Positions 1 to 64,000 of a stretch of DNA of 64,000 nt are shown here, one piece after another. This DNA comes from Pseudothermotoga hypogea DSM 11164 = NBRC 106472 (GTDB lineage: Bacteria > Thermotogota > Thermotogae > Thermotogales > DSM-5069). The stretch lies in NCBI RefSeq assembly GCF_000816145.1, contig NZ_CP007141.1, forward strand, positions 1,426,001 through 1,490,000. The letters are read 5' to 3'. The translations under genes and the position numbers were made by a program. Each line of letters starts with the position of its first letter. Position 1 is the first letter of the stretch. Below the pieces are notes generated by a model that saw only the letters and a program-made list of their open reading frames with translations, did no database searches and was not told the DNA's origin.

Positions 1-461
1 TTCTTTCTCCAAAGGTACTTGGTAGTGGTACGTTGCTGATCAAAACCAGTTTGTCGAGCACGCTTCCTCAAACCAAAACGATTTCGCTCTTGCTCATCAA
101 AACGCTTTTCACTGCGGTTTGCTTCGCTGCGAAACTTCCTGGCGGCTTGTTTGTTCCCTCACTCGCTATTGGATCGATGCTTGGGATGTTCACAAGTTCG
201 TTCTTCGACGCTGGTCAAGACCTACCAGTTCTCGTCGCCTGTAGCATGGGTTGTACACTCACGGCTGTGTTGAGGATACCAATCTCGAGTGCGCTCTTGG
301 TTTGTGAAATGTCGAATCAATTCAATCTCTTGATCGTAATGTTGCCAGCTTGCCTTTTGGTGGAGGCGATAATGAGACTGTTGAAATTCAAACCTTTGTA
401 CGATGCTCTGGAGTTGTCCAGATCCGTCTTTGAACCGGTGGCTCAAACTGAAAAGACATAG
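1..461 (+). CDS. ClC-family chloride channel or transporter, C-terminal part (5' end outside window)
   Basis: The frame is open from base 3 and reads through the window edge, so this is the 3' end of a longer gene. The visible residues include GGLFVPSLAIG, which matches the GxFxP anion-site motif of ClC channels, followed by hydrophobic helices (a SMGCTLTAVLRIPIS stretch and LLIVMLPACLL) as in the last ClC transmembrane segments. ClC proteins move chloride or exchange chloride for protons in the membrane. The tail after the last helix is short, so no C-terminal CBS pair is present. A perfect palindrome with a short T run lies 10 bases after the stop. The family call is firm; channel versus antiporter cannot be decided from this fragment. 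Confidence 0.85.
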   Translation, partial: LSPKVLGSGTLLIKTSLSSTLPQTKTISLLLIKTLFTAVCFAAKLPGGLFVPSLAIGSMLGMFTSSFFDAGQDLPVLVACSMGCTLTAVLRIPISSALLVCEMSNQFNLLIVMLPACLLVEAIMRLLKFKPLYDALELSRSVFEPVAQTEKT

Positions 462-470
462 AAAATGAAA

Positions 471-493
471 CCGGCGCGTACGCGCCGGCTTTT
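471..493. terminator. Bidirectional intrinsic terminator between convergent genes
   Basis: A perfect 18-base palindrome (CCGGCGCG centred on TA) occupies 471-488. It is followed by CTTTTC on the plus strand and preceded by AAAATGAAA, which gives a T-rich run on the minus strand. It sits between the stop of the ClC gene and the stop of the convergent hydrolase gene, so it can end both transcripts. Confidence 0.75.
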
Positions 494-501
494 CAAACTC
501 T

Positions 502-2298
502 CTATCCTGCGAACTGTATGGCTTGACCCGCCACGATGTACCAGGTCACGAACAGAGCGTTCACGAACGCACCAACGTAGATGTTTCCAGTCCTTCTGTA
601 GAAGAACGATGATATCGCTCCAACAACGGCGGTCAAGAAGACGAACTGGTACGCGACGATTCCAAGCAAAGGTTGCGTTGGGAAGTACAAAGTCTGTGTG
701 GCGAAAAGCTTGCCCACCTGGAGCAACACGAGGATGAGTATCCCAAGACAGTTAGCAAGTGCGGATGAAACCATCCACACAGCTGTGGAAGTTACTTCGC
801 TCTTGGATTCTTTCGCTTTCAGTTGACCGTTCAGAACCAGTGCGTTCACGAAGGCGAACAGTGCGAACGGTGGCAGGAATTTGATGAATATCCAAAATCT
901 CGCGAAGTCCATCGGTTTGAGAGCTATAACCCACCAGCGGAAGTCCACCTTGAACGCCCAATAGACAATTGACAAAACTATGTGCGTCGCGAACACCGTA
1001 CAAACGCTCAACGCGAATGCCTTCCAAAGTTGTCCAAGGTGGAACTTGGGTTTCTCAAGATTCGTGGCCAAACCGTAACTGACCAAGTTCCCACCGATCC
1101 TGCGATGGTACACGAAGTGCCAGACGATGAACAAACCGATCGCGATCAAGGCGTTGAACGTCGCCCATCGTGCGAAACCGATCGTGAGGCTCTGCGGCCA
1201 GAATGCATTTGGTGTTGGAGTCCTCCCACCCGGTTGCTGGAATCTGAAGAACGTGAACGCTGGGATCGCGGTCACGAGGAAGAAACCTACAAGCCACGTG
1301 ATGATGCTCAAGGCTTTGTTGTTCACTTGGAAACCGATCGGTCTGCTTCTCAAAGACGAGAAGTACGCCGTTTGGAGCAGACAGTAACCGTAGCTCAGCA
1401 GGAACATGATACCTCCTATCAAACCGAGCAGAGTTCCAAACTCCTTCCATGGCCAGATCTGGTTCTTTGGGTCTATGTACTTCGGTGGCTTGATGGAGTC
1501 CTGCAAGAACTCGATGGCGTTGCCGATCGCTTCGGTCGACAAGTGGTCCCCGGGATGAGTGCAGTTGGGAATGTAGAGTTTTCTTGCAGACTTGTTTTCA
1601 AAGGAACCATAAAGCTTGTTGGGAACGACGTCTTCGGTTGTTCCAAAAGCGATTTTCAATTTCTGTGTCTTGACGATGTCCGAAGCTTTTTCAACGCCCC
1701 ACATCAACCGACTGAACTCGTCGTATTTACTGAATATGACGGCGAAGTTGAACGGTGTTTCGGCTGTCACCTTCGGTGCTCCGTACGTTTCCGAAGAAGA
1801 GCCAACGAGTATGACTGTTCGAACCAGGTGCGGGTATCTTCCGGCCGCACTCAGCGTGGACCAACCACCCATCGAGTGTCCCTCAACGGCGATGTTGTCT
1901 TTGTCGACGAATGGCAGGCTGGCCAGATACAGCAGTCCATCGGCCGCACCGCGCGCAGGGTTGGCGAGTCCGCCCTTGATCTGCTCAGAATAACCATGCC
2001 CGGCCATGTCCATGGCGAAGACCACATAACCTCGCCTCGCGAACTCGATGTTGAAGCCACTCTGCGTTTCTCGAGAGTTGATGTATCCGTGCATGGTTAA
2101 AACTGCTGGTGCGGGTTTCTCGGGAGAGACACCTTTGGGGATGAAAAGCAAAGCGCTCAGAATTTTACCGTCGCTGCTGACGAAACGCACGTCTTTGACC
2201 TGAACCCTTCCAAAGTCTGTCTGGACCAGGTGAGCGATGAGAGAACCGACGAACACCAATGCGAGCGAGAGCAAGACCCAGAAAACACCCTTCTTCAC
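502..2298 (-). CDS. Alpha/beta hydrolase with multi-spanning membrane C-terminus
   Basis: The 598-residue protein has an N-terminal signal anchor (about residues 4-24), then an alpha/beta-hydrolase domain (about 35-270) with the nucleophile elbow GHSMGG (Ser142), a likely acid Asp223 and a His at 248 or 252. From about residue 287 to the end there are roughly eight or nine hydrophobic segments, so the enzyme domain is tethered to a polytopic membrane domain. The fold resembles dienelactone hydrolase and acyl-aminoacyl-peptidase families, but the substrate is not evident. The GTG start has an AAGGGGGTG ribosome site. A terminator hairpin lies directly in front of that site and a strong promoter lies about 105 bases upstream, which suggests attenuation control. 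Confidence 0.8.
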   Translation of the reverse strand: MKKGVFWVLLSLALVFVGSLIAHLVQTDFGRVQVKDVRFVSSDGKILSALLFIPKGVSPEKPAPAVLTMHGYINSRETQSGFNIEFARRGYVVFAMDMAGHGYSEQIKGGLANPARGAADGLLYLASLPFVDKDNIAVEGHSMGGWSTLSAAGRYPHLVRTVILVGSSSETYGAPKVTAETPFNFAVIFSKYDEFSRLMWGVEKASDIVKTQKLKIAFGTTEDVVPNKLYGSFENKSARKLYIPNCTHPGDHLSTEAIGNAIEFLQDSIKPPKYIDPKNQIWPWKEFGTLLGLIGGIMFLLSYGYCLLQTAYFSSLRSRPIGFQVNNKALSIITWLVGFFLVTAIPAFTFFRFQQPGGRTPTPNAFWPQSLTIGFARWATFNALIAIGLFIVWHFVYHRRIGGNLVSYGLATNLEKPKFHLGQLWKAFALSVCTVFATHIVLSIVYWAFKVDFRWWVIALKPMDFARFWIFIKFLPPFALFAFVNALVLNGQLKAKESKSEVTSTAVWMVSSALANCLGILILVLLQVGKLFATQTLYFPTQPLLGIVAYQFVFLTAVVGAISSFFYRRTGNIYVGAFVNALFVTWYIVAGQAIQFAG

Positions 2299-2400
2299 GC
2301 AGACACACCCCCTTCAAAAAAATTGGCCATACCCCTTGTCGAGGTATGGCCTTCTCCAATTCTCCTCCATACCACTGGCGAAGAAACATTATCTGAAACG
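2299..2400 (-). promoter_or_regulatory. Leader with terminator/antiterminator pair (candidate attenuator)
   Basis: Read on the minus strand, the leader contains GGTATGG (2373-2367), then GGCCATACC (2351-2343), a 9-base loop, GGTATGGCC (2333-2325), AA and seven T (2322-2316). The last two arms form a 9-bp terminator stem with a U tract. The first element is a second copy of the 3' arm core and can pair 7 bp with the 5' arm, excluding the terminator. The AAGGGGGTG ribosome site of the hydrolase gene starts 2 bases after the U tract. This arrangement is seen directly; the trigger is unknown and no known riboswitch class was recognised. The same hairpin could also stop transcription coming from the upstream ABC operon. 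Confidence 0.65.
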
Positions 2401-2430
2401 AGTATAGACGATCTACCTACCTTATGTCAA
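2401..2430 (-). promoter_or_regulatory. Sigma-A type promoter for the alpha/beta hydrolase
   Basis: On the minus strand TTGACA (2430-2425) and TATACT (2406-2401) are separated by 18 bases. The expected start site is near 2394, which gives a leader of about 96 bases that includes the attenuator-like hairpin. Confidence 0.75.
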
Positions 2431-2585
2431 CTCGATATGACAGATTTCAAATCTTCTATGGACCAAATCTACGAATATCAAAGAAGTCCAAATGTTTGGA
2501 AAGATCGCAGAATGTCCTCATTTGTTCGCTGTCCGAAAAAGTGAACGCCTGCGAGCTCGATCTTTTACTTGTGAGAGAAATCATC

Positions 2586-3623
2586 TCAATCGAACAGTTC
2601 TTTTCTCTCATCGATGTTCAAGAACACCACGTTGTGCAACAGTGCCCTGATTCTCATGATCTCTTCTTCGTGCCTCTTTATGAAACCTTTATTCGTCAAA
2701 AAGATGACGAACAGACCGTCCTGGCGACACCAGATCGTTGTGCCTGTGAAACCGCTGTGACCAAAGGCTTTCTCCGTCAGCATGTCCCCACTGCTCGTAC
2801 CACTCGCCGGGCACATCCAGCCAAGGTGTCTTTTTCCGTTGCTCGCTTCGACAATTGTTTGAGTGAACAATTTCACCACAGGTTTCGGCGCTATTTTGCC
2901 CGTCAAAAGCGAACTCATGAACGTGAACAGGTCCCTAACGTTCGAGAACAGACCCGCGTTTCCACTCACACCGCCAAGGTAGTAAGCAAGTTCATCATCC
3001 GCAAGTCCGACGAGCCTCTTTCCGTCCCTTTCTGACGTGGGCGCTGTGTTTTCCGCATATCCCGGTGAGAACCTCGTGTTCTTCATCCCCAGTGGTTCGA
3101 AAATCGCGTAGATGAACTCATCGAAGCGTTGATTGGTTATCCTCTCGACGATCGCCATGAGTGTGGTGAAGTTGAGACACGAATAAACGATCTTTTTGCC
3201 GGGTTCTTCGACGGGTTGTATTTTCACTATCTCTTCGAGCAACTCTCTGCCCCTGAAACATTTCCAAAGTTCCGAGTAAGGTTGCATGCCTGAGGTGTGT
3301 GAAAGAAGCTGCAAGATGGTGATGTCGGCCTTGGGCTTTTCAACGTTCAAGAACCTTCCAACTGTGTCGTGCAAGTGGAGATAACCTTCGCTGAACAGTT
3401 TCATCACTGCGGTGGTGGTCGCAACGACCTTCGTCACGCTCGCAAGATCGTATATGGTGTCTATGTTGGTCTTTCTCTCAAAATCGAGAGTTCCATAGGC
3501 TTTCTCGTAGACGATTTCGTCGGGCCATCCGATCAGCAATGTTGCGCCAGGATAGATCCTGTTCAAACCTTCTTCAACGATCCTGTCCACACACCTGAAA
3601 AGTTTTTCGCTCAATCTCCTCAC
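2586..3623 (-). CDS. Serine hydrolase of the beta-lactamase/penicillin-binding fold
   Basis: This 345-residue protein has the three marks of the class C beta-lactamase/DD-peptidase/esterase fold: SVTK (Ser62 to Lys65), a tyrosine motif YSC (Tyr147, where YSN or YAN is usual) and HSG (289-291). No signal peptide is seen, so it should act in the cytoplasm. It is the last gene of a peptide ABC operon; its GTG start overlaps the stop of the ATPase gene (GTGA), indicating translational coupling. The context favours cleavage of an imported peptide, D-amino-acid peptide or ester rather than drug resistance. The exact substrate cannot be read from the sequence. Confidence 0.85.
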   Translation of the reverse strand: MRRLSEKLFRCVDRIVEEGLNRIYPGATLLIGWPDEIVYEKAYGTLDFERKTNIDTIYDLASVTKVVATTTAVMKLFSEGYLHLHDTVGRFLNVEKPKADITILQLLSHTSGMQPYSELWKCFRGRELLEEIVKIQPVEEPGKKIVYSCLNFTTLMAIVERITNQRFDEFIYAIFEPLGMKNTRFSPGYAENTAPTSERDGKRLVGLADDELAYYLGGVSGNAGLFSNVRDLFTFMSSLLTGKIAPKPVVKLFTQTIVEASNGKRHLGWMCPASGTSSGDMLTEKAFGHSGFTGTTIWCRQDGLFVIFLTNKGFIKRHEEEIMRIRALLHNVVFLNIDERKELFD

Positions 3624-4588
3624 CCCTCGTGCAGGAAGCAGGCAACTCTGTGTTTTTGTTCACCCTGCAACTGTGGTTTTTCCTTTTCGCATTTTTCGAG
3701 TCTGTAGGGACACCTCGTCGAGAAAACGCACCCAGATGGTGGATTCACCGGACTTGGCGGTTCTCCGTGTAGTTTCACCTGCGACAGCTTCCTTTGCCTC
3801 GGGTCCCAGCTTGGAACGGCCGACATGAGCGCCCTCGTGTAGGGATGCAGTGGATTTTCAAAAACCTCCACTGCTTCACCTTCTTCCACCACGTTGCCCA
3901 AGTACATCACGATCAGTCTGTCACTCATGTGATAAACCAGATCGAGGTTGTGGGATATGAAAAGATACGACATCCTGTATTCCTCTCTCAACTCTTGAAG
4001 CAGATTCACTATTTGACTCTGCACAGAAACGTCTAAGGCGGATGTCGGCTCATCGCATACTATCAACTTCGGTTTCAAGGCTATGGCTCTTGCTATGGCT
4101 ATCCTCTGTCTCTGCCCACCTGAGAACTCGTGTGGATAGCGTGACAAGTGCTCTCTGTGCAATCCAACTCTCACCAGAAGGTCCGTAACGTAGTCTTCCA
4201 TTTCTTTCTTTGATGTGAAGATTCTGTGCGCCTCGAGTGGTTCCTTCACCACGTCCACGATCGTCATCCTCGGATCGAGCGAGTTGAACGGATCTTGAAA
4301 GACCATTTGAACGGTTCTTCGAAAGAGTCTTTCGATGTCTTTGGGAGCCTTCTTCGTCACATCGAGACCTTGAAATTCGATCCTGCCAGAAGTGGGTTGG
4401 AGAATTCTCGCAACGATCCTTCCGAGCGTTGTTTTTCCACAGCCAGATTCTCCAACCACGCCCACCGTCTCGTTCTCTTTTATGTCCAGGTCCAACTCTT
4501 CGAGTGCCCTGACCCAACCTATGACTTGCAAGAAGACTCCTGCCCTGATGGGGAAATACTTTTTAACCTTGCGGAGTGAGATTATCAT
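3620..4588 (-). CDS. Oligopeptide ABC transporter ATP-binding protein (OppF type)
   Basis: The second of the two ATPases that power the operon's importer. From the chosen start the protein has 322 residues with Walker A GESGCGKT (about 46-53), Q-loop FQDPF, signature FSGGQ, Walker B LIVCDEP and the OppF/DppF C-terminal domain with PPSGCVF and CPYR cysteine motifs. The ATG at 4588 overlaps the stop of the oppD-like gene (ATGA) and begins MIISLRKVKKYF as family members do; a longer frame to 4690 runs antiparallel-like into oppD and was discarded. Confidence 0.92.
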   Translation of the reverse strand: MIISLRKVKKYFPIRAGVFLQVIGWVRALEELDLDIKENETVGVVGESGCGKTTLGRIVARILQPTSGRIEFQGLDVTKKAPKDIERLFRRTVQMVFQDPFNSLDPRMTIVDVVKEPLEAHRIFTSKKEMEDYVTDLLVRVGLHREHLSRYPHEFSGGQRQRIAIARAIALKPKLIVCDEPTSALDVSVQSQIVNLLQELREEYRMSYLFISHNLDLVYHMSDRLIVMYLGNVVEEGEAVEVFENPLHPYTRALMSAVPSWDPRQRKLSQVKLHGEPPSPVNPPSGCVFSTRCPYRLEKCEKEKPQLQGEQKHRVACFLHEG

Positions 4589-5550
4589 CGAGCACCACCT
4601 TCGTGGTACAGCCAGCACGCTACGGAGGAACCATTCAGCTGAACTTCCACAGGTTCTTCTCTGCGACAGATCTCCATGGCCTTTGGACATCTGGGGTGAA
4701 ACCTACAACCACTCGGCCAGTTCGTGGGAGGGGGAACGACGCCCTCGATGAACGGAAGCTTCTTGTTCTTGTACTCCTTTTTGAGCCTCGATTCGAGCAA
4801 TCCCTTCGTGTAAGGATGCAAGGGTTGTTTGAAGAGTTTCACGACATCTGATCTCTCCACGATCTTTCCAGCGTACATTACGTGCACCCTGTCGGCAACC
4901 TCCGCCACGACACCGAGATCGTGCGTGATGAAGATCACAGACGTTTTGTACTGTTTCTGCAACTGTTTGAAGAGATTGAGCACCTGTGCCTGTATGGTGA
5001 CGTCCAGCGCCGTGGTGGGCTCGTCCGCAATGACGATGTCCGGATTGGTGAGCAGAGCGATCGCGATCATGATTCTCTGGAGCATTCCACCGCTCATCTG
5101 GTGGGGATATTCATCGAACCGCCGTTCTGCCAGAGGTATCTGCACCTTTTTCAGCATGTCTACGCACAGCTGCCTCGCACGCTCTTCATCTATCTTCAAA
5201 TGCTTCATGGCAACTTCCATCATCTGCTTTCCCACCGTGTAGAGTGGATCGAAGGATGACATCGGCTCTTGAAAGATCATGGAGATCTTTTTACCGCGAA
5301 TCTCTTCGAATTCTTTTTGTGAAATCTTCGTCAATTCCACACCACGATACAGGATACTCCCACTCACGATCGCCTTCTTGATGAGTCCAAGGATCGTCAG
5401 CACGGTAACCGTCTTGCCACAACCAGATTCTCCGACGATCGCGAGCGTTTCTTGCTCGTTGAGTGTGAATGAGACACCGTCGACGGCCTTCACCAAACCA
5501 TCGAGTGTGTTGAAGTGGACCTTGAGATCTTTCACTTCGAGGAGCTTCAT
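4585..5550 (-). CDS. Oligopeptide ABC transporter ATP-binding protein (OppD type)
   Basis: A 321-residue ATPase partner of the OppF-type protein, located at the cytoplasmic face of the importer. It shows Walker A GESGCGKT, Q-loop FQEPM, signature MSGGM, Walker B IVIADEP, switch His in THDLG, and the C-terminal oligopeptide-domain cysteines (GCRFHPRCP). Its ATG overlaps the stop of the permease gene (ATGA) and its own stop overlaps the next start, so the whole set is translationally linked. Confidence 0.93.
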   Translation of the reverse strand: MKLLEVKDLKVHFNTLDGLVKAVDGVSFTLNEQETLAIVGESGCGKTVTVLTILGLIKKAIVSGSILYRGVELTKISQKEFEEIRGKKISMIFQEPMSSFDPLYTVGKQMMEVAMKHLKIDEERARQLCVDMLKKVQIPLAERRFDEYPHQMSGGMLQRIMIAIALLTNPDIVIADEPTTALDVTIQAQVLNLFKQLQKQYKTSVIFITHDLGVVAEVADRVHVMYAGKIVERSDVVKLFKQPLHPYTKGLLESRLKKEYKNKKLPFIEGVVPPPTNWPSGCRFHPRCPKAMEICRREEPVEVQLNGSSVACWLYHEGGAR

Positions 5551-6632
5551 ACCTTCTCAACCGTCCTGTAGGGATCGAGTGCGTCTCTGAGCGCATCACC
5601 AACGAAGTTGAAGGCCAAGACCGAAACCATGATGAAAAAGCCTGGTATCAGTAACCATGGGCTCGTCGAAAGTGCCGAGAGCGATTGAGCCTGGTTCAAC
5701 AGCAATCCCCAGCTCGTCATGGGTTCCTTTATGCCCAAGCCCAGAAAGCTTATCGCACTCTCTCCCAGGATCATTCCTGGTATTGATAAGGTTGAAACGA
5801 CCACCAGATAACTCATGATGTTGGGTATCAGATGCCTTGTGATTATCTTGAAATTCGAAACACCTGCTACTTTCGCTGCGAGCACGAACTCTTTTTCTCT
5901 CATACTCAAAACCATTCCCCTCACGACACGCGCAACACCCATCCAGCCTATGAGTGACAGGACGATCACGATGCCGAAGTACACCCACGTGCTCGGCCAG
6001 CTCGGAGGCAGTATGACGGACAAGGCGAGCCACAGTGGGATTCGCGGGAAAGACCTCAGCAGTTCTATGAATCTTTGGATCAAAACATCGATCCAACCTC
6101 CATAGTAACCTGATACCGATCCAACAATCGAACCAATGAGAACACTGATGAACGTGCCAACCAGACCCACCGTGAGTGACACCCTGCCACCATGCAGCAC
6201 TCTGGAGAACAGATCCCTGCCGAATCTGTCTGCCCCGAAGAGTAGTAACATCATTTGATTTGGGTCTGACTCTATCCCAAACAAGTGCACGTCGGTCTTG
6301 AATAGTCCCCAGAACTCGTACTCTTCACCTTTGACGAACAGTTTGATCGGGTAAATCTTCGACCTATCTTCCTCGTACTTCACTTTGAACGTGACAGGAT
6401 CCCTCGTTCTTTTGAGTCCGTACACGAAGGGCCCTTTGAATTTTCCTTCGTGGAAGAACCTGATCTTTGTGGGAGGTGCGTACGTGAAACGACTGTGGGT
6501 CTCGGTGAAGTTGTATGGTGAGATGAAGTCTGCGAAGATTATCAAGACGTACAGTACCACGAGTGTCCAAAAACCGATCAAACCGAGCTTGTGTCTTCTG
6601 AACTGGTAGAAAACTCTCTGCCACGTGTTCAT
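5547..6632 (-). CDS. Oligopeptide ABC transporter permease (OppC type) with long periplasmic insert
   Basis: A 361-residue inner-membrane permease. One N-terminal helix (about 17-37) is followed by about 90 mostly hydrophilic residues before the second helix. This is longer than the insert of the other two OppC proteins in the window (273 and 284 residues in all). The core has the FGADRFGRDLFSR motif and the EAA loop region (AAKVAGVSNFKIITRHLIPN) that docks the ATPases. The start has GAGGTG five bases upstream. The extra outside domain may contact the binding protein. Confidence 0.92.
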   Translation of the reverse strand: MNTWQRVFYQFRRHKLGLIGFWTLVVLYVLIIFADFISPYNFTETHSRFTYAPPTKIRFFHEGKFKGPFVYGLKRTRDPVTFKVKYEEDRSKIYPIKLFVKGEEYEFWGLFKTDVHLFGIESDPNQMMLLLFGADRFGRDLFSRVLHGGRVSLTVGLVGTFISVLIGSIVGSVSGYYGGWIDVLIQRFIELLRSFPRIPLWLALSVILPPSWPSTWVYFGIVIVLSLIGWMGVARVVRGMVLSMREKEFVLAAKVAGVSNFKIITRHLIPNIMSYLVVVSTLSIPGMILGESAISFLGLGIKEPMTSWGLLLNQAQSLSALSTSPWLLIPGFFIMVSVLAFNFVGDALRDALDPYRTVEKV

Positions 6633-6641
6633 GTTTTCACC

Positions 6642-7610
6642 TCAACTGATCCTTATCCTGGGATCGAGTAAAGCCAAGGCAATGTCGGCAAGCAAGTTTC
6701 CAATCTGTGTTATCAGAGCTATGAACAGGAGAAAGGCCATCACCAGATACTGATCGTGGTTCAACAGTGCGCTGTAGAAGAACGGTCCTATAGTCGGGAG
6801 GTTCAGAACTATCGAGGCGATGATCGTGCCACTGAAAACGTTGGGAAGCTCCATACCAGCTATGCTCACCAAGGGGTTCATCGCGTTCTTTATCACGTGT
6901 CTCCTCACGGTTTTTTCGTCCAGACCCCGCGCCCTCAAAGCAGTGACGAAGGGTGAACCCAGCACGTCCAACATGTTTCCACGCATGATCCTCATCAAAC
7001 CAGCAAGCCCACTCACACCTATGACCACGATGGGCAACCACAGATGCTTGAGCAAATCGATGAACTTTGCCCAGCTCATCGGAGCGCCTATGAACTGTGG
7101 TGAAAACAGACCACCCACCGCAGTTCCTCCCAGTCTCAGTACGAGATACGTTAAGACCAGCGCGAGAAAGAATTCTGGGATTGAAAGACCAATGAATCCC
7201 AGAACCGTGAGTGTGTAATCGCCCGGCGTGTATGGATGCAGCGCGGAATAGATGCCCATGAGTGTTGCAAAGAGCCATTGAAAACCTATCGTCAGCACGG
7301 AGATCGCCACGGTCCAACCGAGTCTTTCCCATATCAGTTCAACCACTGGCCTCTGGTAGGAAAAGGAATAACCGAAATCTCCCTTGGTGACGATGTTCTT
7401 TATCCACATGAAATACCTTTGGTAGGCTGGTTTATCTAAGGCCAATTCCCTTCTCAGAGATTCGATCTGTTCGGGAGAGATGCGTGGATTTTCGAGATAC
7501 TGCGAAAGAAAATCACCCGGTTGAAGTTCCGTGACGACGAAGCAGATGACAGACACGAAGAACATCATCGGTATCATGATCAAAATCCTGCGCACGATGA
7601 AAGTCCACAT
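6642..7610 (-). CDS. Oligopeptide ABC transporter permease (OppB type)
   Basis: A 322-residue permease with an N-terminal helix (about 7-29), the ELQPGDF motif typical of OppB/DppB proteins, several further helices and an EAA loop near residue 215-245 (RARGLDEKTVRRHVIKNA). It forms the channel with the OppC-type protein. The ATG has AAAGGTGAT five bases upstream. It is separated from the binding-protein gene by a strong hairpin. Confidence 0.93.
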   Translation of the reverse strand: MWTFIVRRILIMIPMMFFVSVICFVVTELQPGDFLSQYLENPRISPEQIESLRRELALDKPAYQRYFMWIKNIVTKGDFGYSFSYQRPVVELIWERLGWTVAISVLTIGFQWLFATLMGIYSALHPYTPGDYTLTVLGFIGLSIPEFFLALVLTYLVLRLGGTAVGGLFSPQFIGAPMSWAKFIDLLKHLWLPIVVIGVSGLAGLMRIMRGNMLDVLGSPFVTALRARGLDEKTVRRHVIKNAMNPLVSIAGMELPNVFSGTIIASIVLNLPTIGPFFYSALLNHDQYLVMAFLLFIALITQIGNLLADIALALLDPRIRIS

Positions 7611-7624
7611 CTCAGATCACCTTT

Positions 7625-7651
7625 GAAAAGGGCTCCCCGGGCGGGGAGCCC
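7625..7651 (-). terminator. Intercistronic hairpin between binding protein and permease genes
   Basis: GGGCTCCCC (7630-7638) and GGGGAGCCC (7643-7651) form a 9-bp GC-rich stem with a 4-base loop, followed on the minus strand by TTTTC. The short T run suggests partial termination or 3'-end protection, leaving more binding-protein mRNA than permease mRNA. Confidence 0.7.
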
Positions 7652-7658
7652 AGAATGA

Positions 7659-9431
7659 TCATTTCCTGTAGCTGGTCCAGACGGTGAAGATGGGCACGCC
7701 CTCTTCTGTCACGCCCGCATTGCCTAAGGTTTTGTTGAAGCCCCAGATGTTCATACCCTTGCACACGAAGATCACAGGCAGATAGATGTGGTACAACTCT
7801 TGAACTTCATCATAGTAAGCCTTTCTCTTGGCAGGATCCATCTCTATCTGAGCCTTTTCGAACAGTTCCCAGATCCTCTTTTCCCAGTCTAACATTTCCT
7901 CAAAGACTGGTTGTGGAGGCGTCTTGGTCTTGTCCATGGTCGAGTAGTGCCAGTAGTAGAGTTGTGTTCCAGGTTGCCATATGGCTTTTCTGAGTTGCAG
8001 GTCTGGTTGGTTACCGAACGCCCTTATGCCGGCCTGGAAATTGCTCGCGCCGAACATCTGTCCGACCAGGGACGCATCGAGGATCTGCAAGTTGACCTTT
8101 ATCCCAATTTTCTTCAAATCCTCAGCAAATATGACTGCGACATCCTGATATTCCTTCGGCGAGTTCTGAACGAGCAGATTGAACTCGACTCTCCTGCCAC
8201 TCGGAAAGAGCCTGTAGCCTTCTTTGTCTCTCTTCGTCAGGCCGATTTTGTCCAGCAGTTCGTTGGCCTTCTTCAGATCGTACGGTCTCAAGAGTTCTTC
8301 CACCTTCGGGTTGTAGAAGGCCTTGTTGGACGGGAGTATCAAGCCCGCATCGGGTATCGCCAAACCGGCGAAGACTTCGTCTATGATTCTCTCTCTGTTG
8401 AGAGCGTACTCCATGGCCTCTCTGAATTCGAGTTTTCTGAAGAGATCACGTAGTTCTGGATCGTCCACGTCGAAGTTGAAGGAAATGTGTATCGGACTCG
8501 GCGTTGCCTGAGTTGGTTGGGTCGCGTAAACGACGTAAGGTGTTTTTCCAGTCAATTCTTGTTCTTTCAACATCGGAAAGTCTCTCGAGGAGATCGCCAT
8601 GAAATCGATCTCGCCAGCCATGAACTTTGCAAGTCTTATCTCTGCGTCCCTGATGATCAAATATTCCACTCTGTCAAAGTAGGGCAGTCTGTTTCCGAAA
8701 CGGTCGACTTTCCAGAAATACGGGTTTCTCTCGAGCACGAGCTTTTGATCCGTGATGAGCTGAACAGGTTTGAAGGGACCGTTCACGACGATTTCCTTCG
8801 GGTCGGTGTTGGACAGCCAAACCTTGTTGACCGAACCGAGATCGTTCTTGTCGATGAGAGGTTCAAGCTTGTGCTTTGGATAAATGTAGACGTGTGAAAG
8901 CACCGTGAAGAAGGCACCGTAAGGTGATGGAAGAATGGCCTTGACGGTCTTGTCGTCGATCTTGACCCACTCGATCATCTTGTTGACACCTTTTTCGTCC
9001 GGTATCGTGAACCTGGCGATCGAATTGCCTCGCGCGTACTGGTTCATGACGAAGTACTGGAAAGTGAACACCACGTCGTCCGCAGTGATGGGAGTTCCAT
9101 CCGACCAGTAAGCTTCACGGAGCCTGAATGTAACTTCTTTTCCGTCAGCTGAAACGACCCAAGACTTAGCGAGCGCAGGTTTGATCTCGTTCGTCACGGG
9201 ATGCATCTCCACCAGCGGTGAGAACATGGGTCCCATGATGACACTGTAGCTTGAGCCATCGAGTGTTCCGTACAGTAGGAAAGATTCAGGGGTCGAAGCC
9301 AAAGCGAGCCTCAGGGTCCCCCCGGTCTTAGGTGATGGATCAGGTGTCAGAAGTTCGTCTTGTACCATGTACTCTGTTGCAAATACTGCACAGGCCAGAA
9401 GTGCAAGCACCAGTAAAAGGACCTTCCTCAT
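7659..9431 (-). CDS. Extracellular solute-binding protein, family 5 (peptide ABC transporter)
   Basis: A 590-residue secreted binding protein. It has a signal peptide (about 1-19, no lipobox cysteine), then the family-5 features: GGTLRLALASTPES near the N-terminus, WSDGTPITADDVVFTF, and an LLDKIGLTKRD-type repeat late in the protein. It captures the substrate outside the cell and delivers it to the OppB/C channel. It is the first gene of the operon. The ATG has a GGGGAGGTG site six bases upstream. Family-5 proteins bind peptides but also oligosaccharides in Thermotogae, so the ligand is uncertain. Confidence 0.92.
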   Translation of the reverse strand: MRKVLLLVLALLACAVFATEYMVQDELLTPDPSPKTGGTLRLALASTPESFLLYGTLDGSSYSVIMGPMFSPLVEMHPVTNEIKPALAKSWVVSADGKEVTFRLREAYWSDGTPITADDVVFTFQYFVMNQYARGNSIARFTIPDEKGVNKMIEWVKIDDKTVKAILPSPYGAFFTVLSHVYIYPKHKLEPLIDKNDLGSVNKVWLSNTDPKEIVVNGPFKPVQLITDQKLVLERNPYFWKVDRFGNRLPYFDRVEYLIIRDAEIRLAKFMAGEIDFMAISSRDFPMLKEQELTGKTPYVVYATQPTQATPSPIHISFNFDVDDPELRDLFRKLEFREAMEYALNRERIIDEVFAGLAIPDAGLILPSNKAFYNPKVEELLRPYDLKKANELLDKIGLTKRDKEGYRLFPSGRRVEFNLLVQNSPKEYQDVAVIFAEDLKKIGIKVNLQILDASLVGQMFGASNFQAGIRAFGNQPDLQLRKAIWQPGTQLYYWHYSTMDKTKTPPQPVFEEMLDWEKRIWELFEKAQIEMDPAKRKAYYDEVQELYHIYLPVIFVCKGMNIWGFNKTLGNAGVTEEGVPIFTVWTSYRK

Positions 9432-9965
9432 AGCAACACCTCCCCAAAAAAGAATGTCATTACAATATTCATATTCCCCGATTATGATATCACAGGGTTA
9501 CCCAGAGTTGTGTTAACATAAATGCCGTTTTTCGAAGAGGATCAGCAGAAAGTTTTGCGGTGGTATCATTCCGACACATTGATGCGCATCATCGACGATA
9601 CATGCAAGGTTTTTTGCGCTTCAATTCGCGACACTCTGTAGCTCTAAGCGGTATGACACCACTGTGAGTCGCTTAGAAACTTCTATCTGCTTGCATGCGT
9701 GGCAAATGATGGCTGGTTCCTTATAGTACCGTCATGTAAACAGACACCAGTCCAATCTATCCTCTCAGCTGAGGCCCTCAAGAACGTCACGAAGATATGC
9801 AACGACAGTCTCCTTTACCCGACTCGTGTGCTTTACGACATAATATACTTGGCCACGTTCAACGAGCGTTCCATTCTTTCCCGCTTTGCTATCTTTTGCG
9901 CTTATCGACGTTCTACTTGGGAGTAGTGTTTACCGAGAATTCGTCCTCGTCTCCGCCGATTCCGG
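9432..9965. other. Non-coding stretch with inverted repeats
   Basis: No convincing gene is seen. GTGGTATCATTCCG (9560-9573) pairs with CGGTATGACACCAC (9649-9662) at 12 of 14 positions, and CATGCAAG (9601-9608) pairs perfectly with CTTGCATG (9690-9697). The two pairings cross each other. A separate 7-bp hairpin, CTAAGCG/CGCTTAG, spans 9644-9676, and GATGCGCATC (9581-9590) is a palindrome. Just upstream of the binding-protein gene the minus strand offers TTAACA-N18-TGATAT (near 9492-9521) as a weak promoter candidate. No clear terminator for the lipoprotein gene was found. Confidence 0.45.
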
Positions 9966-11045
9966 CTATTCTTCACCCATCGGATAAGCTCCGGTGTTAC
10001 CGTTGGCATCCATTTTTATGATGTATACATCGTAATTTCCTGCCCCGAAAGACGATGTATATCCAGCGACGATGTATCCACCATCGCTCGTCTGTTGAAT
10101 GGACCATGCCAGATCATCGTAACTTCCTCCAAAAGTTTTGCTCCACACCTCGTTCCCACTCGTATCGAGCTTCAAGATGTAAACATCGTACGATCCCACT
10201 CCAGCGGAGGACGTGTACCCTGCGACGATGTATCCACCATCACTTGTCTGTTGAATGCAGTATGCCCTGTCATCGTAACTTCCTCCGAAGGTTTTCTCCC
10301 ACACTTTGTTTCCATTCGCGTCAAGCTTCAGGATGTAAACCTCCTCCCGATTAGAAGAGGACCATGTGTAGCCTGCGACGATGTATCCACCATCGCTTGT
10401 CTGTTGAATAGAATATGCCCTGTCGTCGTTGCTTCCACCAAAAACTTTCTGCCAAACGACCTGCTGAACTTCCTGAAGTCGGAGCTGGAAATCCACTGTG
10501 ACAACTTGTCCAGCTTCTACATTCACCGCCTTACTCTCGCTGACGTAACCACTCTTGGAAGCTATAATCGTTCTCTGACCAGCAGGAACGTTTGTTATCT
10601 CGTACTGTCCATCCGAGTTGGTTGTAGTCTGTAATTCTGTGCCCTGCACAGCAACCGTTGCATCCTGTATCGGTTGAGCGTTGTTGTCCCTCACGGTACC
10701 TCGTACAGTCCCAGTGGAGGTCACAGGCGCGAGTGTGAAATTCACCGTCACAGTCTGTCCAGCTTCCACGTACACCACCTTGCTTTCAGGGGTGTACCCA
10801 TTCTTAGATGCCGTGATTGTCCATTTACCAGCAGGAACGTTCGATATCTGGTAGGAACCCTGTGAGTCAGTCACGGTCCTCAAATTAGTGGTGTTCACAA
10901 CAACCGTTGCGTCTTCCACCAGTTGATTCACGCTGTCCTTCACAGTACCCCGTACGGACCCTCTTGGTTGTTCGACTGGAGCTGCGCACTGCGTAATCAA
11001 GAGGGAGATCGAGAGCAGCAAGAGAAGATGGAAGATCTTCTTCAT
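9966..11045 (-). CDS. Lipoprotein with two carboxypeptidase-regulatory-like domains and three tandem repeats
   Basis: The 359-residue protein begins with a lipoprotein-like signal peptide ending LITQC (Cys20; Gln before the Cys is atypical). Two beta-sandwich domains of the CarboxypepD_reg type follow (about 31-105 and 113-188), each with GTV..D, SDGQYEI/SQGSYQI and NVPAG motifs. Three near-identical units of about 51 residues (198-248, 249-300, 301-350) carry FGGSyDD, IQQTSDGGYIVAGYT and a YIxKlD ending, resembling beta-propeller blades. It should be anchored outside the cytoplasmic membrane and face outwards. Only three blades are present, so it may be shortened or may oligomerise. AAGGAGG lies eight bases before the ATG. 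Confidence 0.75.
   Translation of the reverse strand: MKKIFHLLLLLSISLLITQCAAPVEQPRGSVRGTVKDSVNQLVEDATVVVNTTNLRTVTDSQGSYQISNVPAGKWTITASKNGYTPESKVVYVEAGQTVTVNFTLAPVTSTGTVRGTVRDNNAQPIQDATVAVQGTELQTTTNSDGQYEITNVPAGQRTIIASKSGYVSESKAVNVEAGQVVTVDFQLRLQEVQQVVWQKVFGGSNDDRAYSIQQTSDGGYIVAGYTWSSSNREEVYILKLDANGNKVWEKTFGGSYDDRAYCIQQTSDGGYIVAGYTSSAGVGSYDVYILKLDTSGNEVWSKTFGGSYDDLAWSIQQTSDGGYIVAGYTSSFGAGNYDVYIIKMDANGNTGAYPMGEE
9996..10454 (-). repeat. Tandem repeat of about 153-156 bp, three copies inside the lipoprotein gene
   Basis: The three blade units are conserved at the DNA level as well as the protein level: each copy contains the same run for QQTSDGGYIVAGYT and FGGS. Such repeats can expand or contract by recombination, changing the number of blades. 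Confidence 0.8.
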
Positions 11046-11516
11046 CGTGTCGGCCTCCTTACGTGATTGTACACCTTTTGTATAAACTACGCCTTCTCTG
11101 TTGCTATCCTCACCGAAAGCAAACTTAGGATCGGTTTTGAATCCTCGAATGGGTGGGTATATCGCTGTTGTTACACTTCGTATAAAATAAGTCTACGCTC
11201 CGCAACGTCAACTGTCAATGGCTTTGGTCTTTGGCTACTCAGGAAAGGAGTCTTTCACTTAAAATACCCACGTGAAAACGAGTTACATCAAATCTGGTAG
11301 CAAGCAACTCGCGAGAGAGAAGATAAAGGTTCCTGAGGAACAAGCTTTCATAGCAGGTTCGTTCTCAGGTTTGCCTGTTTCCTGACTTTGTGGTAACATA
11401 CCACGGGAAATTGAGTTTTATATGGTATACGTGGTTCGTATACTTAGAGTTGAGTAAGATCGTTGTGCCTCTGAGTCATCACAAAACTTGGAAAGATCGC
11501 TGAAGGAGGTGCAAAT
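11046..11516. other. Intergenic region upstream of queF with inverted repeats
   Basis: No gene is seen. GTTCC-TGA-GGAAC (11329-11341) and GTGGTA-ACA-TACCAC (11390-11404) are perfect short inverted repeats. Two GTATAC hexamers (11425-11430 and 11438-11443) flank GTGGTTC; the second overlaps a possible -10 TATACT (11439-11444) with no good -35, so an activator may be needed. The leader has a small TTGTG/CACAA hairpin (11463-11484) but lacks the conserved bases of a preQ1 riboswitch. Confidence 0.4.
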
Positions 11517-11927
11517 ATGCCCAAAGCAGAAGGGAAGACCTTTCAGTTTGAAGGGCACGAATCCATAAGGACGGATTTTCTCGAAACGATAGATTTCGAT
11601 GGAAAAGACGAGTACATCAAGATCGAGACCGATGAATTCTCGGCGGTCTGTCCCTTCTCGGGTTTACCAGACATAGGCCGCGTGATCATCGAGTACTATC
11701 CAGACGGTGGGAAAATCGTGGAATTGAAATCGCTGAAGTACTACTTCGTGAGCTTCAGAAACGTTGGTATCTACCAAGAAGAGGCAACGAAGAGGATCTA
11801 CGAAGATCTCAAACGTCTTCTCAAGACCGACAGGCTCAGGGTCACCGTGGTGTACAACGTTCGTGGAGGCATAAAGACCACGACCCAGATGGGGGACCTC
11901 GCAGGCCATGACAGAAAAGTTGAATGA
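11517..11927 (+). CDS. queF: NADPH-dependent 7-cyano-7-deazaguanine reductase (preQ1 synthase)
   Basis: A 136-residue cytoplasmic enzyme of the short QueF type that reduces the nitrile of preQ0 to the amine preQ1 in queuosine synthesis. It has the catalytic pair Cys45 (in [10 protein letters not shown]) and Asp52, seven residues apart as in characterised QueF, and the NADPH motif ELKSLKYYF. The length matches unimodular QueF. The ATG follows GAAGGAGGTG. The next gene overlaps its last 20 bases and encodes a deazaguanine transporter, which suggests a salvage route. Confidence 0.95.
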
Positions 11928-12549
11928 AAAGCTCATCACACTGACGAGCATCTTCGTCTTCGCCATAGTGGCTTCGAACGTGACGGCTTCGAAGTTGGTG
12001 AACCTCGGACGATTCGTTGTCCCGATAGCTGTACTCTGTTATCCTGTGACCTTCGCGATCACAGACATAGTGAGCGAAGTCTATGGAAAAAAGATCGCCC
12101 GAAGGATCGTCTGGGCGGGTTTCTTCGTCTCGATCCTTCTGGCACTGTACTCGAGAATCGTTGTGGTCTACCCACCGGCGGACTTCTTCGAAGGGAACGA
12201 AGCTTTCGTGAAGGTCTTTTCTTCCACACCCAGGATCGTCCTTGCGAGCATGGTTGCTTACGTAGCTTCACAGACTCACGACGTGTGGGCATTTCACGTT
12301 TGGAAGAAGCTCACCAAAGGCAGACACCTCTGGGTGAGAAACAACCTTTCCACGCTCGTTTCTCAGTTCATCGACACGTGCCTGTTCATCACGATAGCAT
12401 TTCTCAACGTTGTGCCTGGAGAAATCCTCGTGCGCATGATCTTCTCTCAGTACATCGTTAAATTCATCATTGCAATCATAGACACACCCTTTGTCTATCT
12501 TGGAGTCAAGCTGGTCAGTGGAAGATGGATCGTGGCCGAGACAAACTGA
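11908..12549 (+). CDS. Queuosine precursor transporter (YhhQ/VUT family)
   Basis: A 213-residue membrane protein with about six hydrophobic segments. It carries family signatures: [15 protein letters not shown] at the N-terminus, [20 protein letters not shown], and late [12 protein letters not shown]. Members of this family (YhhQ, QPTR) import preQ0, preQ1 or queuine. The ATG at 11908 lies inside queF after GGGGGA. With QueF alongside, imported preQ0 could be reduced directly. Confidence 0.9.
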
Positions 12550-12557
12550 GAGCGAAA

Positions 12558-12577
12558 AAGCCCCCGAGTGGGGGCTT
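12558..12577. terminator. Bidirectional terminator between convergent genes
   Basis: AAGCCCCC (12558-12565), loop GAGT, GGGGGCTT (12570-12577). On the minus strand the stem is followed by TTTTTCGC, a good tract for ending the large peptide operon; on the plus strand the tract is weaker (GAGTTT). Confidence 0.8.
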
Positions 12578-12581
12578 GAGT

Positions 12582-13949
12582 TTAACTCCTCAGTGACGCG
12601 TACAAGCTGGCGTAAAGTCCCGCTGTGAGTTGGATTTGAACGAGACTCTTCACGGGTATCACTTTGAACTTCGTTTTCTTCTCGAGTTGCTCTATGCGAG
12701 AATCGATCAGCTTCTTGATTTGGCCCGCTGCTTGTTTCAGAATGGGATCTTTCTTGAATCTGTTCTGGCTTTTGACCAATCTGTAGAGCATACCCCATTT
12801 GAAAAGGCTGTAGGATTTGCTCGCGACCTCGTTGTCGAACTTCTCGGCGACGGTGGCATTCCTTGAGAGCTCTTCAGCGGTCTCTGCCCACTTCTTCTCG
12901 GCTTCGAAAGCCTTCTCGAAAGATTTCATGAAATACTCCAGTGCGTCCTGAAACTTCGTGTGGGTGTCTATGTGGGATTTGATCTTTTCGTAGATCTCTT
13001 TCAGCGTGTCCATGTCTTTTTTCTGGAACTCGAGATTCTCCAAAACCAGATCTCGACGCACGGATTTCGTTTGCCTGAGATTGCAAATTCTTTCGTCGTA
13101 GTAGTATGGAACCTCACAAACTATTTCGAAGAGGTTCGGGTTGAACCTCCTCGCGTAGCCAAGGCTGCTCTCACCGCTCATTATGATCTCTGCGGGATCT
13201 CTCTGGGAGTACTTTTCATAGAAATCGTAGATATCCACAGTTGTGGGCATCTGGAACACGGCTTGGTGGTACTGTTTCACGAATGGAACCTCGGGTTCGC
13301 CGAGTGAGAGGGGTACATCTCTGTCCTGGGCAGCCTTTTCGAATATCGGATAGAGCAGAGGTGCGTCCTCACTCACGTAGTAGTACACCCCACCGAAACC
13401 CGCGTTGTGAAGACTGTAGATGAAATCAGGCTTGGCGGAATCGATTATTTCCATGAGAGCCTTCGTCTCGGGCGATGGTTTATCGTACTTCAAGGTTTTG
13501 TACTCTATGGGGAAGGACCACTCCACTTGCTCGTTTCCCGCGGGACGATAGTAGTTGTAAACGTACTTTCTGAAAGAGTACGGTGTTTTGAACCAACCTT
13601 CGTTCAGCATCGCTCCGTCTACGTCCGCCACCTTCACGATGTACCATGTGAAGTCGAAGAGCTTTCTCAGCTCCTCGTTCCGCGCCAACTCCCAGGACAG
13701 ATAATCCAACATGAGACTTCCCACAGGTTCGTTGGGATGTGGAAAACCGTAAAGCAACGCATTTTTCTTCCCGTGACCGATTTTGAGACAGTAAATAGGC
13801 TCCCCTGAGACAGATTCACCCACCTGTTTCATCTCCACGAGGTTTGGAAACTGCTTTGCCAACGCTTTCGAAGACTCGTTCAACTCTTCCACGATCATGA
13901 ACCCCGTGTAGTTCGGTACGTTCTCGATCACTTTCTCCAGAACACTCAC
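12582..13949 (-). CDS. M14-family zinc carboxypeptidase-like protein
   Basis: A 455-residue peptidase-like protein, the last gene of the second peptide operon. The zinc motif HPNEPVG (HxxE) and the third ligand His in SLHNAGFGG fit the M14 fold, which removes C-terminal residues from peptides. About 130 residues at the C-terminus are helical and not part of the peptidase core. There is no signal peptide, so it should act on imported peptides. The GTG at 13949 has GGAGGTG six bases upstream; an in-frame GTG three codons earlier lies inside that site. Confidence 0.85.
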   Translation of the reverse strand: MSVLEKVIENVPNYTGFMIVEELNESSKALAKQFPNLVEMKQVGESVSGEPIYCLKIGHGKKNALLYGFPHPNEPVGSLMLDYLSWELARNEELRKLFDFTWYIVKVADVDGAMLNEGWFKTPYSFRKYVYNYYRPAGNEQVEWSFPIEYKTLKYDKPSPETKALMEIIDSAKPDFIYSLHNAGFGGVYYYVSEDAPLLYPIFEKAAQDRDVPLSLGEPEVPFVKQYHQAVFQMPTTVDIYDFYEKYSQRDPAEIIMSGESSLGYARRFNPNLFEIVCEVPYYYDERICNLRQTKSVRRDLVLENLEFQKKDMDTLKEIYEKIKSHIDTHTKFQDALEYFMKSFEKAFEAEKKWAETAEELSRNATVAEKFDNEVASKSYSLFKWGMLYRLVKSQNRFKKDPILKQAAGQIKKLIDSRIEQLEKKTKFKVIPVKSLVQIQLTAGLYASLYASLRS

Positions 13950-13961
13950 TGTGAACACCTC

Positions 13962-14918
13962 CTATGTTTTCAGATAGAGCCAGCACGCCACTGAATGGCT
14001 CGGTTCGATCTCGATCAAAGGTGGCATCTGCTCCACGCACTTTTCAAAACTGTACGGACATCTTGGTGCAAAAACACAACCTGAGCCAATCGCCGTCTCA
14101 ACGTCCAACTTCTTAACACTGATTTTCTCGCGCTTCTTGAATATCGAGGGAGAATAGCTCATCAAGATGCGTGTATAAGGATGCAGAGGAGATTCCACGA
14201 TGCGCTTCGCCGTCGATAGTTCCACAGTTTTCCCAAGGTACAATACCATGATGCGGTCGCACACGTGTCCTGCGAGTGACAGATCGTGCGTGATGAACAA
14301 GACCGTGGTTTTTTCCCTCTCGACCAGATCGAGCAACAGATTCACAACGCTCGCTCTGACCGATAGATCGAGCATCGACACACATTCATCGGCCACCAAG
14401 AAAGTCGGCTTCAGCAACATCGCACGTATTATGGATATCCTCTGCAGCTGACCTCCGGACAGTTCGTGGGGATAACGGTTCAGAAACGCATCAGGTGGCT
14501 CAAAACCAGCATCTTTCATGTATCCCAGTATTTTCTCTCTCCTCTCCGCATCGTTGTCGCAGATGCGGTTTATTCTCATCGGTAACAACAGCGATTGCTC
14601 GATACGAAGTCTCGGATCGAAAGATTCGTAAGGGTTCTGAAAGATGATCTGAATCTGTCTTCTGGTGTCCGAATCGAGCTTCAACGTGCCGCTCAATTTC
14701 AGGCCCTTGAACGTTATCTCTCCAGACGTCTCACGCTCCAACCTGCTCAGCACGAGCCCCAGAGTCGTCTTCCCGCAGCCACTCTCTCCTATCACACCGA
14801 AGAGTTCACCTGGTTCTATATCAAAAGAAACCCCGTCGAGTGCCTTGACTGAATAATGCTTTTTGATCAGACCGGCTGAGTAATACTTCTTCAGATTTTT
14901 GACGCTGAGCAGACTCAT
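13962..14918 (-). CDS. Peptide ABC transporter ATP-binding protein (OppF type) with altered Walker B tail
   Basis: A 318-residue ATPase with Walker A GESGCGKT, Q-loop FQNPYES, signature LSGGQLQR and switch THDLS. After Walker B the usual DEPTSALD reads DECVSMLD, so the proline is cysteine and the D-loop is SMLD; the catalytic Glu is kept. The C-terminus has the oligopeptide-family cysteines (GCVFAPRCPYS). The ATG at 14918 overlaps the stop of the upstream ATPase gene (ATGA). Confidence 0.9.
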   Translation of the reverse strand: MSLLSVKNLKKYYSAGLIKKHYSVKALDGVSFDIEPGELFGVIGESGCGKTTLGLVLSRLERETSGEITFKGLKLSGTLKLDSDTRRQIQIIFQNPYESFDPRLRIEQSLLLPMRINRICDNDAERREKILGYMKDAGFEPPDAFLNRYPHELSGGQLQRISIIRAMLLKPTFLVADECVSMLDLSVRASVVNLLLDLVEREKTTVLFITHDLSLAGHVCDRIMVLYLGKTVELSTAKRIVESPLHPYTRILMSYSPSIFKKREKISVKKLDVETAIGSGCVFAPRCPYSFEKCVEQMPPLIEIEPSHSVACWLYLKT

Positions 14919-15880
14919 ACGCGAGCCCCCACTTTCAAGCAGGCGACTCTTCGACCATCGACTTCCTCCGTACTCGGAACAGTCGTGAAACATTCTTCGT
15001 TTGCTATGGGACATCTCGGTGCAAAAACGCACCGATGAATTGATTCCGACAGATCGGGAAGGTTGCCTGGTATGCCGAACAGTCTTCTTTCACGAGCAAA
15101 ATCTGGCAGAGATCTCACCAGCCCCTGCGTGTACGGATGGAGTGGCTGTTGGAGGATCTGCTCGGTTGTTCCGTGTTCGACCAACCTGCCGGCGTACATG
15201 ACAACGATCTCATCGCAGAGCTCAGACACAACACCAAGATCGTGCGAGATCACCAAGCCTGTTAAGGAAAGGCTCTTCACCAGAGATTTGATCTCCTCGA
15301 TGATCTGTCCTTGCGTCACAACGTCGAGCGCAGTGGTGGCTTCGTCGAAGATGATGAATTTTGGATGGTTCAGAAGGGCCAGGGCTATCATTATCCTCTG
15401 CATCATTCCCCCAGACAGTTGATGTGGATACGCCTTGAGAACTCGTTCTGGAAGATTCACCATCCGAAGGAGTTGTTTCAACCTGTCGATGATCTCTTCC
15501 TCGGTGAGATTGGGATTGTGGGCCTTCATCGCATCGGCCAATTGATTTCCGACCTTGTGCACTGGGCTCAAGGCGTTCAGAGATTTCTGAAAAACCATCG
15601 AGAACTCCTTCCAACGTATCTTTCTCATGTCTTCTTCGCCCAAGGAGAGAACGTCGTATCCGAGAAGTTCTATTCTTCCATCGACGACAATCGCATTGAT
15701 GGGAAGCAAACGGATGATGGTATGAGCCAGTGTGCTCTTTCCCGAACCGGATTCTCCCACGATGCCCACGAACTCCCCATCTTCGACTTTGAAGCTCACG
15801 TTTTCGACTGCATGTATCACTTTCTTACTGATTTTGTAGTGCACAGTCAGATCTTGCACATTCAGCACAACGTTTTTCAC
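14915..15880 (-). CDS. Peptide ABC transporter ATP-binding protein (OppD type)
   Basis: A 321-residue ATPase with Walker A GESGSGKST, Q-loop FQKSLNALSP, signature LSGGM, Walker B FIIFDEATTALD (Ala replaces the usual Pro) and switch SHDLG, plus the C-terminal cysteine motif RCVFAPRCP. The GTG at 15880 overlaps the permease stop (GTGA). An open frame to 15997 exists but lies wholly inside the permease gene and has no ribosome site. Confidence 0.9.
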   Translation of the reverse strand: MKNVVLNVQDLTVHYKISKKVIHAVENVSFKVEDGEFVGIVGESGSGKSTLAHTIIRLLPINAIVVDGRIELLGYDVLSLGEEDMRKIRWKEFSMVFQKSLNALSPVHKVGNQLADAMKAHNPNLTEEEIIDRLKQLLRMVNLPERVLKAYPHQLSGGMMQRIMIALALLNHPKFIIFDEATTALDVVTQGQIIEEIKSLVKSLSLTGLVISHDLGVVSELCDEIVVMYAGRLVEHGTTEQILQQPLHPYTQGLVRSLPDFARERRLFGIPGNLPDLSESIHRCVFAPRCPIANEECFTTVPSTEEVDGRRVACLKVGARV

Positions 15881-16722
15881 TCGTTTCTCACCTCGCTGAG
15901 CTTGGGGTACAGCGCTTGCTGTAAACCATCGCCGATGAAAGAGAAGGTGACGACGGTTATCACCGTGAAGATCCCCGGGAACACGATGCTCCACCACGCG
16001 AACGACATGTAGCTTCGTGCGTCGTTTATCATCTTACCCCAGCTCACGACACTCGGATCACCCAAACCGAGGAAGCTCAGCGCGGCCTCGGTGAGTATCG
16101 CTCCGCCTATCTGCATCGCACTGTTGGCCACGACGGGGTACATGCCGTTGGGAATGATGTGTGTGAATATGATCCTCATTGGGCTCTCACCGTTGGCCCT
16201 CGCGATCTTGACGAAGGCTTTCTCCTTTATGCTCATCGTTTGGGCTCTCATTATCCTCGCATTCGACGGCCAGGTAGTCAAACCTATCACGAGCATTATG
16301 TAGACTAAGTTCCGACCAAAAACGGCCACTATGATTAGGATCAGGAAGAATACGGGGAACATCAGGAAAGAATCGATGATCTTGCTTATCACTTCGTCGA
16401 AAACTCCTCCGATGTACCCAGACAGCGCCCCAATGACGATGCCTATGAGTGCTGAGAGACCTGCGGCCACAAACCCCACCGTCAGTGATACCCTCGCACC
16501 ATAGACAACGCGCGAGAAAACGTCTCGACCGAGGTGGTCCGTTCCGAACGGATGTACCTTGCTCGGTGGACTGAGCATGTCGTGGGATATGTCGGTCGGT
16601 TTGTAGGGTGCTATCACGGGTGCGAAGAGCGCCATGATCAACATCAGAAGGAACATGATTAGTCCAGCCAGTCCATACCTGCTTGAAAGATATCGCTTAG
16701 CAAAGTCTGTTCTGAATCTCAA
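15877..16722 (-). CDS. Peptide ABC transporter permease (OppC type)
   Basis: A permease of about 281 residues with an N-terminal helix, the FGTDHLGRDVFSRVVYGAR motif and an EAA loop (IARANGESPMRIIFTHIIPNG). The TTG at 16722 is preferred because GAGGTGG lies five bases before it; the GTG at 16731 falls inside that ribosome site. It pairs with the OppB-type protein encoded just upstream. Confidence 0.88.
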   Translation of the reverse strand: MRFRTDFAKRYLSSRYGLAGLIMFLLMLIMALFAPVIAPYKPTDISHDMLSPPSKVHPFGTDHLGRDVFSRVVYGARVSLTVGFVAAGLSALIGIVIGALSGYIGGVFDEVISKIIDSFLMFPVFFLILIIVAVFGRNLVYIMLVIGLTTWPSNARIMRAQTMSIKEKAFVKIARANGESPMRIIFTHIIPNGMYPVVANSAMQIGGAILTEAALSFLGLGDPSVVSWGKMINDARSYMSFAWWSIVFPGIFTVITVVTFSFIGDGLQQALYPKLSEVRNE

Positions 16723-16734
16723 AAAAACCACCTC

Positions 16735-17712
16735 TCAGAGCAATCTGACCCTTGGGTCCAAGATGGCTATCACTATATCAGTCACGATCATGGCCACACT
16801 GATGAACACGGCCATCAAAAAGTAGATACTCAACAAGAGCTGGTAGTCTCTTCTGAACACCGCATCCAGCAGGAGCCTCCCCATGCCGGGCCAAGCGAAG
16901 ACGATCTCGATCAGGGCAGCCCCGGTGATCGAGAAACCCAGCGTGATACCGAATATCGTGACCGCTGGGATGATGGAGTTCTTCATCACGTACTTCTTGA
17001 AAAGTCTGTCGTTCGAGATGCCAACGGCCGATAGAACAGTGACGTAGTCTTCACGCAAGTTTTGAACTATGCTCGCTCTCGTGACTCTGTAAAAGACAGG
17101 AAGCTGTATTAGTAGAAGCGTGAAGACCGGCAAGAACAAATGGTGCAGATAGTCCAAAACCTTTCTGAAGCCTTCGTAGGATGCCCTCATATCGAACATG
17201 CCGGAAGTTGGAAACCACTTGAGTTTCGATGCAAATACCAAGATCAGAATGAGACCTAACCAGAAAGATGGCATCGCGTAGAGTATGTACGAAATCAGCG
17301 ACAGAAAAAGATCACCGAATTTCCTTCTCAGCCTACTCGCGAGCACAGCGAGATAGGTCCCCAGGACAAATGCGAGGATGCTCGCGGTGACGGTTATCGA
17401 CAGAGTGGGAAAAACCCTCGGGCCTATCAATTTCCAAGAAGGTTGATCGTAAACGTAGGAGAATCCCAGATCACCCCTCAAAAGGTTGGTCATGTACTTG
17501 AGATACTGTACCACGAGGGGTTTGTCCAAACCGTATTTCCTCTTTAAAGCTTCTATGATCTGAGGCGAAGGGTTCTCGAGTCCCGTCATGATCGTTGCTG
17601 GATCACCAGGTGCGAGATGGATTATAAAGAAATTGATCGTTATGACCAGAACGATTAGAAGGACAGCTGAAAGGATCCTTCTGGACAGATATTTGACGAA
17701 CAGAACATCCAT
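16735..17712 (-). CDS. Peptide ABC transporter permease (OppB type)
   Basis: A 325-residue permease with the N-terminal helix and HLAPGDPA motif of OppB/DppB proteins, about six helices and an EAA loop near residue 215-240. The ATG at 17712 has AAGAGGTG six bases before it; a GTG three codons upstream is part of that site. Its stop is 12 bases from the start of the OppC-type gene. Confidence 0.9.
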   Translation of the reverse strand: MDVLFVKYLSRRILSAVLLIVLVITINFFIIHLAPGDPATIMTGLENPSPQIIEALKRKYGLDKPLVVQYLKYMTNLLRGDLGFSYVYDQPSWKLIGPRVFPTLSITVTASILAFVLGTYLAVLASRLRRKFGDLFLSLISYILYAMPSFWLGLILILVFASKLKWFPTSGMFDMRASYEGFRKVLDYLHHLFLPVFTLLLIQLPVFYRVTRASIVQNLREDYVTVLSAVGISNDRLFKKYVMKNSIIPAVTIFGITLGFSITGAALIEIVFAWPGMGRLLLDAVFRRDYQLLLSIYFLMAVFISVAMIVTDIVIAILDPRVRLL

Positions 17713-17734
17713 CAAATTCACCTCTTACAGAGAT

Positions 17735-17762
17735 GGGCCACCCCGCAAAAGCAGGGTGGCCC
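17735..17762 (-). other. Intercistronic hairpin between binding protein and permease genes
   Basis: On the minus strand GGGCCACCCTGC, loop TTTT, GCGGGGTGGCCC form a 12-bp stem with one G-U pair. No T run follows, so it looks like an mRNA-stabilising 3' structure or processing site rather than a terminator. Confidence 0.75.
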
Positions 17763-17773
17763 TTGAACAATCA

Positions 17774-19330
17774 TTACTTGTCCAGCCAGGTTTTAGCGTA
17801 GTTGTTTATTCCAACCTTTCCAACAAGTTCGTAAGGCATGTTCTTCACGTACTTCTTGTGCACGAAGTTCGCGGCGACTTCTCCGATAGGATAAAACGGC
17901 AGGTCCTGCGCGAGTATTTCTTGAACCTCGAAGTAGTACTTCTGTCTTTCTTCCAGGTTCGAAACCTTTGCAGCTTTGTCCAAGAGTTCATCCACTTTCG
18001 AATTTGAATAGCCCATGACGTTGATGTCTCCGCCCGTTCCGACTCTCAGTTTCAGGTTGTCTGGATCTGGCCCCTGAAAGCCGTTCAGAACTGTCAGATC
18101 GAAATCTCCAGCTTTCAGAACCTTTTCAATGTAAGCCGCAATCTCGTACTCTTCGAGCTTGACCTTTATTCCAACCTTGTCCAGCTGTTCCTTTATCACG
18201 GCAGCCATGTCGGCCCAAACCTGACCCTGGAAGTAGACGAGAACCGCCTCGAATCTGTAGCCATCCTTTCCTCTCGGATAACCTGCCTCGTCCAGAAGCT
18301 TCTCCGCCAACTTCGGATCGTATCCAGGCGCCTTGGCGTTGGGATTGTAAGCCCACGGAATCGCCGGGGTGTAGAAACCATCGCTCACAGAACCATACCT
18401 TATCGCTTTGTCGAATATCTCTTGTCTGTTCAGGGCGTAAGACGCTGCGAACCTCACCTTGACATCGTTGAAGGGCGAAGGTCTCCTCGCCACGTTGAAG
18501 CCCATGTAGTACCTGCTCGGAGCGGGTCGCTGCAAAGCCACAGTATCAGGTGATTTTTGGTACAGAGGGATATGTGCGTTGCTCACATTGCCGTTCACAT
18601 CCACTTCTCCAGCCATGAACGCCTGGAACGCTGTGTTTTGATCGGGTATGATCTTGAACACGATCTTGTCGAGGTACGGTTCGCCCATGTAGTAATCTGG
18701 GTTCTTCACGAGTGTGACATGGTCTCCCTTCACCCATTCGACGAACTTGAAAGGTCCGGTGCCGATCGGTTTCTGGTTGGCGGGATTGTCCAACCAGTCT
18801 ACGGGCTGGCCGTCCTTGGTTATGTCGTAGATGTGCTTCGGCATAATGAAGGTGCCGTACCAAGCCAAGAATCCAATGAAAGGCGCCTGTGGCTCGGACA
18901 TCTTGATGACCACAGTGTGATCGTCTGGTGCTTCGATCGCTGTGACCTTCTCGAAATGCTTGGATGCAGGTGCTTCAGGATGGTTCTTGATCTGTGTGAG
19001 CGTCCAAACGACGTCAGCAGATGTGAAGGGTTGTCCATCGTGCCACTTGACACCTTTTCTCAGATGGAACGTGTAGGTCAATCCGTCCGGCGAAACTTCC
19101 CAGCTCTCTGCAAGATCTGGAATAACGTTGTAGTCATGATCAAGGGTTACGAGCTTGCTGAATATACAATGGTATATACCGTAGCCTGCGTCGTCGATCT
19201 TGGCGCAGGGGTTGAAAGAGATCGGATCTGACCAATGTGCGATGACCAACGTTCCGCCCTTCTTGGGCGTTTGTGCAAAGAACAAGACGGCGGTCATTAG
19301 CAAGAATGCCACGACCAGGAACTTCCTCAT
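17774..19330 (-). CDS. Extracellular solute-binding protein, family 5
   Basis: A 518-residue secreted binding protein with a signal peptide ending near FFAQTPKK, GGTLVIAHWSDPISFNP at the mature N-terminus, the family-5 stretch KWHDGQPFTSADVVWT and the late motif LLDEAGYPRGKDG. It feeds the permease pair encoded downstream. GGGAGGTG lies six bases before the ATG, and it begins 15 bases after the second amidohydrolase gene. Dipeptides or longer peptides are likely ligands given the flanking peptidase genes. Confidence 0.92.
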   Translation of the reverse strand: MRKFLVVAFLLMTAVLFFAQTPKKGGTLVIAHWSDPISFNPCAKIDDAGYGIYHCIFSKLVTLDHDYNVIPDLAESWEVSPDGLTYTFHLRKGVKWHDGQPFTSADVVWTLTQIKNHPEAPASKHFEKVTAIEAPDDHTVVIKMSEPQAPFIGFLAWYGTFIMPKHIYDITKDGQPVDWLDNPANQKPIGTGPFKFVEWVKGDHVTLVKNPDYYMGEPYLDKIVFKIIPDQNTAFQAFMAGEVDVNGNVSNAHIPLYQKSPDTVALQRPAPSRYYMGFNVARRPSPFNDVKVRFAASYALNRQEIFDKAIRYGSVSDGFYTPAIPWAYNPNAKAPGYDPKLAEKLLDEAGYPRGKDGYRFEAVLVYFQGQVWADMAAVIKEQLDKVGIKVKLEEYEIAAYIEKVLKAGDFDLTVLNGFQGPDPDNLKLRVGTGGDINVMGYSNSKVDELLDKAAKVSNLEERQKYYFEVQEILAQDLPFYPIGEVAANFVHKKYVKNMPYELVGKVGINNYAKTWLDK

Positions 19331-19345
19331 ACCAACACCTCCCTC

Positions 19346-20473
19346 TCAGAAGTTTCTCAACACCACTTTTCCATCGACGACCACACAGATTGGATAGGAA
19401 CTCGGCCTCAGCGGATGATCGTTCCAAACAACCAAATCCGCATCTTTCCCAACCTCGATCGTGCCCACAGAATCATCCATGTGCAGGATCTTCGCCGGAT
19501 TCACCGTGATCATTTTGAGAGCTTCATCGTAGGATGCACCATTTCTCACCGCAACGGTGGCGAGCAGTCTGAGATGCTTTTGAGGTATAACTGGATGATC
19601 GGTCATGAGGGCTACCAAGACACCGTGTTTCGAGAGTTCTACTGGGATTCTATCATTGACGTATTTGAAACCCGAATAGAGTCTGCTGAGCATCATGGGA
19701 CCGTAGACAACTGGTATGCCAGCTCTTTTGATTTCCTCAGCGAGGAGGTCCCCACCAAAAACGTGATCTATGCTGGCGTCCAGATTGTATTCCTTGATCA
19801 AACGAATCGCTGCCGTTATCTCGTCCGGAGATGTAGATAAATGGATTTTCACGGGAAGTTCACGCCGTAAGGCTCGAGCCACGATTGCGTAGACATGCCT
19901 CTTGCCTTGATCCACTTTGTTTGGTTCCTCCATCCAGAGTCTCGTTTCTTCCAAAACCTGCTTGAGCAAAGCCACGCTTCCCATGCGAGTGCTCGGATAG
20001 GGCTCTTTCGATCTGTACTCTCTCGATCTCTTCGGTCCCAGAGCCGCTTTCAGTGCCGTCTCTTCTTTCAAGACGCGACCTGTGGTCTTCAGTACCAGAC
20101 CAATCCCACCGATCACGTTCGCACTGCCTGGACCCGTGTAAACTGTGGTGACTCCGCCGTTCAAAGCATCCGAAAAGGCTGCGTCTCTGAGATCTATCGC
20201 GTCGATGGCCCGCATCTGGGGCGTGATCGGTCCATAAAAATCGTTCACATCGCTGTATTCCCAATCCAAACCCTCTGGGATCAACCCAATGTGGCTGTGT
20301 GCGTCTATCAAGCCGGGTGTCACGAACTTTCCATGCGCATCGATAACATCACAACCGTACGGGATGCTGACATTTTGACCCACAGCCGCGATCTTCTTAT
20401 CTTCTATGAGAACAACACCGTTTTCAATTGTGTCGATACCAGTCCAAACGGTTCCACCTTTGATCGCTATCAT
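19346..20473 (-). CDS. Metal-dependent amidohydrolase (second of a tandem pair)
   Basis: A 375-residue amidohydrolase-superfamily enzyme. It has the N-terminal beta-sandwich half, PGLIDAHSHIG (HxH metal motif, about residues 60-62), later metal-ligand candidates His in KIHLSTS and DHVFGG, and the catalytic Asp in MTDHPVI, then DSVGTIEVGKDADLVVW closing the beta-sandwich. The family includes imidazolonepropionases, prolidase-like and dipeptide hydrolases. Its ATG overlaps the stop of its paralogue (ATGA). It probably cleaves an amide or cyclic amide brought in by the ABC transporter. Confidence 0.87.
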   Translation of the reverse strand: MIAIKGGTVWTGIDTIENGVVLIEDKKIAAVGQNVSIPYGCDVIDAHGKFVTPGLIDAHSHIGLIPEGLDWEYSDVNDFYGPITPQMRAIDAIDLRDAAFSDALNGGVTTVYTGPGSANVIGGIGLVLKTTGRVLKEETALKAALGPKRSREYRSKEPYPSTRMGSVALLKQVLEETRLWMEEPNKVDQGKRHVYAIVARALRRELPVKIHLSTSPDEITAAIRLIKEYNLDASIDHVFGGDLLAEEIKRAGIPVVYGPMMLSRLYSGFKYVNDRIPVELSKHGVLVALMTDHPVIPQKHLRLLATVAVRNGASYDEALKMITVNPAKILHMDDSVGTIEVGKDADLVVWNDHPLRPSSYPICVVVDGKVVLRNF

Positions 20474-21600
20474 TCACGCTCACCCGCCTTGAACGCGATT
20501 CGGCCGTCGACGATCGTCATCAAGACCTTCGTTTCCGGTGCCAACGGCGCTCCCGACAGAAGGACAAGATCTGCATCTTTACCTGCCTCGACTGAGCCTA
20601 TTCTTCCTTCCAACCCTAAGACTCGCGCAGCGTTGATGGTGATGAGCTGCAGAGCTTCCTTCAAGCTGTAGCCGTGCGCCAGTGCGAGCGAGCAGAGCAA
20701 ATCGAGGTACTGGATCGGTATCGTTGGATGATCCGTTGTGAGGGAAAACTGAAGTCCTTTCATCTTGGAAAGATTCGCGCTGTCGAGATTCTTGAGTTCC
20801 ACACCCCTTCTGGCGAAGACAATGGGGCCATAAACTATAGGCACATTCTGCAGTGAATCGGACAACATGTGAGCTTCCGTGGCGTGATCGAGAACGACAC
20901 GGATGCCAAACTCGTTGGCGAGTCTTAGAACGGACTGAATATCTCTTTCAACATGAACGTGCACACGAAGGGGAATCTCCCCCTTTAGGAGTGGTATCAA
21001 GGCTTCCAGCTTGGGATCTTTCTTGTCTTTCTTCTCTGATTCGGCGTACTCTTTCGCCTTCGTCAGGATGGCTCTCAACTCTGCCATGATACCCATCCTC
21101 GTGGTGGGGACAGCCTTTTGTTCGGAAAGAAACCTCTTTGCGTGCTCACCCACGGCGGCTTTGAAGCAAGCAGTTCTTTCGATCAACTTTCCGTTGGTCT
21201 TGTACACGCTACCCTGACCAGGCATGATCGTGATTCTTTCGACGGGGGATCCGAACGACATGTACGAGCCTGGCAAGATCCCCACGCAAGTGATACCGGC
21301 CGAGAGTGCGTCTTTAAACGCAGGATCGAACAGATCCACCGCATCTGAAACGTTCAAGTGTGGTGTGACAGGATCATTAATTTCAAAGCCGTGATCACCC
21401 GCTTCGTTTTCGAGTCTGTAGAGTCCCATGTGGGTATGCGGATCGATCAAACCTGGTATCACGTATTCTGCTTCGATGATATTGTCATCATTACCAGTCG
21501 TGGATGGACGCACCTCTTTGATCTTTTCTCCGTCGATCAGTACATCAACGTTCCTCAATTCTTCGAACGGAGTGAACAACACCCCACAGCGAACGATCAT
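20470..21600 (-). CDS. Metal-dependent amidohydrolase (first of a tandem pair)
   Basis: A 376-residue paralogue of the next gene: PGLIDPHTHMG, RVHVHVERD, VLDHATEAH, LTTDHPT and GRIGSVEAGKDADLVLL are found in the same order. The two proteins share layout but differ clearly in sequence, so they may form a heteromer or act on two related substrates. It opens the eight-gene operon; a promoter containing a palindrome lies 36-64 bases upstream of the ATG, and GAGGATGAG serves as ribosome site. Confidence 0.87.
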   Translation of the reverse strand: MIVRCGVLFTPFEELRNVDVLIDGEKIKEVRPSTTGNDDNIIEAEYVIPGLIDPHTHMGLYRLENEAGDHGFEINDPVTPHLNVSDAVDLFDPAFKDALSAGITCVGILPGSYMSFGSPVERITIMPGQGSVYKTNGKLIERTACFKAAVGEHAKRFLSEQKAVPTTRMGIMAELRAILTKAKEYAESEKKDKKDPKLEALIPLLKGEIPLRVHVHVERDIQSVLRLANEFGIRVVLDHATEAHMLSDSLQNVPIVYGPIVFARRGVELKNLDSANLSKMKGLQFSLTTDHPTIPIQYLDLLCSLALAHGYSLKEALQLITINAARVLGLEGRIGSVEAGKDADLVLLSGAPLAPETKVLMTIVDGRIAFKAGERE

Positions 21601-21635
21601 TCAACTCATCCTCTCGAGTTTATGATTAGCTTTGA

Positions 21636-21664
21636 TAATTATTTTGTAGTCATTCTACAGCCAA
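21636..21664 (-). promoter_or_regulatory. Promoter with embedded palindrome ahead of the amidohydrolase-peptide operon
   Basis: On the minus strand TTGGCT (21664-21659) and TAATTA (21641-21636) are 17 bases apart. The spacer is largely filled by TGTAG-AATGA-CTACA (21659-21645), a perfect 5+5 inverted repeat. A repressor bound there would block RNA polymerase. The regulator is not identified in the window. Confidence 0.55.
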
Positions 21665-21718
21665 AACGTGCCACGAAACATGAACCAGTGGTTAAGCGTT
21701 GGTGAATCAAAATCGACA

Positions 21719-22561
21719 TCATCTGGCTGTTCTGAAATTCCTCATCAAAAGTGGCAGAGAGTATCTCAACGTCACAGACAAAAGCACGATGGTACCGCCG
21801 AGTAAGGCCCATTTGCCTGGTCTTTCACCGTAAGCCAGAAAGACCCAGATGGGGTTCAAGATGGGTTCGATGATCGGAATCAGTATCGCTTCCAGTGCTT
21901 CGACGTACTTGATTGCGATCGAATAGAGGATGTATGAGAAACCGAGTTGCACGGTGCCAAGCAACACTATGCCGAGGATGTTTCGAAGTTCAAAGCTCTG
22001 ATTGAAGATGAACACGAATCCGACCAACGCCGTCAAGATGTTTCCAAGTAAGGTTGATTCTATTGGAGAAGCATCTTTCTGTTTCCTCATGAAGATGATG
22101 TACAGTGCGAAAGAAACTCCACTCGCGATGGCGACGAGTATGCCAACGACGTTCTCGATCTTCAGTTCGTCGAAGAAAAAGAGCACCATTCCGAACAGTG
22201 CGAACGATATGGCGAGCCAGTCCACAGCTCTGGTCTTCTCTTTCAAAATCATGGGTGCGAAGATCGCGACGTAGATGGGCGCGCCGTACTGCAGAAGTAT
22301 CGCGTTCGCAGCCGTCGTCAACTTGTTCGCGGTCACAAAGAGCGTGACGGTGCCAAAATAGAATAAAGCGGCAAGAAGTTGATCCTTACACCAAGTGAAC
22401 TTGGGTTTCTTCACGTACGCGAGAATCAGAAGTGCAGAGATAGCGCTTCGACCTGCAGCGATGGCGATGGGATTCCAATCGACGAGCTTGATCAACAACC
22501 CACCGAGGCTCCAAAGAACGGAGGTCAGAATCAGATAGAACACCGCTCTGGTGCGGCTCAA
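21719..22561 (-). CDS. EamA/DMT-family transporter
   Basis: A protein of about 280 residues with ten hydrophobic segments in two EamA repeats (motifs SVLWSLGGLLIKL near the start and IPIIEPILNPIWVFLAYGE in the second half). Such proteins usually export amino acids or other metabolites. The TTG at 22561 has GAGGTGG five bases upstream; the GTG at 22570 lies inside that site. The gene lies upstream of the amidohydrolase operon on the same strand, but a separate promoter follows it. Confidence 0.87.
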   Translation of the reverse strand: MSRTRAVFYLILTSVLWSLGGLLIKLVDWNPIAIAAGRSAISALLILAYVKKPKFTWCKDQLLAALFYFGTVTLFVTANKLTTAANAILLQYGAPIYVAIFAPMILKEKTRAVDWLAISFALFGMVLFFFDELKIENVVGILVAIASGVSFALYIIFMRKQKDASPIESTLLGNILTALVGFVFIFNQSFELRNILGIVLLGTVQLGFSYILYSIAIKYVEALEAILIPIIEPILNPIWVFLAYGERPGKWALLGGTIVLLSVTLRYSLPLLMRNFRTAR

Positions 22562-22623
22562 TCTTCCCACCTCAGAGCGATTTTAACGCAACTGATTTAA
22601 AATGAATGAAAGGGGTGATGAGG

Positions 22624-23097
22624 TTGAAGCTTGCCAAAAAGAAAAGGATCGCGCTGATCGCGCACGATCGAATGAAAAAAGATCTCATCGAATGGGTCGA
22701 GTTCAACAAGGGAACCCTTTCGAGGCATGAACTGTACGCCACAGGCACGACTGGAACGTTGATCGAAGAAAGGACGAATCTGAAGGTTCACAAGTTCAAG
22801 AGTGGTCCTCTCGGAGGCGATCAACAGATAGGTGCGAAGATCGCGGAGGGTGAGATAGACATACTCATATTCTTCTGGGATCCTCTCGAGCCACTCGCAC
22901 ACGATGTGGACATCAAAGCTTTGATAAGGCTCGCGACGGTCTACAACATACCCGTGGCGATCAATCGTTCCACGGCGGACTTTTTGATCTCTTCTCCTTT
23001 GTTTGAAAGTGAGTACGAGAAAATTCAGCCTGACTACGAAACTCAGTTGCGTGAACGCATCATGAAGGTGGTTGGAGAAGTCAAGCATAGCGATTGA
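22624..23097 (+). CDS. mgsA: Methylglyoxal synthase
   Basis: A protein of about 157 residues that converts dihydroxyacetone phosphate to methylglyoxal, a bypass of lower glycolysis. It shows [10 protein letters not shown] at the N-terminus, ATGTTGTLI for phosphate binding, [12 protein letters not shown] with the catalytic Asp, and [14 protein letters not shown]. The TTG at 22624 is placed best behind the GGGGTGAT ribosome site (about eight bases); ATG at 22618 is an alternative. It is divergent from the EamA gene. Confidence 0.95.
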
Positions 23098-23196
23098 AAT
23101 TGAATGTTGTCTAAGTTTCACGAAGTTTTGTGAATTTGAGATGACTACCAAGGCTTAAACTACGATAAAATGCGTTACAATGAAAATGGTGAGATC

Positions 23197-24606
23197 ATGA
23201 GGAAAGGTTCTGTCCTCACCTTGAGCCTCTTTGTAGTTATATTCCTTGCGTTGACAGTTCTGCTGGTGTTGGCCATCTACGCTCAAGTGACCAACAATTA
23301 TGTGTTGCAGCAGAAGAAATTACTCGTCTCGAACGTGGCGAAGAGCGCTGCTTACGCGATGGCTGAGACCGTTGCGAAGTGGTTCACTGAAGGCAAGGGG
23401 GATCTTGTACAAAACTTGGCGGCCACCCCGACTTCTCTGTCTGTGCCTGAGTTTCGTGGGACGATCAAATGCAGCGTGACTTCCATTTCGAATGAATACA
23501 AAATAACATGTACTGCACGACTCGATGGAGTTGAGGACAGCTACAGCTTGACTTTGATTTTGATGGGTGGTTTGACCTACAGATATGCAATCGATACCGT
23601 GACGATGGAAGTCAACAACAACAATCTGAAGATCGTGGGGGATGTACTCGTCAGAGATAGATCGCTCGATATCGGCAACAACTCAGCCATTACGGGTAAC
23701 ATCTACCTAATGAATGGATCGCTGAATGTCGGTAACAACTCGGTTGTTACTGGTGACATATATCTAAGAAATGGAAACTTGACTCTGGGTAACAACAGCG
23801 TTGTCGAGAATGATGTTTTGGCCGTTGGGAGCGTAACAGGTAGTGGTACAATAAGGCGCAACGTTATTGTTACTGGAACAGTGGAAAGAAATGTTACAGT
23901 GCTGGGGGATAAAACAGAAAATGCATCGAGCGCTTACGTTCTCGATGAAATCTCGAGGCGCGTGAACGCAAGTTCACCAATGAGTCCACCTTTGCCCGCG
24001 ACACCGTCCTTTTTCCCGAATCCTGCGGTCAAGCTCAACGGCACGGTGATATCTGAGAGCGATAAAACGTACTATACAGATAGTCTACAGGACGGTTTGA
24101 AGGTGTCGAGAAACCTCACTCTCAAAATACCATCGACAGGGTTGCTTTCGATCGCTACCACCAGTCTCACTCTTGGGAACAACGCGACGATCGAAGTTGA
24201 TGGTAGCGGTATCGTGATGATATACGTTGAAGGTGATATCACTGCTGGCAATAATATCGAGATAAAACCTAAAGGACCCCAAAGTCATTTTCGGTTGCTC
24301 ATTTACTCGAACAAATCAGGCACTTTCAACTTTGGGAACAGTCTTTCCGTTGCCAAAGGCGGTGGACTGTACATATATGCGCCAGAAAAGTCGGTGAAGA
24401 TAGGAAACAGTCCGAATCAACAAAAAGAAGATGTCTTTGGAGCTATAGTAGCTAAAAAAATTGAGGTACAGAACAATCTTTATCTTGCGCTTCCAGATAA
24501 TCCGTCGGGAACGCAGATACCTTGGTTCCCAATAGGGTTCGATCCGTCAGCCACCAGCACGGGTCATTATGGTTTGTACGTGAAATACAGGAGTTGGGGT
24601 CAATGA
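23197..24606 (+). CDS. PilX-like membrane protein with beta-solenoid repeats
   Basis: A protein of about 469 residues starting MRKGSVLTLSLF, with one N-terminal transmembrane helix and no prepilin cleavage Glu, as in PilX-like minor components. Residues about 145-215 contain repeats of the form GNNS-V-G-IYL-NG, similar to bactofilin or polymer-forming beta-helix turns; a C-terminal half with GNNATIEV and GNNIEIKP fits the domain found in PilX-like proteins. It begins a three-gene set with two pilin-like proteins, overlapping the next gene by ATGA. It probably sits at the cell surface. Start is inferred from GGTGA just before the ATG. Confidence 0.75.
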   Translation: MRKGSVLTLSLFVVIFLALTVLLVLAIYAQVTNNYVLQQKKLLVSNVAKSAAYAMAETVAKWFTEGKGDLVQNLAATPTSLSVPEFRGTIKCSVTSISNEYKITCTARLDGVEDSYSLTLILMGGLTYRYAIDTVTMEVNNNNLKIVGDVLVRDRSLDIGNNSAITGNIYLMNGSLNVGNNSVVTGDIYLRNGNLTLGNNSVVENDVLAVGSVTGSGTIRRNVIVTGTVERNVTVLGDKTENASSAYVLDEISRRVNASSPMSPPLPATPSFFPNPAVKLNGTVISESDKTYYTDSLQDGLKVSRNLTLKIPSTGLLSIATTSLTLGNNATIEVDGSGIVMIYVEGDITAGNNIEIKPKGPQSHFRLLIYSNKSGTFNFGNSLSVAKGGGLYIYAPEKSVKIGNSPNQQKEDVFGAIVAKKIEVQNNLYLALPDNPSGTQIPWFPIGFDPSATSTGHYGLYVKYRSWGQ

Positions 24607-24926
24607 AGCGAGGCTACACGCTCGCCGAAGTCATAACGGCTCTGCTGATCATAGCCATAGGTGCGCTCGCACTCTTTGGAGTGCTCAGTAACGCTTTGAG
24701 CGGTATAGGAAGGGTTTATCGCGAATTGAGAAAAACATTTGAAGCGAACACGGAACTGGAAGAGTATTTCTCCACAGGTTCCACAGTCGGAGTTGAATTT
24801 CAGTTTTCGACGTTGACCATAACTTCAACTTCCTTGGCCACGTCGATTGAAGTGAAGATCGTGAAACCCAAATCCGATCAATTTGGAAACACAGCTCTGT
24901 TCATCTTCGAGCCAGCAACTCAATAA
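24603..24926 (+). CDS. Type IV pilin-like/pseudopilin protein
   Basis: A 107-residue protein with a class III signal: MKRG then YTLAEV (cleavage after Gly4, Glu at position 5 of the mature chain) and a long hydrophobic helix. The rest is a short beta-rich head. It resembles PilV/GspI-type minor pilins that prime pilus or type II secretion assembly. Its ATG overlaps the upstream stop. A prepilin peptidase must be encoded elsewhere. Confidence 0.85.
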   Translation: MKRGYTLAEVITALLIIAIGALALFGVLSNALSGIGRVYRELRKTFEANTELEEYFSTGSTVGVEFQFSTLTITSTSLATSIEVKIVKPKSDQFGNTALFIFEPATQ

Positions 24927-24944
24927 AACCGTGGAGGCATTTGA

Positions 24945-25496
24945 ATGTCAAAACTCATCTTCTCTCGTAAGGACGGTTTCACCTTGATAGAACTCTTGAT
25001 CGTGTTGATAATCCTCGGTGTCGTTTTTGCGATAATTTCGATGCTCTTCTATCTTCCCATCAAGAATGCGCAGTTCACACAGCAAGAATACACGACCTTC
25101 GAAGAAATGCGAAAGGTGCTCGAGATACTCAGAAAAGAACTGACGCTGGCAGAGGACGCAAACGCCACCACTACGTCGATACAAGAGATAACACTCACCG
25201 CGACTGAACTTGCTTTCGGTTATGAAAACGGAGCGTTCTACGTCAAGACTTCGACGAATTCAACGCCAACGCTCATAGCCGAAATCAATCTTTCTTCGAC
25301 TTCGACTGTGTTCTTTGTCGAGACCATCAACTCTCCTCCTCCGAAACCAAAGAAGTACGTGAAGGTGACCTTGATCCACGAGAATCCCTCTGTGAAGTTG
25401 GAAGCCACGATCAACCTTCTGAATTCGTTTCGGTTGAATAATCCGAGCACCGCCACAACGAGCGGGAACACGCTCATCGTGACGAAGAACGAATGA
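24945..25496 (+). CDS. Type IV pilin-like/pseudopilin protein (PilW/GspJ-like)
   Basis: A 183-residue protein with the prepilin motif KDG-FTLIELLIVLIILG: cleavage after Gly11, Glu5 in the mature protein, then a hydrophobic helix. The head is Ser/Thr-rich. GGAGG lies eight bases before the ATG. It completes the minor-pilin set and ends only three bases from the convergent SDR gene, with no terminator visible between them. Confidence 0.88.
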   Translation: MSKLIFSRKDGFTLIELLIVLIILGVVFAIISMLFYLPIKNAQFTQQEYTTFEEMRKVLEILRKELTLAEDANATTTSIQEITLTATELAFGYENGAFYVKTSTNSTPTLIAEINLSSTSTVFFVETINSPPPKPKKYVKVTLIHENPSVKLEATINLLNSFRLNNPSTATTSGNTLIVTKNE

Positions 25497-25499
25497 GTT

Positions 25500-26498
25500 T
25501 CACACTGTGTTCATGGCCGTTCTCGATTCGAAATGGAAAGCTCGCTTGAACCACTCGAGTGCGTCTTTCAACGAATCCTCTATGGGCCTCGGTGTGTATC
25601 CGAGCTCTTTTGAAGCCTTCGTGTGTGAATAAACATAGTTCCTGCTGAGCGTGTAGACTGCGTAGGGTGTGAAGATGCTCTTTTTGCCGAACAGTTGTGC
25701 GAGTGATGTGAAACTCGAAACGATGTATGCGAGCCAGATGGGAAGGAACATCTTAACAGAACGTTTGGGCTCTATCTTGTCCAAGGTTTGAACGAGTGCC
25801 TTCACGGTGACATGTGTACCACCGACGATGTAAATTTCTCCAGTCTTTGCAATTTTGGATGCCGACACCAATGCGTCCGCAACGTCTCTCACATCGACGA
25901 AATCGAAGCTTCCTTCGACCGCGACCTTGAGCCTACCTCTCAGATGGAGCAAGAGTAAATTCCCCATCTCTGAGATACGCCAATCGTAAGGACCTACTAT
26001 CCCGGTGGGACAGACCACGACGGCGTCGAGCCCGCGTTTGGTCGCCTCGAGAACCAGGTTCGTGGCGATCGCTTTCGATTTGGCGTAGCACCCTGTGACC
26101 TTAGCTGGATCTATGGGCACAGTTTCGTCTATGAGCGAACCTTTGGAAAGTTCGGCGAAAGCGTGGACCGAACTCACATAGACGAGTTTGGAGTTGTTTT
26201 TGAGGCAGGCTTCAACGATGTTTCTCGTCCCGTTCATGTTCACATCGTAAACGAGTTTTCTTCTTCCAAATATGGAGATGACAGCCGCGAGGTGAAAGAC
26301 CGTTCGTGCACCTTCGCAGAACCTCTCGATGGTTTGCCGATCCCTTATGTCACCTTTGAAAATCTCGACGTTCAAACCTTCCAATGGTTTAGTGTCCTCG
26401 AACGGCGCCACGAGTGCGCGGACGTTTTCACCCATGCCGACCAATTTTCTCACGAGCACGTTTCCCAAATGTCCAGTAGCCCCGGTGACTGCGATCAT
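25500..26498 (-). CDS. NAD(P)-dependent epimerase/dehydratase (extended SDR, dihydroflavonol-reductase-like)
   Basis: A 332-residue Rossmann enzyme with TGATGHLG (nucleotide binding, about 4-11), GDIRD, the catalytic tyrosine-lysine pair in CYAKSK, and PTGIVGPYDWR after it. The family reduces ketones or aldehydes or epimerises sugars; the layout is closest to dihydroflavonol-4-reductase-like and 3-beta-HSD-like proteins. The ATG overlaps the stop of the MarR gene (ATGA), so the two are co-expressed and the regulator may sense the enzyme's substrate. Confidence 0.85.
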   Translation of the reverse strand: MIAVTGATGHLGNVLVRKLVGMGENVRALVAPFEDTKPLEGLNVEIFKGDIRDRQTIERFCEGARTVFHLAAVISIFGRRKLVYDVNMNGTRNIVEACLKNNSKLVYVSSVHAFAELSKGSLIDETVPIDPAKVTGCYAKSKAIATNLVLEATKRGLDAVVVCPTGIVGPYDWRISEMGNLLLLHLRGRLKVAVEGSFDFVDVRDVADALVSASKIAKTGEIYIVGGTHVTVKALVQTLDKIEPKRSVKMFLPIWLAYIVSSFTSLAQLFGKKSIFTPYAVYTLSRNYVYSHTKASKELGYTPRPIEDSLKDALEWFKRAFHFESRTAMNTV

Positions 26499-26944
26499 AC
26501 TTCCGCCCCCTTGGAATCGATGAAGATCGCAAGGAACTTTTCGAAACCTTTGGATATGAGCATCGAATCGTCTGGATCGAGTTCAGCCACAACTCTGTCA
26601 ACAAGCTTCGATAGTTCCTCGATCAGCTCGTTGTAGACTCTTTCACCATGCTGTGTGACGCGAAGTTGTATCACCCTGCGGTCAGATTCGTCGGGTGTTC
26701 TTTTCACGAACCCTTTCTTCTCCAGGACGTCGACGAGGTGCGTCACGTTCGCTTTTGTCATCGAGAGTGCGTCCGCGAGCTCTTTCATCTTGCAGGGTCC
26801 ATACTTGATCAGGTAGAAGAGCGCGTAAAGTTCCACCGCTCGAAGTTTCTCCAGCTCTGGGTGAAACTTTATCATCTGCGAAAACCTCAACGTGATTTCC
26901 ACAATGGACTCGATCATTCTTCTGCTATCCACATCGATCACCAT
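26495..26944 (-). CDS. MarR-family transcriptional regulator
   Basis: A winged-helix regulator of about 149 residues: ELYALFYLIKYGPCKMKELADAL is the first part of the DNA-binding domain, then the recognition helix TKANVTHLVDVLEKKGFV and the wing RTPDESDRRVIQLRVT. MarR dimers typically repress their own operon until a ligand binds. The ATG at 26944 is only four bases after a consensus -10, so the mRNA may be leaderless; GTG at 26932 with GGTGATC in front is a real alternative. A frame reaching 27106 crosses the promoter and was discarded. Confidence 0.88.
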   Translation of the reverse strand: MVIDVDSRRMIESIVEITLRFSQMIKFHPELEKLRAVELYALFYLIKYGPCKMKELADALSMTKANVTHLVDVLEKKGFVKRTPDESDRRVIQLRVTQHGERVYNELIEELSKLVDRVVAELDPDDSMLISKGFEKFLAIFIDSKGAEV

Positions 26945-26977
26945 GGAGATTATATGGTTAAAAGTTTTGACTGTCAA
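26940..26977 (-). promoter_or_regulatory. Consensus promoter with palindromes for the MarR-SDR operon
   Basis: On the minus strand TTGACA (26977-26972), 17 bases, TATAAT (26954-26949): a perfect consensus. TTGAC-A-GTCAA (26967-26977) is an 11-base palindrome over the -35 box, and ACCAT/ATGGT (26940-26944 and 26954-26958) flank the -10 box and start codon. These are likely autoregulatory MarR sites. Confidence 0.8.
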
Positions 26978-27409
26978 GTACTTAAACTTTATGAACCTAT
27001 AGTCACAGAATGTCTTGATCCAAGCTCGACACGCCTTGTCAATCTCGAAAATGAACACTTTCACCGTTCTTTGTCCGCATACAAAGTTATGGGGAACGCT
27101 CCTCAAGAAACTGAACCGTTCAGAGGGTGGGATCGTACATTGGCCTTGGTCTAAAATGACGTTTTCTTCGTTGAAGAGTTAGAAAAAAATCGTGCTCCTC
27201 GGCATGAAAGATCAAAGATCATCTCTCGAATCGAACGCGAAGAATTGAAAATCAGAAAGAGTACCATCAACAGCGTGTGCAACATTTGATCGAACGAGAC
27301 GAGCAACATGAACAGATAAATATTGAAGTTCCAGCCCCAAAGATGGGGCTTTTTTGTTTTTCGTCGATCTTGCTCAAAAGTACGTTGTATACTTGCTTCG
27401 GTGATCGCG
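26978..27409. other. Non-coding stretch with possible gene remnant
   Basis: No intact gene is seen between the MarR promoter and the glycerol-1-phosphate dehydrogenase. From about 27160 to 27330 the plus strand has coding-like, charged, helical stretches in two frames (VEELEKNRAPRHERSK, then HQQRVQHLIERDEQHEQ in another frame) that lack a start and are broken by stops, as in a decayed gene. A strong terminator follows at 27333. Confidence 0.35.
27333..27355 (+). terminator. Strong intrinsic terminator without an obvious upstream gene
   Basis: AGCCCC (27333-27338), loop AAAGAT, GGGGCT (27345-27350), then TTTTTGTTTTT. It reads on the plus strand, where no intact gene precedes it for several hundred bases. 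It may end a gene remnant or small RNA, or act in the leader of the next gene. Confidence 0.75.
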
Positions 27410-28636
27410 TTGCAGAAAGATCTGAAAGAGAGTTTCAAATGCACCTGTGGAAAAGTCCACAGCGTGCCGAAGATAGAGATCGTTTTTGAAGAGAACGCAT
27501 TCAAAAACATCGACGATTTCTTCGAGAATGCCACTTACCTGGTAGATGAAAACACCGCGAAGCTGGTGGAAACACCTGCTGCGAGGACGATCAAACTTGA
27601 AGGTTCTCCCAGAGTTCTGGCCACGATGGAGAACGTCGAGAAAGTGATGTCACAACTCAGAAGTGATCTGATCGTCTCGGTCGGTTCCGGTAGCTTGACG
27701 GACATCGCCAAGTACGCTGCGCATCTGGCTGGTAAAAGTTTTTCATGCTTTCCCACCGCTCCCTCCGTGGACGGATACACCTCCTGCGTTGCGGCGATAC
27801 TTGTGAACGGTGAAAAAACCACGGCGCAAGCGGTTGTTCCAAAGAAAGTTGTGGTGGACATGACGATTCTGAGTGAAGCCCCGATTGATCTTTTGAGGGC
27901 AGGCATCGGTGATATCGCGGCGAAGGTCACAGCGAGACTGGACTGGATGCTCAGCAATCTTTTGATTGGTGAACCCATCTGCGACTTCGCTTGGGACCAG
28001 CTGAGAGATGAACTCGAGGTCGTTTTGGATGATTCAGAAAGAGTACTCAGTAGAAGCAAAGAGGCTGTTTTGAGACTCATGAATGTTCTTTTGGTTTCAG
28101 GTTTGAACATCACCATTGTTGGTAATTCTCGGCCGGCATCTGGAGCAGAACATTTGATTTCTCACACGCTCGAGATGTACCACGAAGCTATAAACGAAAT
28201 ACCACCGTTCCACGGGCTTTCCGTGGCGATGGGAACCTACGTCACGCTGAAGGCGTACAGGGTGATCTTCGAGGATGTCAGATTGAAAAGAACGTGCCTG
28301 ACTAACGAGGAAAGGTTTCGCGTTCTTTCAGATTTCTTTGGGGAGGAGAAAGCGAAGAGGTTCATGAACCTGTACGAGAGGAAGATCGAACCCAAGCAGA
28401 TAGACCTCGATCACGTGAGAAGAACCTTGAAGCCCACGTACGAGAAATTCCTCGAAAAAGTTGAATCAGCGCTCGAAGCGATCCGTGTCGAAGAGTTGTT
28501 CGCACAGTACGATCCCGAATTCATTGTGAAACTGATCTTGGTTTCCAACACGATAAGGGAAAGATGCACCGTTCTCGATTTGCTCGATCAACTGTGCCTC
28601 CTCAAAGATTTCGCACGCAAGGTGTTCGAAGTTTAG
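27410..28636 (+). CDS. sn-Glycerol-1-phosphate dehydrogenase (AraM/EgsA-like)
   Basis: A 408-residue metal-dependent alcohol dehydrogenase. It has GSGSLTDIAKYAA for NAD(P) binding, PTAPSVDGYTSCVAAI, GIGDIAAKVTARLDW with an Asp ligand, SGAEHLISHTLE and PPFHGLSVAMGT with His ligands, all in the order of Bacillus AraM. The family makes sn-glycerol-1-phosphate, the archaeal-type lipid backbone, from dihydroxyacetone phosphate. The TTG at 27410 has GGTG six bases upstream (GGTGATC overlapping the spacer). The first residues include CTCGKVH, a short Cys-containing head. Confidence 0.82.
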   Translation: MQKDLKESFKCTCGKVHSVPKIEIVFEENAFKNIDDFFENATYLVDENTAKLVETPAARTIKLEGSPRVLATMENVEKVMSQLRSDLIVSVGSGSLTDIAKYAAHLAGKSFSCFPTAPSVDGYTSCVAAILVNGEKTTAQAVVPKKVVVDMTILSEAPIDLLRAGIGDIAAKVTARLDWMLSNLLIGEPICDFAWDQLRDELEVVLDDSERVLSRSKEAVLRLMNVLLVSGLNITIVGNSRPASGAEHLISHTLEMYHEAINEIPPFHGLSVAMGTYVTLKAYRVIFEDVRLKRTCLTNEERFRVLSDFFGEEKAKRFMNLYERKIEPKQIDLDHVRRTLKPTYEKFLEKVESALEAIRVEELFAQYDPEFIVKLILVSNTIRERCTVLDLLDQLCLLKDFARKVFEV

Positions 28637-28675
28637 TCGCCTCCCTCAACTGTTCTCGAGCCTGCTCGTCCTCTA

Positions 28676-28704
28676 TTGACAAACTATATGGCGTTTACTA
28701 TTTA
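28676..28704 (+). promoter_or_regulatory. Promoter of the AroM-ABC operon
   Basis: TTGACA (28676-28681), 17 bases, TATTTA (28699-28704). The expected start is near 28711, giving a leader of about 18 bases that holds the GGGAGGT ribosome site of the first gene. Confidence 0.8.
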
Positions 28705-28728
28705 AATCAAAACGAGGGAGGTCTTCTC

Positions 28729-29337
28729 TTGATCTGCTTCATCACCATCGGAGAGACACCGCGGGACGATGTGATACCGGAACTGTTGAACTTGATGGGT
28801 AAACCGGACCTACCTTACAGAGAGATAGGACTCATAGACGGTGTGGATCCGAGCATCTACAAACCTTCGAACGACGACGATTTGCTGGTGAGCAGAAAAC
28901 GTGACGGTTCTGTTGCCTACATCTCCCACCAGTGGGTGATTCAAAAGCTTACTCAGATCGAGTGTGAGGGTCTTTGCGTACTTCTCTGTACAGGTGAGTT
29001 CGACAGCGATCGTTTCATATTGCCTTACAGGGTTATCGATTCCTTTTTCTCGGCTATGCCCAAGCTGGACCGAGTCACAGTCGTCGTTCCTGAACCGCAG
29101 CAGTGTGCGAATGCTATGAAGCGTTGGTCGAAGGTCGGATCGAGAACGAACTGTGTTGTGTTCTCACCCTATCGAAGCTCAGACCTGAACGTGGATTTGT
29201 CGCAAGAACAGCTCGTCTATCTCGACTGCATGGGGTTTGGGTTGAAACACGAAGAACTTTTCAGAACGAAAACGAATGGCATCGTGTTGAGTGCACGCAG
29301 AATCCTTGCGAACTATCTGAGGAATTTTTTACTCTGA
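28729..29337 (+). CDS. AroM family protein
   Basis: A 202-residue protein starting MICFITIGETPRDDVIPELL, the hallmark of AroM proteins, which belong to the Asp/Glu racemase-like superfamily. E. coli aroM lies near aroL but its reaction is not established. Here it heads an operon with a peptide-type importer, an M20 amidohydrolase, a DUF1177 protein and a regulator, so it probably acts on the imported compound. The TTG start has GGGAGGT seven bases upstream. Confidence 0.85.
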   Translation: MICFITIGETPRDDVIPELLNLMGKPDLPYREIGLIDGVDPSIYKPSNDDDLLVSRKRDGSVAYISHQWVIQKLTQIECEGLCVLLCTGEFDSDRFILPYRVIDSFFSAMPKLDRVTVVVPEPQQCANAMKRWSKVGSRTNCVVFSPYRSSDLNVDLSQEQLVYLDCMGFGLKHEELFRTKTNGIVLSARRILANYLRNFLL

Positions 29338-29352
29338 GAGGGGGTGTGTTGC

Positions 29353-30891
29353 GTGAAAAGGTTGGCAGTTTCGTTAATCGTTCTGGCATTCTTCGCATCA
29401 CTCGTTGCTGCACCGAGTTACGACTCTGTGATCCGTGTGGGTTCGGATCAGAACCCAACAACGATGGATCCAGCGATGTACCAGGACCTCGCCTCAGCCC
29501 AGGTCATGAGGAACGTCTTCGAAACGCTCGTCGCCTACGACGCGGATGTCAAACAGATCCATCCGTTGCTCGCGGAATCTTGGGAAGTCAGCCCAGATTT
29601 GAAGGAATGGACCTTCAAACTGAGAAAGGGTGTTCGATTCCAGAAGGGCAAGTTCCAGGACGGTAGAGAAGTGACGGCAGAAGACGTCAAGTACAGCTTT
29701 GAGAGAGCAATCACCATTTCACCGATGGTGAGGTTGTACATGGTTGACCACGTCGAAGTGCTCGATCGCTACACGGTGAAAGTCGTACTGAAATACCCGT
29801 ACGCACCTTTCCTGACAGTGCTCACCGACGTCGGAGCTGCCATCGTGCCGAAGGAGGAGTGTGAAGGTTGGAAGGACCAGTTCACGTTGCATCCCGTTGG
29901 GACGGGCCCGTTCAAGATGGTCGAATGGGTCAAGGACAGCCACATGGTGTTCGAAAGGAACGAAGATTATTGGGGAGAAAGGCCCTACTTGAAGCAGATC
30001 ATCTACAAGTTCATACCCGACAAGTCCGTGTTGACCATGGCGTTGCTCAGTGGAGAGGTGGACATCACCAGCGATGTGCTGGACCAAGACATACCGAAGC
30101 TGAACGCCAACCCCAACGTTCAGGCGATGGCGGTGGGTGGCTGCAACGTCTATGCCGTGTACATGAACTCGATGAAAGGTCCCACGACGGACAAGAGAGT
30201 CAGAGAAGCTTTCTTCAGAGGTATAGATATCGAACAGCTCGTCAAGGTCATATTCCCCAACGGAACGGGGATCGCTGCTTACGGTCCGATACCACCCGGC
30301 TCTTGGGCGTACAATCCGAACGTGAAATCCTTCTACACAGGATACGATCCAGAGAAGGCCAAGCAGTTGTTGAAAGAGGCAGGATACGACGGCAAACCTG
30401 TGAAGATGACCATATACACGCCCGAAGATCCGAACAGGAGAAAGGCTGCAGTTATTATCCAATCCATGTTGAAGAAAGTAGGGTTCGAAATCGAAGTTCA
30501 GTCACTCGAGTGGGGTAGTTTCACCGCCGTCACGTCGAAGGCTGATGCGGACGCGTACACGATAGGCTGGACATGGTACCCAGACCCAGAATTCTTCATC
30601 TTCTACATGTTCCACTCGTCGAGAAAGGGAACTTACGGAAATGGTGGTGGATACAACAATCCCGAGGTGGACAGGCTGATTGAACTCGGTGAATCTTCTG
30701 TCGATCAAGAGCAGAGAACACAGTATTACAGGAAGGCTGAAGAATTGATCATGAAAGATCTGTACTACTTCCCGTTGTGGCACAAGCTGGTCGTGAACGG
30801 CGTGAACAAGAAGGTGAGGGGCTACAAACCTTCACCGGACATGATGATCAGACTGTACGCACCTGGCACCAATGTATGGGTTGAGAAGTGA
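29353..30891 (+). CDS. Extracellular solute-binding protein, family 5
   Basis: A 512-residue secreted binding protein with a signal peptide (about 1-20, ending SLVAAPSY), IRVGSDQNPTTMDPAMY, the family-5 core KLRKGVRFQKGKF and ERNEDYWGERPYL, and LLKEAGYDGKPV. It delivers ligand to the permease pair encoded downstream. The GTG at 29353 is placed about eight bases after GAGAGGGGGTG. The ligand is unknown; the M20 gene in the operon suggests an N-acyl amino acid or small peptide. Confidence 0.92.
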   Translation: MKRLAVSLIVLAFFASLVAAPSYDSVIRVGSDQNPTTMDPAMYQDLASAQVMRNVFETLVAYDADVKQIHPLLAESWEVSPDLKEWTFKLRKGVRFQKGKFQDGREVTAEDVKYSFERAITISPMVRLYMVDHVEVLDRYTVKVVLKYPYAPFLTVLTDVGAAIVPKEECEGWKDQFTLHPVGTGPFKMVEWVKDSHMVFERNEDYWGERPYLKQIIYKFIPDKSVLTMALLSGEVDITSDVLDQDIPKLNANPNVQAMAVGGCNVYAVYMNSMKGPTTDKRVREAFFRGIDIEQLVKVIFPNGTGIAAYGPIPPGSWAYNPNVKSFYTGYDPEKAKQLLKEAGYDGKPVKMTIYTPEDPNRRKAAVIIQSMLKKVGFEIEVQSLEWGSFTAVTSKADADAYTIGWTWYPDPEFFIFYMFHSSRKGTYGNGGGYNNPEVDRLIELGESSVDQEQRTQYYRKAEELIMKDLYYFPLWHKLVVNGVNKKVRGYKPSPDMMIRLYAPGTNVWVEK

Positions 30892-30892
30892 T

Positions 30893-30922
30893 AGAGGGCG
30901 CGCGAGCGCCCTCTCTTTCTTT
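30893..30922 (+). terminator. Intercistronic hairpin with weak T run
   Basis: AGAGGGCGC (30893-30901), loop GCGA, GCGCCCTCT (30906-30914), then CTTTCTTT. It lies between the binding-protein stop and the OppB start and should reduce, not abolish, permease transcription. Confidence 0.75.
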
Positions 30923-30933
30923 GGAGTGATCGA

Positions 30934-31890
30934 ATGGGGAAGTACGTTGCGAAGAGGATCATCCAGCTTATACCCACGCTCTTCTTCGTCATCTTGACAG
31001 CGTTCTTGTTGATGAAACTGATCCCGGGCGATCCGGCGATGATTCTCTTAGGTCCACAGGCCCGTGCTGAAGACATCGCCAGATTCAGACAACAACTCGG
31101 TTTAGATAGACCTTTGCCGGTACAATTTCTCATCTACCTGAAGAGGGTTCTCATGGGGGACCTTGGCATATCGCTCGTCTACAGACAGAGCGTACTCTCG
31201 TTGATATTGGAAAGGCTTCCTGTAACCATCACGCTGAGTCTGTGTGCACTCGTGATCGCGGTGAGCATAGGTATACCAGCAGGCGTCATGGCTGCGATGA
31301 AGCACAACTCCTTCATAGATCTCTTGGTCACGATCTTGGCATTGATGGGCCTTTCCATGCCGATCTTTTGGTTCGGCATGATGCTCATCATAGTTTTCTC
31401 CTTGGAACTCGGTTGGCTCCCGGCGGTTGGCCTGGGCGATCCAACCAAGGGGTTGTGGGACGTCGTGAGTCATTTCATTTTGCCATCGCTAGCACTCGGG
31501 ATCCTTTCGACTGGAACGATCGCGCGCTTCACGCGTTCGAGCATGTTGGAAGTTTTGAACCAAGACTACATAAGAACCGCTTACGCCAAAGGTCTAAGAA
31601 GAACTTTGATCCTCTACAGGCACGCGCTGAGGAACGCACTTGTACCAGTCATAACTGTAATAGGTTTGCAGTTGGGGAATCTGCTCGCAGGTGCCGTCTT
31701 GACCGAGACTGTGTTCGCGTTGCCAGGACTCGGAAAACTCATGGTCGATGGGATATTCAGGCGTGACTACATGCTCGTTCAGGGAGAAGTTCTCTTCACT
31801 GCAATCTTGTACATCTTCGTCAATCTGGCCGTCGATATAGCCTATGCTTTCATAAATCCGAAGATCAGGCAGACCTACAGGGGTGTCTGA
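30934..31890 (+). CDS. Peptide-type ABC transporter permease (OppB/DppB type)
   Basis: A 318-residue permease: N-terminal helix, KLIPGDPAMILLG motif, about six membrane segments and an EAA loop with AKGLRRTLILYRHALRNALV. It forms half of the inner-membrane channel. GGAGTGATC lies just upstream of the ATG. Confidence 0.93.
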   Translation: MGKYVAKRIIQLIPTLFFVILTAFLLMKLIPGDPAMILLGPQARAEDIARFRQQLGLDRPLPVQFLIYLKRVLMGDLGISLVYRQSVLSLILERLPVTITLSLCALVIAVSIGIPAGVMAAMKHNSFIDLLVTILALMGLSMPIFWFGMMLIIVFSLELGWLPAVGLGDPTKGLWDVVSHFILPSLALGILSTGTIARFTRSSMLEVLNQDYIRTAYAKGLRRTLILYRHALRNALVPVITVIGLQLGNLLAGAVLTETVFALPGLGKLMVDGIFRRDYMLVQGEVLFTAILYIFVNLAVDIAYAFINPKIRQTYRGV

Positions 31891-31891
31891 G

Positions 31892-32704
31892 GTGAGATTG
31901 AACAAGCAGATTCTGTTCGGACTCTCGATCGTTCTTTTGAACGTCTTCTTCGCCATCTTCGCACCGCTCATCGCCACGCACGAAGTCGATGAGATGGACT
32001 TTTTCTACATCTTCGCCAAACCTGGCGAAGGTGGGCATATCCTCGGTACCGACGACTACGGTAGGGACATATTCTCGAGGCTGGTCTACGGTAGCCGTAT
32101 CTCGCTCGTTGTTGGAGTCATTGCTGTTGGTATAGGCGCGATGATCGGGACTGTGCTCGGCATCGTTGCAGGTTATTTTGGTGGATTCTTCGACGCACTG
32201 ATCATGCGTTTCATGGATTCCTTGCTGTCTTTTCCGTACGTGCTCTTGGCTATCGCCATGATGGCTGTACTTGGTGCAGGATTGTTCAACGCGATGTTGG
32301 CGATAGGGATCGTCATGGTACCGAGTTTCTCGAGGATAGTTAGGAGTGCGGTTTTGAACGTCAAAAACGAAGAATTCGTTTTGGCCGCTCGAACCTTGGG
32401 TGCCTCGCACCTCTGGATCATCTTTCATCATATTTTACCCAACATCGTGCCCGTGCTGATCATCTACAGCTCGCTGAACTTTGCTGGTGCGGTGATAAGT
32501 GAAGCGACTCTCAGTTTCCTGGGGTTGGGGATTCAACCACCTACGCCCTCTTGGGGTAGCATGTTAGCTGAGGCGAAGAACTATCTGCAAACTGCGCCAC
32601 ACATGGCGTTGTTCCCAGGACTCGCGATATTGTTCACATGTCTTGGTTTCAACATCCTTGGTGACGGGTTGAGGGACCTGCTCGATCCAAGATTGAAGAG
32701 CTGA
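31892..32704 (+). CDS. Peptide-type ABC transporter permease (OppC/DppC type)
   Basis: A permease of about 270 residues with the N-terminal helix, LGTDDYGRDIFSRLVYGSR motif and EAA loop (AARTLGASHLWIIFHHILPN). It starts almost directly after the OppB stop. GTG at 31892 (behind GGGGTG) and TTG at 31898 (behind GAGGTGA) are both possible starts; the choice changes only two residues. Confidence 0.9.
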   Translation: MRLNKQILFGLSIVLLNVFFAIFAPLIATHEVDEMDFFYIFAKPGEGGHILGTDDYGRDIFSRLVYGSRISLVVGVIAVGIGAMIGTVLGIVAGYFGGFFDALIMRFMDSLLSFPYVLLAIAMMAVLGAGLFNAMLAIGIVMVPSFSRIVRSAVLNVKNEEFVLAARTLGASHLWIIFHHILPNIVPVLIIYSSLNFAGAVISEATLSFLGLGIQPPTPSWGSMLAEAKNYLQTAPHMALFPGLAILFTCLGFNILGDGLRDLLDPRLKS

Positions 32705-32716
32705 GGGGGAAAGAAA

Positions 32717-33883
32717 ATGAAGGAAAAGATCGCCCAAATGGTGGATTCGATGGAAGAACAGCTCATCGATCTGGCGAAAAAGATCTTCGATCTTGCCGAA
32801 CTCTCCTACGAAGAGAAGGAGTCTTCCAGCTTGCTCGCGAACTTCTTAGAAGAAAACGATTTTTCGGTCAGAAGAAACGTCGCGGGGTTGAACACCGCGT
32901 TCTTGGCAGAAACAGGAAAAGGAAGGCCAAAGATCGCGTTGCTCGCAGAGTACGACGCGTTGCCCGAGATAGGCCATGCGTGCGGACACAACATGATAGG
33001 TGTCATGAGTTGTGGAGCCGCGGTGGCTCTCAAGAAGGCTTTGCAAGATTTACAGTTCACGCTGTTGGTCGTGGGTTGTCCCGCGGAGGAAAAAGGAGCG
33101 GGGAAAAAGGAGCTCATAAAGGCGGGAGTATTCGAAGACGTTGATGTCGCGATGATGATACATCCAGCTTCCATGAGTACAGGTTTCGACATATCTTATG
33201 CGATACGTCGCTACAAGGTGGAATTCTTTGGACGTTCAGCCCACGCCGCCGCAGATCCTGTAAGTGGTAAGAACGCTTTGGATGCGATGATTCTCTTGTT
33301 CAATGCAATAGGTCTTTGGAGACAGCAACTTCCGGAGAAAGTCAGGATCCACGGGATCATAACGAATGGAGGTCAGTCTTTCAACACCATACCGGAGTAC
33401 ACGAGTGCGGAGATCGGTATCAGAGCCTTGCGGGTTGAACAACTTGAAGGGCTCGAAGAGAGGTTCTTCACTCTCGTCAGAGCTGCGGGCGACATGGCCG
33501 ACTGCAGATCGAACGTGGTTCGTCAGGAGCAGATGCTGGAAGTGTACGTCAACGTACCGCTCGCCAAGAAGCTGGAAGAGAACTACAGGCTCGTGGGTGA
33601 AGAAGTTGTACCGAGAACGTACGAACAGGGAGTTGGATCGACTGACATGGGAGAGGTGAGCCACGTTGTACCTTCCATCCATGCGTACATAAACATCACG
33701 AATGGCAAGCCCATACCGACGCACACGAGAGAATTCGCAAAAGCGGCAAACTCACCCGAGGGTTACCAGGCGATGCTGAGAGCGACAAAGGCACTCGCGT
33801 TCACCGTGTACGATCTCGCGACGGACGAGAAACTGTTGCAAGAGGTGAAGCAGTACTTTCAGGAAAGGAGGAGGGAGTTTTGA
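32717..33883 (+). CDS. M20-family amidohydrolase/peptidase (AbgB-like)
   Basis: A 388-residue metallo-amidohydrolase of the M20D group. Metal-site motifs visible: HACGHN (about residues 92-97), AEEKGAGK with the catalytic Glu, and MMIHPAS; a dimerisation domain starts near FFGRSAHAAADP. Relatives hydrolyse p-aminobenzoyl-glutamate, N-acyl amino acids or dipeptides. It is cytoplasmic and lies between the permease and ATPase genes of the importer, so it likely cuts the imported substrate. The next gene starts on its stop codon (TTGA). Confidence 0.9.
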   Translation: MKEKIAQMVDSMEEQLIDLAKKIFDLAELSYEEKESSSLLANFLEENDFSVRRNVAGLNTAFLAETGKGRPKIALLAEYDALPEIGHACGHNMIGVMSCGAAVALKKALQDLQFTLLVVGCPAEEKGAGKKELIKAGVFEDVDVAMMIHPASMSTGFDISYAIRRYKVEFFGRSAHAAADPVSGKNALDAMILLFNAIGLWRQQLPEKVRIHGIITNGGQSFNTIPEYTSAEIGIRALRVEQLEGLEERFFTLVRAAGDMADCRSNVVRQEQMLEVYVNVPLAKKLEENYRLVGEEVVPRTYEQGVGSTDMGEVSHVVPSIHAYINITNGKPIPTHTREFAKAANSPEGYQAMLRATKALAFTVYDLATDEKLLQEVKQYFQERRREF

Positions 33884-34839
33884 ATCCCCTCCTGCTCGTG
33901 GAAGATCTCGCGGTTGAATTCAAAACCAGACTCGGAAAATTCTGTGCTCCTGATGGAGTTACTTTCAGCGTGTTCGAAAGTGAGTGTGTAGGTCTCGTCG
34001 GTGAGAGCGGCTCTGGAAAGAGCGTGACGGCCCTGGCGATCATGGGACTGCTGGCCAAGAATGCGAGAGTGGCGAGAGGCAGAATCCTCTTCGATGGTGT
34101 CGACATAACCTCGGGAAACGATCATCCCAGGGGAAAGAAGATGAGTATGGTCTTTCAGAATCCTCTCAATTCGCTGAATCCCAACATGAAGATAGGCCAA
34201 CAACTTTGTGAAGTGCTGGAAGAGAACTTCAAGATGGGCAAAGAGGAGGCCAGAAAGAGGGTCATAGAAACGATGGCAAAACTTGGTATCCCTGAAGCGG
34301 AGAAAATGCTCGAGAGGTATCCTTTCGAATACAGTGGGGGCATGAGACAGAGGGCTATGATCGCTATGGCGATGCTGTGTGAGCCGAAACTGCTCATCGC
34401 CGATGAGCCCACCACTGCACTGGATGTGACAATACAGGCACAGATCATGCGTTTGTTCAAGCAGTTGAAATCCAGCTCGAGAACTTCGATACTGTTCATA
34501 AGCCATGATCTGAGTGTTGTATCACAGATAGCTGACAGGATCATCGTCATGTACGCAGGAAAGATCTGTGAAATATCGCCAGCGAAACAGCTCTTTGAAG
34601 ATCCCCTGCACCCTTACACTCAGGGATTGATCGCTTCGGTGCCGAATCTGAAGAGGAAAGGTTCGAAGTTGCATTCGATCGAAGGAAACGTGCCGAGCTT
34701 GCTCGACCCACCGTCGGGTTGTCGGTTCCATCCGAGGTGCAACAAGAAGCTGGAAGTGTGCTCTCGGCAGGAACCGCCTGAAGTTCAAATGAAGGACAGG
34801 ATCGTCAAGTGCTGGTTGTATGAGAAGGCTGGGATCTGA
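33880..34839 (+). CDS. ABC transporter ATP-binding protein (OppD/DppD type)
   Basis: A 319-residue ATPase with Walker A GESGSGKSV, Q-loop FQNPLNSLNP, signature YSGGMRQR, Walker B LLIADEPTTALD and switch SHDLS, plus the C-terminal GCRFHPRCN motif. The TTG start overlaps the M20 stop and has GGAGGAGGGAG upstream. Confidence 0.93.
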   Translation: MNPLLLVEDLAVEFKTRLGKFCAPDGVTFSVFESECVGLVGESGSGKSVTALAIMGLLAKNARVARGRILFDGVDITSGNDHPRGKKMSMVFQNPLNSLNPNMKIGQQLCEVLEENFKMGKEEARKRVIETMAKLGIPEAEKMLERYPFEYSGGMRQRAMIAMAMLCEPKLLIADEPTTALDVTIQAQIMRLFKQLKSSSRTSILFISHDLSVVSQIADRIIVMYAGKICEISPAKQLFEDPLHPYTQGLIASVPNLKRKGSKLHSIEGNVPSLLDPPSGCRFHPRCNKKLEVCSRQEPPEVQMKDRIVKCWLYEKAGI

Positions 34840-34842
34840 ACG

Positions 34843-35775
34843 ATGCTGAAAGTTGAAAATCTTTCGAAGGATTTTCCTGTCGAATTCGATGTGTTTGGAA
34901 GGCCTGTCAAGTTCTTGAGGGCTGTTCAGGATGTTTCGTTCACCGTCGAAGAGAACACCGTGTTCAGCATAGTGGGTGAGAGCGGTTCTGGAAAATCAAC
35001 AATCGCACGTATCCTCTGTGGCATACACAAACCCACAACGGGCTCGATCCAATTCATGGGGACAGCTCTGAAGGGATCGGGCCATCGAGAGATACAGATG
35101 GTCTTTCAGGATCCAGACAGTTCGCTCGATCCAAGAAAGACAGTTCTGTTCAGCATAGAAGAAGGCCTGAGAATACAGAAAATGGGGAGCAAAGAAGAGA
35201 GACGAAAGCTGGTACTCGAAATCCTGAAGGCTGTGCGATTGACCGAGGACGTGCTGTCGAAATATCCTCACCAGCTCAGTGGTGGGCAGAAGCAGAGAGT
35301 GGCGATAGCAAGGTGTTTGGTTTTAAGGCCGAAACTTCTCATCCTTGATGAACCCACATCGGCGTTGGATGTCTCGGTCCAAGCGCAGATACTGAACCTT
35401 CTGATGGAACTCAAACGTGAGTTCGCTTTGACTTATATTTTGATCACGCACGACTTGAAGGTCGTTTACCATCTCTCGGATCACACGATGGTGATGTACC
35501 TCGGTCAGGTCATGGAGATGGGAGAGACGGAAAGGATAATTCAAGATCCCCTACATCCCTACACGAAAGCCCTCGTGGCGGCGATTCCGACCGCTGGAAC
35601 TGATAATCTGAACGATTTCTCACTCAAAGGTGAGATACCAAGCCCCTTGAACCCACCAAAAGGGTGTCCCTTCAAAACGAGGTGCGATTTCGCTTTCAGC
35701 AAATGTGACGAAAAACCACCGCTGATAGACTTCAGAGGCCGAAAGGTGAGATGCCATCTTTATGCGGAGGTGTGA
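34843..35775 (+). CDS. ABC transporter ATP-binding protein (OppF/DppF type)
   Basis: A 310-residue ATPase with Walker A GESGSGKST, Q-loop FQDPDSSLDP, signature LSGGQKQR, Walker B LLILDEPTSALD and switch THDLK, and the C-terminal GCPFKTRCD motif. It completes the importer and is followed two bases later by the DUF1177 gene. Confidence 0.93.
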   Translation: MLKVENLSKDFPVEFDVFGRPVKFLRAVQDVSFTVEENTVFSIVGESGSGKSTIARILCGIHKPTTGSIQFMGTALKGSGHREIQMVFQDPDSSLDPRKTVLFSIEEGLRIQKMGSKEERRKLVLEILKAVRLTEDVLSKYPHQLSGGQKQRVAIARCLVLRPKLLILDEPTSALDVSVQAQILNLLMELKREFALTYILITHDLKVVYHLSDHTMVMYLGQVMEMGETERIIQDPLHPYTKALVAAIPTAGTDNLNDFSLKGEIPSPLNPPKGCPFKTRCDFAFSKCDEKPPLIDFRGRKVRCHLYAEV

Positions 35776-35777
35776 AC

Positions 35778-36692
35778 ATGTTGATGCAAGTTCTCACGGC
35801 AATGGAGATTCTCGACGATCCTGCTGTTGACGGTCGAAAGGTGTGTGATTTGTTCAAAGATTTTGAAGGCGTGCATGCAGAGTACGAGACTGTGAAAACA
35901 CCGCGTGGCAAGACGGATATTGTGAGAATCACGATCTCTGGAAGCGATGCTTCGGCACCAGTTTTGGGCATAGTTGGTCAGTTGGGTGGAGTAGGCGCAA
36001 GGCCGGAGATGGTGGGACTGGTAAGCGATGCGGATGGAGCGATCGCCGCGCTGGCTTGCGCCCTGAAGCTCGCCCAGATGAAGCAAAAAGGTGAAGAGCT
36101 CGTGGGAACCGTCTTCGTCACCACGCACATCTGTCCGGATGCGCCAACTAAAGAGCACAAACCCGTACCGTTCATGGACTCACCGATTGGTGTCAGGGAA
36201 GCTTTGAAACTCATGCTCAGCAGGCGCGTCGATGCGATCCTGTCGATCGACACGACGAAGGGAAACAGGATCGCCAAGAAAAAAGGTTTTGCAATTTCAC
36301 CAACTGTGTTAAGAGGTTATATACTAAGAGTGTCGGAAGACTTGTTGGACATCTACGAAAGGGTATGTGGCACGGCAGCGTTCGTGCTCCCGATCACCAT
36401 GCAGGACATAACAGCTTATGACAACGGCGTGTATCACATAAACAGCATCATGCAACCTTGTACGGTCGCACCGAACACGCCTGTCGTGGGGGTTGCCATA
36501 ACGACTGAGGTGCCGGTGGCTGGTTGTGCAACTGGGGCTTCACACGAAGTCGATATAGAACTTGCGGCTCGTTTCTGCGTTGAGGTGGCGAAGTACTTCG
36601 GTCGAAGACAAATCAAGTTCTACGACGAAGCTGAGTTCGAGAGATTGCTAAGACTCTACGGTGACTTCACACGTTTGGTGATGGGAGAGTGA
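35778..36692 (+). CDS. DUF1177 family protein
   Basis: A 304-residue cytoplasmic protein recognised as DUF1177 from its overall pattern: MEILDDPAVDG near the start, GQLGGVGARPEMVGLVSDADGA, THICPDAPTKEHKPVPFM, SIDTTKGN and SHEVDIELAARFCVEVAKYFG. The conserved Asp, His and Glu residues suggest a metal enzyme, but no reaction is established to my knowledge. It is co-transcribed with AroM, M20 and the importer. The ATG has GGAGGTG five bases upstream, two bases after the ATPase stop. Confidence 0.82.
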   Translation: MLMQVLTAMEILDDPAVDGRKVCDLFKDFEGVHAEYETVKTPRGKTDIVRITISGSDASAPVLGIVGQLGGVGARPEMVGLVSDADGAIAALACALKLAQMKQKGEELVGTVFVTTHICPDAPTKEHKPVPFMDSPIGVREALKLMLSRRVDAILSIDTTKGNRIAKKKGFAISPTVLRGYILRVSEDLLDIYERVCGTAAFVLPITMQDITAYDNGVYHINSIMQPCTVAPNTPVVGVAITTEVPVAGCATGASHEVDIELAARFCVEVAKYFGRRQIKFYDEAEFERLLRLYGDFTRLVMGE

Positions 36693-36696
36693 GTGG

Positions 36697-37254
36697 ATGG
36701 GCGAAGAACTTGACAACATAGGTCAAAAGATAAGGGCGCTCAGACAAGCCAAGCAAATGACGGTGAGAGAGCTCGCAAGCCTTGCGGGAGTCACCCCGGG
36801 TTTGATCAGCCAGATCGAGCATGGGAGAGTGTCGCCCTCTCTGAGCACACTCAAGAAAATACTGACCGCACTTGGCGAAACGATCATTTCGCTCGTCGAG
36901 CAGGAGGTGGGCGAGCAGGCACTCAAGGGGGTAGTGAGAAAGAACGAACGACGCAAGGTGATTGTCTCTCCAGGTCTGACTTACGAACTGATCTCAGCGA
37001 AGAACAAGGCTTATTTGATGTTCATATCCTACCTCGAACCGGGTTGCGACAGTGGCGATGCGTTTTACGCGCACGAAGGAATAGAATCTGGTATCGTGAT
37101 ACAGGGTACTGTGGAGATAACCCTCGGAGACAAGAAAGTCGTGTTGAACGAAGGTGACAGCATAACCTATCCTTCGACAGTACCACACAGATGGAAAAAC
37201 ATTGGCAAAGTCACAGCGATCGGTGTATGGGTCGTCAGCCCACCGAGTTATTGA
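36697..37254 (+). CDS. XRE-family regulator with cupin sensor domain
   Basis: A 185-residue two-domain regulator: a helix-turn-helix of the XRE type (about 9-63, LRQAKQMTVRELASLAGVTPGLISQIE) and a C-terminal cupin (about 110-182) with SYLEPG, HEGIESG and PHRWKN motifs that usually bind a small molecule. It ends the AroM operon and is the likely local sensor of the imported compound. A terminator follows 17 bases after the stop. Confidence 0.92.
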   Translation: MGEELDNIGQKIRALRQAKQMTVRELASLAGVTPGLISQIEHGRVSPSLSTLKKILTALGETIISLVEQEVGEQALKGVVRKNERRKVIVSPGLTYELISAKNKAYLMFISYLEPGCDSGDAFYAHEGIESGIVIQGTVEITLGDKKVVLNEGDSITYPSTVPHRWKNIGKVTAIGVWVVSPPSY

Positions 37255-37270
37255 TTCACGAGGCTCGTTT

Positions 37271-37293
37271 GCCGCTGTCAGGCGGCTTTTTTT
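37271..37293 (+). terminator. Intrinsic terminator of the AroM-ABC operon
   Basis: GCCGCT (37271-37276), loop GTCA, GGCGGC (37281-37286, one G-U pair), then seven T. Confidence 0.85.
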
Positions 37294-37294
37294 G

Positions 37295-37307
37295 TGCGTT
37301 CAACGCA
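37295..37307. promoter_or_regulatory. 13-base palindrome between terminator and GH operon
   Basis: TGCGTT-C-AACGCA is perfectly symmetrical. It lies two bases after the terminator's T run and about nine bases before the GGGGGTGG ribosome site of the GH130 gene. It could be an operator; no clear -10/-35 pair is visible in this short gap. Confidence 0.4.
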
Positions 37308-37328
37308 GAACATTCGGGGGTGGTGAAT

Positions 37329-38309
37329 TTGAAGATCTATTGTGAAGAGCTTTCGTTCATGCCGTGGGAGGAAAGACCATCAGGTTTTGAGGGTGTTCTT
37401 TGGAGATACAGCAAGAACCCGATAACCAAGAGGAATCCCATCAGGAAGGGCGCACGTGTTTTCAACTCCGCAGTATTGCCTTACGACGGTAAGTTTGTGG
37501 GAATCTTCAGAATCGATCACAAGAACACGAAACCTTTCCTTCACGTCGGCTGGAGCGAAGATGGGATCGATTGGAAGATAGACGAAGAACCCATCCAGTG
37601 GAGAGATCTCGATGGTCGAGATTTCCCCGTAGTCTACGCGTACGATCCAAGACTCGTGAAGATAGAGGACACCCATTACATAACCTTCTGCACGGACGAT
37701 CACGGTCCAACGATAGGAGTTGGAATGACGAAGGATTTCAAGAACTTCACCAGACTACCGAACGCCTTCGTACCGTGTAACAGAAACGGAGTTCTGTTCC
37801 CGAGAAAGATTCACGGCAAGTACGTGATGTTGAACAGACCAAGCGATATGGGCCACACACCGTTTGGTGACATCTTCTTGAGCGAGAGTTTCGATATGGT
37901 GCACTGGGGCAACCATAGGTGGGTGATGGGAAGAAGTAGCAACAACTGGTGGGAAAACTTGAAGATAGGAGCAGGGCCTGTACCGATAGAGACAAGCGAA
38001 GGATGGCTCTTGATCTATCATGGTGTGACATTGACTTGCAACGGCTACGTTTACAGTTTCGGTGCAGCGCTGCTGGATTTGGATGACCCCGCGAAGGTTT
38101 TGTACAGGAGCAAGTATTATTTGCTGACACCCGAAGAAGACTACGAAGTGTGTGGTTTCGTTCCTAATGTGGTCTTTCCGTGCGCGGCGCTGTGCGATGG
38201 AAAAACTGGAAGGCTTGCGATTTACTACGGTGCTGCAGACACCTACGTGGCTCTCGCCTTTGGTTATGTTCAAGAGATCGTGGAGTTTATCAAGAAAAAT
38301 TCGGAATGA
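37329..38309 (+). CDS. GH130 family glycosidase/phosphorylase
   Basis: A 326-residue five-bladed beta-propeller enzyme. The family Asp lies in YAYDPRLVKIED, and the late IGAGPVPIETSEGWLLIYHG motif is typical of GH130. Characterised members phosphorolyse or hydrolyse beta-1,4- or beta-1,2-mannosides. It is cytoplasmic. It heads a three-gene sugar operon with an alpha-galactosidase and a GH4 enzyme, which suggests galactomannan or similar substrates. The TTG at 37329 has GGGGGTGG with suitable spacing; a long in-frame extension upstream crosses the terminator and was discarded. Confidence 0.88.
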   Translation: MKIYCEELSFMPWEERPSGFEGVLWRYSKNPITKRNPIRKGARVFNSAVLPYDGKFVGIFRIDHKNTKPFLHVGWSEDGIDWKIDEEPIQWRDLDGRDFPVVYAYDPRLVKIEDTHYITFCTDDHGPTIGVGMTKDFKNFTRLPNAFVPCNRNGVLFPRKIHGKYVMLNRPSDMGHTPFGDIFLSESFDMVHWGNHRWVMGRSSNNWWENLKIGAGPVPIETSEGWLLIYHGVTLTCNGYVYSFGAALLDLDDPAKVLYRSKYYLLTPEEDYEVCGFVPNVVFPCAALCDGKTGRLAIYYGAADTYVALAFGYVQEIVEFIKKNSE

Positions 38310-38325
38310 AACTGGGGGGATGGAC

Positions 38326-39900
38326 ATGGAGATTTTCGGAAGAAAAATGATGGAGGGTGAGTTGAAGGTCGAAACGAAAGATTTTTCTTTGAAGGCCGAA
38401 CTTCGAAAGACTGACTTCGGCTGGATCTTGAACGGATGGTTGAAGGGCAAGGTCGGAAGGATCGAGATCTTCAGGACCAAGGCTCCAAAGCGAGCTTTTC
38501 TGAACAACTGGCAATCGTGGGGTCCGTGTAGGATGATGGATCTTGGGCAATTCCAAGTTGGCAGTGTGGACAAAGATTGGCAGTACGCAGTATCTTTGGT
38601 GCCTGAGTTGCTGGAAAGAACGCTCTTGAGTGACTATTTTGTGGCGGAGGACGGAAAGCTGTATGGTTTTCTCACCTCGAAGTTCGCACATCCATTCTTT
38701 GCGTTCGAGGATCAAGATTTGGTGGCCTACTTAGAGTATTTCGATACGTTTTTTGAAGACTACGTTCCCCTGGAAACTTTCGTTTTGATGGAGAATTCCG
38801 ACAACTATGAACTGCTCACTCGGTATGCCGAGATGGTGGCGAAACAGAATGAAGCTCGCTTCAAAGAAGATCGATTCACTGGATGGTGCAGCTGGTATCA
38901 CTACTTTTTGGACTTGACCTGGCCAGAGGTTTTAAAGAATCTGGAACTGGCGAGGAAATATTCGGTGAGGGTCTTTCAGATCGACGATGGCTACGAGGCA
39001 GACATAGGAGATTGGTTGGACACGAAAGAGGGTTTTCCAAAACTCGATGAGATTGCAAAGACAATCCTTGAGAAGGGGTTTGAACCTGGGATATGGACTG
39101 CACCGTTCAGTGTTTCTGAGACTTCTAAGCTGTTTCAACAGCACCCAGACTGGGTGGTGAAAAAGAACGGCGCACCGAAACTGGCGTACAGAAACTGGAA
39201 CAGAAAAATCTACGCGCTTGATTTGAGCAGAGAGGATGTCAAAAAGTGGTTGTTCGACCTCTTCAGCTCGTTGCGGCAGATGGGGTTTTCTTACTTCAAG
39301 ATCGATTTTCTCTTCGCGGGAGCAATTCCTGGTGAGAGGTTCAGACCGATCAGTCCAGTCGAGGCTTTCAGAGAGGGATTGAGAGTGATAAGAAAAGCTG
39401 TCGGAGATGCTTTTGTGTTGGGTTGCGGTTCACCTTTGCTCCCTGCGGTCGGTTTGGTGGACGGAATGAGGATAGGTCCAGACACCGCACCGTACTGGGG
39501 AGAGGATCTGCCCGATCGTGGTATTCCTGCAGCGAAGTGGGCGCTGAGGAATGCGATCACACGATCTTTCATGAACAGAAGGCTCTGGCAGAACGATCCA
39601 GATTGCCTTTTGCTCAGATCACAGAAAACAGAGCTGAGTCAGACTGAGCGAGAGATCTATGCGTACACCTGTGCTGTGCTGGACAACATGATAATTCTGA
39701 GCGATGATCTGTCACTCTACGACGATTCGTCCGATAGAATCTTTCAACAGACGCTCCGATTGCTCGGTGGGAGGGCAAAGGTGTTGAACGTCTTCAACGA
39801 TGAGCCTTCGTACCTGATCGAAGCCTTTGGGACAAAGTCGGGCGACGTCAAGCTCGAGGTGAATCTGACGGATAAGACCTTCACGTTGAAGGGATCGTGA
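38326..39900 (+). CDS. galA: Alpha-galactosidase, GH36
   Basis: A 524-residue cytoplasmic alpha-galactosidase that removes alpha-linked galactose from oligosaccharides. An N-terminal beta domain is followed by a TIM barrel from about residue 185 (GWCSWYHYFLDLTWPEV, FQIDDGYEADIGDW). The nucleophile Asp327 is in YFKIDFLFAG and the acid/base Asp386 in MRIGPDTAPYWG; these fall almost exactly where I recall them in T. maritima GalA. The ATG at 38326 is six bases after GGGGGG; the ATG at 38320 touches that site. Confidence 0.93.
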   Translation: MEIFGRKMMEGELKVETKDFSLKAELRKTDFGWILNGWLKGKVGRIEIFRTKAPKRAFLNNWQSWGPCRMMDLGQFQVGSVDKDWQYAVSLVPELLERTLLSDYFVAEDGKLYGFLTSKFAHPFFAFEDQDLVAYLEYFDTFFEDYVPLETFVLMENSDNYELLTRYAEMVAKQNEARFKEDRFTGWCSWYHYFLDLTWPEVLKNLELARKYSVRVFQIDDGYEADIGDWLDTKEGFPKLDEIAKTILEKGFEPGIWTAPFSVSETSKLFQQHPDWVVKKNGAPKLAYRNWNRKIYALDLSREDVKKWLFDLFSSLRQMGFSYFKIDFLFAGAIPGERFRPISPVEAFREGLRVIRKAVGDAFVLGCGSPLLPAVGLVDGMRIGPDTAPYWGEDLPDRGIPAAKWALRNAITRSFMNRRLWQNDPDCLLLRSQKTELSQTEREIYAYTCAVLDNMIILSDDLSLYDDSSDRIFQQTLRLLGGRAKVLNVFNDEPSYLIEAFGTKSGDVKLEVNLTDKTFTLKGS

Positions 39901-39918
39901 ATCGGGGAGGTAGTGAGC

Positions 39919-41328
39919 ATGAAGATCACCATAATAGGCGCAGGAAGCGTGAGGTTTGCGCAACAAATCATAGGCGACATAGCACAGACGGAGGAACTCT
40001 CCAAGAGTGATACGCACATCTGTTTGATGGACATCAACGAGGAGAGACTGAACGCATCGTACGTCCTTGCGAAGAAGTACGTTCACGAGCTCGGCTCACC
40101 AGTCAAGATCGTTAAGACAGCTCAAATGGACGAAGCCATCGAGGGTGCAGACTTTGTGATAAATACGGCTTTTCCGTACGACCCAAGACATCACGAGGAT
40201 GGATTTCGAAGGTGGGACGCCGTCACGGAGATCGCCGAGAAACATGGTTATTACAGGGGTATAGACAGTCAAAAGCTGAGCATGGTTTCGACATACACCT
40301 ACGTTCTTTCGTCTTATCCGGACATAAAGCTTGCGATCGACATCGCAAAAAAGATGGAAAGACTGGCACCGAGTGCCTATCTCATGCAGACTGCAAACCC
40401 TGTTTTTGAAATCACGCAGGCGGTGAGACGGACCACGAAAGTCAACATCGTGGGGTTCTGCCACGGTGTGGCCGGCGTGTACGAAGTCTTCGAGAGGCTG
40501 AAGCTCGAGCCGGAAAAAGTCGATTGGCAGGTTGCCGGTGTGAACCACGGCATTTGGTTGAACAGGTTCAGATACGAAGGAAAGGATGCTTATCCACTTC
40601 TGGATGAATGGATAGAGAAGGAACTTCCACATTGGAAAGCGAAGAGTCCTTGGGACATTCAAATGTCGCCCTGCGCGATGGACATGTACAGGTTCTACGG
40701 CATGCTCCCGATAGGTGACACCGTGAGGAACGGGACATGGAAGTATCACTACAATCTCGAGACGAAAAGGAGATGGTTCGGCGAATTTGGAGGGATAGAC
40801 AACGAAGTGGAGAGGCCCAAGCTTCATGAATTGCTGAGGAATGCCAGAAAAAGGTTAATAGAGCTCGCACGACAAGTCGAACTCGATCCGAGTGTGAAGT
40901 TGACGGAAGCTTTTGCCGAGATCTTCAGGAAGGGCAGAATGAGCGGTGAGCAACACGTTCCTTTCATCAACGCGATTTCGAACAACAAAAAAGTCAGACT
41001 GTTTTTGAATGTGGAAAACCAGGGAACGTTGAAGGATTTCCCCGACGATCTGGTGATGGAACTGCCCGTGTGGGTGGACAAAGAAGGGATTCACAGAGAG
41101 AAAGTCGAGCCGGATCTGACAGAAAGGATAAAGAAATTCTACCTCTGGCCTCGAATATTGAGGATGGAGTGGAACCTGGAGGCGTTCTTCTCGAGAGACA
41201 GAAAAGTGCTGGAAGAGATTCTCATCAGAGACCCACGAACCAGATCGTACGAACAGGTCGTTGCGGTCATCGATGAGATCTTGAGCCTGCCGTTCAACGA
41301 AGAGCTGAGAAAGCACTATTCGGTTTGA
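39919..41328 (+). CDS. GH4 family glycosidase, alpha-glucuronidase/galacturonidase-like (CHG motif)
   Basis: A 469-residue NAD- and Mn-dependent glycosidase that works by oxidation at C3 and elimination. The N-terminus KITIIGAGSVRF binds NAD, NPVFE (160-164) and the CHG triad (Cys181-Gly183) place it among GH4 subgroups acting on uronic acid glycosides rather than CHS alpha-galactosidases or CHE alpha-glucosidases. His in GVNHGIW is a second metal ligand. GGGGAGGT lies seven bases before the ATG. Glucuronide versus galacturonide cannot be separated by eye. Confidence 0.88.
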   Translation: MKITIIGAGSVRFAQQIIGDIAQTEELSKSDTHICLMDINEERLNASYVLAKKYVHELGSPVKIVKTAQMDEAIEGADFVINTAFPYDPRHHEDGFRRWDAVTEIAEKHGYYRGIDSQKLSMVSTYTYVLSSYPDIKLAIDIAKKMERLAPSAYLMQTANPVFEITQAVRRTTKVNIVGFCHGVAGVYEVFERLKLEPEKVDWQVAGVNHGIWLNRFRYEGKDAYPLLDEWIEKELPHWKAKSPWDIQMSPCAMDMYRFYGMLPIGDTVRNGTWKYHYNLETKRRWFGEFGGIDNEVERPKLHELLRNARKRLIELARQVELDPSVKLTEAFAEIFRKGRMSGEQHVPFINAISNNKKVRLFLNVENQGTLKDFPDDLVMELPVWVDKEGIHREKVEPDLTERIKKFYLWPRILRMEWNLEAFFSRDRKVLEEILIRDPRTRSYEQVVAVIDEILSLPFNEELRKHYSV

Positions 41329-41330
41329 GG

Positions 41331-41360
41331 TATAATTGTTGTGAAAACCTCTCGCGAGGT
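41331..41360 (+). promoter_or_regulatory. -10 box and SD-sequestering hairpin before the flavin-reductase-like gene
   Basis: TATAAT at 41331-41336 has no good -35. The expected start (near 41343) leads straight into ACCTC-TCGC-GAGGT (41347-41360), whose 3' arm is part of the GAGGTGAG ribosome site for the GTG at 41369. The hairpin could limit translation. Confidence 0.5.
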
Positions 41361-41368
41361 GAGAATCT

Positions 41369-41830
41369 GTGTACAAGAGTGCCTTCGACTGTCTGATTCA
41401 AGGTGTCTACATAGTTTCCACTTGTACGGAGAACGAGAGGGCTGGTCTTGCTGCGGCATGGGTGATGCAGTCTTCTTTCAAACCGGCCATGTTGGCCGTT
41501 GCGCTGGGACCAACGAGAAAAACGGCGGAGGTCATGGAGAAAAGCAAGAAATTTTCGATCCAGGTTTTGGACAAGAAGCAGAAAGAGATCGGCGAACTCT
41601 TCGGGTATTATTCGAGCAGGAACGTGGACAAATTTTCGAAGGTTCGATGGTTCGAAAGTGAAAAATTGAAGTTGCCAATCGTCGAAGGTGTGATCGCGTA
41701 CTTTGAGTGTGAGCTCGTCGGCAGGTTTGAAAGTGGCGATCATGTGATCTACAACGGTTTGGTCGTGAACCACAAACTGTTGAACCCACATGGAGAACCG
41801 ATGCTCTTTTCCATGAGAGACTGGTTCTGA
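41369..41830 (+). CDS. Flavin reductase-like, FMN-binding protein
   Basis: A 153-residue protein with the flavin-reductase-like split-barrel pattern: GVYIVSTCTENERAGLAAAWVMQSSFKPAMLAVAL (FMN phosphate contact region in the Ser/Thr-rich turn), then KKFSIQVLDKKQKEI and a C-terminal IAYFECELVGRFESGDHVIYNG. Relatives pass electrons between NAD(P)H and flavin or oxygen. The GTG start follows GAGGTGAG. It begins just after the GH4 gene and may be partly read through from it. Confidence 0.85.
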   Translation: MYKSAFDCLIQGVYIVSTCTENERAGLAAAWVMQSSFKPAMLAVALGPTRKTAEVMEKSKKFSIQVLDKKQKEIGELFGYYSSRNVDKFSKVRWFESEKLKLPIVEGVIAYFECELVGRFESGDHVIYNGLVVNHKLLNPHGEPMLFSMRDWF

Positions 41831-41845
41831 TTGGAAGTGAACGGT

Positions 41846-42103
41846 ATGTTTGTACAGATCACGAAAGGCGTGTTCGTGAACGCTGACAGGATCAGGGCCA
41901 TAGTTCCCGTCAACAACATGACAGCCAAGCAACTCAGAGAAAACGCAACCTACTCGAACAAGATGGTGAATTTGACCTACGGTGCGCAGGCCAGAAGTGC
42001 CATCTACATCGACAGTGGACACGTGTTGATCCTTGCCGAGAAAGCCGCGAGGATAAGACAGAAGTTGCTCAAAAAGAGAGGTATGGAACGGCGTTCAAGC
42101 TGA
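41846..42103 (+). CDS. RemA-like regulatory protein (DUF370 family)
   Basis: An 85-residue protein with the family core ADRIRAIVPVNNMTAKQLRE, NLTYGAQARSAIYIDSGHVLILAE. In Bacillus, RemA is an oligomeric DNA-binding activator of matrix genes; other members are uncharacterised. The ATG at 41846 follows GGAAGTGA; an in-frame TTG at 41831 is less likely. Its last 35 bases overlap the 3' end of the convergent tsaD. Confidence 0.75.
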   Translation: MFVQITKGVFVNADRIRAIVPVNNMTAKQLRENATYSNKMVNLTYGAQARSAIYIDSGHVLILAEKAARIRQKLLKKRGMERRSS

Positions 42104-43058
42104 GATCAGAAAACTTTCCTCTACGCGCGAGTTCTATCGCGGCCCGAGCGATCATGGCCGCGTTGTCCACGCAGAGTTCCACGGGCGGAACGTAGAATTC
42201 ATAGTTCCTCTTCGAACATTCCTCCGCGAGTCTTTCCCTCAATCTGAGATTGGCAGCCACGCCACCCACCAGGACCAACCTCTTTACCTTCTTCAACTCC
42301 GCGGCGCGCAAGGTTTTCCAAACGAGCACATCCACCACAGCCTCCTGAAACGAGGCCGCCACGTCAGATCTGTTCGCGTTCGGTTCGTCTTTGAGCAGGT
42401 AAAGCACCGCTGTCTTCAAACCAGAGAAGCTGAAGTCCAAATTGTCTTTCTCCAGCATCGCCCTTGGTAAATGGTAGCGATGCGGATCTCCAGATCTGGC
42501 CGCCCTCTCTATCGCAGGACCTCCAGGATAACCCAGCTGGAGCAATCTCGCAACTTTATCGAAGGCCTCTCCCGCAGCGTCATCCACAGTTCGTCCTACC
42601 AGCTCGGGTCTGGTGGGATCGTCCGTGAAGAGAAGCAACTCGGTGTGCCCGCCACTAACAAGCAGGGCAAGGAACGGTGGTTCAAGTTGCGGGAAACTCA
42701 ACTTCGCCGCGTAGACGTGTCCCAACAGGTGGTTCACACCGACGATGGGTTTTTCCAAAGCCAGGCTGAGACCCTTGGCGAAGGAAACGCCGACCATCAG
42801 TGCGCCGATGAGCCCGGGACCATGGGTGACAGCAACAAGATCGATCTCGTTCAAATCGAGCTTCGCTTCCTCGACAGCTCTTTGAAAGATCTGGGGTAAA
42901 TTCCTCAGATGTTGCCTTGCTGCGACTTCTGGGACCACTCCACCGAAGGGTTCGTGCAGCTTCACCTGGGATGACACAACGTTTGAAAGGATCCTCTCCT
43001 CATCGATCACTGCAACTGAAGTTTCGTCGCACGAGGTCTCTACGGCGAGTACTACCAT
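42069..43058 (-). CDS. tsaD: tRNA N6-adenosine threonylcarbamoyltransferase
   Basis: A 329-residue ASKHA-fold enzyme that installs t6A at position 37 of ANN-decoding tRNAs with TsaB/TsaE. It begins VVLAVETSCDETSVAV, has the metal motif HLLGHVYAA (HxxxH), SGGHTELL, FSFSGLKTA and GGVAANLRLRE. The ATG at 43058 overlaps the clpX stop (TGATG). It is the last gene of the long minus-strand housekeeping run. Confidence 0.97.
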   Translation of the reverse strand: MVVLAVETSCDETSVAVIDEERILSNVVSSQVKLHEPFGGVVPEVAARQHLRNLPQIFQRAVEEAKLDLNEIDLVAVTHGPGLIGALMVGVSFAKGLSLALEKPIVGVNHLLGHVYAAKLSFPQLEPPFLALLVSGGHTELLLFTDDPTRPELVGRTVDDAAGEAFDKVARLLQLGYPGGPAIERAARSGDPHRYHLPRAMLEKDNLDFSFSGLKTAVLYLLKDEPNANRSDVAASFQEAVVDVLVWKTLRAAELKKVKRLVLVGGVAANLRLRERLAEECSKRNYEFYVPPVELCVDNAAMIARAAIELARRGKFSDLSLNAVPYLSF

Positions 43059-44272
43059 CACGCGATCTCTCGCATCACCAGTCTTGGTTTTTCCTTTCCT
43101 TCAACTGCCGCCGCGGTAATGATAACCTTTTCAACGTCGTGTGAGGAGGGCAACTCGAACATCGCATCCATCATGATCTCTTCAAAAACGTTTCTCAAAG
43201 CCCTTGCACCTGTGCCAAGAGACAGAGCTTTTCTGGCGATAGCAGTCAGCGCTTCGGGCTCTATCTCGAGCTGGATGTTGTCCAATTCGAACAGCTTTTT
43301 GTACTGTTTTATCAGCGCATTCTTTGGCTCACTGAGTATCCTCACAAGATCTTCTTCAGTGAGATCGTCCAGAGTTGCGATGACGGGAAAGCGTCCCACG
43401 AACTCGGGAATCAGACCGTACTGGACAAGATCATCTGGCGTGACGTGTGCGAGGATCTCACCGATTCTCATTTGCTTCTTACTCTTTATCTCAGCTCCAA
43501 AGCCTATTGATGAGCTCTGGATCCTTCTCTTGATGATCTCTTCCAGCCCATCGAAGGCTCCACCCACTATGAACAGTATGTTCGTCGTGTCCACCTTGAT
43601 GAACTCCTGATACGGATGTTTCCTCCCACCCTGGGGTGGTACGTTCGCGATGGTACCTTCGACGATCTTCAGCAATCCCTGCTGCACACCTTCGCCGGAA
43701 ACATCCCTCGTTATCGAAGGATTCGGAGATTTCCTTGCAATCTTGTCGATCTCATCTATGTAGATGATCCCGTATTGAGCCCTCTCTATGTCGAAATTAG
43801 TGACTTCCAACAGGCGCAGTAGAACGTTCTCGACGTCCTCACCCACGTAACCGGCTTCAGTGAGTGGGGTCGCGTCGGCTATAGCGAAAGGTACGTCCAG
43901 TATCTTTGCCAGAACGCGGGCTATCAACGTTTTACCACACCCGGTGGGGCCTATCATCATGATGTTCGACTTTTCCATTTCGACGTCGTCGAGATTCCCA
44001 CCGTAGAAAACTCTTTTGTAATGGTTGTACACGGCCACGGAAATGATTCTTTTGGCCCTCTCCTGGCCGATCACGTACTTGTCGAGTTCCGCCTTTATCT
44101 CGGCAGGTTTTGGAAGGGGTTTTCTGCGTTCTCTCTTGACACGTTTGTCGCTCGTCAAGAGATCGTGGAACAATTCCACGCACTCGTCACATATGTAAGC
44201 GCTCGGACCAGCTATCAACTTTCCAACCTGGCTCGCGGGTCTACCACAGAAAGAACAGAACTTCTCCGGCAA
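43058..44272 (-). CDS. clpX: ATP-dependent Clp protease ATP-binding subunit ClpX
   Basis: A 404-residue AAA+ unfoldase that feeds ClpP; it also handles tmRNA-tagged proteins (tmRNA is encoded at 62580). The N-terminal zinc finger uses Cys6, Cys9, Cys28 and Cys31. Walker A GPTGCGKT, Walker [13 protein letters not shown], pore loop GYVGEDV, and sensor 2 GTGARALRN are all present. The TTG start has GGAGGG seven bases upstream. About 98 bases separate it from the radical SAM gene; TACAAT in this gap may be a -10 box. Confidence 0.97.
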
Positions 44273-44370
44273 TGAAAATCCCTCCGTGCAAACATTGTAA
44301 CACGATCACCGTGACGTTAGTTTAACACCGTTTCACGAAAAATATAACGATCTGCCCATCGAACTTGTAC

Positions 44371-45528
44371 TCAGGCTTCCGAAAACAGCTCGTGGGACAT
44401 TTGTTCCTGCTTCTGCCAGTAACCATCGAGTTTTCCTTCGGACGCAAGCCTGGACAAACTTCTCTTGAGCCAGACGGGTAAACGAGCGCAGCCAGCCTTC
44501 TCCAGTTCCGTGCCGGGCAAGGGTAAAAAGCTGTGTGCGTGGATTCTACATCCCAGCTGGACCAGCTTCTCGATGAATTGCATCGTCTCGTGCTGATCGT
44601 CCCGAGTTTCGAAAGGAAAACCGAATATGAAGTCCACATGCGGGGTGAAGCCATGTCTCAGCAAAACTTCAACGGCGTTCAGAACGTCCTCTTTGCTGTG
44701 TCCCCTCCTCAGAATTCTCAAAATCCTATCGCTACCGCTCTGGGCTCCGATGGTTACACTCCTGTTGTTCACGTACCTTTTGATCATGCCCACAACCTCG
44801 TCGTTCACCGAATCTGGTCTCACGTCCGAAGGAAAAGTGCCGAAGTATATCTCGCGCATACCTATTCTTCTGAGGTTGAACAGCAGCGATTCTATGGCTT
44901 CCACGTTGGGTGTCACTCCATCCTTTGAGCCGTAACCAAAAGCATTGGGTGTTATGAATCTCGCCACGTATTTGTGCTTTCTCAGGCCGAGTCGACAGTA
45001 ATGAACGATCTGTTCAACGCTCCTATGTCGAACGACCTTTCCAGCGATCAAAGAAGTTTCACAGTAAGCACAGTTGAATGGACAGCCTCTGCTGATTTCG
45101 ATGGGGATGAACTGTGACTGTTCCACGCAGAAGGGAGGATAATCGTTCAGATCAACCCTTTTGCTCAGACCATCGAAAATGGGTTTTCTTTCCCCATTCA
45201 GGAACTCGATCAGGTTCGCCTCTCCATCACCCACGAAGACGTGATCGAAGCCCATTTTGAGACAATCTTCCGCTCGCGCCGTGGCATGAGGTCCTCCAGC
45301 CAAAAGGGTGTAACCCTTCGACTTGAGTATTTTGACTTCTTCCTGAACCTGCCTCAGATCGAAACTCATGAAAGAATACGCCACGAAGCTGTCACTGGGT
45401 AAAGTCAGGACATCTTCGATCTTTTTTGCGATGTGAACCTCAACAAAGTCAAGCTTGCTCACAACCGCGCTGAGCAGAGCCACAACGCTGTAGCGGTTGA
45501 ACTTTGTCTGTCTGAAGATCAACTTCAT
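44371..45528 (-). CDS. B12-binding-domain radical SAM protein
   Basis: A 385-residue protein with an N-terminal cobalamin-binding-like region (GYTLLAGGPHATARAE, VFVGDGEANLIEFL) and a radical SAM core with the [4Fe-4S] motif CPFNCAYC near residue 145-155, followed by a TIM-barrel pattern including FGFPFETRDDQHET. It resembles the MJ_1487-type family (TIGR04013), whose substrate is unknown. Its start overlaps the holA stop, so it is part of the same operon. Confidence 0.85.
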   Translation of the reverse strand: MKLIFRQTKFNRYSVVALLSAVVSKLDFVEVHIAKKIEDVLTLPSDSFVAYSFMSFDLRQVQEEVKILKSKGYTLLAGGPHATARAEDCLKMGFDHVFVGDGEANLIEFLNGERKPIFDGLSKRVDLNDYPPFCVEQSQFIPIEISRGCPFNCAYCETSLIAGKVVRHRSVEQIVHYCRLGLRKHKYVARFITPNAFGYGSKDGVTPNVEAIESLLFNLRRIGMREIYFGTFPSDVRPDSVNDEVVGMIKRYVNNRSVTIGAQSGSDRILRILRRGHSKEDVLNAVEVLLRHGFTPHVDFIFGFPFETRDDQHETMQFIEKLVQLGCRIHAHSFLPLPGTELEKAGCARLPVWLKRSLSRLASEGKLDGYWQKQEQMSHELFSEA

Positions 45529-46478
45529 GCGCCTTCACCGATGATCTGTCGAAGCTGATCTAAAAAGCTGTGGATCGCTAAGTTCGGTGTGGTGGTGCTC
45601 TTCACCGTCAAATCGAGCCAGTACAGTCTATCCAGAATCTTCTCAACTTTTTCAGTGTCGTACAGCATCATGTGGTTCAAAACTTTGTCGCCACCTTTGA
45701 AGGAGAAGCCCAGAAATCTGGCCGTTTTCCCGAGCCCTATACCGAGACTTTCGGATGCTTTCTTTATCACGGGCCAAGGGTAACTTTCTCGTCTTTCGAG
45801 GAAGAGCACGAGTTTGTACAGATCAAGGAAATGTCTGGCGAGCACCGACACCACGACCACCGCTTCGGTGTTCTTCAGTATCGTACTCAGCAGTGGATGA
45901 GCTTCTTCGAAGTTCCCCATCGAGACCTTGAAACAAAGTTCTTCGATGTCACCCCTTGAATGAAGAGAAATGATCTGTTCGACGAGCTCTTCGGTCGGTT
46001 GGTTCGTCACGCAGGCTAATTTTTCGATCTCTCTCTCGATGAGTTCGTCGTTTGGTCCGACTCTCTCCAAGATCAGTTCTGCCACACTTCGTGAAGCCGA
46101 TATTCCGTGTTTTTTCAGCCGTTCCAGGACATAGTCTGTCCATTTATCTTGTTCCCACGGTTTGGGTAATGCCAGAACCAGAACGTCCTTGGCTTTGATG
46201 CTCTCCTCGGTCCTGACTATCACATCGATTTTCGCCGTTTCCGCCAGCTGCAAAAGTTTCTTCCGCTCGTCCTTTTTCCAGTCATCGAAGTCGACTATGT
46301 CGAGCAGAACGTCACCGAAGAAGAGGTCTCCCTGAGACAGCAGACTGAACGCTGCCTCTTTCTCTTCGATAGACACTTTCATTCTCCTGAGCTTCTTCTT
46401 CTCACAGATCTCCTTCACGTACTCATCTTTCAGAACCTTCGCGTTACCGACGAGAAAGAGCGCTGGCAACCGCCTCAC
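45525..46478 (-). CDS. holA: DNA polymerase III delta subunit
   Basis: A 317-residue clamp-loader subunit. It has a divergent AAA+ N-terminal domain without Walker motifs (FLVGNAKVLKDEYVKEI), the middle helical part (ASRSVAELILERVGPNDELIEREIEKL) and a C-terminal collar domain (LARHFLDLYKLVLFLE). It opens the sliding clamp. Its first 35 bases overlap the 3' end of the giant activase gene, an unusually long overlap. Confidence 0.92.
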   Translation of the reverse strand: MRRLPALFLVGNAKVLKDEYVKEICEKKKLRRMKVSIEEKEAAFSLLSQGDLFFGDVLLDIVDFDDWKKDERKKLLQLAETAKIDVIVRTEESIKAKDVLVLALPKPWEQDKWTDYVLERLKKHGISASRSVAELILERVGPNDELIEREIEKLACVTNQPTEELVEQIISLHSRGDIEELCFKVSMGNFEEAHPLLSTILKNTEAVVVVSVLARHFLDLYKLVLFLERRESYPWPVIKKASESLGIGLGKTARFLGFSFKGGDKVLNHMMLYDTEKVEKILDRLYWLDLTVKSTTTPNLAIHSFLDQLRQIIGEGA

Positions 46479-49400
46479 TTCCCCTCTTCAGTTGCTTGAC
46501 TTGTGCGATGAACGCGTCCAATCTCGCCTCTATGGATGGTGTGAAGGGATTTCCGTCCAGCTCGATGGAGATGAACGGCAGGGACTTTCCAAGCTTTGTC
46601 TTTTTGTCTTCGATAGCTTTCTTGAGTATGGACTCGGCAATGCGGCTCGGCATACACGCGAACGGTCCCACCGCCACGACGCCGTCGTAGTATTCACCGA
46701 TCTCAGCAAGAGTGCTCCCTATGGTCAGGATAGCTTCTCCCGTCAGAGTTGGTGAAAGATAAGCTTCTGCCGTCTCCACAACGTGTGCTACGTTCACCAT
46801 GCGCGCGTCACACAATCCCGCTCGCGCGAACAACTGTTTGATCTTCCGCTCGAAGTGCCTCAAAACTTGCATTTCTACACGCTTTTTCATTCTTTCAACA
46901 ACTGTGGAGTTTTTGCTCACGAGTTTCTGTATGAAAATGTAATAAGTGTAGTAGATCCATTCGTGTATCGGTGAGATCTGCAGGATAATGCCTTCTTGGG
47001 CGAACAGATCCTCCATTCTCTTTCTGCTGAATTCGTCCCAACGGACGTATATCTCTCCGGTCATCATCACTCTGGCAGACTTTTCGTGAGCATCCTTCAG
47101 ACGAAGCGATTCGAGTTCGTCGCAGATTCTATCTACCGTCTTGAAGAAACCCGAGAGTGAATCTTTCTGCAGACTTTCGAGGATCATCTTGTGGTGTCTC
47201 TCAATGAGAGAGCGCACATATTCTTCGTCTTTGATCAAGGTCTTCAATGATTTTTCCACGTTCGAGTAAAGGTCCGATACGAGTATCGCGAGCCATGCGC
47301 GCAAGGTGAAACTCACGCCCAAACCCCCGTAAGCGTTCTCGGAGTTCAAAGAGACCAAGCCGACGTCCTTGACGTCGTTCTGCTCGAGCCACAGCTTCAT
47401 GTAGTTGCTGTACTGACCGAACCTGCATGGACCAGACGTCGTGGGCATGAAGTACAGGGTGATCTCATCTTTCGGTCTTTCTTGAAGGTAATTTATCAAC
47501 GAACCGAGTGTCAAGTGCAACGGCAAGCATTCTTTGGACAGCGAATTGCCCCTGCCCAGTTTGAATTCGAGCTCGCCTGGCGGTGGACAAACGTGGGTTC
47601 GAACACCGAAACGTGCGATCGCTGCGGCCAAACATCTGGCCCCAAACGCACCCATTGTGGGAAAGACGAGTCTCACCCTGGGATCGGTCCAAGAGATCTT
47701 CTCACCATTTTTCAGGATGAAAACACCGCTTTTGTCGATCATGACTTCCAGCGGTTTGGTGTTTGAAGTCTGTTTCTTCTTCTCTTTTCTGCATTTGACG
47801 ATATCCAGAAACGCCTCGATGCGCGTCTCGAGACCAGCGTCCGCCGTATGACTGTCGAGTTCCAAAACGAGCGTGGGTTTTTCTTGCATGATCGATTTGA
47901 AATACGAAAGGATGAACGAATCGGGCCCACAGCTGAAGTTCGTTATGAAGACGGGATAGATTTTCGGATGGTCCTTGATGTACCTGGCCGCCTTCAAGAT
48001 CATTTCTCCCCAGGTCCAGTACATGTTCTCGTAACCTTGCTTGGATTCGAACGGAAGAACGTCGAAGCTTGCCACAGGAACGTTGTAGCTGGCGATTTTT
48101 CTCGGAACACCCAAATTTGCATGACTCTGGAACGCGTTGTAGGCTCTTCCAACGATAACAACACCCATTCCGATCTCTTCTACTTTCTTCAAAAACTCCT
48201 CACCGAGCCGTTTCAGGTCCGCTTCGAAACTTTTCTGGCGGTTCTTAGCTTCCTCGAAGGCGATTTTGACCTTTTCTCTATCGAAGCCGAAGGTTTTGAA
48301 CATGTTGAATATGTTTTCGAACACAACATCCTCCGGATCGTTGAAATCGATGTTGCACGTGAGAACCTCAACACCGTCGAGCTCTTCGATATCTGCTCTC
48401 AGCCAGTCAGGCTCGCTCTGAACGAACGGACAGTACACGCCGTTCCTGTCCGAACCAGCAGGCCTTGTTCCTCGAATCCTCGGAATGAAAACGAAGTCGA
48501 CGTTCTTCTTCAACAGGGAGAGTACGAAACCGTGCGACAGTTCAACGGGAAAACAGAATTCTGACCCCATTCTGTCTTTGCCCGACTCGTCAGGCTCGTC
48601 AGGCAGGATGACTTGAAACCCCAGTTCGGTGAACAGGGTTGAGAAGAACGGGAAGAACACGTTCATACCAAACGATCTGCTGATACCCACCCTCTTTCCG
48701 TGACCATTTTCTTCGATCTCGAACGCTTTCTTTTCCCTCTTCGCAACGAAGTCGAGTTCAGAGGGATCAAAGACGTGTTCCCTGAACGCTTCGTAACGGT
48801 TGCACGCACCACCATAGGGTATTCTCTTCCCATTCACTTCTATCACGCTGATGGTACACTTTCTATCGCAAGCCGTTCTTCCACCCATGCACGTGAACGG
48901 TTTCAGGTACTTCACCTCACGGTTCACGAGTTCTCGAAGATCGTAACAACCTTTTTCCAGCAAGCCTTTTTCTATGTTTTCGAGTGTCATCAATGCAACG
49001 CCGTAAGCTCCCATCAAACCGGGTTCGGGGGGAACTATCACTTTTTTCCCGGTCAGCGCCGCCATGGCGAGTGGAACGGCTCTGTTGTAGCATGTGCCTC
49101 CCTGAGCGAAGACTTTGTTCCCTACAGGTCTGTTGCCCTTCACCCTGTTGAGATAATTCATGCAGACAGAGTAAACCAGACCGGCGCATATGTCCTCGGC
49201 CGACATACCTTCTTGGATCGCCGTCTTTATGTCACTGTTTATGAACGCCGCACACTGGTCGCTGAAGTTTGGGGGATTGTTTGCCTTCAATGCGTAGTCT
49301 GCGATCTCTCTGTAGTCTATGTTCAACGACTCGCGCGCTGCTTCTTCCAAGAAAGAACCTGTTCCAGCCGAACACGCCTCGTTCATCGCGTAGTCGTAGG

Positions 49401-50607
49401 GTACACCTTCGTTCAAGTAAGTGTACTTGGCATCCTGGCCACCAATCTCGAAGATCGTGTCCACTTCTGGATCAAAATGCGCCGCAGCTTTCGCATGCGC
49501 CATGATCTCGTTGTAAACTGCCTTGGTCTGCGCGTGCAAACCCACGATCTTTCTTCCAGAGCCTGTGACACCGACTCCAACGATCTTCACGGGAACATCA
49601 AGTTGTGAACGGATCTCTTCGTAACATTTTTTCGCTGCGCCGATGGGATCGCCGAGTGTTCTGAGATAACTGCTCGCGAGTATCTTCTTATCTTTCACCC
49701 TCAACAGCACAGCCTTCGTTGTGGTTGAACCAACGTCGACACCCAGAATGCATTCGTCGTTCGCCTCGGCCTTGGCCCTCTCCATGGTTTTGAACTCGAC
49801 CATCGATGCGTACTTTGACAGTGGGGGAAGTCTGAGGAAAGCCGATGGTATCTCTTTCGGTATAACGTGGTATTTTTTGATCTTCTGATTCGAATTCTCT
49901 ATCAACCACAGATAAGCCCCGTAAGCTTCGAAGTATGTTGCTTCGTCCGGGATCACGTAATTTATGCGGCCGTCCAGGTGTTTCAGCATGAGTTTATTTT
50001 TTGTGCTACCTCCGACCAGAAGGACCTTGCTCACCTTTGCGTTGCCCACGAGCTGTAAGATCTTGTCCGCCATGACCCTGCCGAGGCCGTTGAGCACGAG
50101 CTCTTTCGGAATGCCCTTGTTCAAGGCGTGAGTGCAGTCGCTCTTGCAGAAGACCGTACAGCGTGAAGAGAGTCTGTAAAAACCATCCACACTCACCGAA
50201 TCTATCGTTGAAAGGTCCAGTCCCATCCTCTTCAACTGTTGAAGGAAGAACTCTCCGGTGCCCGATGCACACTTGCTTCCAACGTGTATCATGCTCACTT
50301 CACCGTTCTCATCCAGTTGATAGAGCACGAAGTTTTCTCCACCAGCACTGACGATACCATCGCAGCAGCCATACTTCTCTCTGAGCTTTCTGTAGGCGTA
50401 CTGTATAGCGAGCGACTCGGGAATGTTCGGAGCTTTGAAAATCTTTCTCAGCTTTCTACCTGTGAAGACGAGTTCGAGCTCTTCAGGTGAATCTTCCAGG
50501 ATTTTTTTGACAATCCCAACAGGATCGCCACTGTGCGGAATCCACAACCATCCCTGCTCTCCAAAGGTTGATACGCTGGACGAACCCACACAGATAGCAA
50601 GACGCAT
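46444..50607 (-). CDS. Giant acyl-CoA dehydratase activase fused to dehydratase-like domains
   Basis: A protein of about 1387 residues. It carries two BadF/HgdC-type ASKHA ATPase domains: the first (about 5-245) with SKCASGTGEFF, the second (about 287-545) with GVDVGSTTTKAV, GVTGSGRKIVG and CSAGTGSFLEEAA, whose Cys would bind the shared [4Fe-4S] cluster. A DUF2229-type region (about 650-880, GMNVFFPFFSTLFTELGF) and a C-terminal HgdB-like region with NFSCGPDSF follow. Such proteins use ATP to drive low-potential electrons, as in 2-hydroxyacyl-CoA dehydratases, but the role of the fused form is unknown. The ATG at 50607 has GGGGGTGAT upstream; the glmM stop lies just before. Confidence 0.9.
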   Translation of the reverse strand: MRLAICVGSSSVSTFGEQGWLWIPHSGDPVGIVKKILEDSPEELELVFTGRKLRKIFKAPNIPESLAIQYAYRKLREKYGCCDGIVSAGGENFVLYQLDENGEVSMIHVGSKCASGTGEFFLQQLKRMGLDLSTIDSVSVDGFYRLSSRCTVFCKSDCTHALNKGIPKELVLNGLGRVMADKILQLVGNAKVSKVLLVGGSTKNKLMLKHLDGRINYVIPDEATYFEAYGAYLWLIENSNQKIKKYHVIPKEIPSAFLRLPPLSKYASMVEFKTMERAKAEANDECILGVDVGSTTTKAVLLRVKDKKILASSYLRTLGDPIGAAKKCYEEIRSQLDVPVKIVGVGVTGSGRKIVGLHAQTKAVYNEIMAHAKAAAHFDPEVDTIFEIGGQDAKYTYLNEGVPYDYAMNEACSAGTGSFLEEAARESLNIDYREIADYALKANNPPNFSDQCAAFINSDIKTAIQEGMSAEDICAGLVYSVCMNYLNRVKGNRPVGNKVFAQGGTCYNRAVPLAMAALTGKKVIVPPEPGLMGAYGVALMTLENIEKGLLEKGCYDLRELVNREVKYLKPFTCMGGRTACDRKCTISVIEVNGKRIPYGGACNRYEAFREHVFDPSELDFVAKREKKAFEIEENGHGKRVGISRSFGMNVFFPFFSTLFTELGFQVILPDEPDESGKDRMGSEFCFPVELSHGFVLSLLKKNVDFVFIPRIRGTRPAGSDRNGVYCPFVQSEPDWLRADIEELDGVEVLTCNIDFNDPEDVVFENIFNMFKTFGFDREKVKIAFEEAKNRQKSFEADLKRLGEEFLKKVEEIGMGVVIVGRAYNAFQSHANLGVPRKIASYNVPVASFDVLPFESKQGYENMYWTWGEMILKAARYIKDHPKIYPVFITNFSCGPDSFILSYFKSIMQEKPTLVLELDSHTADAGLETRIEAFLDIVKCRKEKKKQTSNTKPLEVMIDKSGVFILKNGEKISWTDPRVRLVFPTMGAFGARCLAAAIARFGVRTHVCPPPGELEFKLGRGNSLSKECLPLHLTLGSLINYLQERPKDEITLYFMPTTSGPCRFGQYSNYMKLWLEQNDVKDVGLVSLNSENAYGGLGVSFTLRAWLAILVSDLYSNVEKSLKTLIKDEEYVRSLIERHHKMILESLQKDSLSGFFKTVDRICDELESLRLKDAHEKSARVMMTGEIYVRWDEFSRKRMEDLFAQEGIILQISPIHEWIYYTYYIFIQKLVSKNSTVVERMKKRVEMQVLRHFERKIKQLFARAGLCDARMVNVAHVVETAEAYLSPTLTGEAILTIGSTLAEIGEYYDGVVAVGPFACMPSRIAESILKKAIEDKKTKLGKSLPFISIELDGNPFTPSIEARLDAFIAQVKQLKRGSEAVASALSRR

Positions 50608-50615
50608 CTGTGTTA

Positions 50616-51905
50616 TCACCCCCGATCCAGCTCGCGTACCAGCCTACAAAATTCTTCCGCCACCCTTTTCACTTCGGTTTCGTCCTTTCCCTCCACCATG
50701 ACTCGGACCAACCTTTCGGTGCCTGAAGCTCTGACAACAATCCTGAACCGTTCAAGATACTTTTCTATCTCTCTCTTGAGCGTCGGGTGCTCCGCAACGG
50801 ACTTGTCCGCGACGGGCACGTTCAGTAGCACCTGAGGATAATCTTCCACCTCTTTCGAAAGTTCAGAGGCGCTTTTGCCCGTCGAAAGCATAAGCCTCAG
50901 GAACTCGAGGGCTGTTATGAGCCCATCGCCAGTCGTGGATCTGTCAAGAAAGATGATGTGGCCAGATCTTTCTCCGCCGAAGTTCGTGCCGAGCTCTATC
51001 ATGCCCTCGAGGACATACTTGTCTCCAACCTTCACTCTGGTGAGTTTTATACCCCTATCCAGTAAATAATCCTCTAAACCTTTGTTACTCATTATCGTCG
51101 CCACAACCACGTCGTTGCGGAGTCTGCCTTCGTGCTTCAGTTGCACCGCGACGACTCCCATGATCTTGTCTCCGTGTATTTCTTCGGCATTTTCACCGAG
51201 CAAGATGCACCTATCGGCATCGCCGTCGTGCAGAATGCCTAAGTCGAACCCCCTCATGCGTTCGGAGAGGAACTCTGGATGCTGAGAACCGCAGTTCTCG
51301 TTTATGTTCTTTCCGTTCGGTTCTTTCGAAAAACACGTCACGTTCGCACCGAGAGCGTTCAGAACCTCAGGTGTGGTCATGATGGCGGCACCGTTGGCCA
51401 AATCCACTGCGATTTTCAAACCGGACAAATCAAGCCCGTGGAAGGATTTCAAAAGCGTCTCTATGTAGAGTTCACGAAGATGCGGATCGAACTCTGCAAA
51501 ACCTTTCTCGACACCGGCTGAGACTGTCTCCATGACGAGTTCGATCTTTCTTTCTTCCTCGTCCGGCAGTTTGAAACCGGATCTGAGCACCTTTATTCCG
51601 TTGTACTGGTAAGGATTGTGGGAAGCGGAGATCACGATACCGAAACAGTCCAGCAGTTTGCTGACCATGGCCACGGCGGGAGTGGGGAGAACGCCTGCGA
51701 GCTTGACCTTCGCACCTTTTTCCAGCAAACCTTTCACCAAAGCTTTTTGCAGAGGTTCCGCAGACTCTCTCGTGTCGTGTCCCACAACGAACAGCGATGG
51801 CCCGTACATTTCCCCCAGAGCCAATCCGAGCTTATAGGCGAGTTCATCCGTCAGGTCGTCTCCGTAGACACCCCTCAGTCCGTCTGTTCCGAAAAGGTTC
51901 TTCAT
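50616..51905 (-). CDS. glmM: Phosphoglucosamine mutase
   Basis: A 429-residue alpha-D-phosphohexomutase that makes glucosamine-1-phosphate for peptidoglycan. It has the phosphoserine loop ISASHNP (Ser95), metal loop DGDADR, sugar loop GERSGH and phosphate loop RASGTERLVRV. Some thermophile relatives are phosphomannomutases, but the FGTDGLRG start and the nearby murB favour GlmM. The ATG overlaps the stop of the TPR gene (ATGA). Confidence 0.9.
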   Translation of the reverse strand: MKNLFGTDGLRGVYGDDLTDELAYKLGLALGEMYGPSLFVVGHDTRESAEPLQKALVKGLLEKGAKVKLAGVLPTPAVAMVSKLLDCFGIVISASHNPYQYNGIKVLRSGFKLPDEEERKIELVMETVSAGVEKGFAEFDPHLRELYIETLLKSFHGLDLSGLKIAVDLANGAAIMTTPEVLNALGANVTCFSKEPNGKNINENCGSQHPEFLSERMRGFDLGILHDGDADRCILLGENAEEIHGDKIMGVVAVQLKHEGRLRNDVVVATIMSNKGLEDYLLDRGIKLTRVKVGDKYVLEGMIELGTNFGGERSGHIIFLDRSTTGDGLITALEFLRLMLSTGKSASELSKEVEDYPQVLLNVPVADKSVAEHPTLKREIEKYLERFRIVVRASGTERLVRVMVEGKDETEVKRVAEEFCRLVRELDRG

Positions 51906-52459
51906 CGTTCCACGACCCCCTCGTAGATTTTTCTCAGTTCCTCGGCCTTCGCGCCCTCTCCAGTTTGTTCGTAGATATCTATCAACAGCTTGATTGCCTG
52001 ATTCCTGTAAAACGAATTTGGCATCTCGAGCACCACGCTGAGCTGGGTCTTCGCTTCGACAAGACGTCCAGCTTTCACCAGGCTCTGGCCCATGAGATAG
52101 ACCACTTCTGCGCGCCTTTCATCCTGCTGTGGCAACTGCTGTAAAGCTTTTTTGAAATCTTCGTGGGCCGAAGAAAAATCGCCCGCGTTCAACTTCGTGA
52201 CACCCAAAGTGTAGTACTTCTCAAACAACCTCCGTCTCAGACTGTCTTTGAGACTCTTCAACTCTTTCAGATCGTTCTTTTCAACGTATCGTTCGAAATT
52301 CTCGTAGTCTTCGTCTACGTACATTCTGTAAGCCTCCAAGATCTTCTCGCTCCTCTTCAACTGAGATCTCGCGGACACGAACATTTGGAAGCTGAGCAGG
52401 AACAGAAAGGCAAAGATCGTGAGTAAAATCAAAAGGAACTTCTCGAGGTTCATTTTCAC
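51902..52459 (-). CDS. Membrane-anchored TPR-repeat protein
   Basis: A protein of about 185 residues with an N-terminal transmembrane helix (about 7-27), a coiled-coil-prone stretch, and two or three TPR-like units (YTLGVTKLNAGDFSSAHEDFKKAL, YLMGQSLVKAGRLVEAKTQL). It probably scaffolds other proteins at the membrane. GTG at 52459 is six bases after TAGGTG; the GTG at 52468 is less likely. It lies between murB and glmM, so a cell-envelope link is plausible but unproven. Confidence 0.75.
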   Translation of the reverse strand: MKMNLEKFLLILLTIFAFLFLLSFQMFVSARSQLKRSEKILEAYRMYVDEDYENFERYVEKNDLKELKSLKDSLRRRLFEKYYTLGVTKLNAGDFSSAHEDFKKALQQLPQQDERRAEVVYLMGQSLVKAGRLVEAKTQLSVVLEMPNSFYRNQAIKLLIDIYEQTGEGAKAEELRKIYEGVVER

Positions 52460-52468
52460 GTTCAGCAC

Positions 52469-53311
52469 CTACCAGATGTCGACTTCGGGTTCGAGCACAA
52501 CGTTGAAATGTTTTTCGACCAGCTGCTTCACCGTCTGTGCCAACGCGATGACGTCTTTGGCCGTCGCCGAACCAAGATTGACTATGAAGCCTGCGTGCTT
52601 CGTTGAGATCTGCGCATCTCCGATTCTGAAACCTTTCAAACCAAGCTGTTCTATGGCCTTTCCCACGTAAAAGTTGCTGTGTGGACGTTTGAAGAAACTG
52701 CCTGCACTCGGAAGATCCAGTGGCTGTGTTTCTAAACGTTTTTTCATGATTTTTTCCATTTTTGAACGAACCGCTTCGGGGTCAGATTTCGTCAGCCTCA
52801 GGCAGGCTCTCAGCACCAACCAGTTTCTCTTTTTGAAAACGCTGTCCCTGTAAGAGAACTCCAGTTGACTGCGATGAAGAATCCTCATTTGCTCCCCATC
52901 AAAACATTCAACCCATTCTACCACGTCGGCGATCTGGGCTCCGTACGCACCTGCGTTCATCAAGATCGCTCCACCGATCGTACCGGGTATGCCGTAAAGC
53001 AGCTCAAGTCCAGAAAGACCACGCTCTGCCGATTCAACACACAGTTTACTGAGCAAGACCCCGGCTTCGCTGATCAAAAGGTCCCCATCGAAGAGAAAAT
53101 TACTCAAGCCCAGCGTACTTATCACCACGTCGACACCTTCGTCGGGCGCGAGAACGTTCGTACCTTTGCCCAGTAACTTCGCACCGGGGTACAGCTTCAG
53201 AGCACACAGCATTTGTTCCACAGATTTCGGCACCAGGAACAGCCTCGCTGGGCCACCGATCCTGAAACTTGTGTGCAAACTCAGTGGCTCGTCGAAAAAT
53301 TGGCGGCACAT
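52469..53311 (-). CDS. murB: UDP-N-acetylenolpyruvoylglucosamine reductase
   Basis: A 280-residue FAD enzyme that reduces enolpyruvyl-UDP-GlcNAc to UDP-MurNAc. It has GKGTNVLAPD, the FAD motif GIPGTIGGAILMNAGAYG, SYRDSVFK, the proton-donor Ser in AGSFFKRP and the C-terminal Glu in LEPEVDIW. The start ATG lies within two bases of the ugpQ-like gene's stop. Confidence 0.95.
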   Translation of the reverse strand: MCRQFFDEPLSLHTSFRIGGPARLFLVPKSVEQMLCALKLYPGAKLLGKGTNVLAPDEGVDVVISTLGLSNFLFDGDLLISEAGVLLSKLCVESAERGLSGLELLYGIPGTIGGAILMNAGAYGAQIADVVEWVECFDGEQMRILHRSQLEFSYRDSVFKKRNWLVLRACLRLTKSDPEAVRSKMEKIMKKRLETQPLDLPSAGSFFKRPHSNFYVGKAIEQLGLKGFRIGDAQISTKHAGFIVNLGSATAKDVIALAQTVKQLVEKHFNVVLEPEVDIW

Positions 53312-53312
53312 G

Positions 53313-54035
53313 TCACGCTCCCTCAGCCCGCTGAGGTTTCTTCAACGCGTTCACGAAGAGTTCGACCTGATTCGTTATGACCGCATCGATATGTTTCTCG
53401 ATCCGCTGATACTTTTTTAGATCATCCAAGGTCCAGACGTAGATCTTCGCGCCCGCTTTCCTTATCATCTTCACGATCTTTCTGAAAACCATCGGATAAT
53501 CGAACAACTGGTGTGGCAGGTGCATAGAGTAAGGTTTGTGCTGGAGCAGTTTATCTATCAGGCCGATGGGATCGTTCCTCAGCTCTTCTCCCACGAGGAA
53601 GCCGAACTTCATGTCGGGTCTCTTTCTGATCAAACGTGCGATGAGTTCATGGTCGAAGGATGAAACGACGGTGCTGTCGGTCAGGCGAAACTCGTCTATG
53701 AGCTGCAAAGCTCTTTCCGCAACGTTCGCTTCCTTGATCTCCGCGTTCAGAATGTGCTTGTCATCGAGAATCGAAAGCACCTCTTCAAAAGTCGGTATGG
53801 TCTCGCCGTTCAGCTTGTATTCTTTCAACTCTTCGAAGGTAAGGTCGGAGACCTTCACATCCACCCCGCACAATCTCTTCAGATCTTCGTCATGAATGAC
53901 AACGACTCTGCCATCCTTCGTACCTCTCAGATCCAGTTCTATGCCGTCCGCACCAAGCTCGAGCGCTTTTTTGAACGCGATCATCGTATTTTCAACATAG
54001 CGCGCCGAATAGCCTCTGTGACCCAGCACGATCAT
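53313..54035 (-). CDS. Glycerophosphodiester phosphodiesterase
   Basis: A 240-residue TIM-barrel enzyme of the UgpQ/GlpQ type that releases glycerol-3-phosphate from glycerophosphodiesters. Motifs are GHRGYSARYVENT (catalytic His), ELDLRGTKDGRVVVIHDEDL (metal-binding Glu/Asp and second His), NAEIKE and YVWTLDD. There is no signal peptide. Its ATG overlaps the stop of the lipoprotein gene (ATGA). Confidence 0.93.
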   Translation of the reverse strand: MIVLGHRGYSARYVENTMIAFKKALELGADGIELDLRGTKDGRVVVIHDEDLKRLCGVDVKVSDLTFEELKEYKLNGETIPTFEEVLSILDDKHILNAEIKEANVAERALQLIDEFRLTDSTVVSSFDHELIARLIRKRPDMKFGFLVGEELRNDPIGLIDKLLQHKPYSMHLPHQLFDYPMVFRKIVKMIRKAGAKIYVWTLDDLKKYQRIEKHIDAVITNQVELFVNALKKPQRAEGA

Positions 54036-54511
54036 CTCAGCATACCTCCCAGTCGAGCGAAGGCGTCCATCACATCCTTCACGAAATCTCTGGGATTACC
54101 CTTCGATTCAACGACGAACAGCCACACATCTTTCCACCACGCGACAACGTGTTTGTCCTTCTTTTCGACGCTGTAATAACCAACCGATGGAAGATCGATG
54201 TAGACTCCAAGATTCCAGACACCGTACTTCTTGACGATCGATTTCCAGACTTTCTTTGGAGCATCGTCGAAGCTCTTGAAACCGTAGAAGAGATACATCG
54301 ACCCGTCTGGGCCTCTGTAGACAGCGACCATGCCCTTCAACTCGATATTCTCATAACCTGACACACTCTCAAGATGTATCAGTTTGTACTTACCGCTGGG
54401 AATCTGCACGGCCGATTCGAGCGAATAAATTCTCGGAGGAACTTCTGCGATTCTCATCACACAACCGCTCAAAAACAGCAAGATCACCAGCGCAAGAAAG
54501 ATCTTTTTCAC
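54032..54511 (-). CDS. Small lipoprotein of unknown function
   Basis: A 159-residue protein with a clear lipoprotein signal ending LSGC (Cys17). The mature part has a compact mixed alpha/beta pattern, with tryptophan-rich HVVAWWKDVWLFVVE near residue 125-140 and no recognised family. It would be tethered outside the cytoplasmic membrane. Both ends overlap neighbouring genes, so it is co-translated with the MBL hydrolase and phosphodiesterase. Confidence 0.75.
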   Translation of the reverse strand: MKKIFLALVILLFLSGCVMRIAEVPPRIYSLESAVQIPSGKYKLIHLESVSGYENIELKGMVAVYRGPDGSMYLFYGFKSFDDAPKKVWKSIVKKYGVWNLGVYIDLPSVGYYSVEKKDKHVVAWWKDVWLFVVESKGNPRDFVKDVMDAFARLGGMLR

Positions 54512-55125
54512 CTTTCTTCCTCCCTGAGAAACAAATTGTCCCTCAAAACTTCCTCAACCGTCCCGATCTCACCATGACCCGGAAGCACGAGCTCATGCGG
54601 TTCGAAAGAACTCAGAAGCTCCTTCACGAACATCAACGTTTTCCTCATCGTTGCCTCGTCGCCACCAGGAAGATCAGTTCTTCCGATGCTGTCTAAAAAG
54701 ATTGTATCACCACTGAAGATAACCCCATTGGTCTTGAACATGACGGAGCCTGGAGTGTGTCCGGGTGTACGGTACACTTTGAAGTCCAATTTTCCCATCG
54801 TGAAGTTCTCCGGCAGATATTCAACTTCGCAATTGAAAACGAACCGCTCTCCGAAGTACAGTGACAGGTTCAAAGAAGGGTCAACCAACCACGATGCTTC
54901 CTGTTCGGAAATGTAAAGCCTTTCGACTCTTAACTCTTTCAGGCCACAGATATGGTCGAAATGCCCGTGGGTGAGCAACACGATGCAAGGTTTCTGAACG
55001 AACGTTCCTATACCATAACCCGGATCGATTACCACGATGGGTTCTGCATCGATCACATAGCTGTTCGTACCGATAGGCCCTGTGACGACGCAACGAATCG
55101 AATCGTTGATGTGTAGAATGCGCAC
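54508..55125 (-). CDS. Metallo-beta-lactamase-fold hydrolase (glyoxalase II-like)
   Basis: A protein of about 205 residues with the binuclear metal motif THGHFDH, further ligands in TPGHTPGS and GDTIF, and LPGHGE at the C-terminus. The family includes hydroxyacylglutathione hydrolases and other thioesterases. GTG at 55125 is best spaced behind GAGGTGAT; ATG at 55131 touches that site. It opens the long minus-strand operon. Confidence 0.9.
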   Translation of the reverse strand: MRILHINDSIRCVVTGPIGTNSYVIDAEPIVVIDPGYGIGTFVQKPCIVLLTHGHFDHICGLKELRVERLYISEQEASWLVDPSLNLSLYFGERFVFNCEVEYLPENFTMGKLDFKVYRTPGHTPGSVMFKTNGVIFSGDTIFLDSIGRTDLPGGDEATMRKTLMFVKELLSSFEPHELVLPGHGEIGTVEEVLRDNLFLREEER

Positions 55126-55141
55126 GCACATCACCTCGGCT

Positions 55142-55147
55142 TATAAT
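55142..55147 (+). promoter_or_regulatory. -10 box (TATAAT) seven bases before an ATG
   Basis: TATAAT is followed by ATAGACC and the ATG at 55155. No ribosome site is visible, so the transcript would be leaderless or nearly so. No clear -35 is present. Confidence 0.5.
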
Positions 55148-55154
55148 ATAGACC

Positions 55155-56033
55155 ATGAAAGCGCTGTTGCTGTGCTTCGTGGCAGTTTCATCTTTCTGTG
55201 TTCAGATCATGTTCACACCCATTGAGTCGACGGACTGGCTCTGTGAACTGGTGGATCAGGCTTCACACTCCGTCTATGTGTGCAGTTATTCGCTCGATGA
55301 GAAAAGTTTCCTGCACGCTCTGAGTGAGGCGGCGCGTCGCGGCGTCGATGTGAGGGTGATCTTCGAAACAGGTGTGGCACCCAAGGACGTTCGCGTTAGA
55401 ATGGATGTTGAGAGTTCTCTGTTGCATCTCAAGTTCATCGTGGTCGATGGAGAAAGAATCGTTCTGGGTTCTGCGAACTTCACGGAAAACAGCCTGAAAA
55501 GATCGATCAACGATCTTCTGTTCATCGAAGATCGTGCAGTTGGACTTCAACTTGCGAGCTTTTTCGATGCCCTGTGGAACGGGGAACTGAAACGGTTCGA
55601 AGTGTCACACGGCAAGATTCTGCTGAAAAATTTTGATCTTGAAGATCTCCTGTTGAAGGAGCTCTCCAAAGCGAGCAAGACCGTTGATGTTGCGATGTTC
55701 GCCTTGACGCACCCGAAGGTCTGGTCAATGTTGAAAATCCTCTCGAGCAAGAACGTGAAGATCAGACTGCTCGTAGATCGTTGGTTTTTGAACAACTCCA
55801 TGCTGAAAAATCTTCCAGACTCTGGTATTGAACTGAGAATCTTTGAACCATTCACATTGCACACGAAATTGTTTATAATCGACGGGCGAGTGGTCGTGAG
55901 CGGTTCGGCCAACGCGACGAAGAGTGCTTACGAAAGGAACGTGGAGTTGATGATGTTGATTCGAGAAACGTCCTTAGTACAACATTATCGAGAGTTCTTC
56001 GAACACATATGGCAGGAGGGAAGTGAGCCTTGA
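55155..56033 (+). CDS. Phospholipase D-like protein with two HKD motifs
   Basis: A 292-residue protein with a likely signal peptide (about 1-16) and two HxK active-site halves: LHLKFIVVDGERIVLGSANFTENS and LHTKLFIIDGRVVVSGSANATKSA. The PLD superfamily cleaves phosphodiesters in lipids or nucleic acids; single-domain secreted forms are often nucleases. The downstream HAD gene begins on its stop codon. Confidence 0.88.
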   Translation: MKALLLCFVAVSSFCVQIMFTPIESTDWLCELVDQASHSVYVCSYSLDEKSFLHALSEAARRGVDVRVIFETGVAPKDVRVRMDVESSLLHLKFIVVDGERIVLGSANFTENSLKRSINDLLFIEDRAVGLQLASFFDALWNGELKRFEVSHGKILLKNFDLEDLLLKELSKASKTVDVAMFALTHPKVWSMLKILSSKNVKIRLLVDRWFLNNSMLKNLPDSGIELRIFEPFTLHTKLFIIDGRVVVSGSANATKSAYERNVELMMLIRETSLVQHYREFFEHIWQEGSEP

Positions 56034-56833
56034 AAGTATTCGTCTTCGATCTGGACGGAACGATACTGATGGATTCTCACAACATCCACCCTTCGAATCT
56101 GAAAGCCATAAATCTGCTCTTGGAAAAGGGTAAAAAGATCGTCTTCGCCAGTGGCAGGATGCTCCCTTCGGTCAGAAAACTGTTGCAGCGCTACTTCGAT
56201 GTGGAGTTTCCCATCATCGCGTACAACGGCTCCGTCGTGTGGACAAATGAGCACGGCAAGATCATGGAACTGAAAATAGAACCACAGCGTGCGTCCCAGA
56301 TAGTTCAAAAACTGAGATCGTTGAACGTTCACAGACAGGCCTACGTGGATGACAAACTCGTGGTGGAAGAAGACAACGAACATGCGAGGGCCTACAGTGA
56401 ACACTCAGGGATCGAGTTGACCTTCGTGGATGATCTTGCAGAGCTCGTGGCAGAACACGGCGCCACGAAATTGCTTGCGATAGCTGAACCAGAAAGGCTC
56501 GATGCGATCATTCCTGAGCTCAGAGATGAGTTTGATGACGTACTCATCTTCAAATCTTTCAGCAACTATCTCGATTTTGTTCCGTCTCAGACGGACAAGG
56601 GACGTGCACTGAAAGTCCTGGCTGAGAAACTCGGCTTTGATCTTCGAGAAGCCGTGGCTTTCGGTGACAACGACAACGACGTGGCGTTGTTGAGGAGCGT
56701 TGGTCTCGGAGTGGCTGTGCGCAACGGCACGAAGAGCCTGAAGGAGGTGGCGGATGTCGTTGTCGAGGAGAATTTTCTTGGTGGTCCTGGCAATTTTCTT
56801 CTCGACCTATTCGATCGCGGCTGGTTCGATTGA
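56030..56833 (+). CDS. HAD-superfamily phosphatase (Cof type)
   Basis: A 267-residue HAD-IIB phosphatase: FDLDGTIL near the N-terminus (nucleophile Asp), FASGRMLPS, and the C-terminal GDNDNDVALLRSVGLGVAVRNG. Members dephosphorylate sugar phosphates or flavin mononucleotide. The TTG at 56030 has GGAGGGAAG upstream and overlaps the PLD stop. Confidence 0.92.
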   Translation: MKVFVFDLDGTILMDSHNIHPSNLKAINLLLEKGKKIVFASGRMLPSVRKLLQRYFDVEFPIIAYNGSVVWTNEHGKIMELKIEPQRASQIVQKLRSLNVHRQAYVDDKLVVEEDNEHARAYSEHSGIELTFVDDLAELVAEHGATKLLAIAEPERLDAIIPELRDEFDDVLIFKSFSNYLDFVPSQTDKGRALKVLAEKLGFDLREAVAFGDNDNDVALLRSVGLGVAVRNGTKSLKEVADVVVEENFLGGPGNFLLDLFDRGWFD

Positions 56834-57536
56834 ACTATGTGAACAACTTTCAATCTGTGAGAAATCCTGTGTTTTGAACGCGCCTCTGCAGAACCTTTTG
56901 AAGGACGTATCGCTGTTGGCACTCGGCTGTAATCAGAATATGGAGATTGCGAGGGACGTTGCATACGTCGCTGGCATGGTGGCACGCTCTCACGGCTTTG
57001 AGTACGTTGTTTTTGGAACACTCGACGTGTTGACGGACAACGATCCAAATCCTTTGGGTAAGATCTCTCGATCTCCTTTCATAACCGCCCAGATCATCTC
57101 CTACATGATAGAAGGTTTCGTCTCGGCGGGTGTAGTGCCTATACTGAACGCGACCGGGACGGTCAATCCCGATGTCGTCAGATCGTTGCTGACTCGAAAG
57201 ATGAGTTGTCCAACCTTGGTGGAGGACAAAGAGAAAGCGAAAACATTGCGAAAAATGGGGTTCGATGTTGTGTTCGTGACGGGCAAAGGTGAGTTGCTCG
57301 GAAAGCTACCAACTTTGAACGTGAAGCCGCCGATAGATCTTTCAGACCTCGAGCGGATTAGAAGGAAGGCCCTCGAGGGAGCGATCGTGCTTTTGAATCG
57401 CTCTGTGAAAAAGATTTCGGTGAACGATCCCTTCTCGGTGACGGGCGTGCTTGTCTTCAGTGATGAGGAATGGATCTTGAAGCTTGCCGAGCAGGTGTTG
57501 AAGGGCGAAAGACCGTCAACCGGAAGAGCTCCTTGA
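56754..57536 (+). CDS. Secreted GH3-like protein lacking catalytic motifs
   Basis: A 260-residue protein with a signal peptide (about 1-23). GFEYVVFGTLDVLTDNDPNP matches the barrel strand of GH3 NagZ enzymes (usual APVLDVNTNPDNP), but where NagZ has AKHFPGHG this protein reads PILNATGT, and the family's later Asp nucleophile motif is not seen. It is probably an inactive relative used for binding. It overlaps the HAD gene by 80 bases; the start is supported by GGAGGTG six bases upstream. Its 3' end overlaps ispF by 21 bases. Confidence 0.7.
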   Translation: MSLSRRIFLVVLAIFFSTYSIAAGSIELCEQLSICEKSCVLNAPLQNLLKDVSLLALGCNQNMEIARDVAYVAGMVARSHGFEYVVFGTLDVLTDNDPNPLGKISRSPFITAQIISYMIEGFVSAGVVPILNATGTVNPDVVRSLLTRKMSCPTLVEDKEKAKTLRKMGFDVVFVTGKGELLGKLPTLNVKPPIDLSDLERIRRKALEGAIVLLNRSVKKISVNDPFSVTGVLVFSDEEWILKLAEQVLKGERPSTGRAP

Positions 57537-57998
57537 AATCAAACAGACCGCGATCGCCGAAGCTCCCTCACTCGCTTCGAAGCCCAGGTTGTTGGCCGTC
57601 TTGAATTTCACGTTCACACTATCCTTATCGATTCCCAGGCTGTTCGCGAGTGTTTCAACCATTCTTTCTCTGAAAGGTGAGAGCTTCACAGCTCCACAGG
57701 TCACAGTCACATCGACGTTCACTATGGTCCAACCTTTCTCCACCAAGAGGTCTCTCATTCGTTTCAACATCACCAAGCTCGAAGCGTTCCGCCAACGCTC
57801 GCTCTGATCGAAGTACTCACCGATGTCCCCGAGGGCCGCCGCACCGAGGAGCGCATCGATCAGTGCGTGGCAGACCACATCTGCGTCTGAATGACCTTTG
57901 AGGCCCACCTCTTCGCTCACGACGACGCCACCGAGGACCATCTTTCCAGGTTTTTTCAATGCGTGCCTGTCGGTGCCTATCCCGACCCTTAGGTTCAT
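57516..57998 (-). CDS. ispF: 2-C-methyl-D-erythritol 2,4-cyclodiphosphate synthase
   Basis: A 160-residue enzyme of the MEP isoprenoid pathway. The zinc ligands Asp10, His12 and His44 lie in GTDRHAL and GHSDADVVCHALIDALLGAAALGDIG; FKTANNLGF and the short C-terminus also fit. Its ATG overlaps the dnaB stop, an operon partner with no functional link. Confidence 0.96.
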   Translation of the reverse strand: MNLRVGIGTDRHALKKPGKMVLGGVVVSEEVGLKGHSDADVVCHALIDALLGAAALGDIGEYFDQSERWRNASSLVMLKRMRDLLVEKGWTIVNVDVTVTCGAVKLSPFRERMVETLANSLGIDKDSVNVKFKTANNLGFEASEGASAIAVCLISRSSSG

Positions 57999-59347
57999 TC
58001 CACCTCGATCCTTTCCACCTCGTGAAACGAGGCTGTTTGTGGTTCGAACATCAGCTTCACCGTGCCTATGGGACCATTCCTTTGCTTTCCGATGATTATC
58101 TCGGCTTCGTGAGGTTCGTGCAGTTTTTCGCTCTTCTTGTAGTACTCTTCTCGATAAATGAACAGCACCATGTCGGCGTCCTGTTCTATCGCTCCAGATT
58201 CTCTCAGATCACTCAACCTTGGCCTTTTGTCCTCGCGGGTTTCCACAGCACGTGAGAGCTGAGAAAGCGCAACGACGGCGATGTCGAGTTCTCTGGCGAG
58301 CAACTTCAGCGACCTCGAGATCTCGGATATTTCCTGTTGCCTGCTCTCCTGGCCACCTCCGCGTGTATGCATCAGCTGAAGATAATCGACGAAAATGGCA
58401 TCGATGTTGTACTCTCGCTTCATTCTCCTCGCTTTCGCACGCAGCGTACGTGGATCCAGAGAAGGTTCATCGTCCACAACGATGTTGGCCTTGTAAAGCT
58501 TTGAGGCACCTATAGTCAATCTCTCCCATTCTTGATCGCTCAAATAACCCGTCCTGATCTTGTGCAGATCCACCCTCGATTCGCTACACAAAAGTCTCTG
58601 TGCGAGCTGTTCTTTGGACATTTCAAGACTGAATATGCCCACGGACAAGTTGAATTTGACGGCCATGTTGCGCGCTATCGTGAGTGCGAACGCAGTCTTA
58701 CCCACAGATGGTCTGGCTGCGATGATGATCAGATCAGACTTGTGAAAACCAGAGGTCTGCCTGTCCAACACTCTGAAACCTGTGGGCAAACCGCTCACGA
58801 CAGCACCAGGTTCGAGAACTGTAGAACTTTTCGTCCTGAGTTCTTCGAGATTTTCAAAAACTGCGTGCATTATCGAGCCGATGTGATCGTAAGTTTTCGT
58901 GGCCCTCGATTCGGCGATGTCGAAGACGATCCTTTCAGCCTCGTCTAAGATCTCGTCCACTTCGCGTTCCTCGTAGGCCGATTCGACGATGTTTCTGCCA
59001 GCCTCTATCAAGCTTCTCAGGATCGATTTGTCTCGCACGATCTTGGCATAATGCATCACGTGTGCCGATGTCGGCACAGCCTCTGCAAGTCTTGCGACGT
59101 CCAGTTCACTACCGACGAACTTCATCTGTCCTGTCTTCTTCAGTTCTTCGCACACCGACAACACGTCGATGGGGTCACCGCGCTCGTACATCTTCTCCAT
59201 GACAGCGAATATCGCTTGATGTTTTTTTGAATAGAAATCGTTGCTTCTGAGAACTTCCATAACGTCGTTCACAACGCTTGGATCGATCAATATGCTTCCG
59301 ATGACCGCCTCTTCCGCTTCCAAGTTGTGCGGGGGTAAGAGTGGCAT
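57995..59347 (-). CDS. dnaB: Replicative DNA helicase DnaB
   Basis: A 450-residue hexameric helicase that unwinds DNA at the replication fork. An N-terminal domain (PPHNLEAEEAVIGSIL) is followed by a RecA-like core with Walker A ARPSVGKTAF, Walker B IFVDYLQLM, LSQLSRAVETR and the SGAIEQDADMVLFIYR motif. The length is standard and no intein is present. GAGGTGATC lies six bases before the ATG. A tRNA terminator ends only about 26 bases upstream, leaving little room for a promoter. Confidence 0.97.
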   Translation of the reverse strand: MPLLPPHNLEAEEAVIGSILIDPSVVNDVMEVLRSNDFYSKKHQAIFAVMEKMYERGDPIDVLSVCEELKKTGQMKFVGSELDVARLAEAVPTSAHVMHYAKIVRDKSILRSLIEAGRNIVESAYEEREVDEILDEAERIVFDIAESRATKTYDHIGSIMHAVFENLEELRTKSSTVLEPGAVVSGLPTGFRVLDRQTSGFHKSDLIIIAARPSVGKTAFALTIARNMAVKFNLSVGIFSLEMSKEQLAQRLLCSESRVDLHKIRTGYLSDQEWERLTIGASKLYKANIVVDDEPSLDPRTLRAKARRMKREYNIDAIFVDYLQLMHTRGGGQESRQQEISEISRSLKLLARELDIAVVALSQLSRAVETREDKRPRLSDLRESGAIEQDADMVLFIYREEYYKKSEKLHEPHEAEIIIGKQRNGPIGTVKLMFEPQTASFHEVERIEVE

Positions 59348-59373
59348 GAGAGATCACCTCAATGAGATCATAC

Positions 59374-59399
59374 AAAAAAACGGGGCGATTTTGCCCCGC
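59374..59399 (-). terminator. Intrinsic terminator after tRNA-Ala
   Basis: On the minus strand CGGGGC (59398-59393), loop AAAATC, GCCCCG (59386-59381), then seven T (59380-59374). Confidence 0.85.
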
Positions 59400-59400
59400 T

Positions 59401-59476
59401 TGGTGGAGCCGATGGGATTCGAACCCACGACTTCTACCTTGCGAAGGTAGCGCTCTCCCAGCTGAGCTACGGCCCC
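59401..59476 (-). tRNA. tRNA-Ala (anticodon CGC)
   Basis: A 76-base cloverleaf with encoded CCA. The acceptor GGGGCCG pairs with CGGCTCC (one G-U), the anticodon stem is CTACC/GGTAG with loop TTCGCAA, so the anticodon CGC reads GCG (Ala). The T arm has GTGGGTTCGAATCCCAT. Confidence 0.97.
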
Positions 59477-59486
59477 AGCAATTCAA

Positions 59487-59515
59487 ATTATAGACCAACA
59501 TCCACCACAATGCAA
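59487..59515 (-). promoter_or_regulatory. Promoter of tRNA-Ala
   Basis: On the minus strand TTGCAT (59515-59510), 17 bases, TATAAT (59492-59487). The predicted start near 59480 is a few bases before the mature 5' end. Confidence 0.85.
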
Positions 59516-59584
59516 GGGGAAAAATCGGCTTTGTCGAGTGTATAATTTTTTCGAGCAAATCGAGCGTTCACGAGAGGTGATCGT

Positions 59585-60070
59585 ATGAACATCGAAGTGG
59601 TTCAGCTGAACATACCTGAAGGAACCAACGTCATCTTAGGGCACTCACACTTCATCAAGACAGTTGAAGATCTCTACGAAGTCGTGGTGACGACCAACCC
59701 GAACATGAAGTTTGGCCTCGCGTTCAACGAGGCGAGTGGACCGTGCTTAGTGAGGTACGAAGGAAACGATCAAGAGCTCATCGATGTGGCGATCGACAAC
59801 GCGAGAAGAATCGGAGCAGGCCATCTGTTTGTGCTTTTGATCAGGAACGGTTATCCCATCAACATACTCAATCAGATCAAGAACGTTCAGGAAGTGTGCA
59901 GAATATTCGCTGCCACTGCAAACCCGTTGCAGGTGCTGGTGGTACAGACCGACCAGGGTAGGTCGGTCATAGGTGTGGTGGACGGTTTCGCCGTCAAAGG
60001 GGTTGAGTCAGACAAGGACAGAGAGTGGAGGCACAATTTCTTGAGACAGATTACCAAGTACAAGAAGTGA
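59585..60070 (+). CDS. Adenosine-specific kinase family protein
   Basis: A 161-residue protein of the archaeal/thermophile family annotated as adenosine-specific kinase (PF04008 type). Recognised stretches are [37 protein letters not shown] and [20 protein letters not shown]. It would phosphorylate adenosine to AMP, though biochemical support in bacteria is thin as far as I know. GAGAGGTGATC lies just before the ATG and a TATAAT at 59541-59546 is a likely -10 box. A strong terminator follows. Confidence 0.88.
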
Positions 60071-60091
60071 TCGGGGACATTCGACCGAGTG

Positions 60092-60115
60092 ACCCGCCCA
60101 TGGGGCGGGTTTTTT
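60092..60115 (+). terminator. Intrinsic terminator
   Basis: ACCCGCCC (60092-60099), loop ATG, GGGCGGGT (60103-60110), then TTTTTG. Confidence 0.92.
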
Positions 60116-60209
60116 GTTGAAAACTCGAACTCATGGTTCAAAGATATTGATAGAAAGACTGGGATACTAATATATATTCAGATTAGTTATTGATATTTTC
60201 TATTTCTAC

Positions 60210-60238
60210 TTGACAAAATTTGAAGGAGGTGATAAACT
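60210..60238 (+). promoter_or_regulatory. Promoter of the small basic protein gene
   Basis: TTGACA (60210-60215), 17 bases, TAAACT (60233-60238). The spacer contains GAAGGAGGTGAT, which looks like a ribosome site but would lie upstream of the transcript start (near 60245). Confidence 0.7.
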
Positions 60239-60257
60239 TATTCACGGAGGTGGGAGC

Positions 60258-60419
60258 ATGTTGGAGTACATGTTGGCGAAGATCAGACATGACCAGCTCA
60301 TCAGGGAAGCGGAGAAAGAAAGGATGCTGAGAGAAGCAAGACAGCTCAAAGTCCTGTACGGTTCCAACGCTCAGCAAGAGCAAGTTGAGAAGGAGAGAAA
60401 GGCGGCAGTGAAGAGCTGA
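60258..60419 (+). CDS. Small charged helical protein, unknown function
   Basis: A 53-residue protein with an ideal GGAGGTGGG ribosome site and its own promoter. It is rich in Lys, Arg and Glu and likely forms a single amphipathic helix or coiled coil (LIREAEKERMLREARQL). No family was recognised. The strong promoter and ribosome site suggest high expression. About 220 bases without a gene follow it; apart from GTTTTTTATT near 60456 nothing clear is seen there. Confidence 0.65.
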   Translation: MLEYMLAKIRHDQLIREAEKERMLREARQLKVLYGSNAQQEQVEKERKAAVKS

Positions 60420-60631
60420 AATTCGCATCGAGATCTTGCAAACGTCGCGGCCTGAGTTTTTTATTCACCATCTGAATGATAGTGCCAAGCTTCTTCATGC
60501 ACGATCGATCTTGATACTTTGGTCCAAACTAAGGCTGGGTTCGGGGTTCTATCAAGCATGTAACCGTGATATGGGTCCGACGCTTCAATTCATGTCTCTG
60601 TATTGAAACATGGCTTTAGAACAAGGTACAG

Positions 60632-60637
60632 TATAAT
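60632..60637 (+). promoter_or_regulatory. -10 box (TATAAT) six bases before an ATG
   Basis: TATAAT, then CATCGT, then the ATG at 60644. The usual start distance puts the first mRNA base at or next to the A of ATG; no ribosome site exists. No consensus -35 is present. Confidence 0.55.
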
Positions 60638-60643
60638 CATCGT

Positions 60644-61768
60644 ATGAAACAACAACAAAAGCTTGCGCTTTTCTCAAGTGAATTCTTAGCATATGCCTTG
60701 CTCGCTTGCATGACTCTGTTGAGTCAGTATTTTGTACACATCGGCCTTTCCCCGTCCTTCGTTGGAGTCTTGATGGCCCTTCCTTCTGTCAACGCACTTT
60801 GGGCGAACCAGTTCTACTTTTTGCTGGCCTACAGGTTTGGCGTGAGAAGAGTGGTCCTTTACGCTGCGACAATTGGGATCGCCTCGCTGTGGATTTTGTT
60901 CTTATCGAAGAATGCCTTCATGATATTCGTCTTCTGTTTCTCGCTGATGCTTTCGCAAGGTGGTCTGGTACCTCTTCTGGAATCTTCTTTGGTAGAACTT
61001 GCAAGTCGGGCTCAGCTTTCTTACGGCAGGATAAGGCTCTTCGGTACCTTCGGTTATGCTGCCGCTTCTTTCCTGGTGGCCAACCTGGTGAATGAAGGCT
61101 TCGTGACGTTGTTTGTAGTTTATTCGATGCTTTTCTTCTCGATAGGGTTACTGGTGCAGAAGAGCAAGCTCGAGATGAGTTTTCACCGAAGGCCATCGGT
61201 ACGAGCGACTGACAAGAGATTCTCTGTGCTCTTCGCTATCGTTACCGTCGCGGTGGGATTCAATTTGTTCAACACCGTCTTTCTGCCGGTGCTCGTCAAA
61301 TCCAAGAACTTCCACGCGGCGAGTGTTGGTTTGAGTTTCACACTGATGGCGCTGAGTGAGACTCCTTTTCTGCTTTTCGCCGAACGCATAACAAAAAGGT
61401 TCGGAAGTTTCAAGTTGCTATCGAGTGCCATTTTCGTCGTGGGATTGAGGTTGATACTCGCATCGTTTGTGACCACGGAAGTGCAGTTGTTACTGACCCA
61501 GCTCCTTCATGGCTGGACTTACATCGTGATCTACTACGCCACGCTGTTCTTGATGAGACAAAAACTTTCGGCACACGTACTGGAAGGTACACAGATAGTC
61601 TTCTGGATGTCTCTGCAGGGTATAGGCCCACTCTTGGGCTCCAGCGTTGGGGGCGTTGTTGTAGAGAAGATGGGAGCAGAACCTGCTTATCTCACGTTTG
61701 GTATCATTGCGATGTCTCTCACGATCTTTTCTTGGGCTGTTGAGAAGATCTGGTTCAGAAAGGGGTGA
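60644..61768 (+). CDS. MFS-type membrane transporter
   Basis: A 374-residue protein with about 12 hydrophobic segments in two halves, and LSYGRIRLFGTFGYA in the first half, as in nucleoside/H+ symporter- or MFS_1-like proteins. The substrate is unknown. The start has no ribosome site but a -10 box six bases upstream, so its mRNA may be leaderless. The LmbE gene begins within six bases of its stop. Confidence 0.8.
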   Translation: MKQQQKLALFSSEFLAYALLACMTLLSQYFVHIGLSPSFVGVLMALPSVNALWANQFYFLLAYRFGVRRVVLYAATIGIASLWILFLSKNAFMIFVFCFSLMLSQGGLVPLLESSLVELASRAQLSYGRIRLFGTFGYAAASFLVANLVNEGFVTLFVVYSMLFFSIGLLVQKSKLEMSFHRRPSVRATDKRFSVLFAIVTVAVGFNLFNTVFLPVLVKSKNFHAASVGLSFTLMALSETPFLLFAERITKRFGSFKLLSSAIFVVGLRLILASFVTTEVQLLLTQLLHGWTYIVIYYATLFLMRQKLSAHVLEGTQIVFWMSLQGIGPLLGSSVGGVVVEKMGAEPAYLTFGIIAMSLTIFSWAVEKIWFRKG

Positions 61769-61773
61769 AGAAC

Positions 61774-62529
61774 TTGCAACACTTAGTTCATAAGCTCAAG
61801 GGCATGATGAAACTCCCAGAACTGGATTCTTTCGGTAAAGTCCTTTGCGTACAGCCTCACCCGGACGATGCGGACATCTCCATGGGTGGAACGATCGCAA
61901 AACTTTCGCAGAAAGGGATCAGGGTCTACTACGTCACGGTGACCGATGGTTCGGCGGGAACACGTGACGAATCGTTGGTCGGAAAGAAGCTGGCTGAGAT
62001 CAGAAAGAAAGAGCAAGAAAAGGCGGCAGAGATTCTGGGTGTTCACGAGCTGTTGTGGCTCGATTTTGAAGACCTCGGTGATTACACGATCGAACAGGTG
62101 CGAGAGAAACTAATACGGATCATCAGAAAGATCGAGCCTGATGCGGTTTTCACCGTGGATCCGTTCGCACCTTACGAAGTTCATCCCGACCATCTTAGGT
62201 GTGGTATGTCCACGGCACAGGCTGTGAGTCTGTACAGGCTACCGAAACTTGTTCCCGGCACATCGAACCACGACGTCACAGCTATTGGATTCTTCAACAC
62301 GGCGTTCCCAAACACGTTCTATCCCATCGAGCAAGAACATCTGAACAGGAAATTTCAGGCCATCTCACAGCACAAGAGCCAGTTCGATGAAACATCTCTG
62401 CAGGTGCTGTTCTCCTATCTGGCCGAAAAGAGCAGAGCTTACTCACCAGTGGAGGGTCAGCTGGTCGAGCCGTTCAAGGTGCTTCCACCCGTGGCACTTC
62501 ATGTGATCAGCGAAGCGTACATGCTTTGA
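61774..62529 (+). CDS. LmbE/PIG-L family deacetylase
   Basis: A protein of about 251 residues with the zinc motif PHPDDADISMGG, DGSAGTRDE, and the third ligand His in YEVHPDHLRCG. The family removes acetyl groups from N-acetylglucosamine-containing lipids or thiols, or from diacetylchitobiose. TTG at 61774 is spaced well behind GAAAGGGG; the GTG at 61765 is part of that region. It is co-transcribed with the MFS gene, hinting that the permease imports or exports the acetylated substrate. Confidence 0.88.
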   Translation: MQHLVHKLKGMMKLPELDSFGKVLCVQPHPDDADISMGGTIAKLSQKGIRVYYVTVTDGSAGTRDESLVGKKLAEIRKKEQEKAAEILGVHELLWLDFEDLGDYTIEQVREKLIRIIRKIEPDAVFTVDPFAPYEVHPDHLRCGMSTAQAVSLYRLPKLVPGTSNHDVTAIGFFNTAFPNTFYPIEQEHLNRKFQAISQHKSQFDETSLQVLFSYLAEKSRAYSPVEGQLVEPFKVLPPVALHVISEAYML

Positions 62530-62579
62530 ACTTTTTCGAAGTGTGTCCGTCAGAGAAGATGGGGTATAATAGTTACGCT

Positions 62580-62935
62580 GGGGGCGAAAGGTTTCGACGG
62601 GTGTGAGATCCCCCAGGAAGCGAGCCGAGGTCTCCACCACCTCGTAAAAAAGGTGGAACCAAAAAGAAGTGCCAACTACGAAATGGCTCTCGCTGCCTAA
62701 TAGAGAATAGGCAGCCGTCCCCCGCGAGGTCTGACCGGTGCCCGCGGAAGGGGCGTGAGACAGCCGGTCGACCGCTGAAAGGTTCGCCCCGACTTTCAGC
62801 GGTTTAGCAGGGGCTGTGGCTTGCAAGGGCCTGCCTGTGGGCTCTTGAGGGCCGAGAACTAAACACAGGCTGCGCTCGGAGAAGCCTGGGGGTGCTCACA
62901 TTCGGACGGGGGTTCGATTCCCCCCGCCTCCACCA
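62580..62935 (+). ncRNA. ssrA: tmRNA
   Basis: A 356-base transfer-messenger RNA that frees stalled ribosomes. The 5' GGGGGCG pairs with CGCCTCC before CCA at the 3' end to form the tRNA-like acceptor; the 3' part has GGGGGTTCGATTCCCCC as T arm. The resume codon GCC at 62671 begins the tag ANYEMALAA, stopped by TAA at 62698. A TATAAT at 62565-62570 is the -10 box. GC-rich helices in the middle fit the usual pseudoknots. Confidence 0.97.
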
Positions 62936-62937
62936 GT

Positions 62938-64000
62938 TCATTCGTATCTGAGTGCCTCCACAGGATCAAGTTTGGAAGCCCTCATCGCGGGCCAGACACC
63001 GAAGAACAAGCCAACCATTATGGAAACAGACACCGCTATGAGAACAACCGTGGGTGTCACTGCTGTCTGAATCGATCCTATGCTCGCTATGAGCCTGGAT
63101 AGTCCAAAACCTGCCGCGATACCGAGCAGTCCTGCCACGAGAGTGAGCACGACGGATTCGAGCAAGAACTGAAGTAGAATGTGTCTTCTACTGGCTCCGA
63201 TGGCCTTTCTTACGCCTATCTCTCTGGTCCTCTCAGTCACTGTGACGAGCATTATGTTCATGATGCCTATACCACCGACCAGCAGAGAGATACCGGCGAT
63301 GCTCCCGAGCATGAAGCTGAGCATGGCCATGGTCTGATTGACCGTCTCGAGCAGTGCGTCCTGACTGACTATACGATACCTTTCTTCGCTTTGAAACTTC
63401 TCGAACAAGACAGAATCTATCTCAGAAACCGCTTGATTTGCCATGTTCTCCGAGATCGCTTGAGCGACTATCATCGAGACGTTCTTGCGTCTGAAGAGTC
63501 TGTTCTCCGCAGAGGCGAACGGTACCAAGATCGATCTGTCGGGATTTAGAAAGAGTAGATTTCCACTCTTTTCGAGCACTCCTATCACCACGTAGGTCTG
63601 CCTGATCGAACCGCTCGTGATCCTTATGGTTTGTCCAATGGCATCCCCGTTCGGAAAGAGCTCGTCTGCCACTTCTCTTCCTATAACGGCCACACGTCGT
63701 TTGGCCTTCTCGTCAGATTCGTCGAAGAACTCTCCTTGAGCGAGCTTAACGTTTATCATGTCGAACAGAACGGATCGTGCGGCCATGACCGTCGCCATAC
63801 TGTTCTGACGTTCATACTGAACGATGAAGTTTCCTTGCTGAACGGGCGTGACGTACTTGACCGAAGGACAAAGTTGGGATATCCTGTCTGCATCTTCTTT
63901 CTCGAGCACTTCCGTGAGCGCTGTGGCGGTACGTCCACCCACGCCTCTCGTGAAGCCCGGCGAGACGAGTATGAGGTTTGAACCTATGGAAGTCAGAGAC
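62938..64000 (-). CDS. MacB/FtsX-type ABC transporter permease (5' end outside window)
   Basis: The frame stays open to the window edge, with SIGSNLILVSPG in the last bases, so the N-terminus is missing. The visible part has a MacB periplasmic-core-like region (RVAVIGREVADELFP, GSIRQTYVVIGVLE) and three C-terminal helices of the FtsX type (GGIGIMNIMLVTVTERTREIGVRKAIGA). Such proteins act with an ATPase to export peptides, drugs or lipoproteins. Its stop lies two bases from the tmRNA 3' end. Confidence 0.9.
   Translation of the reverse strand, partial: SLTSIGSNLILVSPGFTRGVGGRTATALTEVLEKEDADRISQLCPSVKYVTPVQQGNFIVQYERQNSMATVMAARSVLFDMINVKLAQGEFFDESDEKAKRRVAVIGREVADELFPNGDAIGQTIRITSGSIRQTYVVIGVLEKSGNLLFLNPDRSILVPFASAENRLFRRKNVSMIVAQAISENMANQAVSEIDSVLFEKFQSEERYRIVSQDALLETVNQTMAMLSFMLGSIAGISLLVGGIGIMNIMLVTVTERTREIGVRKAIGASRRHILLQFLLESVVLTLVAGLLGIAAGFGLSRLIASIGSIQTAVTPTVVLIAVSVSIMVGLFFGVWPAMRASKLDPVEALRYE

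Follow-up and report, generated by a model that had tools for sequence, protein, structure and literature searches.

A leader very probably acting as a GlpP-dependent transcription antiterminator precedes a membrane hydrolase gene in Pseudothermotoga hypogea

In Bacillus subtilis, the leaders of glpD, glpFK and glpT carry a GlpP site together with a terminator, and GlpP with bound glycerol-3-phosphate disrupts the terminators of the three leaders (PMC9604022). In this bacterium, the glpD promoter no longer responds to glycerol once glpP is deleted (PMC9604022). The 2013 reconstruction of sugar regulons in Thermotoga left the GlpP regulon unstudied (PMC3750489). In this work we analysed a window of 64,000 nucleotides from the Pseudothermotoga hypogea DSM 11164 genome, in which an attenuator-like leader lies ahead of a gene encoding a membrane-tethered alpha/beta hydrolase of 598 amino acids (502..2298, minus strand). 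The best explanation for the data, which we hold with high confidence, is that the leader is a GlpP-dependent transcription antiterminator that places the hydrolase, probably a glycerol-releasing enzyme, in the glycerol programme of the cell; in this explanation we infer the binding of GlpP and glycerol-3-phosphate, the read-through and the substrate.

All the elements of the leader are on the minus strand. It starts with a sigma-70-type promoter (TTGACA-N18-TATACT, 2401..2430, 11/12 matches), followed by the 5′ arm of an antiterminator hairpin, P1 (GGTATGG, 2367..2373), and by a purine loop (AGGAGAATTGGAGAA, 2352..2366) with two GGAGAA repeats; no other part of the element is as conserved as this loop, which is the predicted GlpP recognition sequence. 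The next segment (GGCCATACC, 2343..2351) is a shared arm that pairs with the first GGTATGG as the 3′ arm of the antiterminator and also constitutes the 5′ arm of the terminator, as seen in the alignment and in the covariation of both pairings. The terminator is completed by its 3′ arm (GGTATGGCC, 2325..2333), which contains a second GGTATGG, and by a tract of seven U preceded by AA (2316..2322). A Shine-Dalgarno sequence (AAGGGGGTG, 2306..2314), identified like the U-tract by direct reading, and the GTG start codon of the hydrolase gene (starting at 2298) follow. The promoter, the two GGTATGG copies around the shared arm, and the 9-bp terminator stem with seven U had all been described in the first-pass annotation, and each was found in place.

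The terminator stem extends to 11 bp when the inner UC/GG pairs are included, and the leader fold was more stable than those of dinucleotide shuffles (z = −3.1). Considered each in isolation, terminator and antiterminator hairpins showed stabilities of −20.2 and −8.7 kcal/mol at 37 °C, and of −9.0 and −1.6 kcal/mol at 70 °C, respectively. At the latter temperature, P1 was the predicted fold until the terminator 3′ arm is transcribed. Since the terminator is far more stable than P1, termination would be the default outcome, and a bound protein would be needed to favour P1. Comparison of the leaders with Rfam covariance models, at gathering and relaxed E-value thresholds, gave nothing credible. 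Within the window, Rfam matched only a tmRNA (62580-62935, plus strand) and a tRNA (59404-59476, minus strand).

Orthologues of the hydrolase (78-92% identity) were found in eight other genomes of the bacterial family, and the complete leader is kept at 9/9 orthologous loci, each of which shows a TTGACA box and a −10-like box. The hairpin loop is kept in these leaders as a purine sequence, GGAGAAU-n-GGAGAA, along with the competing terminator and its U-tract. The recurrence of promoter, first arm, loop, shared arm, terminator and U-tract at 8/8 other orthologues indicates that the leader is a real, conserved feature and not the result of chance. In an eight-sequence alignment, the terminator pairs were 100% kept, with four pairs changed on both sides, and one P1 pair was changed on both sides. 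Among 60 copies from the phylum, 7/8 P1 pairs were changed on both sides, with a covariation score of 0.331; shuffled controls scored 0.193 ± 0.014 (0/500) and slid controls 0.01-0.24. In the genome of the window, the copy before ugpB shows a stem of very different sequence (GGGTTG/CAACCC) around an unchanged loop. P1 is short in some lineages, and parts of f8 and g7 have a stem of no more than about 4 bp. Both competing pairings covary. The first-pass annotation had proposed an attenuator in which antiterminator and terminator compete, and had named conservation of both pairings in relatives as the check; this layout is borne out by the family loci.

A covariance model (R1) built from the element was searched over 103 Thermotogota genomes, and approximately 76 copies were judged genuine among the loci fetched. 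The first gene behind these 76 copies was glpA/glpD-like, encoding an FAD dehydrogenase, in 46 cases (45 classed as such plus one), the hydrolase gene in 11, ugpB-like in nine, glpK in six, and another gene in four; 61/76 copies therefore precede glpA/glpD-like, glpK or ugpB genes. Annotation of the targets was supported by matches of GlpK to TIGR01311 (E = 2e-228) and of the glycerophosphodiesterase (GDPD) to PF03009 (E = 6e-36). The best NCBIfam match of the GlpA-like protein was a type 2 glycerol-3-phosphate oxidase, and UgpB matched NF008211 (E = 7e-74), both under the cut-off of the respective model. Four copies are present in the genome of the window, before the hydrolase gene, glpK-glpP, glpA-glpB-(DUF1667), and ugpB, the last one scoring weaker. 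R1 matches before amino-acid-binding genes in locus L106 (genome G049) and in L111 were excluded for having no GAGA loop, and are probably plain terminators.

Several loci deserve separate mention. The two L106 leaders (6923-6983 and 4501-4561, minus strand) are near-identical terminator leaders without a GAGA loop, each before a gene for an amino-acid-binding protein, and may represent another attenuator; the genus of G049 is devoid of GlpP. In L151 (G057), copies at approximately 7099-7133 and 11966-12000 (minus strand) precede glpF-glpK and an operon that, judged by its sequence (dhaK-dhaL-dhaM), probably encodes a dihydroxyacetone kinase, so that the GlpP regulon of this genus seems to take in a second glycerol route. 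A further copy, in L081 (G045, 4501-4579, minus strand), lies before a gene for a PiT-like phosphate permease, as judged by sequence, which would tie phosphate uptake to the glycerol-3-phosphate response. In L172 and L175 (G058 and G060), some 450-800 bases with no called ORF separate the element from the hydrolase gene downstream; either the leader is unusually long or a small gene has escaped annotation. In the loci read, the glpA-glpB operon has a third gene, for a small protein that may replace the classical GlpC as a subunit of glycerol-3-phosphate dehydrogenase (L052 2638-3009, minus strand, with equivalents in L055, L056, L161, L171, and L173); in the genome of the window this protein is DUF1667 (PF07892).

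GlpP (PF04309, E = 1.5e-65) is encoded in the genome of the window directly behind glpK, in a glpK-glpP operon, and matches the solved GlpP-type proteins PDB 3KTS and 1VKF. A confident element was present in 66/79 GlpP-positive vs 1/24 GlpP-negative genomes among the 103 Thermotogota (Fisher p = 9e-13, kinship ignored), and the sole GlpP-negative genome carrying it is 71% complete. The covariance search gave no confident element in 13 GlpP-positive genomes, for which limits of the model are perhaps to blame. Within genus g5, both GlpP and the element occur in G071-G073, and neither occurs in G066-G070. The genomes of genus g13 (G090-G094) each contain at least two PF04309 matches, one of them directly before the element and glpA; these might be GlpP paralogues with a divided role, and some of the G091 matches are fragments.

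Outside this phylum, a GAGA-n-GAGA motif overlapping a terminator was observed in GlpP-bearing Bacillota, before glpF and glpD of Cytobacillus, before glpF of Acetoanaerobium, and in two Paenibacillus glp leaders. In a Streptomyces clavuligerus plasmid, motif and terminator lie behind glpP, and P1 is a perfect 7-bp stem. The glpK leader of Enterococcus was considered as a further copy and rejected as too degenerate. The glp targets, the co-occurrence with GlpP, the motif in Bacillota, and the covarying pairings indicate a GlpP antitermination leader and not a new riboswitch, with a switch that is almost certainly worked by the glycerol-3-phosphate-sensing GlpP through predicted binding to the leader. 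The statement in the first-pass annotation that the leader belongs to no known class has to be corrected accordingly: the element matches the GlpP protein-bound attenuators. On balance, we also lean towards the broader proposal that a single GlpP-read RNA family, absent from Rfam, is common to Thermotogota, Bacillota, and Actinomycetota, and that its Thermotogota regulon includes a membrane-anchored lipid hydrolase supplying glycerol or glycerophosphodiesters from outside. Members of such a family would have a short stem of variable sequence, capped by a tandem GAGA loop and taking the 5′ arm away from the terminator.

According to the mechanism that we propose, the nascent RNA would by default fold into the strong terminator, and transcription would end near position 2316. 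Upon accumulation of glycerol-3-phosphate, GlpP with this ligand would bind the tandem GGAGAA loop and stabilise the weaker P1 hairpin. Formation of P1 would occupy the 5′ arm of the terminator, so that RNA polymerase could read through into the hydrolase gene. The hydrolase would thus be induced along with glpK-glpP, glpABC, and ugpB, and its esterase domain, if facing outward, would probably free glycerol or deacylate glycerolipids outside the cytoplasmic membrane, feeding the glycerol pathway.

The hydrolase is predicted to contain one N-terminal transmembrane segment, a hydrolase domain (residues ~30-280), and about eight C-terminal transmembrane segments; residues S142 (GHSMGG), D193, and H248 are invariant and presumed catalytic. 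The presence of positive charges ahead of the first helix suggests that the hydrolase domain faces outward. Homologues were identified in 19/103 Thermotogota genomes, all 19 of them GlpP-positive, and in 13 cases the gene is within ~7 kb of glpP. The order element-hydrolase-glpK-glpP forms an operon in G002 and G009, with equal hydrolase-glpK-glpP spacing in G007, G008, and G010, and the order GDPD-hydrolase-[element]-glpABC-glpP is found in G046 and G047. Within the window's genus, the hydrolase gene was found in four genomes, in all of which it lies away from glpP and keeps the leader. For the homologues of G081 and G085, the motif and the linkage to glpP were both missing, and distant homologues from Syntrophaceae, Colwellia, and UBA7415 lacked a leader of this kind and had no glp genes recognisable nearby. 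The matches from a fold search with a model of the hydrolase were serine esterases and peptidases of a generic type. One among many was 7q4j, a thermophilic lipase with a monoacylglycerol intermediate, and no lipase was singled out.

These data suggest that the hydrolase splits lipids or other glycerol esters. The gene neighbourhood supports the view that it probably frees glycerol or glycerophosphodiesters from lipids, and the glycerol-gene regulon gives substance to the early suggestion that the substrate of the hydrolase may be read from the ligand sensed. There is a real, if lesser, chance that the gene has a GlpP leader and its product serves a purpose other than glycerol-ester breakdown, for instance membrane-lipid remodelling or the hydrolysis of other esters useful during growth on glycerol, as the generic fold and family matches and the distant homologues from Syntrophaceae and Colwellia would allow; against it stand the operon with glpK-glpP, the adjoining glycerophosphodiesterase gene, and the predicted outward orientation of the domain. 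It has to be noted that this alternative bears on the substrate alone and is compatible with a GlpP switch.

The compact conserved loop, the competing covarying stems, and a regulon compatible with one ligand would also fit a protein-free riboswitch whose purine-rich loop senses glycerol or glycerol-3-phosphate directly. We consider this very improbable, given that the element follows the presence of GlpP, that its conserved core comprises just ~35 nt in a single short hairpin, that the motif occurs before glpD in a genome of the Bacillaceae, where GlpP is known to be the mediator, and that no Rfam class was matched. CsrA-like GGA pairs were likewise dropped, in view of the glp regulon and GlpP co-occurrence. 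Least credible of all is an ordinary terminator of the upstream ABC-transporter/serine-hydrolase operon with a constitutive promoter inside it: the hairpin does lie on the same strand downstream of that operon, and the 2200-2700 region is otherwise devoid of terminator-like sites, but it sits 3′ of the promoter and immediately ahead of the ribosome site, hairpin and loop are kept in relatives whose upstream gene differs or runs on the opposite strand (G009), and elsewhere the element precedes glp operons. The upstream operon end, for which the first-pass annotation had asked a control, is thus excluded as the main role, and a secondary role of the hairpin in stopping upstream read-through is possible.

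With the assignment to GlpP, an attenuator that was anonymous leads to a regulon that can be tested. The covariation-backed RNA motif provides a definable GlpP target in these thermophiles and can serve directly as an Rfam-type model, and glycerolipids are put forward as the concrete predicted substrate of an uncharacterised membrane hydrolase. The class of mechanism is already known from Bacillus, and the Thermotogota RNA family and the hydrolase as a regulon member appear to be new; no description of the RNA consensus was found in the literature searched, and later work is possible.

When compared with known systems, the leader shares with the GlpP-controlled glpD, glpFK, and glpTQ leaders of B. 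subtilis a terminator between promoter and gene, a genome-encoded GlpP, and targets related to glycerol or glycerol-3-phosphate, the likeness in motif to Bacillus-type leaders being seen at glpD and glpF of Cytobacillus (Bacillaceae). On the other hand, the Thermotogota element has a clear, covarying antiterminator hairpin P1, and its targets also include ugpB and the membrane hydrolase gene. The RAT antiterminators of LicT, SacY, and GlcT (BglG family) similarly use a short protein-stabilised hairpin over the 5′ arm of a terminator (PMC7430163, and general knowledge), but these proteins belong to a different, PTS-regulated family with a different RNA recognition element, and no connection to them came up in this analysis. 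In HutP- and TRAP-type attenuators a protein likewise reads short repeated motifs, clusters of NAG repeats in the case of HutP (PMC7430163), whereas the element described here has only two GAGA repeats in a single hairpin loop, precedes glycerol genes, and co-occurs with GlpP.
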